Positions 1 through 64,000 of a stretch of 64,000 bases of DNA are shown here, piece after piece. How positions within the stretch are numbered: position 1 is the stretch's first letter; each line of letters starts with the position of its first letter. A program made the translations under genes and the position numbers. The notes under the pieces were generated by a model. It was not told where the DNA came from. It did not search any database and was given only the letters and a program-made list of their open reading frames with translations. The stretch lies in the NCBI GenBank assembly GCA_017887445.1, contig JAGHIA010000070.1, positions 1 to 64,000 on the forward strand, given 5' to 3'. This DNA is from Fusicatenibacter sp. GTDB lineage: Bacteria; Bacillota; Clostridia; Lachnospirales; Lachnospiraceae.

Positions 1-1
1 C

Positions 2-496
2 CATATCTACACCATGGACGAGGAAGTGACGCTGGAGGAGGCGGTGGTGCGGCTTCTGAAGGAGCGCGGTCTGCACCTGACGACCGCTGAGTCCTGTACC
101 GGCGGAGCGGTGGCGGCGCGGATCGTAAATGTGCCGGGAGCCTCCGAGGTTCTGGAGCAGGGAATCGTCACCTACTCCAACGAAGCAAAGCAGCGTTACC
201 TGGGCGTCAGCGGGGATACGCTGGCTCAGCACGGGGCCGTAAGTCCCGAAACAGCCAGAGAAATGGCTGAGGGCGGATGCCGGAATACCGGAACGGAAGC
301 CTGCATTGCCATCACCGGAATCGCCGGGCCCGGCGGCGGTACGCCGGAAAAGCCGGTGGGACTGGTCTATATGGGGTGCTGCGTCAATGGAAAGACTACG
401 GTTCAGGAATACCGGTTCCGCGGCAACAGAACCAAGATCCGCGAGCAGGCTGTGGTCAAGGCGCTGACGCTGCTGAGAAGCTGTATTCTGGAGTGA
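2..496 (+). CDS. cinA: CinA C-terminal nicotinamide-nucleotide amidohydrolase domain, probably the 3' part of a full-length cinA truncated by the window edge
   Basis: TAESCTGG and GIAGPGGGTPEKPVGLVY motifs; the frame stays open to the window edge (H-I-Y-T-M-D-E-E..TLEEAVVRLL resembles the CinA interdomain linker). Confidence 0.85.
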   Translation, partial: HIYTMDEEVTLEEAVVRLLKERGLHLTTAESCTGGAVAARIVNVPGASEVLEQGIVTYSNEAKQRYLGVSGDTLAQHGAVSPETAREMAEGGCRNTGTEACIAITGIAGPGGGTPEKPVGLVYMGCCVNGKTTVQEYRFRGNRTKIREQAVVKALTLLRSCILE

Positions 497-504
497 GAAA
501 TTTA

Positions 505-548
505 AAAGCATGTCTGAGAGGATAAACTTCAGGCATGCTTTTCCTTTT
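505..548. terminator. hairpin terminator between cinA and the convergent hypothetical gene
   Basis: AAAAGCATG...CATGCTTTT stem followed by CCTTTTCTTTTTT. Confidence 0.7.
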
Positions 549-553
549 CTTTT

Positions 554-826
554 TTATTTCCTTATCATCTTCATCATCTGTATCAGCTGGTCGATTTTCG
601 CGATTTCCTGGGGCGGTTTGTTCTGTTTCAGGACCTGGATGACCAGATTCATCTCTGCATCGTTAAACTGCAGTCCTCTGTCTCTGGAAGTGTTTGCCGC
701 CGCCATCAGAACCGGCAGCAGTTCGTTGACGCCCTTGCCGTTTCCCATGGCCGCCATGGACTGAAGCATCTGCAGCTTTTCCCTGGGAATCCCCGAAAGA
801 TTCGGGTCCTTTGTCCAGTCATCCAT
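554..826 (-). CDS. hypothetical protein (90 aa, helical, Met/Gln-rich)
   Basis: ORF overlapping the stop of the upstream ORF by a few nt; no antisense competitor of better quality. Confidence 0.6.
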   Translation of the reverse strand: MDDWTKDPNLSGIPREKLQMLQSMAAMGNGKGVNELLPVLMAAANTSRDRGLQFNDAEMNLVIQVLKQNKPPQEIAKIDQLIQMMKMIRK

Positions 827-1202
827 TTCCGTCTGTCTCCTTTCTGTCTTCCGGCATTTGCCCGTCTTCCTGATACATCTGAAACATCTGCACTGCAGTG
901 AACGCGGTCATAAGGTTATTCAGGTTTTCTTTCATTTCTCCAGACGCGAACTGACTGATGGACTGGATCATTTCCACCGGGTTCGCGGCAGCGGCGGGTT
1001 CCCGCTGGGACATCATCGACAGCTCCTGGGTACGGGAAAACAACTGCACGGTCCGCTGCAATTCCATGGCTTTGGCGAAGATAGACAGCATGGACTGGGC
1101 GCGGGGAGCGGCGTAGGGGATTGCGGCTTTGAGAAGCTGCAGCTGGTCCTCCGCCACCATCTGGTCCAGCGGCGTCATTTTTACGGAATCCTGTTCGTTC
1201 AT
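819..1202 (-). CDS. hypothetical protein, probably cotranscribed with 554..826
   Basis: ORF 819..1214; MNEQDS start preceded by GGGGATTTTC. Confidence 0.55.
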   Translation of the reverse strand: MNEQDSVKMTPLDQMVAEDQLQLLKAAIPYAAPRAQSMLSIFAKAMELQRTVQLFSRTQELSMMSQREPAAAANPVEMIQSISQFASGEMKENLNNLMTAFTAVQMFQMYQEDGQMPEDRKETDGNG

Positions 1203-1441
1203 GAAAATCCCCATGATTCACAATTTCTATATCTTATGCAGCGGCAGAGAAAAAGAGAACGGGAGTAATAATTTTTGTAACTATTCAGCCAGGTCGGTGC
1301 ATTCTGTGGAGCACATCTTACAGAAAGCAATTTTCAATCACGCGCTAAGAGTCACGAACAGGAACCGGTTTTTTTCATATTATGTAGAGAACCCGGACAA
1401 TACAGACACGCTCCGGCACAAAGAAAAGGAGGAGAAGCACG

Positions 1442-1621
1442 ATGAACGACAGGAAAAACCAGGAACCGGAACATTCCCGGCTTGTGGTGGACGGAAACGC
1501 GTTCTATGAACTGGACCTTGACTGTGTCCGCTGCCGGGAAGCACGCAGGAAAACGCAGGCAGAAAGTCCCGGAAAAACCCAGAACCCCAAAGAGGAACCT
1601 TCCGGACAGCGCCGCATTTAA
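1442..1621 (+). CDS. small hypothetical protein, 59 aa (MNDRKNQEPEHSRLVVDGNAFYELDLDCVRCREARRKTQAESPGKTQNPKEEPSGQRRI)
   Basis: Read directly: AGGAGG 9 nt upstream of ATG, TAA at 1619-1621, terminator-like hairpin downstream; just below the ORF-track length cut-off. Confidence 0.6.
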   Translation: MNDRKNQEPEHSRLVVDGNAFYELDLDCVRCREARRKTQAESPGKTQNPKEEPSGQRRI

Positions 1622-1654
1622 TAGACTGACATTCCCTATGATCCGTTTGTTTCC

Positions 1655-1710
1655 TGCCACCGGGATATCCTTCGCAAACTGCGAGGTGATACTTTGGTGG
1701 CAGGTTGTCT
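1655..1710 (+). terminator. hairpin terminator after the 59-aa ORF
   Basis: CCTGCCACC...GGTGGCAGG followed by TTGTCTTTTTATT. Confidence 0.6.
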
Positions 1711-1749
1711 TTTTATTGTAACAATCCCGAGGCCTGCAGCGCGAAGCGT

Positions 1750-1778
1750 GTAACAGTTCAGCAAGGCTGAACTGTTAC
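1750..1778. repeat. palindromic intergenic repeat GTAACAGTTCAGC-AAG-GCTGAACTGTTAC
   Basis: perfect 13-bp arms; related copies elsewhere in the window. Confidence 0.85.
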
Positions 1779-1944
1779 AGCCGGAGTGAATCTGTATCAA
1801 ATCCTTATTTCTATCTGTTATAAACTATGATAAAATAGAAAAAAGGCAACGGTCCAGCCAGCTGAACTGTTACGGTATCCGGCTATTAAAAATCGCTTGG
1901 CCATGGGCCGGATGCCTGTTCGAATGTGAAAGGGGGATTCGCAT

Positions 1945-2142
1945 ATGAAACTTAAAATGAAAGGAATCGCCTTGCTTCTCATGGCGATTTTGCTGACTTT
2001 ATCTTTCGGAGACGAGAGTTTTTTTCACTTGGATTTCCAATGGCATACGGTCTTTGTGCTTATGGGACTTGCTGGTGTTATCATGACATTCCTGCCGGAA
2101 AAAAAGAAAGAGTACGGGGGTGAGTCGTATGATAGACAGTAA
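1945..2142 (+). CDS. small membrane protein, 65 aa, two predicted TM segments
   Basis: ORF with GGGGGAT upstream; overlaps the start of the next gene. Confidence 0.55.
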   Translation: MKLKMKGIALLLMAILLTLSFGDESFFHLDFQWHTVFVLMGLAGVIMTFLPEKKKEYGGESYDRQ

Positions 2143-2815
2143 ACAAGTAAAAAACCTTGCTATTTCCCTTGGCGCAGATCTATGTGGTATCGCTGATGTA
2201 AAAAGCTTTTCTGAGGCTCCAAAGGGATTCCATCCGACAGACGTTCTTCCTTCCTGTAAATCCGTCATCTCATTTGCATGCAGATTTCCAGCAGGAACCT
2301 TGTTTTGCAATTCATCAATCCCATATACCAGGGTTCGAAATTCGATAACTGCAAAAATGGACGCTATTGCCCTTGATCTGTGCATAGAATTGGAAAAACA
2401 TCAGATACTGAGTGTTCCGATTCCCACCAACGAAAGTCTGTGGGATAATGATACAGAGAGATATCGTTCCATAATTTCTTTAAAGCATGCTGCCCAGGCT
2501 GCTGGCCTTGGCACAATCGGACGTCATTCTTTGCTGATAACACCGGAATTTGGCAGCATGGTATGGCTGGGTGCTGTGCTTTGCTGTCAGGAACTGGAGC
2601 CAGATGAGCAAAAGGAACCAATCTGCGATCTCTGTCAGCGTTGTGTGGAAATATGTCCGGTAAATGCATTGGAGCAGCAGGAAATAAATCAGCTGAAATG
2701 CTGGGAATATGCGTTTGGAAATGACGATAAACGACAGGTGTGGAGAATCGCCTGTCACAGATGCAGGGATATCTGCCCGTACAATTTGGGGATACAAAAT
2801 TTCATAGAATGCTGA
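2129..2815 (+). CDS. QueG-like (epoxyqueuosine reductase-related) double 4Fe-4S cluster protein
   Basis: CDLCQRCVEICPVNAL and CHRCRDICPYN Fe-S motifs; GLGTIGRHSLLITPEFGS. Confidence 0.75.
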   Translation: MIDSKQVKNLAISLGADLCGIADVKSFSEAPKGFHPTDVLPSCKSVISFACRFPAGTLFCNSSIPYTRVRNSITAKMDAIALDLCIELEKHQILSVPIPTNESLWDNDTERYRSIISLKHAAQAAGLGTIGRHSLLITPEFGSMVWLGAVLCCQELEPDEQKEPICDLCQRCVEICPVNALEQQEINQLKCWEYAFGNDDKRQVWRIACHRCRDICPYNLGIQNFIEC

Positions 2816-2852
2816 TTTCCATATAGGAAGAGGAATTTTCCATAAAGTAAAA

Positions 2853-2913
2853 AAAGGCCCTGCGGGCCCGCAGACCAAGGGAATTTCGTCCCCGTCTGCG
2901 GGCCGCAGGGCCT
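2853..2913 (-). terminator. strong GC-rich terminator for the Cys-rich peptide gene
   Basis: AAGGCCCTGCGG..CCGCAGGGCCTT stem with a T7 tract on the minus strand. Confidence 0.8.
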
Positions 2914-2960
2914 TCTGGCCGGCGGATCTTTCAGCATCCGCCGGCAGTTCTTACGTTTGA

Positions 2961-3194
2961 TCAGCAGCCACAGCCGCAGCCATTTCCGTTTCCGCCGCAG
3001 CAGAACAGAAGCAGCAGAATCAGCAGACAGCTGTCATTTCCGCAGCCGCCAAAAGTAGAGTTTCCGTTTCCACAGAAGCAGTTCAAAAGAAGCAGGATCC
3101 AGATGATGCTGCATCCGCAGGAACTTCCGTTAAACAGGCTGGTATTTCCGGAATCACATCCACATCCACAGTTTGTAGCAGCTAAATCACTCAT
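2961..3194 (-). CDS. Cys/Gly-rich hydrophobic small protein (77 aa, 14 Cys)
   Basis: MSDLAATNCGCGCDSGNTS...GGNGNGCGCGC; GGAGG upstream of ATG at 3194. Confidence 0.7.
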   Translation of the reverse strand: MSDLAATNCGCGCDSGNTSLFNGSSCGCSIIWILLLLNCFCGNGNSTFGGCGNDSCLLILLLLFCCGGNGNGCGCGC

Positions 3195-3264
3195 ATCATT
3201 TCCTCCAAATTGATTTGGTTTACACTTCATGATATGAGTCTGCGTTTCATTTGGTTACAGCCCA

Positions 3265-3495
3265 TCAGGAAAAATCGAACAGTTTTTTCACCGGAACCTC
3301 CAAGGCGTCGGCGATGTCAAACAACAGCTGCAGTGAGATGGACGTTCTCGCGTTGGGCGCTTCGATGTTGCTCATGTGGGTCCGGCTGATGTGGACAGCC
3401 TCCGCCAGCTGGCTCTGGGTCATGCCCCGTGATTTGCGGTAATAGGCGATGGTCAGTCCCAGAAGCCTAAACTGTTTTATTCTTTCTTCGTTCAT
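3265..3495 (-). CDS. XRE-family helix-turn-helix transcriptional regulator
   Basis: RKSRGMTQSQLAEAVHISRTHMSNIEAPNARTS; GGAGG before ATG at 3495. Confidence 0.85.
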   Translation of the reverse strand: MNEERIKQFRLLGLTIAYYRKSRGMTQSQLAEAVHISRTHMSNIEAPNARTSISLQLLFDIADALEVPVKKLFDFS

Positions 3496-3631
3496 ACATG
3501 TTCCTCCTCTTGTATTCCCATCGCCATGGGCGATTCCCTGCTGTTTGCGGCTGCAGTCATATAGTACTTCCCTTGATGCCGGGGTCAAAAGCCGGGGTTC
3601 CCGGATGGGTTCTGACCTTGACATCATTCCC

Positions 3632-5326
3632 TCAGGTAGTCATCAGCGAGAGAAATGTGTTGTACAGATTCAGTGTTCCGTATCCCCATTCACGGTTGGG
3701 GTAAGTCAGCGCAGGGTCCCTTTGCGCCCCGCGGATCAGATAGCTTTTCAATTCCTGGGTGGTAAAATACCGGGACAGGGTCCGCTCCATGCCCCACTGG
3801 ATCAGAAGAGCGGCAGCGCCGGACGCCAGGGCAGCCGCTGCGCTGGTCCCTGTTTTTTCGATATAGCTGTCCAGCGGTCCCGGCCCGGTAACGTTGACGC
3901 CAGGGGAAACAAAGTCCGGCTTTACGTTCTCGTCGGCCGTGTACCCCCGCCCGGAATTTACATACAGGCTTCCGGTCACCGCGTCGTAAGCGCCGGTGGT
4001 GATGATCGTTTCCGGCGTGGAGGGATTGGTCAGCGTGGTATATGGGTCCGGCGAGAGAAAGGTGATGTCCGGGACCGCGAAACCGGTGATCGGCAGCCAC
4101 AGGTGAAATTCCCTGCTGCTGGCTTCCGCGCCGTAGACCTGCAGGTTCCAGATCCCCGCCGTAGGCCTGGAAAAACGGATCACGATCAGCTGACGGCCGC
4201 TGGCGGTTACCACGTCGTATTTTACGAAAATCTTCGTCTCCTCCAGAATAAAGCTGCTGGCTGTCTCCACCGTCAGCGATACCGGGATGCGGGGAATGGT
4301 CTCGCCCACCGGGGAACGAAACCCCACGGAAAACAGCTGCGGAGCCTGTCCCCACAGCTCCATGGTAAACCCGCCGCTTCCCTCCGGCACAAGGATCTCC
4401 ACATTCACCGGACTGTCTTGCGAAGACACAGATCCGTGCGCGTGATGGGCGCGCCCCGCCTCGTTTCCAGCGGCGGCCACCGGCGTGATTCCCTGGATCT
4501 GTCCCAGCCTGCGAAGGGAAAAGGACAGTGGGAGAGAGCCGGTGCGGCTTCCCTGATTGCTGCCGAGGGCCAGACAGATGACCAGCGGCTTTCCGGCCTG
4601 CTGCGCCACCTGTGTTAGGAAACGGATGCCTGCCATGATATCGTTTTCCTGAAACGCCACAGCGCCGGGGGACACATAAAAAAAATCTCTCAGATACTGC
4701 TTGGCCGGTTTCAGCCGGACGGCGGCGATATCCGCCTCCGGCGCGGCGCCGATAAATCCCTGCCTTTCGTCGGGAGTGCCCGCGGCAACGCCTGCCAGAA
4801 AGGTTCCGTGACCGTCCGCGTCAGAAAAAGGCACAGCCTCCAGCGGATCTTCCAGGCGAAGCGCCTGATCGATCTGCTCCTTCGTGTACTCGGTCCCATA
4901 GGGGAACAAAGAAGGCGGCGTACCGTCCCGCCGGGTCTGGTCCCAGAGCGCAAGGATCCGGGTGGAACCGTCGGGTTTTCGAAACGCCGGGTGGGTATAG
5001 TCGAGGCCTGTGTCCACAAAGCCAAGGATCACCCCCGCGCCGGTGAGGCCAAGCACAGGCTGGTTCTGTACCTGAAGGATCCCGGCGCTTTCCAGCGATA
5101 CGGTGTCCAGCGGCGTGTAGAGCTTCGGCACGGCATTATAAGGAATATCGCCGAACTGGTTGGGCGGAAGCAGGCTCCTGTCCAAAAAAAACGTGGAGAA
5201 CTGCGTGGTCAGTTCAAAAAAACGATCGCCGGTTCCTCCGTCAGAGCTGCGAAGTGCCTCCAGATAAAAGTTCCTGACGATAAGATCCGCGTATTCCTCC
5301 GAATAAACAAGTTCTTCCAGTGTCAA
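3632..5326 (-). CDS. S8 family subtilisin-like serine protease (Csp-like, large)
   Basis: Asp GFVDTGLDYTHPAF, His DGHGTFLAGVAAG, Ser KTGTSAAAALASG; start uncertain (TTG). Confidence 0.9.
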   Translation of the reverse strand: MTLEELVYSEEYADLIVRNFYLEALRSSDGGTGDRFFELTTQFSTFFLDRSLLPPNQFGDIPYNAVPKLYTPLDTVSLESAGILQVQNQPVLGLTGAGVILGFVDTGLDYTHPAFRKPDGSTRILALWDQTRRDGTPPSLFPYGTEYTKEQIDQALRLEDPLEAVPFSDADGHGTFLAGVAAGTPDERQGFIGAAPEADIAAVRLKPAKQYLRDFFYVSPGAVAFQENDIMAGIRFLTQVAQQAGKPLVICLALGSNQGSRTGSLPLSFSLRRLGQIQGITPVAAAGNEAGRAHHAHGSVSSQDSPVNVEILVPEGSGGFTMELWGQAPQLFSVGFRSPVGETIPRIPVSLTVETASSFILEETKIFVKYDVVTASGRQLIVIRFSRPTAGIWNLQVYGAEASSREFHLWLPITGFAVPDITFLSPDPYTTLTNPSTPETIITTGAYDAVTGSLYVNSGRGYTADENVKPDFVSPGVNVTGPGPLDSYIEKTGTSAAAALASGAAALLIQWGMERTLSRYFTTQELKSYLIRGAQRDPALTYPNREWGYGTLNLYNTFLSLMTT

Positions 5327-5428
5327 TGGTCTGTACCATCCGTTTTTTTCCAGTATACGAAACGCCGGATAAAAATATGCGGACCAGACCGTTGGAAACG
5401 ATTCAGCCAGATCTGTACGTTTATGGAT

Positions 5429-6862
5429 TTATTCCAGCAGACCGCTGATATCCTGGTTGGGCACCTCCATGGGATATTTGTTGTCAAAACAAGCCTTGCA
5501 GATAGGAAGCTCCCCGACCATCTCCTGCAGATCTTCAATGGGCATGTACCCGAGAGAGTCGCCGCCGATCAGCTTCCGGATCTCCTCCGCCGAGTGGGTA
5601 TGGGCGATCAGCTGCTGATTGGACGGCACGTCGGTGCCAAAGTAGCAGGGGTAAAGGAACGGCGGCGAACTGATGCGCACATGGACCTCCAGGGCGCCGG
5701 CTTTTTTCATCATGGTAATGATATTCGCAATGGTTGTACCGCGCACGATGGAATCGTCCACCAGCACGATCCTTTTTCCGCGGACCACAGGCTCCAGCAC
5801 GCTCAGCTTGATCTTAACGCTGGATTCCCGCTCCTTCTGACTTGGCTTGATAAAGGTGCGGCCAATGTAGCTGTTCTTGTGGAACGCGAAGGCAAATGGG
5901 ATTCCAGAAGCTTCCGAGTAACCTTTCGCCGCCGTCAGTCCGGAATCCGGCACGCCTACCACCAGATCCGCCTCCACCGGGTAGGTCCTTGCCAGGATCT
6001 TTCCCGCGCGGATGCGGGATTCATAGACGTTGACCCCGTCCATACAGCTGTCCAGACGGGCGAAATAGATATATTCAAAAATGCAGTGGGCCTTCCGGAC
6101 GCTGTCCGGCATAAACTGGGAGTGCAACTGTCCGCGCTTGTCCACGGTCACGATTTCTCCCGGGGCCACGTCACGGACAAACTCTGCTCCGATGGAGGAA
6201 AGGGCGCAGCTTTCCGAGGCGAACACCCAGGCGTTCTCCCGTTTTCCGATGCACAGCGGCTTCAGTCCGTAAGGATCGCGCACACCCACCAGCTTTCTGG
6301 GACTCATGATCACAAGACCGTAAGCGCCGCGGATCTTTTCCACGGTTTTTTTGATGGCTTCCTCCACGGTAGCCGAGTGGACGCGCTCCCGGGCGATATG
6401 GTAGGCGATGATCTCCGAGTCAATGGTGGTGTGGAAGATCGCTCCGGTGTACTCCATCTCCTCCCGCAGTTCCATGGCGTTGACCAGATTTCCATTGTGG
6501 GCCAGGGCCAGGGAGCCTTTCAGATATTTTAAAACCAGCGGCTGAGCGTTTTCCAGAGTGGTCGCCCCGGTGGTGGAATAGCGGACGTGGCCGATGCCGA
6601 TGTTTCCCTTCATCTCCTGCAGGCGGGATTCCCGGAATACCTCCTGTACCAGTCCCATACCTTTATGAAAATTCACCTGGCCTTTGGGACCTCTGGTGTC
6701 CGACACGGCGATCCCGCAGGATTCCTGTCCCCGGTGCTGCAGCGCGGACAGACCGTAGTAGATGGATGTGCTCACATCGCCGCCGTCCGGGTCGTAAATC
6801 CCAAAAACACCGCATTCCTCTTTGATCCCGCTCTCACAGGTTTCGTATGATACATGTTTCAT
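5429..6862 (-). CDS. purF: amidophosphoribosyltransferase
   Basis: N-terminal CGVFGIYDPDGGDVS, LQHRGQESCGIAV, PRPP motif VLVDDSIVRGTT. Confidence 0.97.
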   Translation of the reverse strand: MKHVSYETCESGIKEECGVFGIYDPDGGDVSTSIYYGLSALQHRGQESCGIAVSDTRGPKGQVNFHKGMGLVQEVFRESRLQEMKGNIGIGHVRYSTTGATTLENAQPLVLKYLKGSLALAHNGNLVNAMELREEMEYTGAIFHTTIDSEIIAYHIARERVHSATVEEAIKKTVEKIRGAYGLVIMSPRKLVGVRDPYGLKPLCIGKRENAWVFASESCALSSIGAEFVRDVAPGEIVTVDKRGQLHSQFMPDSVRKAHCIFEYIYFARLDSCMDGVNVYESRIRAGKILARTYPVEADLVVGVPDSGLTAAKGYSEASGIPFAFAFHKNSYIGRTFIKPSQKERESSVKIKLSVLEPVVRGKRIVLVDDSIVRGTTIANIITMMKKAGALEVHVRISSPPFLYPCYFGTDVPSNQQLIAHTHSAEEIRKLIGGDSLGYMPIEDLQEMVGELPICKACFDNKYPMEVPNQDISGLLE

Positions 6863-6907
6863 GTCTGCTCTGTATTCTCCTTTGCAAAATATTTTGCTGC
6901 ATATCGA

Positions 6908-6955
6908 ATAAAAAAAGACAAAGGGGCCACTCTGTAATCAGAGAACCCCTTTGTC
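6908..6955 (-). terminator. leader hairpin with U-tract immediately downstream of the purF promoter (attenuator candidate)
   Basis: GACAAAGGGG/CCCCTTTGTC plus CTCTG/CAGAG, then TTTTTTTATT on the minus strand. Confidence 0.75.
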
Positions 6956-6965
6956 TCAGACCAAA

Positions 6966-6995
6966 ATTATACGCTTTCCGATGAACGGATGTCAA
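6966..6995 (-). promoter_or_regulatory. sigma-A type promoter for purF
   Basis: TTGACA (6995-6990), 18-nt spacer, TATAAT (6971-6966). Confidence 0.8.
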
Positions 6996-7105
6996 TAGAT
7001 TTTAGCGTGTTTTTTTGGATTTATCTCTTTTTTATGGTCAGACGGTTTTTTGTGACAATTATTTTGGAGATTTTGCCAAAATTGCGAAAAGCGGAAAAAA
7101 TTTTA

Positions 7106-7133
7106 TTGCATTCGCCAAAACCCGTGATACAAT
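7106..7133 (+). promoter_or_regulatory. promoter for pyrG
   Basis: TTGCAT - 16 nt - TACAAT, followed by GGGAACTG. Confidence 0.65.
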
Positions 7134-7168
7134 GGGAACTGTTTTTTAGAACGTGTAACGCAGAACGC

Positions 7169-7196
7169 GTAACAGTTCAGTCAGCTGAACAGTTAC
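7169..7196. repeat. palindromic intergenic repeat GTAACAGTTCAG-TCAG-CTGAACAGTTAC in the pyrG leader
   Basis: inverted repeat with one mismatch; same family as 1750..1778. Confidence 0.8.
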
Positions 7197-7226
7197 CAGA
7201 ACGCGAACAGACAGGAGGGAATCATT

Positions 7227-8837
7227 ATGGCAGTAAAGTATGTTTTTGTAACCGGCGGAGTGGTTTCCGGTCTCGGCAAGGGGATCACCGCAGCGTCGCT
7301 GGGCCGCCTTCTGAAGGCCAGAGGCTACAAGGTCACGATGCAGAAATTCGACCCGTACATCAACGTGGATCCGGGAACCATGAACCCCATCCAGCACGGG
7401 GAGGTATTCGTCACCGACGACGGTACGGAGACGGATCTGGACCTTGGCCACTACGAGCGTTTCATCGACGAGAGCCTTGACCGGAATTCCAACGTGACCA
7501 CGGGTAAGGTATACTGGTCAGTGCTGCAGAAAGAGCGCCATGGGGACTTTGGCGGCGGCACCGTTCAGGTGATCCCTCATATCACCAATGAGATCAAGAG
7601 CCGCTTTTACCACAACGAGGAGGAGGACCGCATCGCCATCATCGAGGTAGGAGGCACCGTCGGCGATATTGAAAGCCAGCCGTTTCTTGAGGCCATCCGC
7701 CAGTTTCAGCATGAGGTGGGCCACGAAAACGCGGTGCTTGTCCATGTTACGCTGATTCCCTATCTGAAAGCCTCCGGAGAGATGAAGACCAAACCTACCC
7801 AGGCCAGCGTCAAGGAGCTGCAGGGTCTCGGTCTGTGGCCGGATGTGATCGTCTGCCGTTCCGAACATCCGCTGACCCAGGAGATCCGGGACAAGATCGC
7901 CCTGTTCTGCAATGTGCCAAGCACTCACGTTCTCCAGAATCTGGATGTGGACTATCTGTATGAGGCTCCACTGGCCATGGAGCGGGAGCGTCTGGCGCAG
8001 GTGGTCTGCGAATCCTTGCATCTTCCCTGTCCCGAACCAGATCTGTCCGACTGGCAGACCATGGTACAGGCGCTGCGTACCCCGGACAAGGAGGTGACCA
8101 TCGCTCTGGTGGGAAAATACATTCAGCTGCACGACGCTTACCTGAGCGTGGCCGAGGCGCTGAAGCACGGAGGAATCGCCGTGCGGGCCAGCGTTTCCAT
8201 CCGCTGGGTGGATTCCGAGACGGTGACCAAGGACAATGTGGCCGATGTTCTGGCGGGCGTGGACGGCGTGCTGGTTCCCGGCGGTTTCGGCAGCCGCGGC
8301 GTGGAAGGGAAGATCACAGCCATCCGCTATGCCCGGGAGCATCAGCTTCCCTTCCTTGGCCTGTGCCTGGGCATGCAGCTGGCCATCGTGGAGTACGCCC
8401 GCCATGTGGCCGGCTGTCCCGGCGCCCACAGCATCGAGCTGGACCCGGAGACGAACTATCCGGTGATTTCTCTGATGCCGGACCAGAACGGCGTGGAGGA
8501 TATCGGCGGGACCCTGCGGCTGGGCGCGTATCCCTGCGTGCTGAAGGAAGATTCCCTGGCCTTCCGGCTTTACGGCGCAAAACAGATCCAGGAACGGCAC
8601 AGACACCGCTACGAAGTCAACAACGAATACCGCGAGACGCTCACCAGCCACGGCATGAAGCTTTCCGGCCTTTCCCCGGACGGCAGGATCGTGGAGATGA
8701 TCGAGCTGGAAGACCATCCGTTCTTTGTGGCGACCCAGGCCCATCCGGAGTTCAAGTCCCGGCCCAACCGCCCCCACCCACTGTTCCGCGGACTGATCCA
8801 GGCGGCGGCAGAGCATCATAGAAAAGCAGGAGAGTGA
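7227..8837 (+). CDS. pyrG: CTP synthase
   Basis: [26 protein letters not shown]; GATase motif [12 protein letters not shown]. Confidence 0.97.
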
Positions 8838-9019
8838 TCTGCGGGAAACGGATATTCCCTGTCCCGGAGTATGTTTGAACCTTCAATCTGTAAGCCTGGT
8901 TTACGGGAACGCAGAAAAGAATTTTCAAACATATTCCGGGGATGCAGCACAAAAAATGCGGCGCAAAGCCGGATTTTATCCAAAAAATCCCAGAAAAAAT
9001 AAAAAAACTTAAATTTGTT

Positions 9020-9048
9020 ATTTACAAATCCAAAGTTTTGGTTTATAT
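9020..9048 (+). promoter_or_regulatory. promoter for gltB
   Basis: TTTACA - 17 nt - TATATT. Confidence 0.55.
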
Positions 9049-9148
9049 TATAACCCATAGTTGCAGATAACCGCAGCTATTTGGCTGTCTGAATAGCTGC
9101 AAAGTACCTGCGGCAGTTTGCATTTTGAAAAACAGAAAGGGTGTTTGT

Positions 9149-12100
9149 ATGACACAGAGGAGAGAGGGCGCCGGATCTAGCAGTCCCGCGCTGTACAGTC
9201 CCCGGTTCGAGCACGATAACTGCGGAATCGGAGCTGTCGTTAATATCAAAGGCAGAAAAAGCCATGAAACGGTTGAAAAAGCACTGAAAATTGTAGAAAA
9301 CCTGGAACACAGGGCCGGCAAGGACGCCGAGGGAAAAACGGGTGACGGAGTAGGAATCCTATTGCAGATTTCGCATAAATTCTTCTCTAGAGCCTGTCGT
9401 TCCCTCGGCATTTTTTTAGGGCAGGAACGGGAATACGGCATCGGAATGTTCTTCTTCCCCCAGAACGAACTGAAGCGCAACCAGGCGAAAAAGATGTTCG
9501 AGATCATCGTGGAGAAGGAAGGCATGGAGTTTCTCGGCTGGCGCCAGGTTCCGGTGGTTCCCGAGGTTCTGGGCCACAAGGCGAGAGAGTGTATGCCCTG
9601 CATCATGCAGGCGTTCATCAAAAAGCCAGAGGACGTAAAGAGCGGCATCGACTTCGACCGCAAGCTGTATGTGGTGCGCCGTGTGTTTGAGCAGAGTACC
9701 GACAATACCTATGTGCCGTCCCTGTCCAGCCGTACCATCGTCTACAAGGGTATGTTCCTGGTGGGACAGCTGCGGACCTTCTTCTCGGACCTGCAGGATA
9801 CCGCCTACGAGTCGGCCATCGCCATCGTACACTCCCGGTTCAGCACAAACACGAACCCCAGCTGGGAGAGGGCCCATCCCAACCGCTTTATCGTACATAA
9901 CGGCGAAATCAACACCATCCGCGGCAACGCGGACAAAATGCTGGCCAGAGAGGAGACCATGGCCTCACCGATGCTGCAGGATGAGCTGCACAAGGTACTT
10001 CCGGTCATCAATACCCAGGGGTCCGATTCGGCGATGCTGGACAATACCCTGGAATTTCTCACCATGAGCGGTATGGACCTGCCGCTGGCGGTGATGATCA
10101 CCATCCCGGAACCATGGGCCAACAACATGACCATCTCCCAGGAGAAGAGAGACTTCTATCAGTATTACGCAACCATGATGGAGCCGTGGGACGGCCCCGC
10201 GTCCATCCTGTTTTCCGACGGCGACGTGATGGGAGCGGTGCTGGACCGCAACGGCCTGCGTCCTTCCCGCTATTACATCACCAGAGACGATCAGCTGATT
10301 CTGTCCTCCGAGGTGGGCGTGCTGGAGATCCCTGAGGACCAGATCCTTGTGAAAGAACGTCTCCATCCGGGAAAAATGCTTCTGGTGGACACGGTGCAAG
10401 GAAAAGTCATCAACGACGACGAGCTGAAAGAGATCTACGCCCAGCGCCAGCCTTACGGCGAGTGGCTGGACAGCAACCTGGTGGAACTGAAAAACCTGAA
10501 GATCCCCAACCTGCCGGTGCAGGAGTACAGCCGCACAGAGCGGGTGAGACTGCAGAAGGCCTTCGGCTATTCCTACGAGGAGTACCGCACCTCCATCCGC
10601 AACATGGCGCTGAACGGCTCCGAAGGCATCGCTTCCATGGGTGTGGACACTCCGCTGGCGGTGCTGTCCCATCAGCATCAGCCGCTGTTCAATTATTTCA
10701 AACAGCTGTTCGCCCAGGTCACCAATCCGCCCATCGACGCCATCCGTGAGGAGATCGTAACCTCTACCACCGTCTATGTGGGCCGGGACGGAAACCTGCT
10801 GGAAGAACGTCCGGTCAACTGCCAGGTACTGAAGATCAACAATCCGATCCTGACAAACACGGATATGCTGAAGATCAAAAACATGAAGATCGACGGTTTT
10901 AAGGTACTTACCGTGCCGATCACTTATTATAAAAGCACGCCGCTGGAGCGTGCCATGGACCGCCTGTTTGTGGAGGTGGACCGGGCGCACCGGGAAGGCG
11001 CAAACATCCTGGTGCTTTCCGACCGGGGCGTGGATGAGAACCATGTGGCGATCCCGTCGCTGCTGGCAGTCTCCGCCGTTCACCAGCATCTGGTGAAGAC
11101 GAAAAAACGTACCTCCCTGGCCATCATCCTGGAGTCCGGCGAACCCCGCGAGGTCCATCACTTCGCCACCCTGCTGGGTTACGGCGCCTGCGCGGTGAAC
11201 CCGTATCTTGCCCTGGACACCATCCATGAGCTGATCCAGGACAAAATGCTGGAAAAAGATTACTACGCGGCGGTGGAAGACTACAACCACGCGGTGATCT
11301 CCGGTATCGTGAAGATCGCCTCCAAAATGGGTATTTCCACCATTCAGTCCTACCAGGGTTCCCAGATCTTCGAGGCCATCGGAATCTCCCCGGAGGTGAT
11401 CGACAAATACTTTACCGGCACGGTCAGCCGGGTAGGAGGCATCACCCTGCAGGATCTGGCGGAGGACGTGGACGCCCGTCATTCTCAGGCGTTCGATCCG
11501 CTGGGACTGGACACAGACCTGACTTTGGACAGCATCGGACGCCACAAAGAGCGCAGCCAGGGTGAAGAACACCGGTACAACCCGCAGACCATCCATGCGC
11601 TGCAGAAATCCACCCGCGACGGCGATTATCAGATGTTCAAGACCTATACCTCCATGGTGGACCGGGAGGAAACCGGATATCTGCGCAGTCTGATGGACTT
11701 CAATTATCCGGAACAGCCGATTTCCATCGACGAGGTGGAGAGCGTGGATTCCATCGTCCGACGCTTTAAGACCGGCGCCATGTCCTACGGATCCATTTCC
11801 CAGGAGGCCCACGAGACGTTGGCTATCGCCATGAATATGCTCCACGGAAAATCCAACTCCGGAGAGGGCGGCGAAAGCGACGAGCGTCTGGATTCTCCCG
11901 AGCGGTGCTCGGCCATCAAGCAGGTGGCATCGGGACGTTTCGGCGTAACAAGCAAGTATCTGGTCAGCGCGAAAGAGATCCAGATCAAAATGGCTCAGGG
12001 CGCGAAGCCTGGCGAGGGCGGCCATCTGCCGGCAGGAAAGGTTTACCCGTGGATTGCCAAGACCCGTCATTCCACACCGGGCGTTTCCCTGATCTCCCCG

Positions 12101-13681
12101 CCGCCGCACCACGATATTTATTCCATCGAGGATCTGGCGCAGCTGATCTACGACCTGAAAAACTCCAACCGGGACGCGAGAATCTCCGTCAAGCTGGTGG
12201 CTGAGGCAGGAGTGGGAACCGTTGCCGCCGGCGTGGCAAAAGCGGGCGCTCAGGTCATCCTGATCTCCGGATACGACGGAGGCACCGGCGCGGCTCCGAG
12301 AAGCTCCATCCACAACGCGGGACTTCCCTGGGAGCTGGGACTTGCGGAGACGCACCAGACCCTGATCATGAACGGCCTGCGCAACCGTGTGGTCATCGAG
12401 ACGGACGGCAAGCTGATGAGCGGCCGCGACGTGGCCATCGCAGCGCTTCTGGGCGCGGAGGAATTCGGCTTCGCCACAGCTCCCCTGGTAACCATGGGAT
12501 GCGTGATGATGCGTGTCTGCAACCTGGATACCTGCCCGGTGGGCGTGGCCACCCAGAATCCGGAGCTTCGCAAACGTTTCCGCGGAAAACCGGAATATGT
12601 TGTAAACTTTATGCGCTTTATCGCGCAGGAACTGAGAGAATATATGGCGAAGCTGGGCGTTCGCACCGTGGATGAGATGGTGGGACGTTCCGACCTTCTG
12701 AAACGGAAGGACGACGCCAAAGGCTCCTTTGCTTCACGGGTGGACCTTGGCGCGATCCTCAACAATCCTTACGCGGGCAATGAGAATGTGACCTTCGATC
12801 CAAAAGCAGTCTATGATTTCCAGCTGGAGCAGACTCTGGACGAAAAAGTGTTCTTAAAACAACTGAAACTGACGGAAGGCGAGTCGAAAACGCTTCAGGT
12901 ACAGGTCACCAACACAGACCGTACTCTTGGCACCATCCTCGGCTCGGAGATTACGAAAAAATTCAAAGATACGCTCCGTCCGGACACTTATGTGATAGAA
13001 TGTAAGGGAAGCGGCGGACAGAGTTTCGGCGCGTTTATCCCCAAAGGACTGACCCTTCGTCTGGAGGGCGACTCCAACGATTACTTCGGCAAGGGACTGT
13101 CCGGCGGAAAGCTTGTGGTCTATCCGCCGAAGAACAGCAACTACCGTCCGGAGGAAAATATCATCATCGGCAACGTGGCCCTTTACGGCGCCACCAGCGG
13201 TGAAGCATACATCAACGGAATGGCCGGCGAACGTTTCTGCGTCCGCAACTCCGGAGCCACCGCGGTGGTAGAGGGCGTTGGCGAGCACGGCTGCGAATAT
13301 ATGACCGGCGGAAGAGTGGTGGTCCTTGGAAGCACAGGCAAGAACTTTGCCGCAGGTATGAGCGGCGGCATCGCCTATGTGCTGGACGAGAAAAATCTCC
13401 TCTACCGCAACCTGAACAAGGCAATGATCTCCATCGAGGCGGTGGACAGCAAGTACGACATTGCCGAACTGCGCTCCCTGATCCAGCGCCATGTGGACCA
13501 CACAGGCTCCGCCAAGGGCAGCCATATCCTGGAGCATTTTGAGGAATTTTTACCGAAATTCAAGAAGATCATCCCCAACGACTACAAACGGATGATGACG
13601 CTCAGCGCGAAGCTGGAAGAAAAGGGACTGGACAGCGAGCAGGCTCAGATCGAGGCATTCTACGAGAGCCTGCGCAGATAG
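9149..13681 (+). CDS. gltB: glutamate synthase large subunit
   Basis: FEHDNCGIGAVVNIKG, GEINTIRGN, FMN/Fe-S region, C-terminal GXGXG domain. Confidence 0.97.
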   Translation: MTQRREGAGSSSPALYSPRFEHDNCGIGAVVNIKGRKSHETVEKALKIVENLEHRAGKDAEGKTGDGVGILLQISHKFFSRACRSLGIFLGQEREYGIGMFFFPQNELKRNQAKKMFEIIVEKEGMEFLGWRQVPVVPEVLGHKARECMPCIMQAFIKKPEDVKSGIDFDRKLYVVRRVFEQSTDNTYVPSLSSRTIVYKGMFLVGQLRTFFSDLQDTAYESAIAIVHSRFSTNTNPSWERAHPNRFIVHNGEINTIRGNADKMLAREETMASPMLQDELHKVLPVINTQGSDSAMLDNTLEFLTMSGMDLPLAVMITIPEPWANNMTISQEKRDFYQYYATMMEPWDGPASILFSDGDVMGAVLDRNGLRPSRYYITRDDQLILSSEVGVLEIPEDQILVKERLHPGKMLLVDTVQGKVINDDELKEIYAQRQPYGEWLDSNLVELKNLKIPNLPVQEYSRTERVRLQKAFGYSYEEYRTSIRNMALNGSEGIASMGVDTPLAVLSHQHQPLFNYFKQLFAQVTNPPIDAIREEIVTSTTVYVGRDGNLLEERPVNCQVLKINNPILTNTDMLKIKNMKIDGFKVLTVPITYYKSTPLERAMDRLFVEVDRAHREGANILVLSDRGVDENHVAIPSLLAVSAVHQHLVKTKKRTSLAIILESGEPREVHHFATLLGYGACAVNPYLALDTIHELIQDKMLEKDYYAAVEDYNHAVISGIVKIASKMGISTIQSYQGSQIFEAIGISPEVIDKYFTGTVSRVGGITLQDLAEDVDARHSQAFDPLGLDTDLTLDSIGRHKERSQGEEHRYNPQTIHALQKSTRDGDYQMFKTYTSMVDREETGYLRSLMDFNYPEQPISIDEVESVDSIVRRFKTGAMSYGSISQEAHETLAIAMNMLHGKSNSGEGGESDERLDSPERCSAIKQVASGRFGVTSKYLVSAKEIQIKMAQGAKPGEGGHLPAGKVYPWIAKTRHSTPGVSLISPPPHHDIYSIEDLAQLIYDLKNSNRDARISVKLVAEAGVGTVAAGVAKAGAQVILISGYDGGTGAAPRSSIHNAGLPWELGLAETHQTLIMNGLRNRVVIETDGKLMSGRDVAIAALLGAEEFGFATAPLVTMGCVMMRVCNLDTCPVGVATQNPELRKRFRGKPEYVVNFMRFIAQELREYMAKLGVRTVDEMVGRSDLLKRKDDAKGSFASRVDLGAILNNPYAGNENVTFDPKAVYDFQLEQTLDEKVFLKQLKLTEGESKTLQVQVTNTDRTLGTILGSEITKKFKDTLRPDTYVIECKGSGGQSFGAFIPKGLTLRLEGDSNDYFGKGLSGGKLVVYPPKNSNYRPEENIIIGNVALYGATSGEAYINGMAGERFCVRNSGATAVVEGVGEHGCEYMTGGRVVVLGSTGKNFAAGMSGGIAYVLDEKNLLYRNLNKAMISIEAVDSKYDIAELRSLIQRHVDHTGSAKGSHILEHFEEFLPKFKKIIPNDYKRMMTLSAKLEEKGLDSEQAQIEAFYESLRR

Positions 13682-13690
13682 GAGGAGACA

Positions 13691-15175
13691 ATGGGAAAAC
13701 CAACTGGATTTTTAGAATATGAACGTGTGGACGGCGCCTGCGTTCCTCCGCTGGAGCGCATCAAGAACTTCCACGAATTTCACAGCGGACTTTCCACCCG
13801 GGAGCAGCAGCTCCAGGGCGCCCGCTGTATGGCCTGCGGCGTGCCGTTCTGTCAGGCGGGAACGATGATCTCCGGCATGGCGTCCGGATGCCCTTTAAAC
13901 AACCTGGTGCCTGAGTGGAACGACCTGGTCTATCTTGGAAACTGGCAGGAGGCCTACCGCCGTCTGACAAAGACCAACTGTTTCCCGGAATTTACGTCCC
14001 GGGTCTGCCCGGCGCTCTGCGAGGCCGCCTGCACCTGCAATCTCAACGGCGACCCGGTGGCCACCAAGGCAAACGAGCGTGCCATTATTGAGAACGCATG
14101 GAAAACCGGACTGATCCAGCCGAACCCGCCGAAAGTCCGCACCGGAAAGAAGGTGGCGGTGGTGGGAAGCGGTCCTTCCGGGCTGGCAGCCGCTATGCAG
14201 CTGAACCGCCGCGGCCATCAGGTCACGGTCTTTGAACGCCACGACCGGGTAGGCGGCCTGCTCCGCTATGGAATCCCCAATATGAAGCTGGAAAAAGACG
14301 TTATCGACCGCAGAGTCCGCCTGATGGAGGCGGAGGGCGTGACCTTTGTCACAAACACAGACGTGGGAAAAGACAAAAAAGCCAAGGAACTGCTGAAGGA
14401 ATTTGACCGGGTGCTTCTGTGCTGCGGCGCCTCCAATCCCAGGGATATCCAGGCGCCGGGGCGTGACGCCAAGGGGATCTGGTTCGCTGTGGACTTTCTG
14501 CGCACTGTCACCAAGAGCCTGCTGGATTCCGGCCTGAAGGATAAGAAGGTGCCGGAGGTAAAAGGAAAACATGTGGTGGTCATCGGCGGCGGCGACACAG
14601 GAAACGACTGTGTGGGAACCTCCATCCGTCTGGGTGCGAAATCCGTCACACAGCTGGAGATGATGCCAAAACCGCCCCTCACCCGGACGCCCCAGAATCC
14701 CTGGCCGGAGTGGCCGAGAATCTGCAAAACCGACTACGGCCAGGAGGAAGCCATCGCCGTCTTCGGCCATGACCCGCGGATCTATCAGACCACGGCATCG
14801 GAATTTATCAAAAACAAAAACGGAGAACTGGCCCAGCTGAAGATCGTCCATCTGGAGCCGGTAAAGGACGAAAAGACCGGACGGACGCTGATGCAGCCGG
14901 TGCCGGATTCGGAGAAAGTGATTCCGGCGGACCTGGTGCTGATCGCCGCTGGTTTCCTGGGAGCGGAAAAATATGTGACCGACGCCTTCCAGACGGCCCT
15001 CACCGAGCGCACTAACGTAAAGACCGGGGCCGGCAGCTATCAGACCAGCGTACCGAATGTGTTCACAGCGGGAGATATGCACCGGGGCCAGTCTCTGGTG
15101 GTATGGGCCATCCGCGAGGGACGGGAAGCTGCCCGGGCGGTGGATGAGTCCCTGATGGAATATTCCAATCTGTAA
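13691..15175 (+). CDS. gltD: glutamate synthase small subunit
   Basis: [36 protein letters not shown]. Confidence 0.96.
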
Positions 15176-15393
15176 CCGAAAATCGTTTACGACAAAATCA
15201 GGAAAGGAGAGCGGAACTGCGGCAGAACCATGCGGCTGCGCGGAGCATTTTGATCTGCGCGGCCGGAAAAACAAGGCAAGCGAATGGAGGAAGGATTCGC
15301 GAAACACTTTTGGGACATATCCTTCGGATAATTTTTCTCAGACGCGAAAAAATAGAAATGATCCGAAAGTTCTGCGGCAGTTCCCGTCATAAA

Positions 15394-16725
15394 ATGGCAA
15401 ACTATACGAAAAGTCAGATCCTCGAAATCGCCGAGGAAGAGGATGTGGAGTTTATCCGCCTCCAGTTTACTGATCTGAGCGGCACAATGAAAAATATGGC
15501 GATCACCTCCAGCCAGCTGGAACGTGCTCTCGACAATAAATGTACCTTCGACGGTTCTGCCTTCGAAGGTTTTGCCGGTATTGAGGAGTCGGATATGTAC
15601 CTTTATCCGGACCCGGACACCTTCGCGATCCTTCCGTGGCGGCCCCAGCAGGGCAAGGTGGCGCGGATGATCTGCGATGTCTATGACCAGAACGGAAAAA
15701 AATACGAGGGCAGCTCCAGGACCATTCTCCAGAACGTGCTGAGCCAGGCGTCGGAGATGGGCATAGAGGCTGAGGCTGCGCCTGAGTGCGAATTTTTTCT
15801 CTTTCACACAGACGAAGACGGAATGCCCACCGTCACCACCCACGACAAAGCCGGCTATCTGGATCTGGGGCCTCTGGACCTGGGAGAGAACGCCAGGAGA
15901 GATATGGTACTGACCCTGGAGGAACTGGGGATCGGAGTCAAATCCTCGTTTCATGAGGTTGCCTCCGGCCAGCACGAGCTGGATTTTCTTCCGGCCTCCG
16001 CGCTTCGCAGCGCCGACCAGATTATGACCTTTAAATTCGCCGTGCGCATGATCGCAAAACGCCACGGCCTTCACGCGACCTTTATGCCAAAACCAAAGAC
16101 CGGCATTCATGGATCGGGCATGCACCTGCATTTTTCTTTGCAGAAAGACGGGCGCGATCTGTTCCGGGACCCGGCGGATCCCATGGGTTTAAGCAGTGAG
16201 GCCTACAGCTTTATCGGCGGGATCATGGAGCATATCCGCGGGATCACGGCCATCGCCAACCCGCTGGTCAACTCTTATAAACGGCTGGTGCCAGGCTTTG
16301 GCGCGCCGGTATATGTGGCCTGGTCCGTGCGCAACCGCAGCTCCCTGATCCGGATCCCCGACGCCCACGATGGACCGACGCGCATTGAGCTTCGCTCCCC
16401 GGACCCGTCGGCAAATCCGTATCTTGTGCTGGCCGTATGCCTGGCAGCAGGTCTGGACGGTATCCGCCGGAACGCGGTTCCGCCGGAACCGGTCTCGGAA
16501 AATATCTTCGAGATGTCCATGCGGGAAAAAGCAGACCGCGGCATTTCCACCCTGCCCACGAACCTGGGCGAAGCCATAGGGGCCCTGGAGCAGGATACGT
16601 TCCTGCGCAGTGTGCTGGGCGAAACCTTCGCCTCCCAGTACATCGAGGCGAAAAAGCAGGAGTGGGCCGAGTATCTTCCACAGGTTTCCTCCTGGGAGAT
16701 TGAGCGGTATCTGCACCGCATCTGA
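15394..16725 (+). CDS. glnA: glutamine synthetase type I
   Basis: FIRLQFTDLSGTMKNM, GSGMHLHFSL, NPLVNSYKRLVPGFGAPVY; start codon uncertain (ORF extends to 15250). Confidence 0.95.
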   Translation: MANYTKSQILEIAEEEDVEFIRLQFTDLSGTMKNMAITSSQLERALDNKCTFDGSAFEGFAGIEESDMYLYPDPDTFAILPWRPQQGKVARMICDVYDQNGKKYEGSSRTILQNVLSQASEMGIEAEAAPECEFFLFHTDEDGMPTVTTHDKAGYLDLGPLDLGENARRDMVLTLEELGIGVKSSFHEVASGQHELDFLPASALRSADQIMTFKFAVRMIAKRHGLHATFMPKPKTGIHGSGMHLHFSLQKDGRDLFRDPADPMGLSSEAYSFIGGIMEHIRGITAIANPLVNSYKRLVPGFGAPVYVAWSVRNRSSLIRIPDAHDGPTRIELRSPDPSANPYLVLAVCLAAGLDGIRRNAVPPEPVSENIFEMSMREKADRGISTLPTNLGEAIGALEQDTFLRSVLGETFASQYIEAKKQEWAEYLPQVSSWEIERYLHRI

Positions 16726-16751
16726 AACGTTACAGATAAGGGGCAATTTTT

Positions 16752-17300
16752 ATGAGCAGTATTCTAGTGGCATTTCCAAAACAAGAAGACGGAAAACGGA
16801 TCGAACGGATGCTGACCGGATACGGTTTTTCTGTCGACCACATCTGCACGACGGCTGCTCAGGCGCTTGGTGAGATGAACCTTCTCGGCGGCGGTGTGAT
16901 TATTTGCGGCTACCGGCTGCCGGATATGTTTTTTTCAGAGCTTCGGGAATGTATGCCATCCTCCTTTGAGATGCTTCTGATCGCGTCGGAACGCACCCTC
17001 GGACAGATTGACGGCGGCGGCGTTGTAGCCCTTTCGATGCCGCTTCGCGCCTGCGACCTGGCGGAAACCCTGCAGATGATGCTGTACCCGAAGAAGAAAA
17101 AGACCACGCCGTCCCGGAAAATGAGAGACCCGAAGGAACAGCAGATCATTGATTCCGCAAAGAATCTGCTGATGGAACGGAATCATCTCACCGAGGTCGA
17201 AGCGCACCGCTATCTGCAGAAATGCAGTATGGACAGCGGCACCAATCTTGTGGAGACCGCACAGATGGTGCTGACATTATTGGACTTTGAAAGGAACTGA
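16752..17300 (+). CDS. ANTAR-domain response regulator (RNA-binding antiterminator)
   Basis: degenerate receiver domain plus C-terminal [39 protein letters not shown]. Confidence 0.85.
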
Positions 17301-17304
17301 ACAA

Positions 17305-18519
17305 ATGTTTAAGATCAACGAAAATTACCTGAAACTGCCTGGCAGTTATCTGTTTTCCACCATCGCGAAAAAGGTAGCCGCCTATACAGAGGCGCATCCA
17401 AAAGCCGATATTATCCGTCTGGGCATCGGCGACGTGACCCAGCCCATCGCCCCGGCAATCCTGGAAGCGGTTCACAAAGCCACGGACGAGATGGGAACCT
17501 CTCAGGGATTCCACGGCTACGCGCCGGATCTGGGATATGAATTTCTGCGCAGCGTCATTGCCAGAGAGGATTTCCAGTCCCGAGGCTGCGACATTTCCGC
17601 CGACGAGATCTTCGTCTCCGACGGAGCGAAATGCGACTGCGGAAACATCCAGGAGATTTTCAGCCTGGACAACCGCGTCGCCGTATGTGATCCGGTATAT
17701 CCGGTCTATGTGGATTCCAACATCATGGCAGGACGGGGCGGCGTCTATGACACGGTCACAGAACGGTTCTCCGACATCATCTACATGCCCTGCACCGCCG
17801 AAAACAATTTCGCGCCGCAGCTGCCAGAAGAGACACCGGACCTGATCTACCTGTGCTTCCCCAACAACCCCACCGGCTCTGTGCTGACCAAAGACCAACT
17901 GCAGCAGTGGGTAGATTATGCCAACAAAAACGGGGCGGTCATCCTCTACGACGCGGCCTACGAGGCCTATATTTCCGAGGACAACGTTCCCCACTCCATC
18001 TACGAGTGCCAGGGAGCGCGCACCTGTGCCATCGAATTCCGCTCGTTTTCCAAAAACGCCGGATTCACCGGCATGCGCCTTGGATTTACCGTAGTACCCA
18101 AGGACTTAAAGTGCGGCGATGTCATGCTGCACACCCTCTGGGCACGCCGCCACGGAACCAAATACAATGGCGCTCCCTACATCATCCAGAAAGCCGGAGA
18201 GGCCGTATACTCCCCGGAAGGAAAGGCTCAGCTGAAGGAGCAGGTGGCTTACTACATGAAAAACGCCCGCGTCATCTACGACGGACTGAAAGCTGCGGGA
18301 TACACCGTGTCCGGCGGCGTCAACTCCCCCTATATCTGGATGAAGACCCCGGACGGCATGAGTTCCTGGGAGTTCTTTGACTACCTGCTGGAGCGGGCAA
18401 ACGTGGTTGGTACGCCGGGTTCCGGGTTTGGGCCCAGCGGCGAAGGGTACTTCCGGCTGACCGCTTTCGGGACTTATGAAAATACCGTGAGGGCTGTCGA
18501 GCGCGTAAGGGGGATTTAA
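17305..18519 (+). CDS. dapL: LL-diaminopimelate aminotransferase
   Basis: [46 protein letters not shown]. Confidence 0.95.
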
Positions 18520-18520
18520 G

Positions 18521-18868
18521 GCGGACGAAAGCCAGGGGAAACCTGACCGCAGCGGCAGGCGGGGTGCAAGGCGCGGGAAGCGCGGGAGGGGCGCGGCGTA
18601 TGGAATGCGTGCTCACTCCGACATCCGGACAGCGGCGGGAGAAATGTGCGCCGTTCGTCGAGCGGACATGGAGGTTCCTCTTTCCTTTCTGTCTTTGTGT
18701 CCGCTCGCGCCCGGCGTACATTTCTCCCGCCGCTGTCCGTCTGTAGTCGCAAGCACTGCATTTCCATACGCCGCGCCCCTCCCGCACTTCCTCGCGCCTT
18801 GCACCCCGCCTGCGCCGCGGTCAGGTTTCCCCTGGCTTTCTGTCTTTGGCGACGGTCGGAGTGAAGGC
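18521..18868. repeat. large imperfect inverted-repeat element 1 (about 330 bp)
   Basis: core arms AAAGCCAGGGGAAACCTGACCGC (18528..18550) and reverse complement (18817..18839), pairing inward to the apical GGAGGTT loop. Confidence 0.9.
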
Positions 18869-18947
18869 GATTGTGTTGTTTGCATAAATTGCGTTAAGAA
18901 ACCATTCGCTGCAAAGAAATCATTGGATTTTTAAATGTGTTTACAAC

Positions 18948-19034
18948 TTTTAACGGTTGCGGCAAAAGCTGCGAACAATCGCAAAGCCTATCGCCCTCGT
19001 TCGTCCGCAGCCAAAGCCAGAAAGGGGCGGGAGG
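18948..19034 (+). repeat. direct repeat copy A (TTTTAACGGTTGCGGCAAAAGCTGCGAACAATCGCAAAGCCTATCGCCCTCGTTCGTCCGCAGCCAAAGCCAGAAAGGGG)
   Basis: near-identical to 19122..19208, offset 174 bp. Confidence 0.9.
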
Positions 19035-19121
19035 CTGCCGAGTTTCCCCTGGCTTTCTGTCTTTGGCGACGGTTGAAGTGAAGGCGATCGTGCTTTTTTT
19101 ATCCCGTATATGCTATTCCAT

Positions 19122-19208
19122 TTTTAACGGTTGCGGCAAAAGCTGCGAACAATCGCAAAACCTATCGCCCTCGTTCGTCCGCAGCCAAAGACAGAAAGGG
19201 GTGGGAGA
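19122..19208 (+). repeat. direct repeat copy B, left flank of inverted-repeat element 2
   Basis: near-identical to 18948..19034. Confidence 0.9.
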
Positions 19209-19546
19209 CTGCCGGGTTCCCTCTGGCCTTATTCCCCGGCGGCTCTCTGGCGAACGTGTGCGCGGCGCTGGCTGGCACGGAGCGTATGGAAATGCAGTGC
19301 TTGCGACTACAGGCGGACGCGGGAGGGGAGACTGTCCGCCGGGCGCAGAGCGCCAGAAAACAATCGCACAATAAACCTCCGGCCGCTCTGCGAACGGCGA
19401 ACAGACTCCCCTCCCACGTCCGAATGTCGGAGTGAGCACGCATTCCATATGCTCCGCGCCAGCCAGCGCCGCGCACACGTCCGCCAGAGAGCCGCCGGGG
19501 AATAAGGCCAGAGGGAACCCGGCAGTCTCGTACCCCTTTCGTCCCC
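19178..19546. repeat. large imperfect inverted-repeat element 2 (about 365 bp), opposite orientation to element 1
   Basis: perfect 48-bp arm pair 19205..19252 / 19482..19529 plus inner stem CAGAGCG/CGCTCTG. Confidence 0.92.
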
Positions 19547-19565
19547 AAAAAAATAAATTTAGGAC

Positions 19566-19594
19566 TTTACAAGGGGAAAAGATTTTAGTATTAT
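19566..19594 (+). promoter_or_regulatory. promoter for the T-box/aspS operon
   Basis: TTTACA - 17 nt - TATTAT. Confidence 0.75.
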
Positions 19595-19601
19595 GGAACA
19601 C

Positions 19602-19900
19602 AATTAATAGCTGTGAAGGAAACTCTGCAAGTGAAACCTGACAGGAAGCGGATGTCACCGACTGAGAGCATCTGCATGGGGGAAGCCTGCAATAGGGAAC
19701 ATTCCGGAGCTGGTCTGTTGAACACGGCGATGGCGCAACAATTCAGAACGTGCTTTCACCCAGTAGGCAGACCCGTGGATACGCGTTAAGTATAAAATGA
19801 GATGGCGTCAAAGGCGACGCAATGCGGGTGGTACCGCGGGAATCTTGAATCACTCCCGTCCCGGAGCAGAAATCAGAATTCTGTTCCGGGACTTTTTTGT
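19602..19900 (+). ncRNA. T-box leader upstream of aspS2-gatCAB
   Basis: T-box core TGGTACCGCG at 19829..19838, terminator at 19858..19898, aminoacyl-tRNA synthetase gene downstream. Confidence 0.93.
19858..19898 (+). terminator. T-box terminator
   Basis: GTCCCGGAGCAGAA..TTCTGTTCCGGGAC followed by TTTTTTG. Confidence 0.9.
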
Positions 19901-19995
19901 TTTCTGACAGCTGTTTGGCATATGGAATGTCTGCAGGCGTTATGTTTTCAGAAGGCAAAAATAGTTCCGGAACAGGGGAAAAGGAGAGAAAAACT

Positions 19996-21324
19996 ATGGA
20001 ATTTGTAACAGGTGTAACACAGCGTAGCGAATGGAGCATTGCCGATCTGACAGCGGCTGCGGAGCAGTCCGAGGGAAAGATCCGGGGCGCCGTCCACAAT
20101 ATCCGCAGCATGGGGGAGATTTCCTTCCTCATCCTCCGCAGATACGACGGACTGGTGCAGTGTGTCTGTGAAGAAAATAATTCCGGCGTATCTCTGAGAA
20201 CTCTGAAGGAAGGCGCAACGGTGGAAGCCGAGGGCATTGCCCGCCGGGAAAGCCGCGCGCCGGGCGGGACGGAGCTTCGTCTCACTGGTCTTCGTGTTCT
20301 CTCGGAACCGGTGGATCCCATGCCGCTTCCCATCAGCAAGTGGAAGATGCACACGTCTCTGGAGGCGTTGCTGAACAACCGTCCGATCTCCCTTCGCAAC
20401 CTGCGGGAGAGGGCAAAGTTCCGTATCCAGGAGACCATCACCCGTTCTTTTCGGGATTTCCTTTACAGCCAGAACTTTACGGAAATCCATACGCCGAAAA
20501 TCGGCGCCCGGGGCGCGGAGGGCGGCGCGAACATTTTCAAGCTGGATTATTTCCACCATCCGGCGGTGCTGGCCCAGAGCCCTCAGTTTTATAAACAGAT
20601 GATGGTCGGTGTGTTTGACCGGGTCTTTGAGACGGGACCGGTGTTCCGGGCGGAGAAGCACAACACCAAGCGCCATCTGAACGAATATACCAGCCTGGAC
20701 TTCGAGATGGGTTATATCGATGATTTTACGGAGATTATGGCCATGGAGACCGGATTCCTCCAGTACATGGTGGAGGAACTGAAGAAACGCTGTGAGAAAG
20801 AGCTGAGCATGCTGGAGGTCGTCCTTCCGGATACGGAAAAGATCCCCTGCGTACCCTTTGCCGAGGCGAAACGGCTGGTGTCTGAAACCTACGGCCGCCC
20901 CATCCGCAGTCCCTACGACCTGGAGCCGGAAGAAGAAGAGCTGATCGGCCGGTACTTCAAGGAAACCTGCGGCGCGGACTTCGTGTTCGTCACCCATTAT
21001 CCGTCGAAAAAACGTCCTTTCTACGCCATGGACGATCCGGCGGACCCGAAATATACCTTAAGCTTCGACCTGCTGTTCCGCGGCCTGGAGGTCACCACCG
21101 GAGGCCAGCGGATCCACGATTACCCGGCCCTTGCCAAAAAGATCCAGGACCGTGGAATGAGCGAGGAGGGGATGGAGCAGTACCTGAGCGCGTTCCGTCA
21201 CGGAATGCCGCCCCACGGCGGCCTGGGCATCGGCCTGGAGCGTCTGACCATGCAGCTGATCGGCGAGGACAACGTGCGGGAGACCACGCTGTTCCCCAGA
21301 GATATGAGCCGCCTGGAGCCCTGA
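19996..21324 (+). CDS. archaeal-type (likely non-discriminating) aspartyl-tRNA synthetase
   Basis: FRAEKHNTKRHLNEYTSLDFEMGYI, GGQRIHDY, GLGIGLERLTMQL; gatCAB immediately downstream. Confidence 0.88.
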   Translation: MEFVTGVTQRSEWSIADLTAAAEQSEGKIRGAVHNIRSMGEISFLILRRYDGLVQCVCEENNSGVSLRTLKEGATVEAEGIARRESRAPGGTELRLTGLRVLSEPVDPMPLPISKWKMHTSLEALLNNRPISLRNLRERAKFRIQETITRSFRDFLYSQNFTEIHTPKIGARGAEGGANIFKLDYFHHPAVLAQSPQFYKQMMVGVFDRVFETGPVFRAEKHNTKRHLNEYTSLDFEMGYIDDFTEIMAMETGFLQYMVEELKKRCEKELSMLEVVLPDTEKIPCVPFAEAKRLVSETYGRPIRSPYDLEPEEEELIGRYFKETCGADFVFVTHYPSKKRPFYAMDDPADPKYTLSFDLLFRGLEVTTGGQRIHDYPALAKKIQDRGMSEEGMEQYLSAFRHGMPPHGGLGIGLERLTMQLIGEDNVRETTLFPRDMSRLEP

Positions 21325-21398
21325 AGCGTGTCTGAAAATGTAACGCACATCTTACAGAAAACAATTTTCACACGCGCTCGAAAGAAAGGAGAACCATC

Positions 21399-21692
21399 AT
21401 GGCAGAAACGATCACTTTGGAAACCATCGATTACGTCAGCATCCTCGCCAAGCTGAAGCTGACACCGGAGGAAACGGAGCAGGCCCGCGGCGATATGCAG
21501 AAGCTGCTGGACTATGTGGAGAAACTCAATGAGCTGGATACAGACGGCGTGGAGCCCATGACCCACCTGTTCCCTTACGGCAATGTGTTCCGGGAGGACA
21601 CCGTCACCAACCAGGAAGCGCGGACAGAAATGCTCGCCAACGCCCCGAAGACCAAAGACGGCCAGTATCTGGTACCGAAGACCATTGAGTAG
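21399..21692 (+). CDS. gatC: Asp-tRNA(Asn)/Glu-tRNA(Gln) amidotransferase subunit C
   Basis: GatC length and ITLETIDYVSILAKLKLTPEE; operon context. Confidence 0.93.
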   Translation: MAETITLETIDYVSILAKLKLTPEETEQARGDMQKLLDYVEKLNELDTDGVEPMTHLFPYGNVFREDTVTNQEARTEMLANAPKTKDGQYLVPKTIE

Positions 21693-21705
21693 GAGGGAAG
21701 AGAAG

Positions 21706-23178
21706 ATGACACAGAAAACCATTGCAGCCACAGCCCTCTCCCGGGAAATCCGCGAGCATAAACGCTCCGTCCGCGAGACGGCGCTGGAGACGCTGAAAAA
21801 CATACAGACGCTGGATGTTTCCGTGGGCGCGTTCCTGACGGTACTGCCCGAGGAGGAACTGCTGGCAAAAGCGGACGCCATCCAGAAAAAAATCGACGAC
21901 GGCACGCTGACCGGCCCTCTGGCCGGCGTACCGGTGGCAGTGAAAGACAATATCTGTACAAAAAACCTGCGCACCACCTGCGCGTCAAAAATCCTTGAAA
22001 CCTTTGTTCCCCCCTACAGTGCCACGGCCGTGGAGCAGCTGGAGGCCGCGGGAGCGCTGATCGTGGGAAAGACCAACATGGATGAATTCGCCATGGGCAG
22101 CACCACGGAAACCTCCGCCTTTTTGCAGACCAGAAACCCCTGGAACCTGGAGCATGTGCCCGGCGGTTCCTCCGGCGGCTCCTGCGCGGCGGTGGCGGCG
22201 AAGGAAGTACCTCTGGCGCTGGGAAGTGATACCGGCGGTTCCATCCGCCAGCCGAGCGCTTTCTGCGGCGTGACAGGCATCAAGCCTACCTACGGCACCG
22301 TTTCCCGTTACGGCCTTATCGCCTACGCGTCCTCCCTGGACCAGATCGGCCCGGTAGCCCAAAACGTATCCGACTGCGCGGCCCTTCTGGAGGCCATCGC
22401 CGGTCACGACCCGAAGGACGCCACCTCCCTGCAGCGGCAGGACTGCCAGTTTAGCGCCGCCTGCGTACAGGACGTAAAAGGAATGAAAATCGGAATTCCA
22501 GAGGCCTACCTGCAGGAAGGCCTGGATGAGGACATCCGAGAAGCTATTCTGAAAGCTGCGGACACCTTCCGTGCCCTTGGCGCCCAGGTGGAAACTTTCC
22601 CGCTGCCCCTGACGGAGTACGCCATTCCCGCCTATTATCTGATCGCCTCCGCGGAGGCCAGTTCCAACCTGGCGCGGTTTGACGGCGTGAAATACGGCTA
22701 CCGCGCTCCAGAGGGAGAGGGACTTCACGAGATGTACAAACGAAGCCGCTCCCAGGGCTTCGGCCCGGAAGTAAAACGGCGGATCATGCTGGGAAGCTTC
22801 GTTCTCAGCGCCGGTTACTACGACGCCTACTATCTGAAAGCCCTGCGCACCAGAGCGCTGATCCGTGAAAGTTACACGAAAGCCTTCCGGACCTACGACC
22901 TGCTGCTGGCTCCCGCCTACCCCACCACCGCGCCGAAACTTGGCGTATCGCTGGAGGATCCGCTGAAAATGTATCTCGGCGATATTCATACCGTCTCCGT
23001 CAACCTGGCAGGACTTCCCGCCATCAGCGTTCCCTGCGGCTTCGACCGTCAGGGCCTGCCCATCGGCATGCAGCTGATCGGCGACGCCTTCGCGGAAAAG
23101 ACATTGATCCGCGCCGCTTACACTTTCGAGCAGGCGGCAGACGTTCTGGCGGCCGCGCCGGCAGGAAAGGAGGACTGA
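21706..23178 (+). CDS. gatA: Asp-tRNA(Asn)/Glu-tRNA(Gln) amidotransferase subunit A
   Basis: amidase signature GGSSGGSCAAVAAKEVPLALGSDTGGSIRQP. Confidence 0.97.
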   Translation: MTQKTIAATALSREIREHKRSVRETALETLKNIQTLDVSVGAFLTVLPEEELLAKADAIQKKIDDGTLTGPLAGVPVAVKDNICTKNLRTTCASKILETFVPPYSATAVEQLEAAGALIVGKTNMDEFAMGSTTETSAFLQTRNPWNLEHVPGGSSGGSCAAVAAKEVPLALGSDTGGSIRQPSAFCGVTGIKPTYGTVSRYGLIAYASSLDQIGPVAQNVSDCAALLEAIAGHDPKDATSLQRQDCQFSAACVQDVKGMKIGIPEAYLQEGLDEDIREAILKAADTFRALGAQVETFPLPLTEYAIPAYYLIASAEASSNLARFDGVKYGYRAPEGEGLHEMYKRSRSQGFGPEVKRRIMLGSFVLSAGYYDAYYLKALRTRALIRESYTKAFRTYDLLLAPAYPTTAPKLGVSLEDPLKMYLGDIHTVSVNLAGLPAISVPCGFDRQGLPIGMQLIGDAFAEKTLIRAAYTFEQAADVLAAAPAGKED

Positions 23179-23179
23179 C

Positions 23180-24628
23180 ATGAGAAAACAGTATGAGACC
23201 ATCATCGGACTGGAAGTCCATGTGGAGCTGGCCACAAAAACAAAAATCTTCTGCGGCTGCCCCACAGCCTTTGGCGGCGCCCCCAACACCCACACCTGCC
23301 CGGTATGCACCGGAATGCCGGGAGCGCTTCCCGTGCTGAACCGCCAGGTGGTGGAATTTGCCCTGGCCGTAGGCCTGGCCGCCCACTGCGGCATTCACCA
23401 GTACTGCCGCTTTGACCGGAAAAACTACTTTTACCCGGATAACCCGCAGAACTACCAGATTTCCCAGCTGTATCTGCCCATCTGCCACGACGGCTATGTG
23501 GAGATTGACACCGGCAGCGGCCCGAAAAAAATCCGCATCCACGAGATCCACATGGAGGAGGACGCGGGAAAACTGATCCACGACGAGTGGGAGGACAGTT
23601 CCCTGGTGGACTACAACCGGAGCGGCGTACCGCTGCTGGAGATTGTTTCCGAGCCGGATATGCGCTCTGCCGACGAGGTGGTCGCCTACCTGGAAAAGCT
23701 GCGGAAAATGATCCAGTACCTGGGCGCTTCCGACTGTAAGCTTCAGGAAGGCTCCATGCGCGCCGACGTGAACCTGTCCATCCGCGAAGCCGGCCAGACG
23801 GAATTTGGCACCCGTACCGAGATGAAGAACCTGAACTCTTTCAAGGCCATCCGCCGCGCCATCGAGAACGAGCAGGAGCGGCAGGCAGAGCTTCTGGAAG
23901 CCGGAAAGCCGGTGATCCAGGAGACACGCCGCTGGGACGACAACAAGGAAGCCTCCCGGGCCATGCGTTCCAAGGAGGACGCCAAAGACTACCGGTATTT
24001 CCCGGACCCGGACCTTCCGCCGGTACTCATCGCCGACGAATGGATTCAGAAGGTGAAAGACCGGATGCCCGAATTCCAGGAGGAAAAAGCGGCGCGTTAC
24101 GTCCGGGATTATCAGCTTTCTCCTTACGACGCGGGCCTTCTGACGGAATCCCGCACCATCGCCCGCATTTTTGAGGAGACCGCAGCCTTAAGCGGCAAGC
24201 CGAAAAAAGCCGCCAACTGGCTCACCGGCGAGACGCTGCGCCTGCTGCGGGAGAAAAATATGGAGCCTGAGGCGCTGGACTTCTCCCCGGCCCATTTGGC
24301 GGCGCTGATCGATCTGGCGGACAGCGGAACCGTCAACAACCAGGTGGCAAAAAAAGTGTTCGAAAAGATTTTTGAGGACGATGTGGAGCCGGAAGCCTAT
24401 GTGGAAGCCCACGGCCTGAAGTCTGTCAGCGACACCGGCGCGCTGGAGGACGCCGCGCGGAAAGTGCTGGAGGCCAACGCTGACGCGGCAGAGCAGTACC
24501 GCCAGGGCAAGGAAAAGATCCTCGGCTTCCTGATCGGTCAGCTGATGCGGGAGACAAAGGGCCAGGCAGATCCCGCCCTCGCCGGCGAGATCCTGAAAAA
24601 ACTTATAACCCTTCCTCCTGCTGAATAG
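23180..24628 (+). CDS. gatB: Asp-tRNA(Asn)/Glu-tRNA(Gln) amidotransferase subunit B
   Basis: YETIIGLEVHVELATKTKIFCGC, DYNRSGVPLLEIVSEPD. Confidence 0.97.
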   Translation: MRKQYETIIGLEVHVELATKTKIFCGCPTAFGGAPNTHTCPVCTGMPGALPVLNRQVVEFALAVGLAAHCGIHQYCRFDRKNYFYPDNPQNYQISQLYLPICHDGYVEIDTGSGPKKIRIHEIHMEEDAGKLIHDEWEDSSLVDYNRSGVPLLEIVSEPDMRSADEVVAYLEKLRKMIQYLGASDCKLQEGSMRADVNLSIREAGQTEFGTRTEMKNLNSFKAIRRAIENEQERQAELLEAGKPVIQETRRWDDNKEASRAMRSKEDAKDYRYFPDPDLPPVLIADEWIQKVKDRMPEFQEEKAARYVRDYQLSPYDAGLLTESRTIARIFEETAALSGKPKKAANWLTGETLRLLREKNMEPEALDFSPAHLAALIDLADSGTVNNQVAKKVFEKIFEDDVEPEAYVEAHGLKSVSDTGALEDAARKVLEANADAAEQYRQGKEKILGFLIGQLMRETKGQADPALAGEILKKLITLPPAE

Positions 24629-24776
24629 TCCGTTACGATGCGTTCCAGCGGTCTGCGTCTTTCCTGCACAGCAGAACAGCAGACCTGGCTGAATGTTACA
24701 AAACTCCTGTAAGTCTATGTATATTTTTTCTTCCAATGGAAATCCTATGGAAGAGAAGGGTAGCAGTTACGCTGAA

Positions 24777-24804
24777 GTTGCTGTAAACGACTGTGAACAG
24801 CAAC
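24777..24804. repeat. hairpin GTTGCTGT-AAACGACTGTGA-ACAGCAAC
   Basis: perfect 8-bp stem; near-identical loop at 46799..46826. Confidence 0.8.
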
Positions 24805-24839
24805 ACGCTGGACTGTTACAGAAAAGGAGGTACTGACTT

Positions 24840-25049
24840 ATGAGAGGACTGGATTATACAGCGCTTGCCATTGTGATCATCGGCGCTGTCAACTGGGGAC
24901 TGATCGGCTTTTTCCGCTTTGATCTGGTAGCGTTCATCTTCGGAAACATGAGCTGGATCAGCCGGATCGTATACGCGCTTGTAGGGATCTGCGGCCTTTA
25001 TCTGCTTACATTTTTCGGCCGTATCTCAGACCGTTCCGTCAACAGCTGA
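24840..25049 (+). CDS. DUF378 family small membrane protein
   Basis: DYTALAIVIIGAVNWGLIGFFRFDLVAFIFG. Confidence 0.8.
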   Translation: MRGLDYTALAIVIIGAVNWGLIGFFRFDLVAFIFGNMSWISRIVYALVGICGLYLLTFFGRISDRSVNS

Positions 25050-25056
25050 AAGAGAT

Positions 25057-25135
25057 AAAACCCGGACGGCAAACCGAAACGCTACAGCCTGCAGATGCGG
25101 GCCGCGGTTTTTCGGTTTGCCGTCCGGGTTTTTAT
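25057..25135. terminator. bidirectional terminator
   Basis: perfect 22-bp stem AAACCCGGACGGCAAACCGAAA/TTTCGGTTTGCCGTCCGGGTTT plus T-tract. Confidence 0.85.
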
Positions 25136-25175
25136 AGAAAGATGTCAGTTTTTGACCTTGATATCATAAACGGCT

Positions 25176-25799
25176 TTAAGAGTTTTTCATTACAATACTG
25201 GATACTCCATCCGCCACATGCTCGCAGGAGTCGGCGCATTTTTCCAGATAATCGTAAATCTCACGCCAGGCGATGATCTGCAGAGGATCCTTGCACTCCT
25301 CATGGAGACGGTACATATTGTTGATGAACATCTGGTCCGCTTCCTCCTCCAGGGAATTAATGCGGATCACGATCTCCTTCAGCACCTTGGAGTGACGGAA
25401 GTCTGCCAGCTCACGGAGAAGATTGCAGGTCTCGTTGCAGCAGCGGATCACAACCTCCAGAAGCTCCAGGACTTCCGGACGGATCTCGCGGATATGATTG
25501 ATATAGATACGCAGCATCACGTCCTCGATCTTGTCGGTGATCGTATCGATGTGCTGGCTGAGCATCAGGATATCCTCCCGGTCGATGGGGGTGATAAAGG
25601 CTTTCGCCAGATGATCGGTGAGAACGTGTTTCTTTTCGTCCGCCTGGTGTTCGATCTTATGGATCTCCTGGATCTTTCCGGCGATCTGCTCCGGCTGGAA
25701 ATCCTCCAGGGTTTTCTTCAGAAGCTCCGCCGCCCGGCAGGCATCCTCCGCGCATGCGATAAAATTATCAAAATAAAAAGTATCCTGTTTCTTAGACAT
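25176..25799 (-). CDS. DUF47 family (PhoU-like) protein
   Basis: 207-aa helical protein beside a PiT transporter; typical DUF47 layout. Confidence 0.85.
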   Translation of the reverse strand: MSKKQDTFYFDNFIACAEDACRAAELLKKTLEDFQPEQIAGKIQEIHKIEHQADEKKHVLTDHLAKAFITPIDREDILMLSQHIDTITDKIEDVMLRIYINHIREIRPEVLELLEVVIRCCNETCNLLRELADFRHSKVLKEIVIRINSLEEEADQMFINNMYRLHEECKDPLQIIAWREIYDYLEKCADSCEHVADGVSSIVMKNS

Positions 25800-25832
25800 C
25801 TTCTTTTCTCCTTTTCACTCAGAATAAAATAT

Positions 25833-25860
25833 GTAACCGTTCAGCTGGCTGAACAATTAC
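25833..25860. repeat. palindromic intergenic repeat GTAACCGTTCAGC-TG-GCTGAACAATTAC
   Basis: same family as 1750..1778, between the PiT and DUF47 genes. Confidence 0.75.
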
Positions 25861-25889
25861 GAAATATAACGATTCAGACAACGGAACGT

Positions 25890-26942
25890 TTAAAACAAGA
25901 TCATAAACACCTTAGCCATTACAAAACTGATCAGACCGCATCCCGGGAACGTAAAAATCCAGGTGAGCATCATATCCTTTACCACTCCGAAATTGATCGC
26001 GGACAACCGTCTCACCGCGCCCACACCCATGATTGCGCTGGTCTTTGTGTGGGTCGTGGACACCGGGATACCGAACAGGCTGGACAGCAGAAGACAAAAA
26101 GCTCCGGCCAGGTCCGCGGAAAATCCCTGGTAACGTTCCAGCTTTACCATATCCATGCCCACGGATTTGATGATCTTTTCGCCTCCAACGCTTGTCCCAA
26201 GCGCCATGACGATACTGCACAGCAGCATCAGCCACACAGGGATCTCCACGCCGGCCACACCGTTCTGGCCATTGGCAAAGGCAAGTCCCAGAAACAGAAC
26301 GCCGATGAATTTCTGGCCGTCCTGAGCGCCGTGCATAAAGCTCATGGCCGCGGCGCCTACAATCTGCGCGCCGGCGAAAAAGCCGTTGGTCTTTCCCCGG
26401 TCCATATGCTGGCACAGCAGCGTAATGCCTTTGCAGATGACCCAGCCGCTGGCAAATCCCAGCAGCAGACTGAGCACCAGTCCGTAAAGGACTTTGACCC
26501 ACTCGTCAAAATTAATGCCGCCGATTCCCTGCTGGATGGCGATGGCCGCTCCCGACAGGCCGGCGATAAGACTGTGGCTTTCGCTGGTAGGAATGCCGAA
26601 AAAAGACGCCGTCACACTGTAGACGACGATAGACAGCAAAGAGGCGCACAGAGCGATCAGCGCGGCCCGGGAATCATCTCCGAAATCCACCATGTTGCTG
26701 ATGGTAGACGCCACGGAGCTGTTGATCTGTGTCATGACAAACACCCCGAGAAAGTTAAATGCTGCGCTCATCCAGATCGCAGTGCGGACATTGAGGCAGC
26801 GGGTCGTCACACAGGTGGCGATGGCATTGGGCGCGTCCGTCCACCCGTTGACAAAAATGACCCCGAGCGTCAGGAGAATGGTGATCGCCAGCACCGGACT
26901 GGAGATCATCGCCTGCCAGAAGTACGAAAAAGAAATATCCAT
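25890..26942 (-). CDS. inorganic phosphate transporter, PiT family
   Basis: NGWTDAPNAIATCVTTR and GIPVSTTHTKTSAIMGVG signatures. Confidence 0.93.
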   Translation of the reverse strand: MDISFSYFWQAMISSPVLAITILLTLGVIFVNGWTDAPNAIATCVTTRCLNVRTAIWMSAAFNFLGVFVMTQINSSVASTISNMVDFGDDSRAALIALCASLLSIVVYSVTASFFGIPTSESHSLIAGLSGAAIAIQQGIGGINFDEWVKVLYGLVLSLLLGFASGWVICKGITLLCQHMDRGKTNGFFAGAQIVGAAAMSFMHGAQDGQKFIGVLFLGLAFANGQNGVAGVEIPVWLMLLCSIVMALGTSVGGEKIIKSVGMDMVKLERYQGFSADLAGAFCLLLSSLFGIPVSTTHTKTSAIMGVGAVRRLSAINFGVVKDMMLTWIFTFPGCGLISFVMAKVFMILF

Positions 26943-27165
26943 GTAAGGCTCCTTTTGGCAACAGCAAAGTGGGGCGTGCAGAATGCAGGAATGAATGTGC
27001 AGACACGCTCTGGCTGAACTGTTGCTGCTTTTGTTCTTTTCTGTAGTTACCGTCTGAGTCCGTTTCGCCCTTTGGCAAACGGACTCAGACTATTTAAAAA
27101 TATCATTCTGCTATTTTTTTGTCAATACTATTCATCCTCTCATTTTACATTTTCTTTACTTTTTT

Positions 27166-29226
27166 TTAACATTCCAAAAGCCGTACGGCAGCGTTGAACA
27201 GAACGCACACAATCACGCCCATCCCTGTGGGCAGGGCGATTCCCAGAAGCGTCCACCGCCAGCTGCCGGTCTCTTTGCGGATGGTGGCGCAGGTCGTACC
27301 GCAGGGCCAGTGCATCAGGAAAAACAGGATAGCGCTGACCGCCGTCGTCCATGTCCAGCCGTTGTTCGTCAGGATCCGGAAGACCATGGCGCCATCCCCC
27401 AGCTGCTGCAGATTCCCCTGGGCCAGGTACATCATCAGCATCAGAGGAAGTACGATCTCGTTGGCGGTCATCCCCAGCAGAAACGCCGTCAGGATCACCC
27501 CGTCCAGGCCCATCAGACGGCCCAGCGGATCCAGAAATGACGTACAGTAGGAAAACACTGCCATACCGTGTACGTTTACGTTTGCCATCAGCCAGATCAC
27601 AAGGCCGGAGGGCGCGGCGATCACTGCCGCCCGCCGCAGAACGAACAGCGTCCGGTCGAACACCGAGCGGACGATCACCTTCCCCACCTGCGGCCTGCGG
27701 TAGGGCGGCAGTTCCAGCGTAAAGGCCGACGGCAGGCCTTTGAGCACTGTCCGGGACAGGAGCCAGGAAGCCAGCAGCGTCATAAGAATCCCAAGAAGGA
27801 TCACCGCGGACAATACCAGCGCCGGCAGAAAGCTCCCGGCAGCTCCCGAAGCGCCGCCGGCCAGGAACAAGGCGATCAGCATCAGCATGGCGGGGAACCT
27901 TCCGTTGCAGGGGACCAGGCTGTTGGTGAGGATCGCGATCATCCGCTCCCGCGGAGAGTCGATGATCCGGCAGCCGGTGACCGCCGCCGCGTTGCAGCCG
28001 AATCCCATGCACATGGTCAGCGCCTGCTTTCCGCAGGCACGGCAGCGGCAAAAGCAGCAGTCCAGGTTAAAGGCCACTCTCGGCAGATAGCCGGAATCCT
28101 CCAGAAGCGTAAACAACGGAAAGAAGATCGCCATGGGCGGCAGCATCACAGACACCACCCAGGCCAGCGTCCGGTAGACGCCAAAAACCAGCGGCTCGCG
28201 AATCCACCAGGGAACGCCCATCCACTGCGTCAGCCGCGCCAGTACGTCCTCCAGTCGGAAGAACAGGTCAAAGAGCAGAGCAGAGGGATAATTTGCCCCG
28301 CAAACCGTGATCCAGAACACCAGAAGCAGCAGCAGAAACATAATGGGAAATCCCGTGCGCCGGCTGGTAAACAGCCGGTCCAGCCGGCGGTCCCTCCGGG
28401 CATACTGGCTGTTCTCATAGCGCACCGTTCTGGCACAGAGCTCCTCCGAACGGCGGACAAACGCGCCGGCCACTTCGTCCTGAAACGTTTCCTGGGCAAG
28501 GCCTTTCTCTGCCAGAACCGCCTGTTTTTCCGCCAGCTGTTGTTTTAATGCTTCCGGCAGGGGAAATCCCCGGCTTGCCATGGCCGACTCCAGGCTTTCG
28601 TCTCCTGCCAGCAGCCGCAGGGCGGCAAAGCGGCTGTCAACGGTTTCTTTGCACCAATCCCTGACCGGCGCTTCCAGCGCAGAGACCTGGCGCTCCACAG
28701 GTTCGGGATAGCGGATAGGCGGATTCCCGCCGTCTTTCTGTTCCAGAATCCGGACGGCCTCAAACACCTGCTCCAGTCCCTCCTTGCTGCGGGCAGCCAT
28801 TCCGATCACCGGGATCCCCAGTTCCCGGGAAAGTCCCTCCAGATCGATATGGATCTTTTTCTTTCTGGCCTCGTCCAGAAGATTGACGGCCAGGATCACC
28901 CGGGGCGTCGTCTCCAGAATCTGGAGCGCCAGGATCAGATTCCGCTCCATGCAGGTGGCGTCACAGACCACCAGCACCGCGTCCGGATGCTCAAAGCAGA
29001 TAAAATCCCTGGCGATCTCTTCCTCTTCCGAGTGGGAGAGCAGGGAGTAGCATCCGGGCAGATCCACCAGCCGGTAAACCGTTTTGTCTCTGCGGCAGCT
29101 GCCCTGAGCGCTTTCCACGGTTTTTCCCGGCCAGTTTCCCGTGTGCTGGTTCTTTCCGGTCAGCGCGTTGAACACCGTACTTTTTCCCACATTGGGGTTT
29201 CCCGCCAGCGCGATTACTTTTTCCAT
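27166..29226 (-). CDS. feoB: ferrous iron transport protein B
   Basis: GNPNVGKSTVFNALTGKNQHTGNWPGKTVE, LPGCYSLLSHSEEE, GFGCNAAAVTGCRII. Confidence 0.96.
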   Translation of the reverse strand: MEKVIALAGNPNVGKSTVFNALTGKNQHTGNWPGKTVESAQGSCRRDKTVYRLVDLPGCYSLLSHSEEEEIARDFICFEHPDAVLVVCDATCMERNLILALQILETTPRVILAVNLLDEARKKKIHIDLEGLSRELGIPVIGMAARSKEGLEQVFEAVRILEQKDGGNPPIRYPEPVERQVSALEAPVRDWCKETVDSRFAALRLLAGDESLESAMASRGFPLPEALKQQLAEKQAVLAEKGLAQETFQDEVAGAFVRRSEELCARTVRYENSQYARRDRRLDRLFTSRRTGFPIMFLLLLLVFWITVCGANYPSALLFDLFFRLEDVLARLTQWMGVPWWIREPLVFGVYRTLAWVVSVMLPPMAIFFPLFTLLEDSGYLPRVAFNLDCCFCRCRACGKQALTMCMGFGCNAAAVTGCRIIDSPRERMIAILTNSLVPCNGRFPAMLMLIALFLAGGASGAAGSFLPALVLSAVILLGILMTLLASWLLSRTVLKGLPSAFTLELPPYRRPQVGKVIVRSVFDRTLFVLRRAAVIAAPSGLVIWLMANVNVHGMAVFSYCTSFLDPLGRLMGLDGVILTAFLLGMTANEIVLPLMLMMYLAQGNLQQLGDGAMVFRILTNNGWTWTTAVSAILFFLMHWPCGTTCATIRKETGSWRWTLLGIALPTGMGVIVCVLFNAAVRLLEC

Positions 29227-29561
29227 CTGCCCGTCCCCTTTCTTTTTCGGGAAGCTTCCGCCGCCTGCACCGCTTTTTCCGCCTCCGGCGCCGCCTGCCC
29301 GGTTTCTTTTCTTCTTACCGCCGCCTGCCCGCTTCCGCATGGTTCCACCGTCACCTGCCCGGCGTCCTCCCTGCGCAGAGCCACGACCGTTTTCCGCACC
29401 AGATAGGCGCACGGGTCCCCCAGCGGGCTTTTTCCCAGACATTTCACACAGGTTCCCGGTACAAACCCAAGATCCTGCAGCCGTCTGCGCATGGACGCCG
29501 CTTCTTTGTAGCCTGTCACGATCCCGGTCTGCCCGGGACATAATTCTGCCAGATTGCTCAT
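29214..29561 (-). CDS. feoA: FeoA family protein with Ala/Lys-rich C-terminal extension
   Basis: LAELCPGQTGIVTGYKEAASMRRRLQDLGFVPGT; overlaps the feoB start. Confidence 0.88.
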   Translation of the reverse strand: MSNLAELCPGQTGIVTGYKEAASMRRRLQDLGFVPGTCVKCLGKSPLGDPCAYLVRKTVVALRREDAGQVTVEPCGSGQAAVRRKETGQAAPEAEKAVQAAEASRKRKGTGRWKK

Positions 29562-29727
29562 AGGATACTCCTTTCTAATAATATGAATATGCCGGCGGGC
29601 CCAAAAAGGTCAGCAGATAGGCTCAGCCGGCTACGCAGACTGATTTCAGGGCAGATTGCAGGAATGAATTTCCAAACACCCTCTGGCAATGTTACTTTCC
29701 CGGAATATTTTAATAAAGAACACCAAT

Positions 29728-29757
29728 GGCAACTGTTCAGTTGTCTGAACAGTTGCC
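29728..29757. repeat. palindrome GGCAACTGTTCAG-TTGT-CTGAACAGTTGCC
   Basis: perfect 13-bp arms; flanked by CACCAATG direct repeats (29721..29728, 29757..29764). Confidence 0.85.
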
Positions 29758-29778
29758 ACCAATGAGAGGAGAAGCTAT

Positions 29779-30639
29779 TTGAAAAACAGATATGGACTTA
29801 CCGGACGGGGCGTTTCCGTGGCGGTCCTCGACACGGGGATCACGCCTCACATAGATTTTGACCGCCGTATTCTGGTGTTTCTGGACCTGATCTCCGGTCA
29901 TGCGTATCCCTACGACGACAACGGTCACGGCTCCCATGTGGCCGGCATCATCGGCGGCAGCGGGAGAGCCAGCGGCGGAAGATATGAGGGAATGGCGCCG
30001 GAATGCGGTTTTGTCATCCTGAAAATCCTGGACCACAAAGGCAACGGCAGAAAACAGGATGTACTGAAAGCCATCGGCTGGGTGCGGAAAATGAGAGAGA
30101 AATACAACATCCGGATCCTCAATATATCCGTAGGCACCACGGAGCAGGAGAAGGTGCTTCACGATCTTCTGATCGAGGCGGTGGAGGAAGCCTGGGACGA
30201 CGGTCTGGTGGTGGTAACGGCCGCAGGAAACCTGGGCCCGGGCAGCGGAACCGTGACGGCTCCCGGCAGCAGCCGGAAGGTGATCACCGTCGGTTCCAGC
30301 GACCTGCTCACCGGCACAGGGGGAATCTCCGGCTGCGGGCCTACCAGAGACTGCGTCTGCAAGCCGGACCTTGTGGCTCCGGGGAAAGATATCATCTCCT
30401 GCGCGCCCGGCGTAAGCCACCGGGAATACGCGAGAAAAAGCGGAACCTCCATGTCAACGCCCCAGATTTCCGGAGCGGTCGCCCTTGCGCTGCAGAAGGC
30501 TCCTTATCTCACCAACGTGCAGATCAAAATGATGCTGCGGGACTCTGTCCGGGACCTGGGCCTTCCCCACAACCGGCAGGGATGGGGCGAATTTGACCTT
30601 GACAAGTTCCTTTCAAATCTATACAATGAAAAAAGCTGA
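29779..30639 (+). CDS. S8 family subtilisin-like serine protease (compact, no obvious signal peptide)
   Basis: VAVLDTGITPHIDF, NGHGSHVAGIIGG, SGTSMSTPQISGAVAL. Confidence 0.93.
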   Translation: MKNRYGLTGRGVSVAVLDTGITPHIDFDRRILVFLDLISGHAYPYDDNGHGSHVAGIIGGSGRASGGRYEGMAPECGFVILKILDHKGNGRKQDVLKAIGWVRKMREKYNIRILNISVGTTEQEKVLHDLLIEAVEEAWDDGLVVVTAAGNLGPGSGTVTAPGSSRKVITVGSSDLLTGTGGISGCGPTRDCVCKPDLVAPGKDIISCAPGVSHREYARKSGTSMSTPQISGAVALALQKAPYLTNVQIKMMLRDSVRDLGLPHNRQGWGEFDLDKFLSNLYNEKS

Positions 30640-30771
30640 ATGCACAGACAATAGCAACCGGCGCGCCGGCAGGGCTGCTTGCGGGTAACAGTTTGGCCTG
30701 TCACTCGTTATGCCGGAGCATTGCGGACGGCAAAGCCCGGCCGGCGCTCAAGAAGATACAAGGAGGACACT

Positions 30772-31983
30772 ATGGAAAAAATTCAGATGACAACCCCGCT
30801 GGTGGAAATGGACGGAGATGAGATGACCCGTATTCTCTGGAAGATCATCAAGGAGGAGCTTCTGCTTCCGTTCATCGACCTGAAGACCGAATACTACGAC
30901 CTGGGACTGGAGCACCGCAACGAAACCAACGATCAGGTAACCGTCGACTCCGCGAAAGCTACCATGAAATACGGGGTAGCAGTCAAATGCGCGACCATCA
31001 CTCCCAACGCGGCCCGCATGACCGAATACGATCTGAAGGAGATGTGGAAGAGTCCCAACGGAACCATCCGCGCCCTGCTGGACGGAACCGTATTCCGCGC
31101 GCCCATCGTGGTAAAAGGCATTGAGCCATGTGTCCGCAACTGGAAAAAACCGATCACCATCGCCAGACATGCTTACGGCGACGTATATAAAAACACGGAA
31201 ATGAGGATTCCCGGCCCTGGAAAGGTAGAACTTGTTTACACCGCCGAGGACGGCACCACCACCAGCGAAGTGGTACATACCTTCACCGGAGCAGGCGTGG
31301 TGCAGGGCATGCACAACCTGGACAACTCCATTGAAAGCTTCGCCAGAAGCTGCTTTGAATACGCCCTGGACACCCACCAGGATCTGTGGTTTGCCACCAA
31401 GGACACCATCTCCAAAAAATACGATCACCGGTTCAAGGATATCTTCGCCGAAATCTATGAGAACGAATACAAGGAAAAATTCGAGAACGCCGGCATCACC
31501 TATTTCTACACGCTGATCGACGACGCCGTTGCCCGCATTATGAAAGCGGAGGGCGGATTTATCTGGGCCTGCAAGAACTATGACGGAGACGTGATGAGCG
31601 ATATGGTATCCTCCGCCTTCGGCTCTCTGGCTATGATGACCTCCGTACTGGTATCCCCTCACGGCTATTACGAGTATGAGGCGGCACACGGCACAGTACA
31701 GCGCCATTATTACCGTCATCTGAAAGGAGAGGAGACCTCCACAAACTCCGTGGCCACCATTTTCGCATGGACCGGCGCGCTGCGCAAGAGAGGCGAGCTG
31801 GACGGCAACGGCGCTCTGTGCGCCTTCGCGGACAAGCTGGAGACTGCCACCATCCATGTGATTGAGTCGGGAAAAATGACCAAGGACCTGGCGCTGATCA
31901 CCACCATCGAACATCCGGTGGTCCTGAACAGCAAAGACTTTATCCTTGCGATCCGTGAAGAACTGGAGAAATCGTTACGGTAA
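30772..31983 (+). CDS. icd: NADP-dependent isocitrate dehydrogenase
   Basis: [40 protein letters not shown]. Confidence 0.96.
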
Positions 31984-31998
31984 CAGTAATTCACATTA

Positions 31999-32060
31999 CA
32001 TGAAAAAGCCGGAACGGTGAAACCTGCCAAACCTCAGCAGGCTTCGCCGTTCCGGCTTTT
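31999..32060 (+). terminator. terminator downstream of icd
   Basis: AAAAGCCGGAACGG...CCGTTCCGGCTTTT. Confidence 0.8.
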
Positions 32061-32133
32061 CAAAATTCCGGCTTTTCAAACATACTTTGGAACTGTTACC
32101 CGGAATTCTCCTTCTGGGACTGGCATTCCAACA

Positions 32134-34050
32134 TTATTCCTGGGCCAGTTCCTCCCATGTTTCATACAGCTGTTCCAGCTCTGCCAGAACCTGCGCCTTC
32201 TCGCTGCTAAGAGCGATACACTTTGCCGCGTCGGTAGCCACCTCCGGCAGGGCCAGTTCCTGGTCGATGGCCGCGTCTCTGGCTTCCAGCTCCTCGATCC
32301 TGGCTTCCGTCTTTTTCAGGTCATTTTCCCTTTTTCTCTGACGGGCCTGCTCCTCCTTCTGGGCTTTCCAGTCCAGCTTTACCGAAGACTGCTCCGGTTT
32401 CTGCTCCTTGACACTGTCAGCGGCGGGAGCGTAGATGCTGGTCAGTTCCTCCTTTTTCTCCAGATAATAATCGTAATTTCCAATATAATTGACCAGGTTC
32501 TGATTGGTCAGCTCCAGAATCCTGGTGGCCGTCTGATTGATAAAGTAACGGTCGTGGGAGACGTAGAGCACCGTTCCGGTGTAATCCCGAAGCGCCTGCT
32601 CCAGAATCTCTTTGGAGACAATGTCCAGATGGTTGGTCGGCTCGTCCAGAATCAGGAAGTTGGCGTTGGACAGCATCAGCTTCGCCAGGGAGATCCGTCC
32701 CCGTTCGCCGCCGCTTAAGGTGTGGATCGGCTGGAATACATCGTCCTCGGTAAACAAAAACGCAGCCAGCACGTTGCGGATCTCCGTGTTGGTCAGATAC
32801 GGATAGGCGTCGGAGATTTCCTGGAAGATGGTCTTGTCCATATGGAGTACCTGGTGTTCCTGGTCGTAATAGCCAATCTGCACCTTCGTGCCAAGCTCCA
32901 CCTGGCCCTGGTCCGGCGCGACCACGCCGTTGAGGATCTTCAGGATCGTCGTCTTTCCGGTACCGTTGTTTCCGATGACCGCCACACGCTCGCCCCGGTG
33001 GATCTCAAAATTCAGATCAGAGAACAACGGTTGTCTGGGAAAGCTTTTGGACAGATGAGAGACTCGCAGCACATCGTTTCCGCTGGTGATCCTGGGTTCC
33101 AGACGGATGCGCATATCTGACCGCACCTCCGTGGGTTTGTCCAATACCTCGATTTTTTCCAGCATCTTTTCGCGGCTTTCCGCCCGCCGGATGGATTTTT
33201 CCCGGTTGAAAGACTTCAGCTTGGCGATCACTTCCTCCTGATGGCGGATCTCCTGCTGCTGGTTCACCCACGCATGGTACGCCGCCTCCCGGAGCATGGC
33301 TTTTTTCTGGCTGTAGGCCGAGTAATTTCCCTCGAAGCTCATCACCTTCCCCGCGTCGATTTCCACGATCTTTGTCACTACCCGGTCCAGGAAATACCGG
33401 TCGTGGGAGACGATGAGAACCGCGCCGCTGTAATTCATCAGATATCCTTCCAGCCAGGCGATGGACTCCATATCCAGATGGTTGGTCGGCTCGTCCAGAA
33501 GGATCACATCCGGTTTCGTCAGCAGCAGCCGTCCCAGGGCCACGCGGGTCTTCTGACCTCCGGACAGTTCCGATACTTTTTTGTCAAACTCCTCCTCGGC
33601 AAAGCCAAGGCCCTTCAGCACCCCCACCACCTCGCTGCGGTAAGCGTAGCCGTTCTCCAGCTCAAAGGTATGGGACAGCTTTGTGTAGGAGGCCATCCGT
33701 TCCTCCAGCGCCTCGCCGTCCGCATCTTTCATCTGGCGCTCCAGTTCCCGCAGGCGGTTCTCCATGTCGATGAGATACTGCTTTGCCTGCAGCACCTCCT
33801 GATAGATCGTCAGCTCCCCGGTCAAATCCTGGTGCTGGGCCAGATATCCGAGGCTTTTTCCTTTGGAGAGAATGACCTCCCCGCCGTCGGCGGACATTTC
33901 TCCGACAATGATCTTCAGCAGGGTGGATTTTCCCGCTCCGTTGATGCCCACCAGGGCCGCTTTTTCCCGTTCTTCTATGTGAAACGAAGCATTCTTCAGG
34001 ATCTCATTGGTACCGAATGCTTTGGAAATATTCTGACATGCTAAAATCAT
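32134..34050 (-). CDS. ABC-F family ATPase
   Basis: two Walker A (GINGAGKSTLLKI, GNNGTGKTTILKI) and two LSGGQKTR/LSGGERGR signatures; no TM. Confidence 0.93.
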   Translation of the reverse strand: MILACQNISKAFGTNEILKNASFHIEEREKAALVGINGAGKSTLLKIIVGEMSADGGEVILSKGKSLGYLAQHQDLTGELTIYQEVLQAKQYLIDMENRLRELERQMKDADGEALEERMASYTKLSHTFELENGYAYRSEVVGVLKGLGFAEEEFDKKVSELSGGQKTRVALGRLLLTKPDVILLDEPTNHLDMESIAWLEGYLMNYSGAVLIVSHDRYFLDRVVTKIVEIDAGKVMSFEGNYSAYSQKKAMLREAAYHAWVNQQQEIRHQEEVIAKLKSFNREKSIRRAESREKMLEKIEVLDKPTEVRSDMRIRLEPRITSGNDVLRVSHLSKSFPRQPLFSDLNFEIHRGERVAVIGNNGTGKTTILKILNGVVAPDQGQVELGTKVQIGYYDQEHQVLHMDKTIFQEISDAYPYLTNTEIRNVLAAFLFTEDDVFQPIHTLSGGERGRISLAKLMLSNANFLILDEPTNHLDIVSKEILEQALRDYTGTVLYVSHDRYFINQTATRILELTNQNLVNYIGNYDYYLEKKEELTSIYAPAADSVKEQKPEQSSVKLDWKAQKEEQARQRKRENDLKKTEARIEELEARDAAIDQELALPEVATDAAKCIALSSEKAQVLAELEQLYETWEELAQE

Positions 34051-34196
34051 ATCTTCCTCCTGTAATTACTGTTACTAATATCCCTCTTATTATAGAGAAG
34101 CAGAAACAAAATTTCAATAAATCTTTGACAATTTTCTCACATACATATATAATAAAATTACATTTTGCGGGTATTTATTGTTAGGAGGAAACAATC

Positions 34197-34853
34197 TTGG
34201 AAGAAAAAGGCATTTCACGAGCAGTCATTAAAAGGCTTCCTCGATATTATCGTTATCTGGGAGAACTTCTGGAGGATGGAGTAGAGCGGATCTCGTCCAG
34301 TGAACTCAGCGAACGTATGAAAGTGACCGCCTCACAGATCCGGCAGGATCTGAACAATTTCGGAGGGTTCGGACAGCAGGGGTACGGATACAACGTCCGT
34401 TATCTCTACACGGAGATCGGAAAGATCCTTGGTCTGGACCGCGTCCACAATATGATCATCGTGGGAGCAGGAAATCTTGGTCAGGCGCTGGCCAATTACG
34501 CGGCGTTCGAGCGCAGCGGCTTCAAGACCATCGGCATTTTTGATATCAATCCGGTGCTGAAAGGCGTCAGCGTACGCGGAATCCCGATCCGCATGACCGA
34601 CGAGCTCCCGGAATTTATCCGGAAAAACAACGTGGAGATCGCCGCGCTGACGCTCCCCAAGGCCAAGGCCCTGGAGATGGCAAAAGTGCTTGCGGACTGC
34701 GGCGTCAAAGCGTTCTGGAATTTCGCACATACCGATCTGAACCTGGCCATGCCGGGGGATTATATTGTAGAGAACGTTCATCTCTCCGAAAGTCTGATGC
34801 GTCTTTCCTACAATCTTACCAGATACGAGTCAGAACATAAGCAGCAGCTGTAA
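34197..34853 (+). CDS. rex: redox-sensing transcriptional repressor Rex
   Basis: RLPRYYRYLGELL, TASQIRQDLNNFGGFGQQGYGY, GAGNLGQALANY. Confidence 0.96.
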   Translation: MEEKGISRAVIKRLPRYYRYLGELLEDGVERISSSELSERMKVTASQIRQDLNNFGGFGQQGYGYNVRYLYTEIGKILGLDRVHNMIIVGAGNLGQALANYAAFERSGFKTIGIFDINPVLKGVSVRGIPIRMTDELPEFIRKNNVEIAALTLPKAKALEMAKVLADCGVKAFWNFAHTDLNLAMPGDYIVENVHLSESLMRLSYNLTRYESEHKQQL

Positions 34854-34857
34854 ACAG

Positions 34858-34922
34858 TCCGCTGCCGGTTCCAGTGGCAGTGCAACGCAGACTGCCCGGG
34901 AACCGGCAGCGGATTTTTCTTT
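34858..34922 (+). terminator. terminator downstream of rex
   Basis: GTCCGCTGCCGGTTCC...GGAACCGGCAGCGGATTTTTCTTT. Confidence 0.8.
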
Positions 34923-34972
34923 ATCCGTGCATTTACAAAAAGTATTTCAAACGTGCTTCAGGAGGTGTATCT

Positions 34973-36466
34973 ATGAGAGAACTGGTAACCGCAGAGCAGA
35001 TGCGAAGAAGCGACGCGTCTGCCATCGGAAAACTGCATCTTCCGCAGGAGGTGCTCATGGAGCGTGCGGCGCTCGCCGTGGCCGAGGAAATCTGCCAGAA
35101 CCATGATCCGAAAAAAATCCTCGCGGTCTGCGGAACGGGAAACAACGGAGGCGACGGCGTGGCCGCCGCAAGGATTCTCCGGTCCCGCGGCTTCGACGCG
35201 GCCGTGTTTCTGGCGGGAGATCCGGAAAAATACAGCGAGGGAATGAAAACCCAGGTGGAAATTGCCGGAAACTGCCGGATTCCTGTAGTCAAACATCCGG
35301 TGTATACGGAATATACTGTTATCATAGACGCACTCTTTGGTACAGGCCTGTCCCGCCCCGTGGCCGGCGTCTATGCAAAGGTCATTGACCAGATCAACGA
35401 AAGTCATGTTCCGGTGGTCTCCGTGGACATCCCTTCCGGCATACATACTGACACCGGCGCGGTCCTTGGCACGGCAGTGCGGGCCTCGTCCACCGTCACC
35501 TTCGCCTTTGAGAAGCCGGGACTTCTCCTTCCGCCCGGCAGCGTCTTCGCCGGAACGGTCCGCACGGCGGACATCGGCATCGCCGGAGTGTTTTCCAAAG
35601 AGGAACCCAGGTATTACCGCATGGAGGAAAAAGATCTTCGGCCGTTTCTCGCCAGGGACCCGCTGGGCAACAAAGGAAGCTTCGGAAAGATCCTCGTTGC
35701 CGCCGGCTCAAAAGAAACCTGCGGCGCGGCCCTTCTCTGCTCCGAGGCGGCCTTCCGCGCCGGCGCCGGTATGCTCCGGGTACTCACGGAGGAGAACAAC
35801 CGGCTGCCGTTTCTTGTGAAGCTTCCGGAAGCCATGCTGTCCCTTTACCGGGAAGGGGAACCGCTTTCTGAGGAGATGCTGCAGAGCAGTCTGCAGTGGG
35901 CAGACCTGGTGCTGGTGGGCCCCGGTCTTGGCACCGGCCCGACTGCCAGAGAGCTTGTCGCCTGGCTGCTGTCCCACAGCGCCGTTCCGGTGGTTTTGGA
36001 CGCCGACGCACTGAACCTGATTGCCCGGGAACCCTGGCTTCTGAAACACGCGGCCTGTCCCACGGTGGTCACGCCCCATCCCGGAGAGATGGCGCGGCTC
36101 ACCGGCACAGGTATCGTTCAGCTGAAACAGGATCTGCCAGGCGCCGCCCTGGCGTTTGCCAGGGAATTTCACACGGTCTGTGTGCTGAAGGACGCGCGTA
36201 CCGTCGCCGCCTCCCCTGAGGGCAGCGTCTTTCTCAATACTTCCGGCTGCAGCGCGCTGGCCACCGCCGGCAGCGGGGACGTGCTGGCGGGAATTCTCTC
36301 GTCGCTCCTGGCACAGCAGAAAATGTCCGGCAGCGGGCAGCCGGCAGTCCATACCGCCGCCGCAGCGGTGCTGCTCCACGGTCTGCTGGGCCAATGGGCG
36401 GCGCAGGAAACAAACGAAGCCTTTGTGCTGGCAGGCGACCTGATCCGCATGATGAAAAAAATCTGA
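34973..36466 (+). CDS. nnr: bifunctional NAD(P)H-hydrate epimerase / ADP-dependent dehydratase
   Basis: GTGNNGGDGVAAARIL, DALFGTGLSRPV, TPHPGEMARL, GSGDVLAG. Confidence 0.94.
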   Translation: MRELVTAEQMRRSDASAIGKLHLPQEVLMERAALAVAEEICQNHDPKKILAVCGTGNNGGDGVAAARILRSRGFDAAVFLAGDPEKYSEGMKTQVEIAGNCRIPVVKHPVYTEYTVIIDALFGTGLSRPVAGVYAKVIDQINESHVPVVSVDIPSGIHTDTGAVLGTAVRASSTVTFAFEKPGLLLPPGSVFAGTVRTADIGIAGVFSKEEPRYYRMEEKDLRPFLARDPLGNKGSFGKILVAAGSKETCGAALLCSEAAFRAGAGMLRVLTEENNRLPFLVKLPEAMLSLYREGEPLSEEMLQSSLQWADLVLVGPGLGTGPTARELVAWLLSHSAVPVVLDADALNLIAREPWLLKHAACPTVVTPHPGEMARLTGTGIVQLKQDLPGAALAFAREFHTVCVLKDARTVAASPEGSVFLNTSGCSALATAGSGDVLAGILSSLLAQQKMSGSGQPAVHTAAAAVLLHGLLGQWAAQETNEAFVLAGDLIRMMKKI

Positions 36467-36599
36467 AGTTCCTTACGAACCGTTACGTTTCGTGCTGCAG
36501 ATCTCAGGATAACGGCAGGCTGAGCAGTTACCAGAGTATACCTCCGGAAAAAATCGGGAATACTTTACCCAGAGTATGAAAAACGGAGTGTGAACAACA

Positions 36600-36947
36600 T
36601 TGATCATTAAAAGAGGCGATATTTATTATGCGGATCTGCGGCCGGTGGTCGGCAGCGAGCAGGGCGGCGTCCGTCCGGTCCTGATCATACAGAATGACAT
36701 TGGAAACAAGCACAGTCCCACAGTCATCTGCGCCGCCATCACTTCGAAGATGAACAAGGCGAAACTCCCGACGCATATCGAGATCGAGGCTTCCGCCTAC
36801 GGTATCGTGCGGGATTCCGTCATCCTTCTGGAGCAGCTGCGCACCATCGACAAACGAAGGTTGAAGGATAAGATCTGTCACCTGAACCGGGAACAGCTGG
36901 CGCTGGTGGACGAAGCGCTGAAGATCAGTCTTGACCTGATTACATAG
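36600..36947 (+). CDS. MazF/PemK family endoribonuclease toxin (EndoA-like)
   Basis: [39 protein letters not shown]; probable TTG start. Confidence 0.92.
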
Positions 36948-37054
36948 CGTTACAAAATCTTGACGAACCCTGGGGAACGTGATATATTCTATAAATGGCT
37001 GTTTGAAATACAGGAAAAACTTTACAACAACATTACTGCAAAGGAGAAAAAACC

Positions 37055-37783
37055 ATGTCAGGACATTCCAAGTTTGCAAATATTAAGCATAAGAAAGAAA
37101 AAAACGACGCGAAAAAAGGAAAAATCTTTACGATCATCGGCCGTGAGATCGTCATCGCCGTAAAGGAAGGCGGTCCGGATCCGGCCAACAACAGCAAGCT
37201 GCGCGACGTTATCGCCAAGGCCAAAGCCAACAATATGCCAAACGACACCATCGAGCGCGGCATCAAGAAAGCTGCCGGCGATTCCAACGCCGACAATTAT
37301 GAGAGAATTACATACGAAGGCTACGGTCCCAACGGCATCGCCATTATTGTGGAGACGCTGACGGACAACAAAAACCGTACGGCTGCCAACGTGAGAAGCG
37401 CTTTCACCAAAGGAAGCGGAAACGTAGGAACCCCTGGCTGCGTATCCTATATGTTCGACCAGAAGGGCCAGATCATCATCGACAAGGAAGAGTGTGAGAT
37501 TGAGTCCGACGACCTGATGATGATGGCGCTGGACGCAGGCGCCGAGGATTTCCAGGAGGAAGAGGACAGCTACGAGATCCTCACCGCTCCGGACGATTTC
37601 TCCGCCGTGCGCGAGGCTCTTGAGAAAGAGGGCGTGCCCATGGCCGAAGCCGATATCGCCATGATCCCCCAGAATTATCTGACCCTCACCGACGAGCAGG
37701 CGCTGAAAAACCTGAACCGTACCCTGGACCTGCTGGAGGATGACGACGACGTGCAGAACGTATACACAAACCTGGCTGAATAG
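37055..37783 (+). CDS. YebC/PmpR family DNA-binding regulatory protein
   Basis: [32 protein letters not shown]. Confidence 0.95.
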
Positions 37784-37951
37784 TTCCGGCTTTTCGCATA
37801 TTCTGTGTGAAAGCGTCTCGCGAGACCGCTGAACTATTACGAATAATTCCCGCCCAGGATGCAGATACTTTTTCTGAAGAATTCCCGCAGCAGGACAGAT
37901 TACAAGAAACATTCTTCTGCCGCGGAAAAAAGAGAAAGGAACGCTGCAGAA

Positions 37952-38608
37952 ATGACGGAACAGGAATCAAACACACCAAAAGAAAATATCGTGGAGCTGA
38001 AGAGCAACATCTACCTTCTGTCCATCATCGGCGAGGTAGAGGGCCATGAGACGCTGGGAGAGCGGGCGAAGGCCACAAAATACGAGCATATTCTGCCCAC
38101 GCTGGCCCGTGTGGAGGACAACGATGAGATCGACGGCCTTCTCATCCTTCTGAACACTGTCGGCGGGGATGTGGAGGCGGGTCTTGCCATCGCGGAGATG
38201 ATCGCCTCCATGCGCAAGCCAACGGTGTCTCTGGTGCTTGGCGGCGGCCACTCCATCGGCGTACCGCTGGCCGTCTCCGCCGACTATTCATTGATCGTAC
38301 CCAGCGGCACCATGGTCATCCATCCGGTCCGCACCAACGGAATGTTCATCGGCGTAGCCCAGACTTACCGGAACATGGAGAAGACCCAGGACCGTATCAC
38401 AACCTTTGTCTCCGAGCATTCCAACATTTCCAAGGAACGTCTGGAGGAACTGATGCTGGACACGAAGACGCTGGTCAAGGATGTTGGCACGATGCTGGAA
38501 GGGCCGCAGGCCGTCCAGGAGGGACTCATCGACGAGGTCGGCGGCATTGCCCCGGCGCTGAAAAAGCTCCACGCCCTGATCAGAAAATCGAAAGAAGATC
38601 AGGAGTAA
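37952..38608 (+). CDS. ClpP-like serine protease (TepA-type)
   Basis: ILLNTVGGDVEAGLAIAEMI, GGGHSIGVPLAVSAD, MVIHPVR. Confidence 0.85.
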   Translation: MTEQESNTPKENIVELKSNIYLLSIIGEVEGHETLGERAKATKYEHILPTLARVEDNDEIDGLLILLNTVGGDVEAGLAIAEMIASMRKPTVSLVLGGGHSIGVPLAVSADYSLIVPSGTMVIHPVRTNGMFIGVAQTYRNMEKTQDRITTFVSEHSNISKERLEELMLDTKTLVKDVGTMLEGPQAVQEGLIDEVGGIAPALKKLHALIRKSKEDQE

Positions 38609-38628
38609 CGGGCACTACGTTTTCATAC

Positions 38629-38668
38629 GGTCTGTGCAGTAAATGCACAGACCTGACTGAATAGTTAC
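38629..38668. repeat. composite intergenic repeat: GGTCTGTGCA-GTAAA-TGCACAGACC hairpin plus TGACTGAATAGTTAC
   Basis: perfect 10-bp stem; related copies near 24650 and 53187. Confidence 0.8.
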
Positions 38669-38699
38669 CCAACATCTACAATTAGAACGCTGCTCAGTC

Positions 38700-38730
38700 A
38701 ACCTCCCCATTGTATTTGGGGAGGTTTTAT
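38700..38730 (+). terminator. terminator upstream of uppP
   Basis: AACCTCCCC-ATTGTATT-TGGGGAGGTTTT. Confidence 0.7.
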
Positions 38731-38798
38731 GATAAAATTAAAAGCTGAATCGGAGCGGAGACATTTCATACATACAAAAGAAAAGGAACATAACGTAT

Positions 38799-39668
38799 AT
38801 GTCGATCATAGAAGCTGTCCTGCTGGGCATTGTCCAGGGCGTTACGGAGTTTCTGCCGGTGAGCAGCTCCGCGCACCTTGTGCTTGCCCAGCAGCTACTG
38901 AACATACAGAACAATCAGACCATCCTGTTTGATCTCTGCCTGCACCTTGGCACCTTGGCCGCGGTTCTCTGGTATTTTCAGAAGGATCTTCGCAGGATCG
39001 TATTATCCCTGTTCGCCATTGTTCAGGACCTGGTTTTTAATATGAAGCTGTGGTTCCGCCACAGAAGCCAGGGGTCTGAGGAGCCTTACCGCAAAGTGCT
39101 GGCCACCAATTACCGCCGGCTGGCGTTCTGGCTGGTAATCACAACGGTGCCTACCGCCGTACTGGGGTATCTGCTGCGGGACATCGCCCTTCTGGCTTTC
39201 CAGTCGCTGCTGATGCCGGGCGTGCTGTTTTTCATCACCGCCGTCATGCTTCTGGTGGCGGATATGGTGCCGAAAGGAAAGAAGACCCCCCGCAACATGA
39301 AGCCGGGCGACGCACTGATCGCCGGGATCTTTCAGGGATTTTCCGTGCTCCCTGGTATTTCACGGTTCGGCACTGGCCTGTCCGCCTGTCTGCTGGCAGG
39401 TCTTAGCCGCAGATTCGCCGTCAAATATTCCATGCTCATGTCCATCCCGGCAATCCTCGGGGGCATGGTTCTGGAACTGACGTCTGTGCGGGGAACACTT
39501 TCTGTTCATCCAGGCATCTATCTGGTGGGAATCCTGGTTTCCGCCGCAGCAAGCATTCTGACCATCCGCACGATGCTGCGGATTGTTTCCGGCATTAAAT
39601 TAAGAGTTTTCGCTTTTTACTGTGTGCTCATCGGCATAGTTCTCATTGCCGTCAGCTTCACGCGGTAA
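38799..39668 (+). CDS. uppP: undecaprenyl-diphosphatase
   Basis: GIVQGVTEFLPVSSSAHLVL; PGISRFGTGLSACLLAG. Confidence 0.95.
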   Translation: MSIIEAVLLGIVQGVTEFLPVSSSAHLVLAQQLLNIQNNQTILFDLCLHLGTLAAVLWYFQKDLRRIVLSLFAIVQDLVFNMKLWFRHRSQGSEEPYRKVLATNYRRLAFWLVITTVPTAVLGYLLRDIALLAFQSLLMPGVLFFITAVMLLVADMVPKGKKTPRNMKPGDALIAGIFQGFSVLPGISRFGTGLSACLLAGLSRRFAVKYSMLMSIPAILGGMVLELTSVRGTLSVHPGIYLVGILVSAAASILTIRTMLRIVSGIKLRVFAFYCVLIGIVLIAVSFTR

Positions 39669-39760
39669 AAGCATACGCAGTAACAGCGCGTTGCAGAACG
39701 GTCACACGTTTCGCGATGCACAGAAACTGCATTTACATATCACAGGGGAGGAGCGCCTTT

Positions 39761-42295
39761 ATGGCAAACGCAACGAAAAACAAATCTGCCGCTCAGAAAT
39801 CGACAGCAGCAAAAAAGACAACGGCAAAAAAATCCGCGGCAAAAACCACTGCAAAAAAGAAAAGCAACTCCACAGGAAAAAAACGGGGACGTCCGGCGAA
39901 ACAGAAGCAGCCGGAGGGCATCCGTCTGGAGATTGTTCTGCTGTCTGTGATGGCTGTCGCGATCCTGCTGATGCTGAGCAACTTTGGGATAGGAGGAATT
40001 GTGGGAAACGCTGTCAGCGATTTCTTCTTCGGACTGTTCGGCATCTCCGCATGGTTCTTTCCCATTCTTCTTTTTGCCGTCACAGCCTTTTATATCGCAA
40101 ATAAAAACAACCCGATGGTGATCCGGAAACTGTCCGGCTGCATCGCGTGCTTTCTTCTGTTCTGCGCGTTTATGCAGCTTCTGACCTCCGGCTACAGCGA
40201 AACCACGCGCATTCTGGATTATTACAGCGACAGCGTCTATGACCACCTGGGCGGCGGACTGTTCGGAGGGATCCTGGTAAAGCTCTTTGGTCTCGCGTTC
40301 GGCAAGATCGGCGCATACGTCATCGTTGTGATCGGCATCATCATTTCCGCGATCATCATGACGCAGAAACCATTTTTCAACATCCTCCACGAGGGCGGCA
40401 GCCGCGCCTGGAAGACTGCCAGAGAGCAGCGGCGTCAGTCGGTCCGCCAGGCAGAGAGAGTACACAAGCAGCGCGCGTCCCGGGCGGCGGAAAGCGGATC
40501 CGCGGACGGAGACGGTGGGGCCGCGGCTTCTTCCAAAGAGGCTGCGCCGAAAAAGAAGCGGTTTTTCTTTGATTTTAACCTGAAGGAAGAAGAAAAGACT
40601 CACCAGATGGCAATGCCGGAGCTTTCCATCCACCGGGCAGACACCCCGGAACCAGAGACAGAACATCCGGAGACGCCGGCGCCGGAGACAAATCCGGAAA
40701 CACCTCCGGCGCCGGAAGGCTCCCACGGGAAGAAGCTTGCCAACCCCAAGTCATCGCCAAAAGAGATCCAGGAAAATGTTTCCCATATCCGCCGGGAGAT
40801 CGGCGAGCGGCCGGCGCCGGCGAAGACCGCCTACAAGTTCCCGCCGCTGTCCCTGCTGAAAAAGGGGGACCGGAAAGCCTCCGGCGATTCGGACGCTCAT
40901 CTGCGGGAGACGGCCCAGAAGTTAGAGCAGACACTGCGCAATTTCGGCGTAAATGTATCCGTGACAAACGTCAGCTGCGGACCTACCGTTACCAGATATG
41001 AGCTGCAGCCAGAGCAGGGCGTGAAGGTCAGCAAGATCGTCAGTCTCACCGACGATATCAAGCTGAATCTGGCCGCCGCCGATATCCGTATCGAGGCTCC
41101 GATCCCAGGCAAGTCTGCCGTGGGCATCGAGGTGCCAAACGCCACCAACACGCCGGTCATGCTCCGGGATCTGCTGGAGTCCGCCGCGTTTAAAAAACAT
41201 CCGTCCAATCTGGCCTTCGCGGTAGGAAAGGACATTGCAGGGCAGCCGGTGATCACCGATATCGCCAAAATGCCTCACCTGCTCATCGCAGGCGCTACCG
41301 GCTCGGGAAAATCCGTCTGCATTAACACACTGATCATGAGTATTCTCTATAAGGCAAACCCGGAAGACGTACGGCTGATCATGATCGACCCGAAGGTTGT
41401 GGAGCTTTCCGTATATAACGGAATCCCCCATCTCTTTATCCCGGTGGTCACAGATCCGAAAAAAGCGTCCGGCGCTCTGAACTGGGCGGTTTCCGAGATG
41501 GAAGACCGGTATAAGCGGTTTGCCGAATACAACGTCCGCGATATCCGCGGATACAACGAACTGGCTGCCCAGGGACTTGTGGCCTCCGAGGAGGGTGTTC
41601 CGGCGAAGATGCCCCAGATCGTCATTATCGTCGACGAGCTTGCGGATCTGATGATGGTGGCTCCCGGGGAAGTGGAGGACGCCATCTGCCGTCTGGCCCA
41701 GCTGGCCCGCGCGGCAGGCATCCACCTGATCATCGCCACCCAGCGGCCGTCGGTCAACGTTATCACAGGACTGATCAAAGCGAACATGCCGTCCCGTATC
41801 GCTTTTTCCGTGTCCTCCGGTGTGGACAGCCGCACCATTCTGGACATGAACGGGGCGGAAAAGCTCCTAGGCAAAGGCGATATGCTCTTCAAGCCGCAGG
41901 ATTACCAGAAGCCTGCCCGCCTGCAGGGGTCCTTTGTATCCGACAAAGAAGTTTCCGATGTTGTGGAATTCCTGAAAGAGCATTTCGGGGAAGCCGCTTA
42001 TAATCCGGAGATGGAAGAGAAGATCAACAATTCCGTCACAGAGGCTCCTGCCGCGGCCGGCGGAAACGACGAGAGGGACGCTTACTTCGCGGACGCCGGA
42101 AAATTTATCATAGAGAAAGACAAGGCATCCATCGGAATGCTGCAGAGAGTCTTTAAGATCGGTTTTAACCGGGCGGCCCGCATAATGGACCAGCTGTGCG
42201 AGGCCGGCGTCGTCGGAGAGGAAGAGGGCACCAAGCCGAGAAAGATCCTCATGACCATGGAACAGTTTGAACAGTATCTGCAAACGCTGTCTTAA
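39761..42295 (+). CDS. ftsK: DNA translocase FtsK/SpoIIIE
   Basis: GATGSGKSVCINTLI, N-terminal TM segments, C-terminal gamma domain; Lys/Ala-rich N-terminal tail. Confidence 0.95.
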   Translation: MANATKNKSAAQKSTAAKKTTAKKSAAKTTAKKKSNSTGKKRGRPAKQKQPEGIRLEIVLLSVMAVAILLMLSNFGIGGIVGNAVSDFFFGLFGISAWFFPILLFAVTAFYIANKNNPMVIRKLSGCIACFLLFCAFMQLLTSGYSETTRILDYYSDSVYDHLGGGLFGGILVKLFGLAFGKIGAYVIVVIGIIISAIIMTQKPFFNILHEGGSRAWKTAREQRRQSVRQAERVHKQRASRAAESGSADGDGGAAASSKEAAPKKKRFFFDFNLKEEEKTHQMAMPELSIHRADTPEPETEHPETPAPETNPETPPAPEGSHGKKLANPKSSPKEIQENVSHIRREIGERPAPAKTAYKFPPLSLLKKGDRKASGDSDAHLRETAQKLEQTLRNFGVNVSVTNVSCGPTVTRYELQPEQGVKVSKIVSLTDDIKLNLAAADIRIEAPIPGKSAVGIEVPNATNTPVMLRDLLESAAFKKHPSNLAFAVGKDIAGQPVITDIAKMPHLLIAGATGSGKSVCINTLIMSILYKANPEDVRLIMIDPKVVELSVYNGIPHLFIPVVTDPKKASGALNWAVSEMEDRYKRFAEYNVRDIRGYNELAAQGLVASEEGVPAKMPQIVIIVDELADLMMVAPGEVEDAICRLAQLARAAGIHLIIATQRPSVNVITGLIKANMPSRIAFSVSSGVDSRTILDMNGAEKLLGKGDMLFKPQDYQKPARLQGSFVSDKEVSDVVEFLKEHFGEAAYNPEMEEKINNSVTEAPAAAGGNDERDAYFADAGKFIIEKDKASIGMLQRVFKIGFNRAARIMDQLCEAGVVGEEEGTKPRKILMTMEQFEQYLQTLS

Positions 42296-42443
42296 CGTTA
42301 CTGTTCACAAGAACCCTGTTACTAACATGCTGCCCTGGAACGCGCCCGCGTTTCGCGACAATGTGTTAAAAGCTGCCGTCCGGCACCCGCCTCTGGCCCT
42401 TGTCAGAACGACAGTATAAATTATTTTATTCTAGGAGGATGTT

Positions 42444-43331
42444 ATGTACAAAATCTTAAAAGCGGAAAAACTCGCTGCAAACATTTTTCTTATGGAAGTA
42501 GAAGCGCCGCGAGTTGCAAAGCACTGTCTGCCTGGGCAGTTCGTCATCGTTAAGATGGACGAGGAAGGGGAGCGTATCCCTCTGACTATCTGCGACTACA
42601 GCAGGGAAAAAGGCACGATCACCATCGTATTCCAGCCGATTGGCGAATCCACCATGCGTATGGCCGAACTGAAGGAAGGCGACGCGTTTATGGATTTCGT
42701 AGGTCCTCTGGGACAGCCGTCGGAATTCTGCAAGGAAGACCTGGAAGAACTGAAAAAGAAAAACATTGTGTTTGTTGCCGGAGGCGTGGGCACCGCTCCG
42801 GTTTATCCGCAGGTAAAATGGCTGCATGAGCACGGTATCGAGGCGGATGTTATCATCGGCGCCAGAAACAAAGACCTGATCATTCTGGAGGATGAATTCA
42901 AGGCAGTCTGCAACCTGTATATCACCACAGACGACGGCTCCTATATCCGCAAGGGCATGGGTACCGATGTTCTTCGCGACCTGGTGGAAAATCAGGGCAA
43001 GACTTACGACGTGTGCGTAGCCATCGGACCGATGATCATGATGAAATTCTTCTGTCTGCTGACCAAGGAACTGGGCATTCACACCATCGGCAGCATGAAC
43101 CCGATCATGGTAGACGGCACCGGCATGTGCGGCGCCTGCCGTGTGACCGTAGGCGGAGAAGTGAAATTCGCCTGCGTGGACGGACCGGAGTTCGACGGAC
43201 ATCTGATCAACTTTGACGAGGCGATGAAGCGCCAGCAGATGTACAAGACAGAAGAGGGCCGTGCAGTTCTCAGATTAAAAGAAGGCGGCACGCATCACGG
43301 CGGATGCGGACATTGCGGAGGTGACAAATAA
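42444..43331 (+). CDS. nfnA: ferredoxin-NADP+ reductase subunit alpha-like (NfnA)
   Basis: FAD/NAD domain (IPLTICDYSREKGTI, GGVGTAPVYPQ) and C-terminal MCGACRVTVGGEVKFACVDGPEFDGH; paired with the next gene. Confidence 0.85.
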   Translation: MYKILKAEKLAANIFLMEVEAPRVAKHCLPGQFVIVKMDEEGERIPLTICDYSREKGTITIVFQPIGESTMRMAELKEGDAFMDFVGPLGQPSEFCKEDLEELKKKNIVFVAGGVGTAPVYPQVKWLHEHGIEADVIIGARNKDLIILEDEFKAVCNLYITTDDGSYIRKGMGTDVLRDLVENQGKTYDVCVAIGPMIMMKFFCLLTKELGIHTIGSMNPIMVDGTGMCGACRVTVGGEVKFACVDGPEFDGHLINFDEAMKRQQMYKTEEGRAVLRLKEGGTHHGGCGHCGGDK

Positions 43332-44725
43332 TGGCTAAAGGATTAACAAGAGTACCGGTTCGTGAGCAGGATCCGAAGGTCCGTGCCACAAATTTTGACG
43401 AGGTGTGTCTCGGATACAACAAAGAAGAGGCAATGGAGGAGGCTTCCCGCTGCCTGAACTGTAAAAACGCGAAATGTATCACCGGATGTCCGGTAAATAT
43501 CAATATTCCTGCCTTTATCTCCCAGGTGAAGGAAGGCAACATTGAGGAGGCTTACAAGATCATCAGCGAGTCCAGCGCGCTGCCGGCGGTCTGCGGCCGT
43601 GTCTGCCCGCAGGAAAGCCAGTGCGAGGGCAAATGTATCCGCGGCATCAAGGGCGATCCGGTTTCCATCGGAAAGCTGGAGCGTTTCGTTGCCGACTGGG
43701 CGAAGGAAAACAACATCAAGCCGGCGGCTCCGGCGGAGAAAAACGGACACAAGGTGGCCGTTATCGGTTCCGGCCCCGCAGGACTGACCTGTGCCGGCGA
43801 CCTGGCCCGTCTTGGCTACGAGGTAACCATCTTCGAGGCGCTGCACAAAGCCGGCGGCGTGCTCAGCTACGGAATCCCTGAGTTCCGTCTTCCCAAGGAT
43901 AAGGTTGTCGCGGAAGAGATCGAGAACGTAAAATCTCTGGGCGTAAAGATCGAGACAAACGTGATCATCGGAAAATCCGTGACCATCGACGAGCTGCTGC
44001 AGGAGGAAGGTTTTGAGGCTGTCTTCATCGGTTCCGGCGCGGGTCTGCCGATGTTCATGGGTATCCCGGGCGAGCAGGCCAACGGCGTATTCTCCGCAAA
44101 CGAATACCTGACCAGAAACAACCTGATGAAAGCATACCGCGACGATTATGACACTCCGATCGCCAGAGGCAAAAAAGTGGCGGTTGTCGGCGGCGGAAAC
44201 GTTGCTATGGACGCTGCCAGAACAGCCCTTCGTCTTGGCGCGGAAGTACATATCATCTACCGCCGTTCCGAGGCAGAGCTTCCGGCCCGTGTGGAAGAGG
44301 TTCACCATGCCAAGGAGGAAGGCGTGATCTTCGATCTGCTGACCAACCCGGTGGAGATCCTGACCAACGAGAACGACTGGGTGACCGGCATCCGCTGCAT
44401 CCGCATGGAGCTTGGCGAGCCGGATGCGTCCGGAAGAAGACGTCCGGTGGAAATCCCCGGCTCTGAGTTTGAAATCGAGGTAGACACAGTGATCATGTCT
44501 CTGGGAACCTCCCCGAACCCGCTGATCTCCTCCACCACCTATGGTCTGGATGTAAACAGAAGAAAATGCATCATCGCTGACGAAGAGTTCGGCAAGACCT
44601 CCAAGGAAGGCGTATACGCGGGCGGAGACGCCGTGACAGGCGCAGCCACCGTTATTCTCGCCATGGGCGCAGGAAAAGCGGGAGCGAAGGGTATTGACGC
44701 GTACATCAAAGGGAAACAGGAGTAA
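43331..44725 (+). CDS. nfnB: NADPH-dependent glutamate synthase-like flavoprotein (NfnB)
   Basis: CLNCKNAKCITGCPVNI, VAVIGSGPAGLTCAGDLA, VAVVGGGNVAMDAART. Confidence 0.87.
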   Translation: MAKGLTRVPVREQDPKVRATNFDEVCLGYNKEEAMEEASRCLNCKNAKCITGCPVNINIPAFISQVKEGNIEEAYKIISESSALPAVCGRVCPQESQCEGKCIRGIKGDPVSIGKLERFVADWAKENNIKPAAPAEKNGHKVAVIGSGPAGLTCAGDLARLGYEVTIFEALHKAGGVLSYGIPEFRLPKDKVVAEEIENVKSLGVKIETNVIIGKSVTIDELLQEEGFEAVFIGSGAGLPMFMGIPGEQANGVFSANEYLTRNNLMKAYRDDYDTPIARGKKVAVVGGGNVAMDAARTALRLGAEVHIIYRRSEAELPARVEEVHHAKEEGVIFDLLTNPVEILTNENDWVTGIRCIRMELGEPDASGRRRPVEIPGSEFEIEVDTVIMSLGTSPNPLISSTTYGLDVNRRKCIIADEEFGKTSKEGVYAGGDAVTGAATVILAMGAGKAGAKGIDAYIKGKQE

Positions 44726-44732
44726 ACGTATC

Positions 44733-45035
44733 ATGGTGCATCATATCGTTATGTGGAAATTCCGCAGTGAAGTTCCGGCCGGCGAGCGCCCGGACCGTCT
44801 CAAAGACATGGCAGCGCAGCTGGAAGGCCTGGTTGGCACCGTTCCGGGGCTTTTAAGCGCCAGATTTGTACCGGCGCCGCTGGGATCCAGCACTCATGAC
44901 ATGGCTCTTGTCACAATGCTGGAAAAACCGGAGGACGTGGCTGTTTACGCCAGCCATCCGGCTCATGTGCATGTGGCGGATACCTATGTCAGACCTTATG
45001 TCTGCGAGCGGGCGTGCCTGGATTATGAAGAGTAA
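44733..45035 (+). CDS. Dabb family stress-responsive alpha/beta-barrel protein
   Basis: MVHHIVMWKFR..., YASHPAHVHVADTYVRP. Confidence 0.9.
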   Translation: MVHHIVMWKFRSEVPAGERPDRLKDMAAQLEGLVGTVPGLLSARFVPAPLGSSTHDMALVTMLEKPEDVAVYASHPAHVHVADTYVRPYVCERACLDYEE

Positions 45036-45170
45036 GCAAAGAACCGTTCCGTTCAGCTGAACATTCCGCGGGGCAACATTTTGCGGGATTGCGGCGGACG
45101 TAACTGTTATAGAAAATAGACGGTTTATTCTTTATTCAAACGACTTATTTTAAATCGAGCGTTTTAACTG

Positions 45171-45218
45171 GAGCGTGTTAGAAAATTCCTTTCGCAATAT
45201 GAATTTTCTAACACGCTC
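45171..45218. repeat. palindromic element GAGCGTGTTAGAAAATTC-N12-GAATTTTCTAACACGCTC
   Basis: perfect 18-bp arms; similar to 54966..55012. Confidence 0.9.
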
Positions 45219-45296
45219 TAAAACTCTCTGCGCTCTGTGAATGATCACTGCGCAGAAGGTTTAACTATAGTCTTTTTTCATCGAAAGGAGTACCTC

Positions 45297-45776
45297 ATGA
45301 AAGTGACGATCCTCACTGTGGGAAAGCTGAAAGAAAAATATCTGAAAGACGCGGTGGCAGAATATACGAAACGGCTCAGCCGCTACTGCAAGCTGGAGAT
45401 TCTTGAAGTTGCCGACGAAAAAGCGCCGGAAAATACCGGGGCCGCCGCGGAGGAATCCATCCGCCAGAAAGAAGGGGAGCGGCTTCTCCGCTATCTGCGG
45501 GACGATGCCTATGTGATCACTCTGGAAATCGGAGGGGCCATGCTGGACTCTGTGGAGTTTTCCAACAAAATCCAGCAGCTCGGCGTGCAGGGAAAAAGCC
45601 ACCTGATCTTTGTCATCGGCGGCTCCATCGGCCTTGGAAAAGATGTGCTGAAGCGTTCCGACTACGCCCTGAGCTTTTCCCGGATGACCTTCCCTCATCA
45701 GCTGATGCGGGTGATCCTGCTGGAACAGATCTACCGCGGGTTCCGCATAGCGGAGGGCGCGCCGTATCACAAATAA
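45297..45776 (+). CDS. rlmH: 23S rRNA (pseudouridine1915-N3)-methyltransferase
   Basis: MKVTILTVGKLKEKYLKDAVAEYTKRLSRY; FVIGGSIGLGKDVLKRSDYALSFSRMTFPHQLMRVILLEQIYRGFRI. Confidence 0.97.
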   Translation: MKVTILTVGKLKEKYLKDAVAEYTKRLSRYCKLEILEVADEKAPENTGAAAEESIRQKEGERLLRYLRDDAYVITLEIGGAMLDSVEFSNKIQQLGVQGKSHLIFVIGGSIGLGKDVLKRSDYALSFSRMTFPHQLMRVILLEQIYRGFRIAEGAPYHK

Positions 45777-46511
45777 TTATCTTCTATGCGGAACTCTTTC
45801 GGGCCATCCCTGTAATCCTCCGTTAAGGATCGCGGAAAACATCCGCTCCTTGACCCCTGGATTTTCCCGGTTCAGCTGTACCAGAAGCTCTTTGACGTAC
45901 TGACGCTTGGTGTAGCCGTCCGCCGGGCAGGGACTTTTTACCACCGGAAGATTGTTCTTATTGCAGAACCCGATCACATCCGCCTCGCTGACATACATCA
46001 TGGGACGGATCACCGTCAGATCCATCCGGTCCAGATACGTCCTTGGCGAGAAAGAGTGAAACCGGCCTTCATAGATCAGCGACATCATCATGGTCTCCAC
46101 AATATCGTCCCGGTGATGGGCGTATGCCACCTTATTGCAGCCTCTGGCCTTGATTGCCTCATTGAGCGCGCCTTTTCGCATTTTCGCGCACAGAGAACAA
46201 GGGTTGCTTTCTTTTCTCTCATCAAAGATGATTTTCGCGATTTCTGTCCGGACGATTGTATAAGGCACTTCCAGTTCGTCACACAGAGCCTGTATTCGGC
46301 TCAGATCCAGGTTTTCGAAGCCAAGGTCTACAGTTACTGCCTCAAGCTCAAAAGGCTGCGGATAGAAGCGTTTCAGGCCGTGCAGGGCATAGAGCAGTGT
46401 CAGGGAATCCTTTCCTCCGGAAATCCCCACTGCGATCTTGTCCCCCGCGCCGATCATCTGGTATTCGTCGACGGCTTTTCTTGTATAGCTTAAAAGCTGC
46501 TGAAGTCTCAT
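45777..46511 (-). CDS. TtcA/TilS-family tRNA thiolation-type ATPase
   Basis: VGISGGKDSLTLLYAL; CSLCAKMRKGALNEAI; KSPCPAD. Confidence 0.88.
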   Translation of the reverse strand: MRLQQLLSYTRKAVDEYQMIGAGDKIAVGISGGKDSLTLLYALHGLKRFYPQPFELEAVTVDLGFENLDLSRIQALCDELEVPYTIVRTEIAKIIFDERKESNPCSLCAKMRKGALNEAIKARGCNKVAYAHHRDDIVETMMMSLIYEGRFHSFSPRTYLDRMDLTVIRPMMYVSEADVIGFCNKNNLPVVKSPCPADGYTKRQYVKELLVQLNRENPGVKERMFSAILNGGLQGWPERVPHRR

Positions 46512-46798
46512 AAATTTTCTCCAATCTGTATTTTTTTGTAACACATACCGCGTCTGCGCATTTGCTGAACGGTTACTTTTTTGATAAACTGTCTAATCGT
46601 CCCATATTCACATTCCCGGGAAACAGGCATGACTTATTATACTGGAAGTCTGGGAATTTGTAAAATGGTTCCTGACAAATAGCCGTAACTTTGTTACTAT
46701 TCACAGCAGCCGCAAACACTTGCTGTTTGCGGCGTGAGAACGTGATTCAGGTGTGAACGGTTCCCATTCGCGAAGCGGATTTTCATTGGAGCCGCGAA

Positions 46799-46826
46799 GT
46801 TACTGTGAACGACTGTGAACAGTAAC
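46799..46826. repeat. hairpin GTTACTGT-GAACGACTGTGA-ACAGTAAC
   Basis: stem differs from 24777..24804 by a compensatory G:C to A:T change. Confidence 0.8.
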
Positions 46827-46957
46827 GTAACTTTTTATAACAGTTCAGCCAGGCTGTTGTTTTTCATTGTATTGTTTTCCCGTTTCAAGTATAATAAAAA
46901 TGCGCCCGTTTCCATCTTTTTTGAAACATAGAAGGCGCAGAAAGGTGGAGAATAGTT

Positions 46958-47398
46958 ATGAAATTCGTGATACAACGTGTCACGGAAGCTTCCGTGGAAG
47001 TAGACCGCAAGATCGTTGGTCAGATTGGAAAAGGATTTCTGGTCCTGATCGGTGTGGGACAGAACGATACAGAGGAGATTGCAGACCGGTATCTGAAAAA
47101 AATGCTGGGACTTCGGATTTTTGAGGATGAGAACGGAAAAACAAACCTTTCGCTGAAAGATGTAAACGGAGAACTTCTCCTTGTCTCCCAGTTTACCCTT
47201 TACGCCAGCTGCCGGAAAGGAAACCGTCCAAGTTTTACCGACGCCGGTGACCCGGAAACCGCAGAGCGATTGTATCAGTATATCATCCAACAGGCCAAAG
47301 AGCAGATGCCAGTGGTGGAGACCGGTGTTTTCGGAGCGGAAATGAAAGTCTCTCTTGTCAACGACGGCCCCTTTACGATTTTGCTGGAGGATTTATAA
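46958..47398 (+). CDS. dtd: D-aminoacyl-tRNA deacylase
   Basis: [52 protein letters not shown]. Confidence 0.96.
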
Positions 47399-47401
47399 CC
47401 G

Positions 47402-48289
47402 ATGCGAACACTGGAGTATCATGCCGTTCCAGAGGACGAGGGCGTGCGTCTGGGGCTGATCCTGGAACGCCGGCTGGATCTGTCCGAGCGCCAGATCCGG
47501 CAGCTGAAATATCTTCCCCAGGGCATCACAGTCAATGGGGTCCGGCAGCGGATCGATCATACGGTTCACTGCATGGATATGATCCGGGTGTCGTTTTCTG
47601 ATCAGAAAAGAAAATCCGGCGGTTTGCTGCCGCTGAAAAAAGCTCTTTGCATCCTATACGAGGATATGGACCTTCTGATCGTCGACAAGCCGGCAGGAGA
47701 GGTCTGTCACCCTGCCCATGGCCATTACCAGGACACACTGGCGAATCAGGCAGCCGCATACCTGCAAGAGCAGGAGCGTGAGCCGTCTCTGGTACGCTGT
47801 GTCGGCCGTCTGGACAAGGATACGTCCGGCGTCCTGCTGTTTGCTAAAAATCGCCTGGCTGCCGGGCGTCTGGCCGAACAGAAGGAAGCGGGAATCTTTT
47901 ACAAAGAATATCTGGCTTTGACCCAGGGCGTATTTCCGCCCAAGGAGCGTACTGGTGAAATCCGCCTGCCCCTGGCCCCGGTAGAAGGCAGCCTGATGAA
48001 AATGCAGGTGTCTCCGCAGGGGAAGGAAGCGATAACTCATTACGAAGTTCTCTGCTGCGACAGGCATTGTTCTCTGGTGCTGTGCCGCATCCGGACAGGA
48101 CGCACCCACCAGATCCGCGTTCACATGGCCGCAGCCGGACATCCGCTTCTGGGAGACCCTTTGTACGGAAACGACAGGTATATTACGTCCTCGCGCACAG
48201 CGCTTCACGCCTGGAAACTGCACCTTCGCCAGCCGGTGACAGGAGAGCAGCTGACGGTGGAAAGCTTTCGACAGTATATGTTTTGCTGA
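47402..48289 (+). CDS. RluA/RluD family pseudouridine synthase
   Basis: VGRLDKDTSGVLLFAKN; RTGRTHQIRVHMAAAGHPLLGDPLYG. Confidence 0.93.
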   Translation: MRTLEYHAVPEDEGVRLGLILERRLDLSERQIRQLKYLPQGITVNGVRQRIDHTVHCMDMIRVSFSDQKRKSGGLLPLKKALCILYEDMDLLIVDKPAGEVCHPAHGHYQDTLANQAAAYLQEQEREPSLVRCVGRLDKDTSGVLLFAKNRLAAGRLAEQKEAGIFYKEYLALTQGVFPPKERTGEIRLPLAPVEGSLMKMQVSPQGKEAITHYEVLCCDRHCSLVLCRIRTGRTHQIRVHMAAAGHPLLGDPLYGNDRYITSSRTALHAWKLHLRQPVTGEQLTVESFRQYMFC

Positions 48290-48412
48290 TTTTATGCTGA
48301 TACATCGTTGACCAGATCGAAAGCCGGCCCCGCAGATGGAGTCTGAAACCTTTCACGATTTTAGAATCCATGAACTCACATGAAAATCATACAGATGACT
48401 GGAAATTCGGAA

Positions 48413-48982
48413 ATGACTATTGTATATTTTGTAAGACACGCAGAACCTGATTATAATAATCACGACGACAGGAAAAGAGAACTGACGGCCAAAGGCATGA
48501 AGGACAGGGAATTAGTATCAAGGTATTTGTCTGATAAAAATGTGGACGTAATACTGTCCAGTCCATACAAACGATCTGTTGACACCGTTGGGCATTTTGC
48601 AGACATCAAACACTATCCCGTCGAAATCATCGAAGACTTTAGGGAAAGGAAAACGGACAGCGTCTGGATTGAAGATTTTACAGCCTTTTCCAAAAAGCAG
48701 TGGAGTGATTTTTCTTACAAACGTTCCGACGGGGAGTCTCTGTCGGAGGTGCAGGCGAGAAACATAAATGCTTTGCGTACAGTTCTTGAAAAATATAAAG
48801 ACAAAACGGTTGTTGTGGGCAGTCACGGCACTGCTCTCAGCACGATCATAAACTACTTCGACAGCTCTTTTGGATATGATGAATTTACGGAAATCAAATC
48901 GCTGATGCCGTGGATTGTCAAGTTCGTTTTTTGCGGCGGTGAATTGCAGAGTATAGAAGCGATCAATGTGTTTGAAAAATAG
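48413..48982 (+). CDS. histidine phosphatase family protein
   Basis: MTIVYFVRHAEPDYNNHDDRKRELTAKG; VVGSHGTALS. Confidence 0.88.
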   Translation: MTIVYFVRHAEPDYNNHDDRKRELTAKGMKDRELVSRYLSDKNVDVILSSPYKRSVDTVGHFADIKHYPVEIIEDFRERKTDSVWIEDFTAFSKKQWSDFSYKRSDGESLSEVQARNINALRTVLEKYKDKTVVVGSHGTALSTIINYFDSSFGYDEFTEIKSLMPWIVKFVFCGGELQSIEAINVFEK

Positions 48983-48987
48983 AAGAG

Positions 48988-49032
48988 TGCATCATAAGTT
49001 TACATAACGCTATTATGTAAACTTATGATGCA
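48988..49032. repeat. perfect palindrome TGCATCATAAGTTTACATAA-CGCTA-TTATGTAAACTTATGATGCA
   Basis: 20-bp perfect arms, 5-nt centre, lacks a T-tract; between convergent genes and next to a tyrosine recombinase. Confidence 0.95.
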
Positions 49033-49125
49033 GCAGGTAATCAAGGCGGATAAGTCTCTCAAAATAACTTCCCGCCCATTTCACTGTTAAGTACAGAGTA
49101 CAAGTTGTTCGTACCTGTCTTGTGA

Positions 49126-50190
49126 CTATTCTTCCCGCAACTTCACCGCAGTCGCCGCTTTCCGCCGTCTGGCGTCATCAATAGCGGCATAATGCTTTTT
49201 CGTCGTGTTTACGTCCTTGTGGCCCAGCACATCGGCTACCAGATAGATATCCCCGGTTTCCTGATACAGAGTCGTGCCGTAAGTGCTTCGCAGCTTGTGA
49301 GGAGTAATCTTTTTTGTCGTCGTCACCTGTGAAGCATATTTTTTCACAAGATTCTCCACCGTTTTTACATTGATGCGTTTCCTCTGAGAAGAGTAGAACA
49401 GCGCGTGCTCATGGCCTGACACCGGCTCCATGGATTCCCGAACCTCCAGGTAACGGCGCAGAGCCTTTTCTACCTCGGCACCGAAATAAACGATCATTTC
49501 ATTTCCGCCTTTTCGGACAACCTTAATGCCGTTATTCTTAAAATCCACATCTTCAATATCCAGACCTACACATTCCGAGACGCGAATCCCCGTGCCGAGC
49601 AGGAGAGTAATGATCGCAAGATCCCGGTCCTTGGTTTTCTCATAATATGCTTTCTGATGAGGAGTCAGTCCCTCCCCGCAGCTCTCAACAAAATCCAGAA
49701 GCCTTGCCACTTCATCCGGGTCCAAACGGATGATTTCCTTTTCGTGTAGCTTCGGCATGTCTACCAGCAGCGTGGGATTGGTCTGGATCATTTCCTTTTT
49801 GTAAAAATACGCGTAAAAGGTACGCAGGCTGGAAAGCTTTCGTTTCAGGCCTTTTTCTCCGTTTGTCGTATATTCATCCCTGGAATCCTTATACGCCTTC
49901 AGGTATTCAATGTATTCCTCAATATCCAGGGCGGTCACAGAGTCCAGAACATCCAGCTTCAGGTCGTCCACAGAGCATTTCTGAAACGCCGGATTTTCCG
50001 ACAGCAGAAACTGAAAGAAAATCCGCAGATCATAAGCATACTTGATCCGCGTACTGGTAGAAGTGGTTGTGCTGACTGCACGGAAAAAATCATTGGCAAA
50101 CTCGGGAAGTGATTTTAAAACTTCGCGGAGTTTCAGAGTATTTTCCATATCGGTTTGTTCGTGGTATGTAATTTTAGCGTTTTTTCCCAT
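49126..50190 (-). CDS. tyrosine-type site-specific recombinase (Xer-like)
   Basis: GTGIRVSECVGLDI, TPHKLRSTYGTTLYQ, VLGHKDVNTTKKHY catalytic boxes. Confidence 0.93.
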   Translation of the reverse strand: MGKNAKITYHEQTDMENTLKLREVLKSLPEFANDFFRAVSTTTSTSTRIKYAYDLRIFFQFLLSENPAFQKCSVDDLKLDVLDSVTALDIEEYIEYLKAYKDSRDEYTTNGEKGLKRKLSSLRTFYAYFYKKEMIQTNPTLLVDMPKLHEKEIIRLDPDEVARLLDFVESCGEGLTPHQKAYYEKTKDRDLAIITLLLGTGIRVSECVGLDIEDVDFKNNGIKVVRKGGNEMIVYFGAEVEKALRRYLEVRESMEPVSGHEHALFYSSQRKRINVKTVENLVKKYASQVTTTKKITPHKLRSTYGTTLYQETGDIYLVADVLGHKDVNTTKKHYAAIDDARRRKAATAVKLREE

Positions 50191-50819
50191 AAGCAGCTCC
50201 TTTGCGCGTTGGCTTGAAAAGATACAGAATAAAATTTATCCGGACAAAACGCGCCGCCCGGATTTATAATCTGGAAATTTCCGCATCATAAACTGCCGGG
50301 CGCGCAATAAATATCTGAATGATAATAATGAACTAAAATCTGATACAACAGAAAAGAGCGGCAAACAAATTCCAATCAATGCGGCCGTTGAAAAATGAAA
50401 CGTATAATAATTACCGCAGATCTGCAAATCTATGAAATCGAAGATTTCAACGGCTTAAGCAGCAAAAAGTGTGGAGACAAAGGCTATTTCAACTATTCGG
50501 AAAACACAGGTTTTTCGAATAGTTGACCGTGAATCCAGACCAATACCGCTTGTCATCATCCGTTTTTTTATCTCCGGATTCTTTATTTTTTACGATAAAT
50601 AATTCCTATTTAAAATTTCTAAAGTCTAATTCTAAAATCTGTTTGCTTTTTCAAATAATCTTTTTGATTTTTGCCCTTCCGTCATAGGACAAAATCCCGT
50701 CCGCATGTAAAAATCGAAACCGCCAAGAGCGGGGGGCGGGATTATCCGCGCGTCTGCAGACGTCACATTGTCAATAAAAACGTACCGCCAATGACATGTT
50801 TCCTCGCCATTTCTGTTTT

Positions 50820-51497
50820 TCAGCTCATAAACCTGAGTACGCCGATCACTTTTCCAAGGATCTGCAAATCCCCCTGAACAATGATCGGTTCCATATAATC
50901 GTTTTCCGGCTGCAATCGGCAAAAACCATCTTCCCTGTAAAAAGTCTTTACAGTGGCCGAATCGTCCAACAGCGCGACCACCATATCGCCGTTCCCTGCA
51001 GTTTCCTGTTGTTCCACAAGAACATAGTCTCCATTCAAAATTCCTGCGTTTATCATGCTTTCTCCCTGAACCTTCAGCAAAAACGTCTCCGCGTTGGGAA
51101 GACGGTCCAGCGGCATGGGAAAATAACCGTCGATATGCTCCACGGCCAGCAGCGGTTCCCCCGCGGCTACCTTGCCGACCAGCGGAACCTGCACAATATA
51201 GGGTTCCGACGCGGTATCGTCCTCCGCAACCTTCTGGATGCCCTGAATCGCGTCCAGACGTCCGGTATGAAAATCCTTGTCGCAGATTTCGATGGCCCGC
51301 GGTTTCGTCGCATCGCGTTTGATATAGCCTTTTTTCTCCAGCGCTTCCAGATGCGCATGAACCGACGATGTGGATTTCAAATGTACGGCCTCGCAGATTT
51401 CACGGACCGACGGCGGGAACCCGCGAGTCAGGATCTCGTCTTTTAGATATGATAATATTTCTTCCTGTTTCTTGCTTAATGTATGATGATCTGCCAT
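50820..51497 (-). CDS. lexA: LexA repressor
   Basis: [71 protein letters not shown]. Confidence 0.97.
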
Positions 51498-51675
51498 ATT
51501 TTTATCCTCCGAATTTATTCCTTCTGCCGTCCGTTCCGGTTAAACTGTATGGACGGATACTGTGACACCCCAACTGGCTGAGCTGTCACGTAATCTCCTA
51601 AAATATTCCTGTAAAAAACGCATAGATATTTTATTTATTATAACATAGGGAAAAAGCAAAGGCAAACATATTTTC

Positions 51676-51751
51676 CGAAAATTTGTTCGGTTTTTCTGTT
51701 GACAAACGTTTGTTCTGGTACTATAATAGCCTCATAAAGAACAAATGTTCT
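51676..51751. promoter_or_regulatory. SOS operator region with three candidate LexA boxes and a TTGACA-N17-TATAAT promoter
   Basis: CGAAAATTTGTTCG (51676..51689), CAAACGTTTGTTCT (51703..51716), AGAACAAATGTTCT (51738..51751). Confidence 0.85.
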
Positions 51752-51868
51752 GAACAGACATTCGAACAAAGACAATAACTTTTACGCCTCTTCCGGCCGA
51801 ACAGTCAAAGACAGCAACTGCGCAAAACATTAACGGCCCGTACAGGCAGATGAAAAGGGAGGTACCAT

Positions 51869-52240
51869 ATGAAAAAGAATCAGAAAACCCCACGACACTC
51901 TTCCACTGCCAGACGCAGATGCCGCCAGCAGAAAAAATATACTGCTCTCCTGCTGCTCCTTCTCCTTCTCGGTATTCCCGGCGCCATACTTCTCTCGAAC
52001 CATGTACAGGCGCAGGCCGAAGGACTTCCGCAGGAACAGACCTATAAATATTACACCAGCATCAAGGTAACATACGGCGACACCCTCTGGGAAATCGCAG
52101 AAAAATACCAGACAGATGAATACGAAGATATCCCAAGCTATATCGAAGAGGTGAAACAGATCAATCACCTTACTTCCAGCCAGATAACCGACGGCATGTA
52201 CCTGTGTATTCCCTATTACACATCCGAGTACAAAGCCTGA
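51869..52240 (+). CDS. yneA: YneA-like SOS cell-division suppressor (TM + LysM)
   Basis: polybasic N-terminus, single TM, KVTYGDTLWEIAEKYQ LysM-like domain; divergent from lexA. Confidence 0.85.
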   Translation: MKKNQKTPRHSSTARRRCRQQKKYTALLLLLLLLGIPGAILLSNHVQAQAEGLPQEQTYKYYTSIKVTYGDTLWEIAEKYQTDEYEDIPSYIEEVKQINHLTSSQITDGMYLCIPYYTSEYKA

Positions 52241-52252
52241 CGAAAACGGGAC

Positions 52253-52292
52253 GATTCGACTGCCACATATTCCGAATCGTCCCGTTTTGTCT
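52253..52292. terminator. convergent terminator
   Basis: AAACGGGACGATTCG...CGAATCGTCCCGTTTTGT. Confidence 0.8.
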
Positions 52293-52296
52293 CCTT

Positions 52297-53070
52297 TTAT
52301 TTTTCCTCTTTCTCACCAGTCATACGGCGAAAATATGAACTCATTTCGTCTGCCATTCCCGCCAGGCGGTTCAGAAGCGTAGAAAAGTCCTTCAGCATGA
52401 CATTATTTTTATTATAGGGATAGACAATATCATGATCCACCTCGCTCCATCCTTCTTCAAACAGCGTCCTTCCCTGAATCTCCACATAATAGCCTTTATA
52501 TTTTATGATGTAGTGCAGCGACCGGTAAATGCCGTCCGAGCGTATCTCGATCAGCCGTTCGTCATAGATCCTGCTGTCGCCGGCCCGTTTATAAACCTTT
52601 GGACGCTCTGCAACATAATAATGACTTTCCTCCGGATCATAGTCCTCCAACCGGTCTGTAATATAATTTTCCGGATCATTCTCGAAAACCGTCGTGATGT
52701 AATTATGAAAATGGATCCGGTCCTCCCGGTACAAAAACAGAACACGGATTCCGATCAAGTCTGTCAAATATTTATAAAAATTCGTATGATCGATCTTGCT
52801 GTATTTCTGATACTCTTCTTTCCGCTTCCGGATAATTTTCTCCAGCAGATGGCCCGGATCCTTGGTGCGATAGCGATAAGAATGAATCCCTGCTTTTTCG
52901 ATATCATAAAGATAATCGTCCACAAAATCCTTGCTTACTTCCCGCAGTCTTGGCTCCAGACGACGGTAGCTGTCGTAAATCGCTTCCAGGTCCTTCCAGG
53001 TGATCTTTGCTTCCGCAAGATCATCGTCCCCCATATTGTATCTCTTAAAAAATTCCTCTCTGTCTATCAT
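52297..53070 (-). CDS. RelA/SpoT-domain small alarmone synthetase
   Basis: DLIGIRVLFLYRED, GIYRSLHYIIKY, VEIQGRTLFEEGWSEVDHDIVYP. Confidence 0.88.
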   Translation of the reverse strand: MIDREEFFKRYNMGDDDLAEAKITWKDLEAIYDSYRRLEPRLREVSKDFVDDYLYDIEKAGIHSYRYRTKDPGHLLEKIIRKRKEEYQKYSKIDHTNFYKYLTDLIGIRVLFLYREDRIHFHNYITTVFENDPENYITDRLEDYDPEESHYYVAERPKVYKRAGDSRIYDERLIEIRSDGIYRSLHYIIKYKGYYVEIQGRTLFEEGWSEVDHDIVYPYNKNNVMLKDFSTLLNRLAGMADEMSSYFRRMTGEKEEK

Positions 53071-53186
53071 CGCCTTCTCCTTTGATTGCTGAAAAATACC
53101 GTTATCAGTTTACCATAGATCCTTTCTTTTTGCTACTACTATTCCGTATCTTCCGCATGCGCTACGCTTTCACTACGCTTTTATAC

Positions 53187-53226
53187 GGTCTGTGCATTTA
53201 CTGCGCAGACCTGGCTGAACTGTTAC
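53187..53226. repeat. composite intergenic repeat: GGTCTGTGCA..TGCGCAGACC plus TGGCTGAACTGTTAC
   Basis: same architecture as 38629..38668. Confidence 0.8.
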
Positions 53227-54437
53227 TGCGGTTCAATTACGCGCTGCGTACAGTCCGCGCTCTGCACTGCTTCCTCCAGCACAGTAATGGTTCCTTTCGT
53301 CTTGCAGACCGAATCGGTGATTTCCGTGACTACAGAACGGTCCACAACCTGAACCTGCTCTTTCTCCAGCTTTTCCTGATATTGTTCAAAATGACGTTCC
53401 GCCAATGTCTGCGCTTCCTTGTGAGAGTACGTTTTCTCCTGGATGGTATACGGCAGTTTTCTTCGGTAACCTACCGATACAGGAAGAACAAAATTCTCTG
53501 TCAGACGGATGTTCCACAGCTGCGTCTCCTCGTCTGAGATCCTCTCCTGCTCCCAGGGCAGAAAGCTCTCCAGACGCATATCGCCAATCTGGAGAAAAGG
53601 GAACCTGGCGCCTTTTTCCTGATAAGTACGTTCCTCGTAGGACATAGGAAACTCCTCGTAATAGTACCAGACCGTTTCGATCAAAATATCCGCATCGGCC
53701 GAAACATAATGGTAGCCGACCACCTCCTGGCTGTCGTTTTTCACTGGGATCTCGCCGCTGACCAGAATATCCCCTTTTTTACATGGCGTGCCGGGAAGCG
53801 TCATCGGTGTCCCCGCCCGTGTAATGATGGAATAAACGATGCCATCCTTGGAGGCCGCCAGACTGGAAGGTTCCTCCGAAGGCTCCTCCATGGCCACATA
53901 GCCGTCCACGTTCTCTTTGATTTCCAGAATCAGCTGCGTTCCCTCTATTTTGGCCGAAACCCAGGTAATATTTTCAAATTCTTCCCGCAGCATTGCGGCG
54001 AGCTCACTGCAGTCCAGCTGAGACTTCCGTATTCCGTGAGTAATTCCCTGTTTTTCCAGGAAGGAAAGGATTACCCCCGTACTGTTGGCATAATTTCCAG
54101 AGACATGAATGTTCCAGATAAAAAGAGACAATACAAATAGCAGACAAAGACAGAGAAAACTTCCGGCAAAAAAAGCTTTTCGTTTTCTGTTGCGAAAGAG
54201 GAAGAAGGGAAGTCCGTATTTTCCGAGCACACGGATTTTTGAACCGCTTTTACGGCAGAGACTGTGCAAACGAAAAAAGTCTGCGGCCGACAGATACATT
54301 TCATATGCTCCATCACGGCTGAACAGCCGCCAGAGGAGAATGTGGTTGTGCGCGCATAAATTCAGAAATCGTTCCGGGTCGCTGCTCACCAGACGGACAT
54401 GCACATATCCTTTCAGATAACGAATCAGCCGGTTCAT
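53223..54437 (-). CDS. yqfD: sporulation protein YqfD
   Basis: 404-aa protein with YqfD layout (N-terminal RNA-binding-like region, TM, stage IV-like C-terminus); yqfC adjacent. Confidence 0.85.
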   Translation of the reverse strand: MNRLIRYLKGYVHVRLVSSDPERFLNLCAHNHILLWRLFSRDGAYEMYLSAADFFRLHSLCRKSGSKIRVLGKYGLPFFLFRNRKRKAFFAGSFLCLCLLFVLSLFIWNIHVSGNYANSTGVILSFLEKQGITHGIRKSQLDCSELAAMLREEFENITWVSAKIEGTQLILEIKENVDGYVAMEEPSEEPSSLAASKDGIVYSIITRAGTPMTLPGTPCKKGDILVSGEIPVKNDSQEVVGYHYVSADADILIETVWYYYEEFPMSYEERTYQEKGARFPFLQIGDMRLESFLPWEQERISDEETQLWNIRLTENFVLPVSVGYRRKLPYTIQEKTYSHKEAQTLAERHFEQYQEKLEKEQVQVVDRSVVTEITDSVCKTKGTITVLEEAVQSADCTQRVIEPQ

Positions 54438-54449
54438 ACCGAGCCTCCT

Positions 54450-54734
54450 TTACGGTTCGAATGTAATTGTCTGCATCTGGCCGGTAATCTTCATTTCCTC
54501 ACCGGAATAGTAGGCAATGGTCAGACGGCTTCCCTCAATACAAACCCTCCCTTTCCGTGTCAGGATCCGGATACAGCATGGCTCGTAAGTAAGGATTTTC
54601 TGATAGTTTTCCACATACAGTTCCCGTCCGCCAAAAAACGTAAGAACAGCTTCCCTGTAAGAAAGGTCAGCCGGTATCTGCATTGCTGACAGAAGCGCAG
54701 GTACAGGAGAATTTGGTTTCTTTTTTCGTCTCAA
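54450..54734 (-). CDS. yqfC: sporulation protein YqfC (YabP family)
   Basis: MRRKKKPNSPVPALLSAMQIPADLSYREAVLTFFGGRELYVENYQKILTYE. Confidence 0.8.
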   Translation of the reverse strand: MRRKKKPNSPVPALLSAMQIPADLSYREAVLTFFGGRELYVENYQKILTYEPCCIRILTRKGRVCIEGSRLTIAYYSGEEMKITGQMQTITFEP

Positions 54735-54840
54735 AGGCTCTCCTCTTTCCCGCTTTATTTTCTATTCTATGCAGATTCCATTTTTATTATGAATTTGTCG
54801 AAACAGACATTTGTCGAAACAAACAATAGCAAAAGAAAAA

Positions 54841-54910
54841 GCACATGCCATATGGCCAACGTATGTCAGATGCTTCCAACATACATTTTGGCCAACGCAG
54901 TGGCATGTGC
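54841..54910 (-). terminator. long hairpin terminator downstream of the DUF2284 gene
   Basis: GCACATGCCA...TGGCATGTGC followed by TTTTTCTTTTG on the minus strand. Confidence 0.65.
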
Positions 54911-54965
54911 AAAATATCCATGCGAGCACAAGGTAAATTGCCGCTTGCGGCAAGAGAAGGCAGCC

Positions 54966-55012
54966 TAGAGTGTGTTTGCAGATTGCAGGAATGAACTTTC
55001 AAACACACTCTA
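54966..55012. repeat. palindromic element TAGAGTGTGTTTG-N21-CAAACACACTCTA
   Basis: perfect 13-bp arms; inner GCAGATTGCAGGAATGAA also at 29651 and, as GCAGAATGCAGGAATGAA, at 26978. Confidence 0.85.
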
Positions 55013-55049
55013 AAGCGTGGCTACTTGGCTCGTTGCTCGCAGGAATAGA

Positions 55050-55664
55050 TTAATGCTCCTTGGGTATATCTTCGGTTTCGAAGTCTCCGGTTCTGCTTTC
55101 AGAGGATTCTTTGGCGCTCTCCTTTTCTATGTTCCGGAAGAAAATCAGGCTGAACCATACAATGTACTGCTCCCCAAGAAAATAGTCCATAGCAAACTTT
55201 TCCACCAAATTCGCGACAATGATCCCATGGCTTTCAATACACGGAAACATCTGCTCCGGATGGCGGCAGGCCGCTCTGGGATAAGCGCATTTCTCGCAGG
55301 CGGAACAGGAATCCGAAGACAAGGCATAGGTTTCCACCGAATGCTCCCGCAGATACTGCTCAATCACATGCGTCATCTTTTCATGCTCCGCCTTGGCGGA
55401 CAGGGATTCTTCCATGTTCAGAGCATTCTCCACCTGAGCGATGCTGGAAAAAAACAGCACGCCGTCATACTGACGGCACCGCTCCATACACTCCTCCACA
55501 GTACCAACTGCCGGAGGGCAGGACCAGGACGTTCCATAACGGGGACATTCTTTCTTGCAGATCATGCGCACTCTGTCGTTGTATTCAATCGCATCCGGTT
55601 TCAGAAACTGATACTGGTAAATCGGAAACTGGGTAATAAAGGACTCTATTTCATCTTTTGTCAT
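55050..55664 (-). CDS. DUF2284 metal-binding protein
   Basis: CPRYGTSWSCPPAVGT and CSACEKCAYPRAACRHPEQMFPCIES. Confidence 0.85.
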   Translation of the reverse strand: MTKDEIESFITQFPIYQYQFLKPDAIEYNDRVRMICKKECPRYGTSWSCPPAVGTVEECMERCRQYDGVLFFSSIAQVENALNMEESLSAKAEHEKMTHVIEQYLREHSVETYALSSDSCSACEKCAYPRAACRHPEQMFPCIESHGIIVANLVEKFAMDYFLGEQYIVWFSLIFFRNIEKESAKESSESRTGDFETEDIPKEH

Positions 55665-55822
55665 AAAATTTTCCTTTCACACGTCTTTCTGCGGCGTTTT
55701 AAGACAGTTGAACCGTTACACGCTGCGCGATGCGCAGAAACTGCATTCAAGCAGTTTTGCACCGCGCAGGCCTCGGGATTTTCCACATAGTTCCGGCAAT
55801 GGTTTCGTCATTAGCCGTCTGC

Positions 55823-56959
55823 TTAAAGTCTGCTCTTAAAATCTTCGTAGGAAAAGCTGTTGACCAGGCGTTCCGTACCGTCCTTCTCCCGATAGACGAT
55901 GGAAGGGAGCGGCATTCCGTTAAACGTATTGGTCTTTACCATCGTGTAAAGGGCCATATCCTCAAATACAATCCTGCTTCCAGGCTCCAGCGGATAATCA
56001 AAGGAATAGTCTCCGATCACATCTCCCGCCAGACAGGTTGGGCCGCCCAATCGATAGGTCCACGCCTTTTCCGCAGGCAGACCGCTTTCACGCACCGGCG
56101 GCCGGTATGGCATCTCCAGAACATCCGGCATATGGCAAGCCGCGGAAGTGTCGAGAATCGCCAGATTCATCCCGTTGTGCAGCGTATCGAGAACGCTGGA
56201 AACAAGGATTCCCGCATGAAGTACCACGGCCTCTCCCGGCTCCAGGTAAACCTCCACGCCATACGTCTCTTTCAGACGCCGGATAATCCCAATCAGCCGT
56301 TCCCGGTCATAGTCTGCCCGCGTAATGTGGTGTCCACCGCCAAGATTCAGCCATTTTATCCGGGAAAGCCAGCGGCCAAACCGCTTCTCCACAGCGGCGA
56401 CCGTAGTTTCCAGCGCATCGGAATCCTGTTCGCAGAGCGTGTGGAAATGAAATCCATCCAGCAGCTCCATCTGCTCTTCCCGGAAATTGGCAATCGTCGT
56501 TCCAAGCCTTGAACCGGGTGCGCAGGGATCGTAGATCGCATGTCCCTCCTGAGTGGAACACTCCGGATTGATCCGCAGGCCGATGGATTTCCCGGCTTTT
56601 TTGGCCTGCCGCCCGTAGCGCTGAACCTGTGAGGGACTATTGAAGACAACGTGATCCGCATAGGAAAGAATCTCGTCAAATTCGTCCGCGCGGTAGGCCG
56701 GGGAGAAGACGTGTGTCTCCTTCCCAAATTCCTCCCTGCCAAGCTTTGCCTCATACAAACCGCTGGCTGCCGAGCCATCCAGGTACTTTGCGATCAACGG
56801 ATAGCAGGAATACATGGAAAAAGCCTTCTGGGCCAGCAAGATCTTACAGCCGGAACGCTCCTTTACCTCCCGGAGGATTTCCAGGTTGTGCAGAAGCTTC
56901 TCCTCCTCCACCAGAAAATACGGAGTTCTCCATCCGGCCTGTGTCTCCTTCCCCATCAA
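55823..56959 (-). CDS. nspC: carboxynorspermidine/carboxyspermidine decarboxylase
   Basis: TPYFLVEEEKLLHNLEIL, LAQKAFSMYS, NLGGGHHITRADYD; operon context. Confidence 0.92.
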   Translation of the reverse strand: MMGKETQAGWRTPYFLVEEEKLLHNLEILREVKERSGCKILLAQKAFSMYSCYPLIAKYLDGSAASGLYEAKLGREEFGKETHVFSPAYRADEFDEILSYADHVVFNSPSQVQRYGRQAKKAGKSIGLRINPECSTQEGHAIYDPCAPGSRLGTTIANFREEQMELLDGFHFHTLCEQDSDALETTVAAVEKRFGRWLSRIKWLNLGGGHHITRADYDRERLIGIIRRLKETYGVEVYLEPGEAVVLHAGILVSSVLDTLHNGMNLAILDTSAACHMPDVLEMPYRPPVRESGLPAEKAWTYRLGGPTCLAGDVIGDYSFDYPLEPGSRIVFEDMALYTMVKTNTFNGMPLPSIVYREKDGTERLVNSFSYEDFKSRL

Positions 56960-58158
56960 TCCACCAGAACCGGGTCATGGGACTCCTTCCACGGAAGCCC
57001 AAAGCGGTTCAGCGCATCCATAAACGGGTCAGGATCAAACTCCTCAATGTTGTGAACACCCGGTTTGTTCCAGGTACCGTTCATCAAAAGCATCGCCCCG
57101 ATCATTGCCGGAACGCCGGTGGTGTAGGACACCGCCTGGGAACCAACCTCCCGGTAACATTCCTGATGGTCACAGATATTGTACAGATAATAGTTTTTCT
57201 CTTTTCCGTCTTTTATTCCGCGGAAAATACAGCCAATGTTTGTTTTTCCCACAGTGCGCGGGCCCAGAGTAGCCGGATCCGGCAGAACTGCCCTCAGAAA
57301 CTGCAGCGGAACAATCTCCTTTCCCTCGAACATGATCGGCTCGATGGAGGTCATTCCCACGTTCTCCAGACATTTCAGATGGGTCAGATAGCTCTGTCCA
57401 AAGGTCATGAAGAAGCGGATTCTCTTGATTCCGGGAATGTTCAGCGCCAGAGATTCCAGCTCCTCATGGTGCAGCAGGTACATATCTTTTTTGCCAACAC
57501 CCTCAAAATCGTACTCTCTCTTGATCTCCATGGGTTCTGTCTCGATGAACTTTCCGTCTTCCCAGTAGGAACCGTTTGCGGAAACCTCGCGGATATTGAT
57601 CTCCGGGTTAAAGTTTGTGGCAAACGGGTAGCCGTGATCGCCGCCGTTGCAGTCCAGGATATCGATATAATGAATCTCGTCAAACTCATGCTTCAGCGCG
57701 TAAGCGGAAAAAACACCTGTCACGCCCGGGTCAAAGCCGCTTCCCAGAAGAGCGGTAATGCCCGCCTCCTCAAAACGCTCTCTGTACGCCCACTGCCATT
57801 TATACTCAAACTTCGCCGTATCCTCCGGCTCATAATTTGCCGTGTCCACATAGTGAGTCTTTGTCGCAAGGCAGGCGTCCATAATGGTCAGGTCCTGATA
57901 CGGAAGCGCCAGGTTCAGGACTACGTCCGGCTTCTCCTGCTGGATCAGCGCGATTAGCGCGTCCACATCGTTGGCGTCCACCTGCGCGGTGCGGATCACC
58001 GTCTTCGTGGTGCCCTCCAGTTTCTCCTTCAGTGCGTCGCACTTCTCCTTTGTCCTGCTGGCAATGCAGAGCTCCTCAAATACTTCTGAATTCTGGCAGC
58101 ACTTATGGATTGCTACCGATGCGACGCCGCCGCATCCAATGATCAATGCTTTTCCCAT
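56956..58158 (-). CDS. saccharopine dehydrogenase family protein, probable carboxynorspermidine/carboxyspermidine dehydrogenase
   Basis: MGKALIIGCGGVASVAIHKCCQN; nspC adjacent. Confidence 0.9.
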   Translation of the reverse strand: MGKALIIGCGGVASVAIHKCCQNSEVFEELCIASRTKEKCDALKEKLEGTTKTVIRTAQVDANDVDALIALIQQEKPDVVLNLALPYQDLTIMDACLATKTHYVDTANYEPEDTAKFEYKWQWAYRERFEEAGITALLGSGFDPGVTGVFSAYALKHEFDEIHYIDILDCNGGDHGYPFATNFNPEINIREVSANGSYWEDGKFIETEPMEIKREYDFEGVGKKDMYLLHHEELESLALNIPGIKRIRFFMTFGQSYLTHLKCLENVGMTSIEPIMFEGKEIVPLQFLRAVLPDPATLGPRTVGKTNIGCIFRGIKDGKEKNYYLYNICDHQECYREVGSQAVSYTTGVPAMIGAMLLMNGTWNKPGVHNIEEFDPDPFMDALNRFGLPWKESHDPVLVD

Positions 58159-58295
58159 GATCTTCCTCCTGTTAAAATTTTTTATGAACAATAGTAACGA
58201 TTCAGACTGCTGAATCATAAATACTTCGCAACCATTCCGTTTACAGCTATCCCTCAAAGTATTTTCGAGCAAAATATGTGAAAACACCAGGACTT

Positions 58296-58420
58296 GCCGC
58301 GTGAAACTACATGAGCATTATTTCTGAGCCGCATGAAACTGCAATTACTGTATTATTTCTGAGCCGCGTGAAACTGCACGAATATAACTTCTGCACAGCG
58401 AAACCACATAATGATTCAGC
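58296..58420. repeat. degenerate tandem repeat (3-4 units of ~32-35 bp) between speB and the dehydrogenase gene
   Basis: GCCGCRTGAAACTRCA...ATTATTTCTGA repeated at 58296, 58328 and 58363. Confidence 0.8.
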
Positions 58421-58432
58421 CGTACAGAACTG

Positions 58433-59293
58433 TTATGCTTGTTCAGGAAACGCCAGCAACATCTCCCGAACGATTTTGCAGGCCGCCATGGCCGATATCC
58501 CGCTGGGATCATAAGGCGGACTCAGTTCATTTACGTCGCAGGCCACAACGTTGGTCGTGGAGCAGACCATCTGAGCCGCTTCCCGCAGCTGGTCGAAAGT
58601 GACGCCTCCGGCCTCCGGCGTACCGGTTCCGGGAAATACGGAAGGATCCAGCACATCCAGATCCAGCGTAAAGTATACCGGACGGCCTTTCAGCTGCCGC
58701 AGACATTCTTCCAGTCCCTGAAAATGAAATTTCTGCGTTGTCACATGCTCCCGCCCCCAGGCAAACTCCTCCCGGTCGCCGGAGCGGATCCCAAACTGAA
58801 AGATCCGTCCGTCGCCAAGCAGTTCCCAGCATCTGCGGAGTACGCAGGCGTGGGACAGCTTCGCCCCGAGATAATCCTCCCGCAGATCGGCATGGGCGTC
58901 GAAATGAACAATGACGAGATCCGGATACTTCCGGAATACCTCCCGCACCGCGCCCAGTGTCACCAGATGCTCGCCGCCAAGCATAAACGGACGTTTGCCG
59001 TCTTCCAGAATTCTGGCGCAGCGCTGACCGATAGCGCCGAGGGCTTTTTCCGTATCTCCAAAACACAGTTCCAGGTCTCCGCTGTCGAAAAATTTCCGGT
59101 CCGTCAGATCCTTGTCCTGATAAGGACTGTAGGTTTCGATCCCGAAGGATTCCGAGCGGATGGAACGGCTTCCAAAGCGCGTTCCCGGCCGATAGGATGT
59201 GGTAGAGTCAAAGGGCGCGCCGTACAGAACCGTATCTGCCTCCGCATACTCCGCGTCACATCCAAGAAAAGCTTCTACATTTTTATTCAACAT
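58433..59293 (-). CDS. speB: agmatinase
   Basis: GGEHLVTLGAVREV, VIVHFDAHADLREDYLG, FTLDLDVLDPSVFPGTGTPEAGG. Confidence 0.94.
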   Translation of the reverse strand: MLNKNVEAFLGCDAEYAEADTVLYGAPFDSTTSYRPGTRFGSRSIRSESFGIETYSPYQDKDLTDRKFFDSGDLELCFGDTEKALGAIGQRCARILEDGKRPFMLGGEHLVTLGAVREVFRKYPDLVIVHFDAHADLREDYLGAKLSHACVLRRCWELLGDGRIFQFGIRSGDREEFAWGREHVTTQKFHFQGLEECLRQLKGRPVYFTLDLDVLDPSVFPGTGTPEAGGVTFDQLREAAQMVCSTTNVVACDVNELSPPYDPSGISAMAACKIVREMLLAFPEQA

Positions 59294-60140
59294 CTTCTAA
59301 CAGTTCCTCCACATATGCCGGCAGGTAAAAAGCTCCCTTGTGCAGCGTCGTTGTATAATATCTGCAGGAAAGTCCCCGCATGTTCCACTCTACTTCTTTT
59401 AAATCCTTCAGGGGATGATACTTTTTCGAAGCAAAGCCGAACAGCCAGTGTCCGGAAGGGTAGGTGGGAATATGCGCCTGGTACACGCGGCTGATCGGGA
59501 AAGACTCCACAATCCTCTTATGGGCTCTCTGGCAGGCCGCCGCGTCCTCCGGATAAAACGGACTTTCATGCTGATTGACCATGATCCCGTCCTCATGCAG
59601 CGCCTTGTAGCAGCTTCCGTAAAATTCCCTGGTAAACAGGCCTTCTCCGGGACCGAACGGGTCGGTGGAATCCACAATGATCAGATCGTATTCATCCTCA
59701 CAGGAACGGATAAACCGCACGCCGTCCTCGTAATGGATGTTCAGCCGGCGATCATCAAACCGGCAGGCGGTCTGGGGCAGATATTTCTTGCACACCTCCA
59801 CCACCAGCGGGTCGATCTCCACCATATCGATCCGTTCAATCTCCGGATAGCGGGCCAGTTCGCGAATGACGCCGCCGTCCCCTGCTCCGATGACCAGAAC
59901 ATCCTTCACCTTGGGATGGACCGCCATGGGTACATGAACGATCATATCGTGATAGATAAACTCATCCCGCTCTGTCAGCATCATATAGCCGTCCAGAGTC
60001 AGAAACCTTCCAAACTCCGGCGACTCAAATACGTCAATACGCTGAAATTCACTTTTTCCGCTGTAAAGCTGGCGGTTCACCCGGATAGAGATCTTCACAT
60101 CCGACGTCTGCATTTCCGAAAACCAAAATTCCATAGTCAT
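59283..60140 (-). CDS. speE: spermidine synthase
   Basis: LTLDGYMMLTERDEFIYHDMIVHVPM, LVIGAGDGGVIREL, IIVDSTDPFGPGEGLF. Confidence 0.96.
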   Translation of the reverse strand: MTMEFWFSEMQTSDVKISIRVNRQLYSGKSEFQRIDVFESPEFGRFLTLDGYMMLTERDEFIYHDMIVHVPMAVHPKVKDVLVIGAGDGGVIRELARYPEIERIDMVEIDPLVVEVCKKYLPQTACRFDDRRLNIHYEDGVRFIRSCEDEYDLIIVDSTDPFGPGEGLFTREFYGSCYKALHEDGIMVNQHESPFYPEDAAACQRAHKRIVESFPISRVYQAHIPTYPSGHWLFGFASKKYHPLKDLKEVEWNMRGLSCRYYTTTLHKGAFYLPAYVEELLEDVE

Positions 60141-61594
60141 ACTCCCTTCAAAACATTCAGCCGTTCAATTCTCTCGTCTTCCGGCCCGGTCATCGAGCAT
60201 CCTTTTTCCTTTGCGTAACGGATATAGTCCAGAATCGGCCCGGTGATCCGCTCTCCCGGCGCCAGAATGGGGATTCCCGGCGGATAGCACATGACAAATT
60301 CGCTGCAGATCCTTCCCTCGGTCTGCTCCAGCGGAAGCGATTCCTTTTCCGCGTAAAACGCGTCCTGGGGAGATACGGCCACCTGAGGATTGATATATTC
60401 CTGCTTCATCAGTCCCGTCTTGGGACGGCCGAACCTGCGGCGGATCTCTGACAGGGCGCTGACAAGCCGCTCGATCTCCCGCGGCCGGTCGCCGATGGAC
60501 AAGTAGGCGAGCATATTGCCCAGGTCTCCAAATTCGATCTGGATATCGTACTCGTCCCGGAGCAGGTCGTACACCTCAATTCCCGCAAGTCCGGTGTCCA
60601 GGGTATAGACGGAAAGCTTTGTCACGTCAAAATCAAAAATACTGTCGCCGTTGATCAGTTCCCTGGAGTAGGCGTAGTAGCCGCCGATGCGGTTGATCTC
60701 GCTGCGGGCGTATTCCGCCATCTCCACCACCCGGGCAAAGGCTTCCCTGCCCCGCAGCGCCAGGTTTCTTCTGGAAATATCCAGGCTGGACAGCAGCAGG
60801 TAGGAGGCGCTGGTGGTCTGCGTCAGATTGATGATCTGACGGATATACCCGGCGTGCATCCGCGGCCCGGCCAGCAGCACCGAGCTTTGGGTCAGGCTTC
60901 CCCCCGATTTGTGCATGGACACGGCCGCCATGTCTGCGCCTGCGTCCATGGCGGATACCGGCAGATTTTCACCAAAATAAAAATGAGTTCCGTGGGCCTC
61001 ATCCGCCAGACAGTACATGCCGTGGCCGTGGGCCAGCTTCACGATCGCGCGAAGATCTGAACAGATGCCGTAATAAGTAGGGTTATTTACAAGGACCGCC
61101 TTTGCGTCAGGATTCTCCAGAATGGCCTGCTCCACATCTGCCACACACATGCCAAGGGGGATTCCCAGCCGCTCTTCGCAGGCGGGATTCACATACACCG
61201 GCACCGCGCCGCAGAGCACCAGCGCTCCAATCACGCTGCGGTGAACGTTCCGCGGAAGAATGATCTTTTCTCCACGGCGCACCACGGACAGCACCATACT
61301 CTGCACCGCAGACGTGGTGCCGCCCACCATCAGAAACGCGTGGGCCGCGTGAAAAGCCGCCGCCGTCAGTTCCTCCGCTTCCTTGATCACGGAAACCGGA
61401 TGACATAAATTGTCCAGCGGCTTCATGGAATTTACGTCCATCTGCACGCAAGTCTCTCCCAGAAGGGCCGCAAGCTCCGGATTTCCCCGTCCTCTTTTGT
61501 GTCCCGGCACGTCAAAGGGAACGACCCGCATTTTACGGAATTTTTCCAGCGCCTCATAGATCGGCGCTCTTTGCTGATCCAGTTCTCTCATCAC
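60137..61594 (-). CDS. speA: aminotransferase-fold Orn/Lys/Arg decarboxylase, probable arginine decarboxylase
   Basis: DVPGHKRGRGNPEL, LADEAHGTHFYFGENLPVSAMDAGADMAAVSMHKSGGSLTQSS. Confidence 0.9.
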   Translation of the reverse strand: MMRELDQQRAPIYEALEKFRKMRVVPFDVPGHKRGRGNPELAALLGETCVQMDVNSMKPLDNLCHPVSVIKEAEELTAAAFHAAHAFLMVGGTTSAVQSMVLSVVRRGEKIILPRNVHRSVIGALVLCGAVPVYVNPACEERLGIPLGMCVADVEQAILENPDAKAVLVNNPTYYGICSDLRAIVKLAHGHGMYCLADEAHGTHFYFGENLPVSAMDAGADMAAVSMHKSGGSLTQSSVLLAGPRMHAGYIRQIINLTQTTSASYLLLSSLDISRRNLALRGREAFARVVEMAEYARSEINRIGGYYAYSRELINGDSIFDFDVTKLSVYTLDTGLAGIEVYDLLRDEYDIQIEFGDLGNMLAYLSIGDRPREIERLVSALSEIRRRFGRPKTGLMKQEYINPQVAVSPQDAFYAEKESLPLEQTEGRICSEFVMCYPPGIPILAPGERITGPILDYIRYAKEKGCSMTGPEDERIERLNVLKGV

Positions 61595-61615
61595 TACTTT
61601 TCCTCGTTTCTTCTA

Positions 61616-62377
61616 TCAGTAAATGCTTCTGCCGCTGAAAATCTCGATCATTTCCCGGCGCAGATTATCCATGATATCCAGGCGCACACGGGGCGGAAGC
61701 TCGTAGACGTCTGTGTTGAACAGATAGTTCTGCAGGTCGATTTCCTTGAGCATCATTTTTGTATGGTACAGGTTGGCCTGATATACGTTGATATCCACCG
61801 CGTCATAGCGCAGGAGCGTTTCCTTGGCGATATAATCCTGTATGGAGGTCACCGGATGATCCATAAACAGTTTTTTGCCGTTTACGTCTCTGGTAAATCC
61901 CCGCACCCGGTAGTCCATGGTGATGATATCGGAATCAAAGGAACCGATCAGATAATCCAGCGTCGACAGCGGGGTAATCTCTCCGCAGGTCGCCACGTCG
62001 ATATCCACGCGGAACGTCGCCAGACAGGTATCCGGATGGTACTCCGGATAAGTGTGGACTGTCACATGGCTCTTGTCCAGATGAGCCACCTGGGTTTCTC
62101 CCTTGGCGCGTTTTACCGGACCCTCCGCGATGAGAAGCGTCACGGACGCTCCCTGAGGGTCGTAGTCCTGGCGGGAAATGTTCAGGACCGTAGCTCCGAT
62201 CATTTCCGTCAGATCCGTCAGAATCTGCGTCAGACGTTCCGAATTATACTGCTCGTCAATGTAAGCGATATAATCTTTCTGCTCCCGCGGCGTTTTTGCA
62301 TAACAAACATCATAAATATTAAAGCTTAAAGCTTTTGTCAGATTATTGAATCCGTACAGTTTCAGCTTCTGCTCCAT
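61616..62377 (-). CDS. speD: S-adenosylmethionine decarboxylase proenzyme
   Basis: [55 protein letters not shown]. Confidence 0.94.
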
Positions 62378-62403
62378 ATCTCTTCCTCCTGCAGCATGAT
62401 AAT

Positions 62404-62446
62404 AAAAAAGACGCAGGCGATGAAAACTTTCCATCACTTGCGTCTT
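62404..62446 (-). terminator. intrinsic terminator in the speD leader
   Basis: AAGACGCAAGTGATG-GAAAGTTTT-CATCGCCTGCGTCTTTTTT on the minus strand. Confidence 0.85.
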
Positions 62447-62575
62447 ACCTGTTTCTCAGAACTCTCGCGCACACTACAGGCGCACAGATGCTGTCCTTTG
62501 GCGTCCCGCCTCAGATCCAGCGCTAACAGCTGTCTGTTCTCACAGGAAAATACAATACCAGAGTCTATATAGCAA
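62440..62575 (-). ncRNA. structured 5' leader upstream of speD, candidate riboswitch or attenuator of unknown class
   Basis: CCTGT..ACAGG and AGAAC..GTTCT closing helices around CAGACAGC/GCTGGATCTG, GGCG/CGCC and GCGC/GCGC hairpins, followed by a terminator. Confidence 0.5.
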
Positions 62576-63008
62576 ATATTATTACTTTTACTACTCTTAT
62601 TGACCATTTCACAAGTTGATGTACGCCTTTCACGCACCGGTTATAAAGTAACCAACTTATAAAAAAGAGAGCTTTCTGCTCAATCAATAAGGCAACACAA
62701 GTTGCCAGCCGGCTTTACCCGGCAATTCAGCGCCTGGGCCCCTGCCTTTCCACACGGTCCAGGAATATTTGCATGGAAACTCTGTTGTTACAGTATTCTC
62801 CCATACGAATTTAGCATAACGGAAAAAGGAATATCTGTCAACTGTTTTCTTAAATCAGCAGGAATTTTTTTTGCATTTTTTTGCAAAGAAAGCGGTTGAC
62901 TTTCCGCCCTGGAATGTGTACCATCAGAGAAAAAAGGATGTATCCCTCCTGGCTGTCAGAATGCCGGCCATTTTGGAGGCGATAATGCACATCAGCGAAA
63001 GGAGCATT

Positions 63009-64000
63009 ATGAGTACCATACAAAATCCCATTCTCCGGGGATTCCATCCGGACCCTTCCATTCTCTGTGTAGGGGAAGATTATTATATTGCCACCTCCAC
63101 CTTCGAGTGGTTCCCTGGCGTACAGATCTATCATTCCAGAGATCTGGTACGCTGGGAATTGATCGCCCGTCCGCTGGATCGTCTCAGCCAGCTGAACATG
63201 CTGGGCGAGGACAATTCCTGCGGTGTATGGGCGCCTTGTCTGTCTTACGACAACGGCACCTACTATCTGATCTACACCGACGTGAAGTCGTTTATCGGCT
63301 CGTTTAAGGACACCCACAATTATCTTGTGACGGCAAAGGATATCCGCGGTCCGTGGTCGGAGCCGGTCTATCTTAATTCCAGCGGCTTTGACCCGTCTCT
63401 GTTTCATGACAGCGACGGCCGGAAATATCTCGTGAACATGCTCATGGACCATACCTCCTTCAACGGGAAATTTGCAGGAATCGTCCTGCAGGAATATTCT
63501 GTGGAGGAGCAGAAGCTTGTGGGACCGGTTCACAACATTTTCAAGGGAACGCCTGCGGGACTGGCGGAGGGCCCCCATCTGTACCGCCATGACGGATGGT
63601 ATTATCTGATGATGGCCGAAGGAGGCACCGGCTATGCCCACGCTGTTACCGTGGTCCGCAGCCGTCAGCTCACCGGACCGTACGAGATGGATCCGCAGCT
63701 GCATCTTCTGACCACAAAACATCAGCCGTGGTATCCCATTCAGAAGGCAGGTCACGGCAGCCTGATCCACGCCGCCAACGGCCGCTGGTATGTGGCCCAT
63801 CTTTGCGGCCGCCCGGTGGGCGAAGACCGCCGCTGCATTCTTGGCCGGGAAACGGCCCTCCAGGAGGTTGTGTGGAAGGACGGCTGGCTGCGGCTGAAAA
63901 ACGGCACCAACTGCCCGGATGCTGCCCTGGAGATTCCGGACACGGATGCTCTGCCTGTGTCCCGAAACCTTCATGAAGATTTTGACGGAGATGGCTGGGA
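63009..64000 (+). CDS. glycoside hydrolase family 43 beta-xylosidase-like protein, 3' end beyond window
   Basis: Read directly: [52 protein letters not shown]...; open to the window end, so absent from the ORF track. Confidence 0.93.

Follow-up and report, generated by a model that had tools for sequence, protein, structure and literature searches.

Two giant hairpins between dapL and the T-box leader of aspS in Fusicatenibacter sp. are members of a dispersed palindromic repeat family

Two hairpins in the dapL-aspS gap

What kind of element are the two giant hairpins that occupy, in opposite orientation, the gap between dapL and the T-box leader of aspS in Fusicatenibacter sp., and how do their long arms stay complementary? 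In the window, i.e., the whole stretch of 64,000 nucleotides that was analyzed, the upstream neighbor is dapL, encoding LL-diaminopimelate aminotransferase (17287-18519, + strand; TIGR03542, 601 bits), and downstream follow the T-box leader of the aminoacyl-tRNA synthetase gene (19604-19866, + strand; RF00230, 72 bits, E 3e-15) and that gene itself, which codes for a non-discriminating aspartyl-tRNA synthetase (19996-21324, + strand; NF003483, 558 bits). Both dapL and the leader lie outside the elements. With 72 bits the T-box leader stays below the Rfam gathering score of 93 and is therefore missed by a default Rfam scan.

Element 1 lies on the + strand and extends from its tag at 18523 to about 18842. 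The unpaired 5' tag GGAC (18523-18526), read directly from the sequence, begins 3 nt past the dapL stop codon and is followed by a giant type A hairpin with lower stem, internal loop, upper helix and apical loop (18527-18840, + strand; inverted repeats I5, I6, I8, and I10; self-palindrome 274 bits) and by a G-rich tail (18841-18873, + strand), for which the family consensus is TGGTTGTGGCGGCG..GGGGTGAGGGCGG. The 5' side of the internal loop, TGCTCACTCCGACAT (18610-18624, + strand), is conserved in at least 41 genome copies, and its 3' side, TGTAGTCGCAAGCACTGCATTTCCATA, was located at 18742-18768 (+ strand) by motif search. Element 2 is reversed and runs on the - strand from its tag at 19544 down to about 19192. 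Its unpaired tag GGAC (19541-19544, - strand; CTTTCGTCC at 19536) forms the outer end of the convergent pair, the type A hairpin itself covers 19194-19540 (- strand; repeats I1 and I4; self-palindrome 358 bits), and the tail (19160-19193, - strand, read from the sequence) points toward element 1. Motif search placed the two sides of its internal loop at 19424-19438 (5' side) and 19285-19311 (3' side), both on the - strand. A relic of collapsed hairpin arms and tails is found between the two elements at 18948-19098 (no strand assigned) and is marked by the direct repeats D1 (18948-19056 and 19122-19230, 93%) and D2 (18825-18881 and 19042-19098, 91%); this relic is evidence for duplication and deletion at the dapL-aspS locus.

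The initial annotation had described two long inverted repeats at this place, and the folding check bears this out. The RNA folding energies are -287 kcal/mol for element 1 and -330 kcal/mol for element 2, with fold z-scores of -21.7 and -32.2, respectively, and 0 of 100 shuffles was as good. The perfect 48-bp arm attributed to element 2 is present as well (19205-19252 with 19482-19529), compared to 24 bp for the longest perfect arm of element 1. Moreover, the middle internal loop is kept in both elements as originally noted: TGCTCACTCCGACAT and its partner TGTAGTCGCAAGCACTGCATTTCCATA each occur twice in the 64-kb window (0.08 and 0.00 expected, respectively), and only in the two elements. The outer motif GACGAAAG / CTTTCTGTCTTTGGC is indeed common to elements 1 and 2, whereas family-wide only GGAC-G ... 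C-TGG remains of it, and the apical GGAGGTT...TTTCTG, believed at first to be conserved, turned out to be specific to these two elements and is not conserved in the family.

A dispersed family restricted to one genus

The two hairpins of the window are members of a dispersed family that is so far confined to one genus of gut bacteria. With element 1 as query, 40 matches were obtained in its own genome (G000, a 3.9-Mb draft of 192 contigs, in which fold-backs at contig ends may be artefacts), and the loop pattern alone detects at least 41 type A cores there, compared to 0 for the reversed-pattern control. Types A and B together amount to about 50 dispersed palindromic copies with lengths of 200-500 bases, the hairpin being mostly about 210-370 nt long. 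The layout of type A units is an unpaired 5' GGAC tag, a long variable stem, an internal loop, an upper helix, an apical part that is variable among copies, and an unpaired TGG tail. With the hairpin bases set by arm alignment alone and independently of the tag, GGAC stands directly 5' of them in 50 of 62 copies, vs. 3.8% at random positions. On the 3' side, TGG is followed by the G-rich tail, which can be traced for about 35 nt before it fades. The conserved collar and internal loop read CTCACTCCG / AGTCGCAAG, and the purine adjoining the internal loop covaries with its partner (RC / GY). Above lies a conserved upper helix of 25 bp (CGGACA-N13-TGTTCG / CGGACA-N13-TGTCCG), whose spacer measures 13 in 45 of 52 copies. 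In element 1 the TGTTCG half of this helix is missing, which makes it a slightly degenerate member of the family. The stems range from 50 to 150 bp and exceed 100 bp in many copies; the arm sequences differ from copy to copy and the conserved parts are central. Hence the description of conserved loops inside variable, self-complementary stems, which had been derived from two copies, is seen across the family.

Type B units share the GGAC...TGG base with type A, but their internal loop is another one and their head is a three-way junction. Sites are found at L070:9457-9740 and at the loci L157-L188, with about 12 copies each in G000, G003, and G005 and one in G001; no further copies were detected among 61 relatives. 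The two types are tied together because an A-B heterodimer exists, namely one tag-outside A-B pair in G005 (L119). Counted without one pair column, a T.G common to 11 related copies, the mismatches in the type B head are about 20 A.C vs. 5 G.T.

Carriers are four of the seven genomes of the genus (G000, G001, G003, and G005), with 10-41 copies each. Besides the genome under study these are Candidatus Fusicatenibacter merdavium, Ca. F. intestinigallinarum, and a record entitled Lacrimispora saccharolytica An817, so that many further copies are known from the own genome and three congeners. The other three members of the genus (G002, G004, and G006) are without the family. Among 397 Lachnospiraceae genomes, a sample outside of which the other three carriers lie, the exact loop pattern is present in the own genome only. 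Beyond the genus a single site with one mismatch was found in G016, which belongs to another genus, and is taken as chance. Furthermore, the exact pattern has no match in IMG/VR viral contigs, and neither phage nor plasmid records gave a match.

Other palindromic repeats were noticed as well. A separate repeat of about 133 bp (L070:8058-8190, equivalent to G000:C55:12057-12189) contains GTAACAGTTCAGC..GCTGAACTGTTAC palindromes, ends with ..GCACAGACCTGGCTGAACTGTTAC and has more than 60 copies of 86-98% identity in G000, G001, G003, and G005, so that its carriers are the four that also have the giant hairpins. The short palindrome TGTAACAGTTCAGCAAGGCTGAACTGTTACA at 1749-1779 of the window is the same word as in this repeat. 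L067:1564-1725 and L065:2083-2304 are further long palindromic repeats with AGAGTGTGTTTGAAAATT..AATTTTCAAACACACTCT-like ends, apparently of another dispersed family.

The relative orientation of neighboring units is not random. All nine A-A or A-B neighbors less than 2 kb apart are convergent with the tags outside (p about 4e-6 under random orientation, a value which, like those of the mismatch tests below, suffers from related copies being not fully independent), and one B-B pair, located close to the end of a contig, is arranged in tandem. According to simple codon-usage gene calls, nearly all copies are intergenic. They are scattered next to unrelated chromosomal genes, some along the direction of transcription and others against it. 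When the gene before a copy is sense-oriented, the GGAC end lies 1-19 bp past its stop codon in 19 of 22 cases; otherwise the tag is typically found 50-150 bp upstream of a start codon. We take this placement to mean that insertions are tolerated only in the stretch that separates a stop codon from the promoter following it.

The loci are polymorphic between species, with presence and absence, scars and hybrids. At the dapL-aspS locus, G000 contains the two hairpins, G001 a decayed remnant and G005 both outer ends as a scar, and there is no element in G003 and the outgroups. At the C55 locus a pair is present in G000 and G005, G003 harbors a fused hybrid consisting of the left unit's start and the right unit, and G001, G002, G004, and G006 have no element. 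Filled and empty loci were compared by eye at two loci with regard to target-site duplication, where species flanks of about 84% identity make the junctions imprecise. Many loci are common to two or three species, so that the activity of the family need not be recent.

Spread of the units and maintenance of the arms

Orthologous hairpins have arms that are about 80% identical between species, compared to about 84% for the flanks, and each of these hairpins is 90-100% self-complementary. In ten independent orthologue comparisons, 137 stem columns differ between the species and are paired in both, 87 contain any mismatch and 375 are unchanged; the stem covariation which the initial annotation had named as a check is thus present. 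Indels follow the same rule, as 67 indel columns are mirrored in both arms vs. 37 in one arm, and length changes of the two arms include +29/+28, -23/-21, -16/-17, and +10/+9. Template switching is an established cause of multi-base mirrored changes that keep arms complementary (PMC8794818). Such quasipalindrome correction resembles what is seen in the giant hairpins, namely mirrored multi-base changes with the arms kept complementary; that work concerns stems of RNA genes, whereas here the stems belong to a repeat family and are 50-150 bp long. Therefore, the arms appear to be kept complementary mainly by arm-to-arm copying at the DNA level and not by an RNA function of each stem.

The reading that we prefer, with a probability of roughly 0.6, is that of dispersed, non-autonomous REP/REPIN-like palindromic repeats of exceptional size, which were copied in trans into spacers, whose arms are maintained by template switching and whose type A head is selected. 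A hairpin-type mobile element, one of the two possibilities considered at the outset, is consequently the best class. As to the mechanism of mobility, we infer that the units were once copied into spacers between stop codon and promoter by a protein acting in trans, which would read the base with tag and tail as well as the head in single-stranded form. After insertion, the long stem would be kept complementary mainly by template-switch copying between the arms during replication, and the type A head would be held by sequence- and strand-specific selection. The Y1 transposase profile PF01797 has 0 matches in the draft assemblies G000 and G001. G003 contains an IS200-like Y1 gene, and inspection of its locus revealed that GGAC hairpins are not at its flanks. 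A reverse transcriptase partner, or a retron RNA, was also considered and rejected: PF00078 does not track with the elements and has no match in the carriers G003 and G005. The protein that spread the elements would then have been lost or be of an unrecognised kind. It is tentatively conceivable, although we doubt it, that the family represents a new class of mobile element. It would move as one huge folded strand, of RNA or ssDNA, whose interchangeable heads sit on a common GGAC/TGG base; the protein recognising it would be related neither to RAYT transposases nor to reverse transcriptases, and the stems would evolve as free-running, self-templated palindromes. The family also poses the question how some fifty near-perfect palindromes, each 200-500 bp long, are tolerated in a bacterium that has kept its SbcD gene. 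An explanation by loss of SbcCD was rejected on the basis of SbcD, whose gene is present in seven of seven congeners.

The standard way of proving a functional RNA structure is to show that its paired bases covary, and a large structured non-coding RNA family, with the stem covariation reflecting selection for RNA folding of the whole hairpin, would also go along with the extreme folding energies and the conserved internal loops. A selected RNA fold should, however, show on the transcribed strand more G.U pairs than A.C mismatches. Away from the loop, the lower stem contains 60 G.T vs. 71 A.C mismatches, and because they are about equal, the covariation there is no evidence for a folded RNA; on account of this strand symmetry, RNA selection along the whole stem was rejected, and the symmetry argues that no such selection is needed there. 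In contrast, the upper helix of type A has 20 G.T vs. 1 A.C (Fisher p 1e-5 against the lower stem, with related copies again not fully independent), and the 20 bp adjoining the internal loop have 21 vs. 7. As strand-biased mutation would also affect the lower stem, we infer from these mismatches that folding of the sense strand is under selection in the type A head, either as RNA or as ssDNA. The initially suspected selection on a folded structure is hence retained for the type A head and abandoned for the whole element. The branched head of type B, where two or more Watson-Crick types are seen at 34 of 47 pairs, speaks for an RNA too, whereas its mismatches (G.T:A.C = 16:20 in the head and 28:20 in the base) lack a G.U excess; the count without the shared T.G column hints that the antisense strand may be the folded one in type B. 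The RNA family is also opposed by the indels mirrored in both arms and by the lack of a fixed orientation of the copies with regard to transcription. Moreover, there are at least 50 copies, their stems vary and some loci have lost them, which suggests that no essential role is tied to a particular locus. In addition, no match at the gathering score was obtained in the window with Rfam 15, in agreement with the first impression that no named class can be recognised; the sub-threshold hits are mostly to microRNA families and fall on both strands, which is what any long hairpin would give. Altogether we consider an RNA family unlikely. The repeats thus covary extensively, with mirrored indels, and yet most of the stem is without the strand signature of an RNA while the type A head has one, and the family is therefore naturally suited to distinguishing palindrome maintenance by template switching from RNA selection via G.U and A.C mismatches.

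Bacterial MITEs are short, non-coding, dispersed inverted-repeat elements that are presumably moved in trans, and the same is true for the giant hairpins, which are in addition intergenic and polymorphic. An ordinary MITE with very long terminal inverted repeats, a conventional DDE transposase and target-site duplication is nevertheless quite unlikely. GGAC and TGG at the two ends do not form an inverted repeat, the arms vary from copy to copy and provide no common terminal inverted repeat, no cognate transposase was found, the conserved parts are central, and the dimers are tag-outside as in REPs. Bacterial MITEs are reviewed in PMC10969869. Still less can be said for gene-border structures selected as transcription boundaries, terminators or protectors of 3' mRNA ends, which the position of the GGAC end shortly past the stop codon would suggest and which we regard as very unlikely. 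In tandem gene contexts 21 copies are antisense to both neighbors vs. 9 that are sense, the base is without a U-tract, orthologous loci show loss or collapse of the elements, and the same placement between stop codon and promoter would also be left by purifying selection against other insertions. An assembly artefact at palindromes, as might be thought since many contigs end in hairpins and the suspect contig-end fold-backs L029 and L044 include host promoter sequence, has a negligible probability, because independent assemblies, one of them an isolate record, have the elements at orthologous positions with different stems, both flanks intact and imperfect arms.

Relation to known palindromic repeats

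Integron attC sites are imperfect hairpins of a single strand that lie just past stop codons; their stems vary, whereas unpaired features are conserved. The giant hairpins share all of these properties; however, there is no cassette array here and the conserved core words differ by eye. A closer relation can be seen to the tagged REPs, which comprise the GTAG and CGTC super-families, are palindromes of 20-40 bp with stems of 5-13 bp and form dimers known as REPINs or BIMEs (PMC3733652). Like these (PMC3733652), the giant hairpins are extragenic palindromes with tens of copies downstream of genes, they have an unpaired tag of 4 nt and an unpaired tail of 3 nt, and tag-outside (HH) dimers predominate, here in nine of nine A-A or A-B pairs. 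CGTC REPs are furthermore without a dedicated transposase (PMC3733652), and none has been found for the giant hairpins either, whereas, in contrast to GTAG REPs, no RAYT/Y1 gene was detected in this genome. The tag and tail differ, being GGAC and TGG here and GTAG or CGTC with CCA in REPs (PMC3733652); GACG as found here is the reverse complement of CGTC, but stands at the opposite end relative to the tail. In the parts of the REP literature that were searched, no GGAC class is described. The host is a member of the Firmicutes, a word absent from the main text of PMC3733652. Finally, the stems of 50-150 bp contrast with the 5-13 bp of tagged REPs (PMC3733652), and conserved internal loops, large heads and copy-specific stem sequences distinguish the giant hairpins further. 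As their size, tag, tail and heads match no REP family in PMC3733652, we call them REP-like and not REPs, and on this reading the REP/REPIN kind would come to include repeats an order of magnitude larger.

Follow-up and report, generated by a model that had tools for sequence, protein, structure and literature searches.

The window, which is the whole 64,000-nucleotide stretch of Fusicatenibacter sp. DNA analyzed here, carries a palindrome (site A), a gene for a single tyrosine recombinase, a second palindrome (site B), and a gene for an FtsK/SpoIIIE translocase (Table 1). The GC skew of the window turned from slightly positive to negative between 48 and 52 kb, where the genes also converge, and thus the locus was assigned to the replication terminus, as an earlier note on this DNA had expected from the gene orientation at the palindrome. 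The recombinase gene, which is followed by lexA, ends 93 bp from site A, against a previous estimate of about 94 bp. The best-matching family of its product was XerS (NF003462), with a score of 214.6 bits; because this score is under the curated cut-off of 267, the protein was filed as XerS-like and not as XerS. The reading of the neighbor as an XerS-type single recombinase was upheld. Of 61 relatives spread over the order Lachnospirales, 56 have an orthologue, almost always as a single copy.

Table 1. Features at and near the replication terminus in the window
Feature	Position	Strand	Basis
FtsK/SpoIIIE translocase	39716..42295	+	Pfam FtsK_SpoIIIE, FtsK_alpha, FtsK_gamma, FtsK_4TM
Replication terminus: GC-skew switch and gene convergence	48001..52000	.	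Window skew, gene strands; skew flips at B in relatives
Site A, extended species-specific arms	48988..49032	.	Perfect arms, 1 genomic copy
Site A conserved 27-bp core, AGTTTACATAA-N5-TTATGTAAACT, two inverted XerD-type half-sites	48997..49023	.	Spacing, clustering, XerD co-occurrence
XerS-like single tyrosine recombinase, 354 aa	49126..50190	-	Best family XerS NF003462; catalytic lysine and other active-site residues present
Site B, 34-bp 14-6-14 palindrome AACTATTCGGAAAACACAGGTTTTTCGAATAGTT	50491..50524	.	Proposed dif of XerS-like recombinase; conserved upstream of gene

Direct reading of the window confirmed that site A (TGCATCATAAGTTTACATAA-CGCTA-TTATGTAAACTTATGATGCA) is a perfect 45-bp palindrome, with 20-bp arms fully matched around a CGCTA loop. 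Site A is real, far beyond chance, and single-copy in its own genome (G000): about 4e-5 such palindromes were computed to be expected by chance per genome, and one copy was found in the 3.88-Mb, 192-contig assembly. Both arms contain TTATGTAAACT, the XerD-side half-site of Bacillus subtilis dif, and the resemblance of the arms to XerD half-sites was upheld. This sequence occurs three times genome-wide, namely in the two arms of site A and once in an apparent coding sequence; the third copy was ruled out as a canonical dif, since it lies in apparent coding sequence and has no partner half-site. The outer 9 bp beyond the core vary by species and are complementary in other species as well. The earlier statement that the palindrome has no T-tract was correct for the plus strand, but on the minus strand CTCTTCTATT comes after the hairpin, a weak tail that a loose scan scored as terminator-like.

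The motif was then defined across the genomes. The consensus of site A, RGTTtACATAA-N5-TTATGTaAACY, is a strict 11-5-11 inverted repeat in which two XerD-type half-sites lie head to head. With up to three mismatches, the core AGTTTACATAA-N5-TTATGTAAACT was matched in 24 of 145 genomes at one to three copies each; overall, carrier genomes hold one to four copies, and a genome-wide repeat was thereby ruled out. At the 80 loci sampled around the recombinase gene, 51 matches with up to five mismatches were obtained, against 4 for the reversed pattern. The inner hexamers formed 29 pairs at a spacing of exactly 5 bp and three pairs at 6 bp, with no more than one pair at each other spacing from 0 to 20, while the everted, direct, and reversed hexamer controls gave 0-2 pairs each. 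Each half has one variable position (TTATGTNAA), and the same position also varies among the XerD half-sites of dif, which read TTATGTAAACT in B. subtilis and TTATGTTAAAT in Escherichia coli. The half-site in Frankia is TTATGTCAAGT (PMC3025954). A recurrent variant, in which one half is TTATGGTAA in place of TTATGTAAA, was seen in six genomes (G052, G132, G141, G034, G031, and G056), all of which encode canonical XerD. The exact core was detected in 1 of 397 further genomes sampled throughout the phylum, and site A is nearly absent outside Lachnospirales. The sole exact core outside the order (G340:C33:52763, L322) lies about 640 bp from an XerC/D-like recombinase gene.

Site B, about 1.5 kb from site A, lies upstream of the recombinase gene and has the near-symmetric layout AACTATTCGnnAAA-N6-TTTnnCGAATAGTT. 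Among the 80 Lachnospiraceae loci, 78 had enough upstream sequence, and a matrix match to site B was found within 1.5 kb upstream of 70 of these 78 genes, with a median of 120 bp between site and gene start. The loci scanned were also those from which the matrix was derived, and the best background score was -1.1 against a threshold of 14. Two of the eight remaining loci have site B further upstream. When up to three mismatches were allowed, site B was present in 78 of the 145 genomes, mostly as one copy. Three chromosomes assembled as one contig each reverse both their GC skew and the strand bias of their genes no more than a few kb from site B (at 3.28 Mb in G076, about 0.40 Mb in G125, and 2.28 Mb in G057). 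In G030, 28 kb separate site B from the recombinase gene, and the skew flips at site B (+0.19 to -0.20) and not at the gene. A conserved, usually single-copy inverted repeat beside an XerS-type gene and at the skew switch has the properties of a dif, and these sequence patterns make site B a candidate that is very probably the dif of the XerS-like system. The FtsK protein encoded in the window, which has the gamma domain, is the presumed activator of recombination at site B.

Several further B-like sites were observed. Genome G053 has five of them on three contigs (L324 745 and 1005, L325 3537 and 3666, and L326 7625), including two pairs 130-260 bp apart, in stretches read without a recombinase gene; they are possibly hairpins of mobile elements or terminators. 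Second perfect copies of site B occur in G106 (C51, L328 9692) and G048 (C2, L329 4802), again in stretches read without a recombinase gene. In G009 (C2, L323), two XerS-like genes at 8207-9250 and 12025-13101 are 3.8 kb apart, encode proteins 54% and 62% identical to the window recombinase, and have one site B and two copies of site A nearby.

The location of site A was compared with that of site B. Among 24 exact A cores in 18 genomes, 17 shared a contig with site B or the recombinase gene and were within 50 kb of it (binomial p <1e-16 against the 3-5% expected, the genomes being related), and many matches with up to three mismatches likewise share the contig of site B within tens of kb. In the 6.93-Mb single contig of G076, just two exact cores were found, 8.1 kb and 14 kb to either side of site B, and copies also flank site B in G002, G004, L129, and L154. 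The other 7 of the 24 exact cores are on contigs without site B or the recombinase gene. Since A sites stand on contigs with no link to site B (G081, G025, G012, G123, G093, and G007) and the local skew at the G081 site runs from minus to plus, unlike a terminus, not every site A was placed at the terminus. Site A is apparently an undescribed kind of symmetric site that Lachnospirales keep mainly near the terminus.

The earlier note had regarded the palindrome as a dif or other active recombination site of the adjacent recombinase. Its location at the terminus, its distance of 93 bp from the gene, and its near-perfect symmetry, which suits a single recombinase, are in line with this proposal. 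However, the partner conserved with the gene is site B, whose half-sites (AACTATTCGnnAAA) are unrelated, and site B marks the skew flip even when the gene is 28 kb distant. Conservation of the palindrome beside the gene was not borne out in relatives, where site A can be on either side of the gene, upstream or downstream, with no constant distance or copy number; this variation also ruled out a regulatory part of the recombinase gene. Site A follows XerD instead. The expectation of one copy per chromosome held in G000 but not in several relatives, which have two to four copies, often flanking site B, and recombination between copies on both sides of site B, as in G002, G004, and G076, would delete or invert dif. 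The strict 5-bp center is also shorter than the 6-11 bp of known dif centers. That site A serves its neighbor in recombination is consequently regarded as scarcely credible, and site B is favored instead. Binding of site A by the XerS-like protein is unlikely because its gene is near-universal and site A is not, and because the half-sites of site B are unrelated.

A second reading is that site A is an intrinsic, often bidirectional, terminator or an mRNA 3'-end hairpin, which the genomes would have in common through descent or coincidence. Of 49 copies, 46 are intergenic, although a simple gene caller marked 88% of the sequence as coding, and convergent gaps hold 20 of 43 sites, an over-representation that would suit terminators; however, 14 sites are in tandem and 9 in divergent gaps, and these orientations make a general terminator unlikely. 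At 13 of the 49 sites, that of the window included, the palindrome extends by at least four more pairs into a long hairpin, compared with 2 of 245 offset controls, and the outer arms are species-specific yet self-complementary. Four sites (L103:5992, L116:11074, L130:3384, and L143:7031) have grown into long near-perfect palindromes, and those of L116 and L130, with flanking A/T tracts, look like bidirectional terminators. The weak tail on the minus strand of the window also agrees with termination, while many sites are unextended. On the other hand, a terminator would work without 22 bp of fixed sequence and a 5-bp spacing, and there would be no reason for it to be limited to one to four copies, most of them close to dif, or to follow XerD. 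Termination as the explanation of site A was accordingly considered improbable, and the extended arms may reflect secondary terminator use or palindrome growth by template switching.

The occurrence of site A was next examined against that of XerD. A canonical XerD, defined by a TIGR02225 score above about 290 bits, is encoded in 69 of the 145 genomes, including G000 (C47:6140-7000, L093; 330.9 bits). The exact core was present in 16 of 69 genomes with XerD and in 2 of 76 without (Fisher p=2e-4), and with one genome per genus in 13 of 61 and 2 of 71, respectively (p=0.0016), this correction for kinship being at the genus level only and most genomes being drafts. When one mismatch was allowed, the counts were 34 of 69 and 12 of 76 (p=1.6e-5), whereas the reversed control pattern was not associated with XerD (p=0.57). 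The two genomes having the exact core without XerD are 74% and 90% complete, and about half of the genomes with XerD have no recognizable site A. Together with the XerD-type half-sites, the co-occurrence suggests that XerD probably binds site A.

In the 145 genomes, no XerC was found above the cut-off, and the TIGR02224 matches coincided with the XerD genes. K172 of XerD is the catalytic lysine. In alignment with E. coli XerD, all 26 XerDs of the count, which leaves out four XerD loci, have another residue at this position, mostly D or E, and the loss was noted at L093 and L183-L209; the hairpin of the K172 region is one residue shorter in these proteins, and R148, H244, R247, H270, and Y279 are retained in all 26. 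To our knowledge, other Firmicute XerDs retain K172, and the XerS-like protein of the window retains its catalytic lysine. Since it has neither a recognizable XerC partner nor the catalytic lysine, the XerD of Lachnospirales has probably ceased to resolve dimers, as judged from these sequences.

The protein bound to site A could be a terminus protein other than XerD, such as a fork-barrier protein or a MatP-like organizer. A few symmetric, intergenic, terminus-clustered sites do resemble matS or Ter-type systems, but each half of site A matches the XerD half-site of dif down to the variable position, site A co-occurs with XerD, and a symmetric site alone cannot confer polarity on a fork barrier; another protein is therefore possible but rather unlikely. 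Xer-dependent mobile elements (IMEX) insert at dif-like sites, and site A might also be a relic or attachment site of such elements or a decayed old dif. The XerD-type half-sites near the terminus and the pairs of sites 48-100 bp apart that sometimes occur would fit this origin. A relic, however, would stay an asymmetric XerC/XerD site with a 6-bp center and decay, whereas site A is symmetric, 5-spaced, and recurrent across many genera, and a detailed reading of the G009 region that carries A sites showed no evident mobile element. Such an origin is thus very unlikely.

The XerD-type half-sites, the clustering at the terminus, the co-occurrence with XerD, and the 5-bp center led us to read site A as a mark at which XerD does not recombine; recombination between copies on either side of dif would be destructive, which points the same way. 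In B. subtilis, XerD at terminus sites (XDS) unloads SMC (Karaboja et al. 2021, cited by PMC10945525 and PMC12322038). Site A resembles these in that several copies are concentrated around the terminus and that XerD is encoded in G000 and in 16 of the 18 genomes with the exact core. A division of labor may be proposed, in which the XerS-like recombinase, presumably activated by FtsK, would resolve chromosome dimers at site B, and a partnerless XerD would keep a DNA site at the terminus, where an XerD dimer would sit on the two facing half-sites of site A over the 5-bp center without recombination. By analogy with B. subtilis, XerD bound to site A would unload arriving SMC complexes in an XDS-like manner, and SMC unloading appears the most likely function of the site. 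We give an even chance to this combined reading, in which site A is a non-recombining terminus mark of XerD, most likely for SMC unloading, and site B serves the XerS-like recombinase as its dif. More tentatively, and with some doubt, XerD may have lost its partner, its dif, and its lysine and become a dedicated SMC-unloading marker of the terminus at the new site A, while resolution passed to the XerS-like protein at the new site B.

Outside subscription papers, no description of site A, site B, or any Lachnospirales dif was found in the literature, and the novelty is provisional because subscription papers were outside the search. Lachnospirales are a major order of gut bacteria whose dif and recombinase have been missing, and site B with the XerS-like gene is a strong candidate for this pair. 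XerD survives here without a recognizable partner or catalytic lysine, alongside a terminus-clustered site, which offers an evolutionary test of whether the role of XerD at the terminus is independent of recombination; if the proposal is true, the two jobs of XerD have been separated naturally.

Among known systems, the XerCD/dif of Firmicutes (CodV/RipX and Bsdif in B. subtilis) shares with site A the half-site TTATGTAAACT, its XerD-side arm, but site A has no XerC-side arm, a 5-bp and not a 6-bp center, and several copies, and XerC was not found above the cut-off. In enterobacteria, MatP at matS acts on MukBEF and limits this SMC-type complex at the terminus; like matS, site A is palindromic, terminus-restricted, and multi-copy, but its sequence is unrelated and its copies are fewer. 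The XDS of B. subtilis are likewise terminus-clustered in a Gram-positive lineage, and here XerD-type half-sites and an XerD gene are present; site A, a putative XerD site, differs in that it is a strict symmetric 11-5-11 repeat of few copies and that the XerD here has no recognizable XerC and no catalytic lysine. For site B, the closest counterpart is XerS/difSL of streptococci and lactococci, in which a single recombinase similar to the XerS-like protein of about 354 aa acts at a site near its gene at the terminus (PMC5357621). The half-sites of site B have a CGAAAA core in common with the left arm of difSL (TTTCCGAAAA). However, difSL is 31 bp with an 11-bp center and unequal arms (PMC5357621), whereas site B is a near-symmetric 34-bp 14-6-14 site with a 6-bp center, its recombinase scores under the XerS cut-off, and in Lachnospirales the XerS-like recombinase coexists with XerD.
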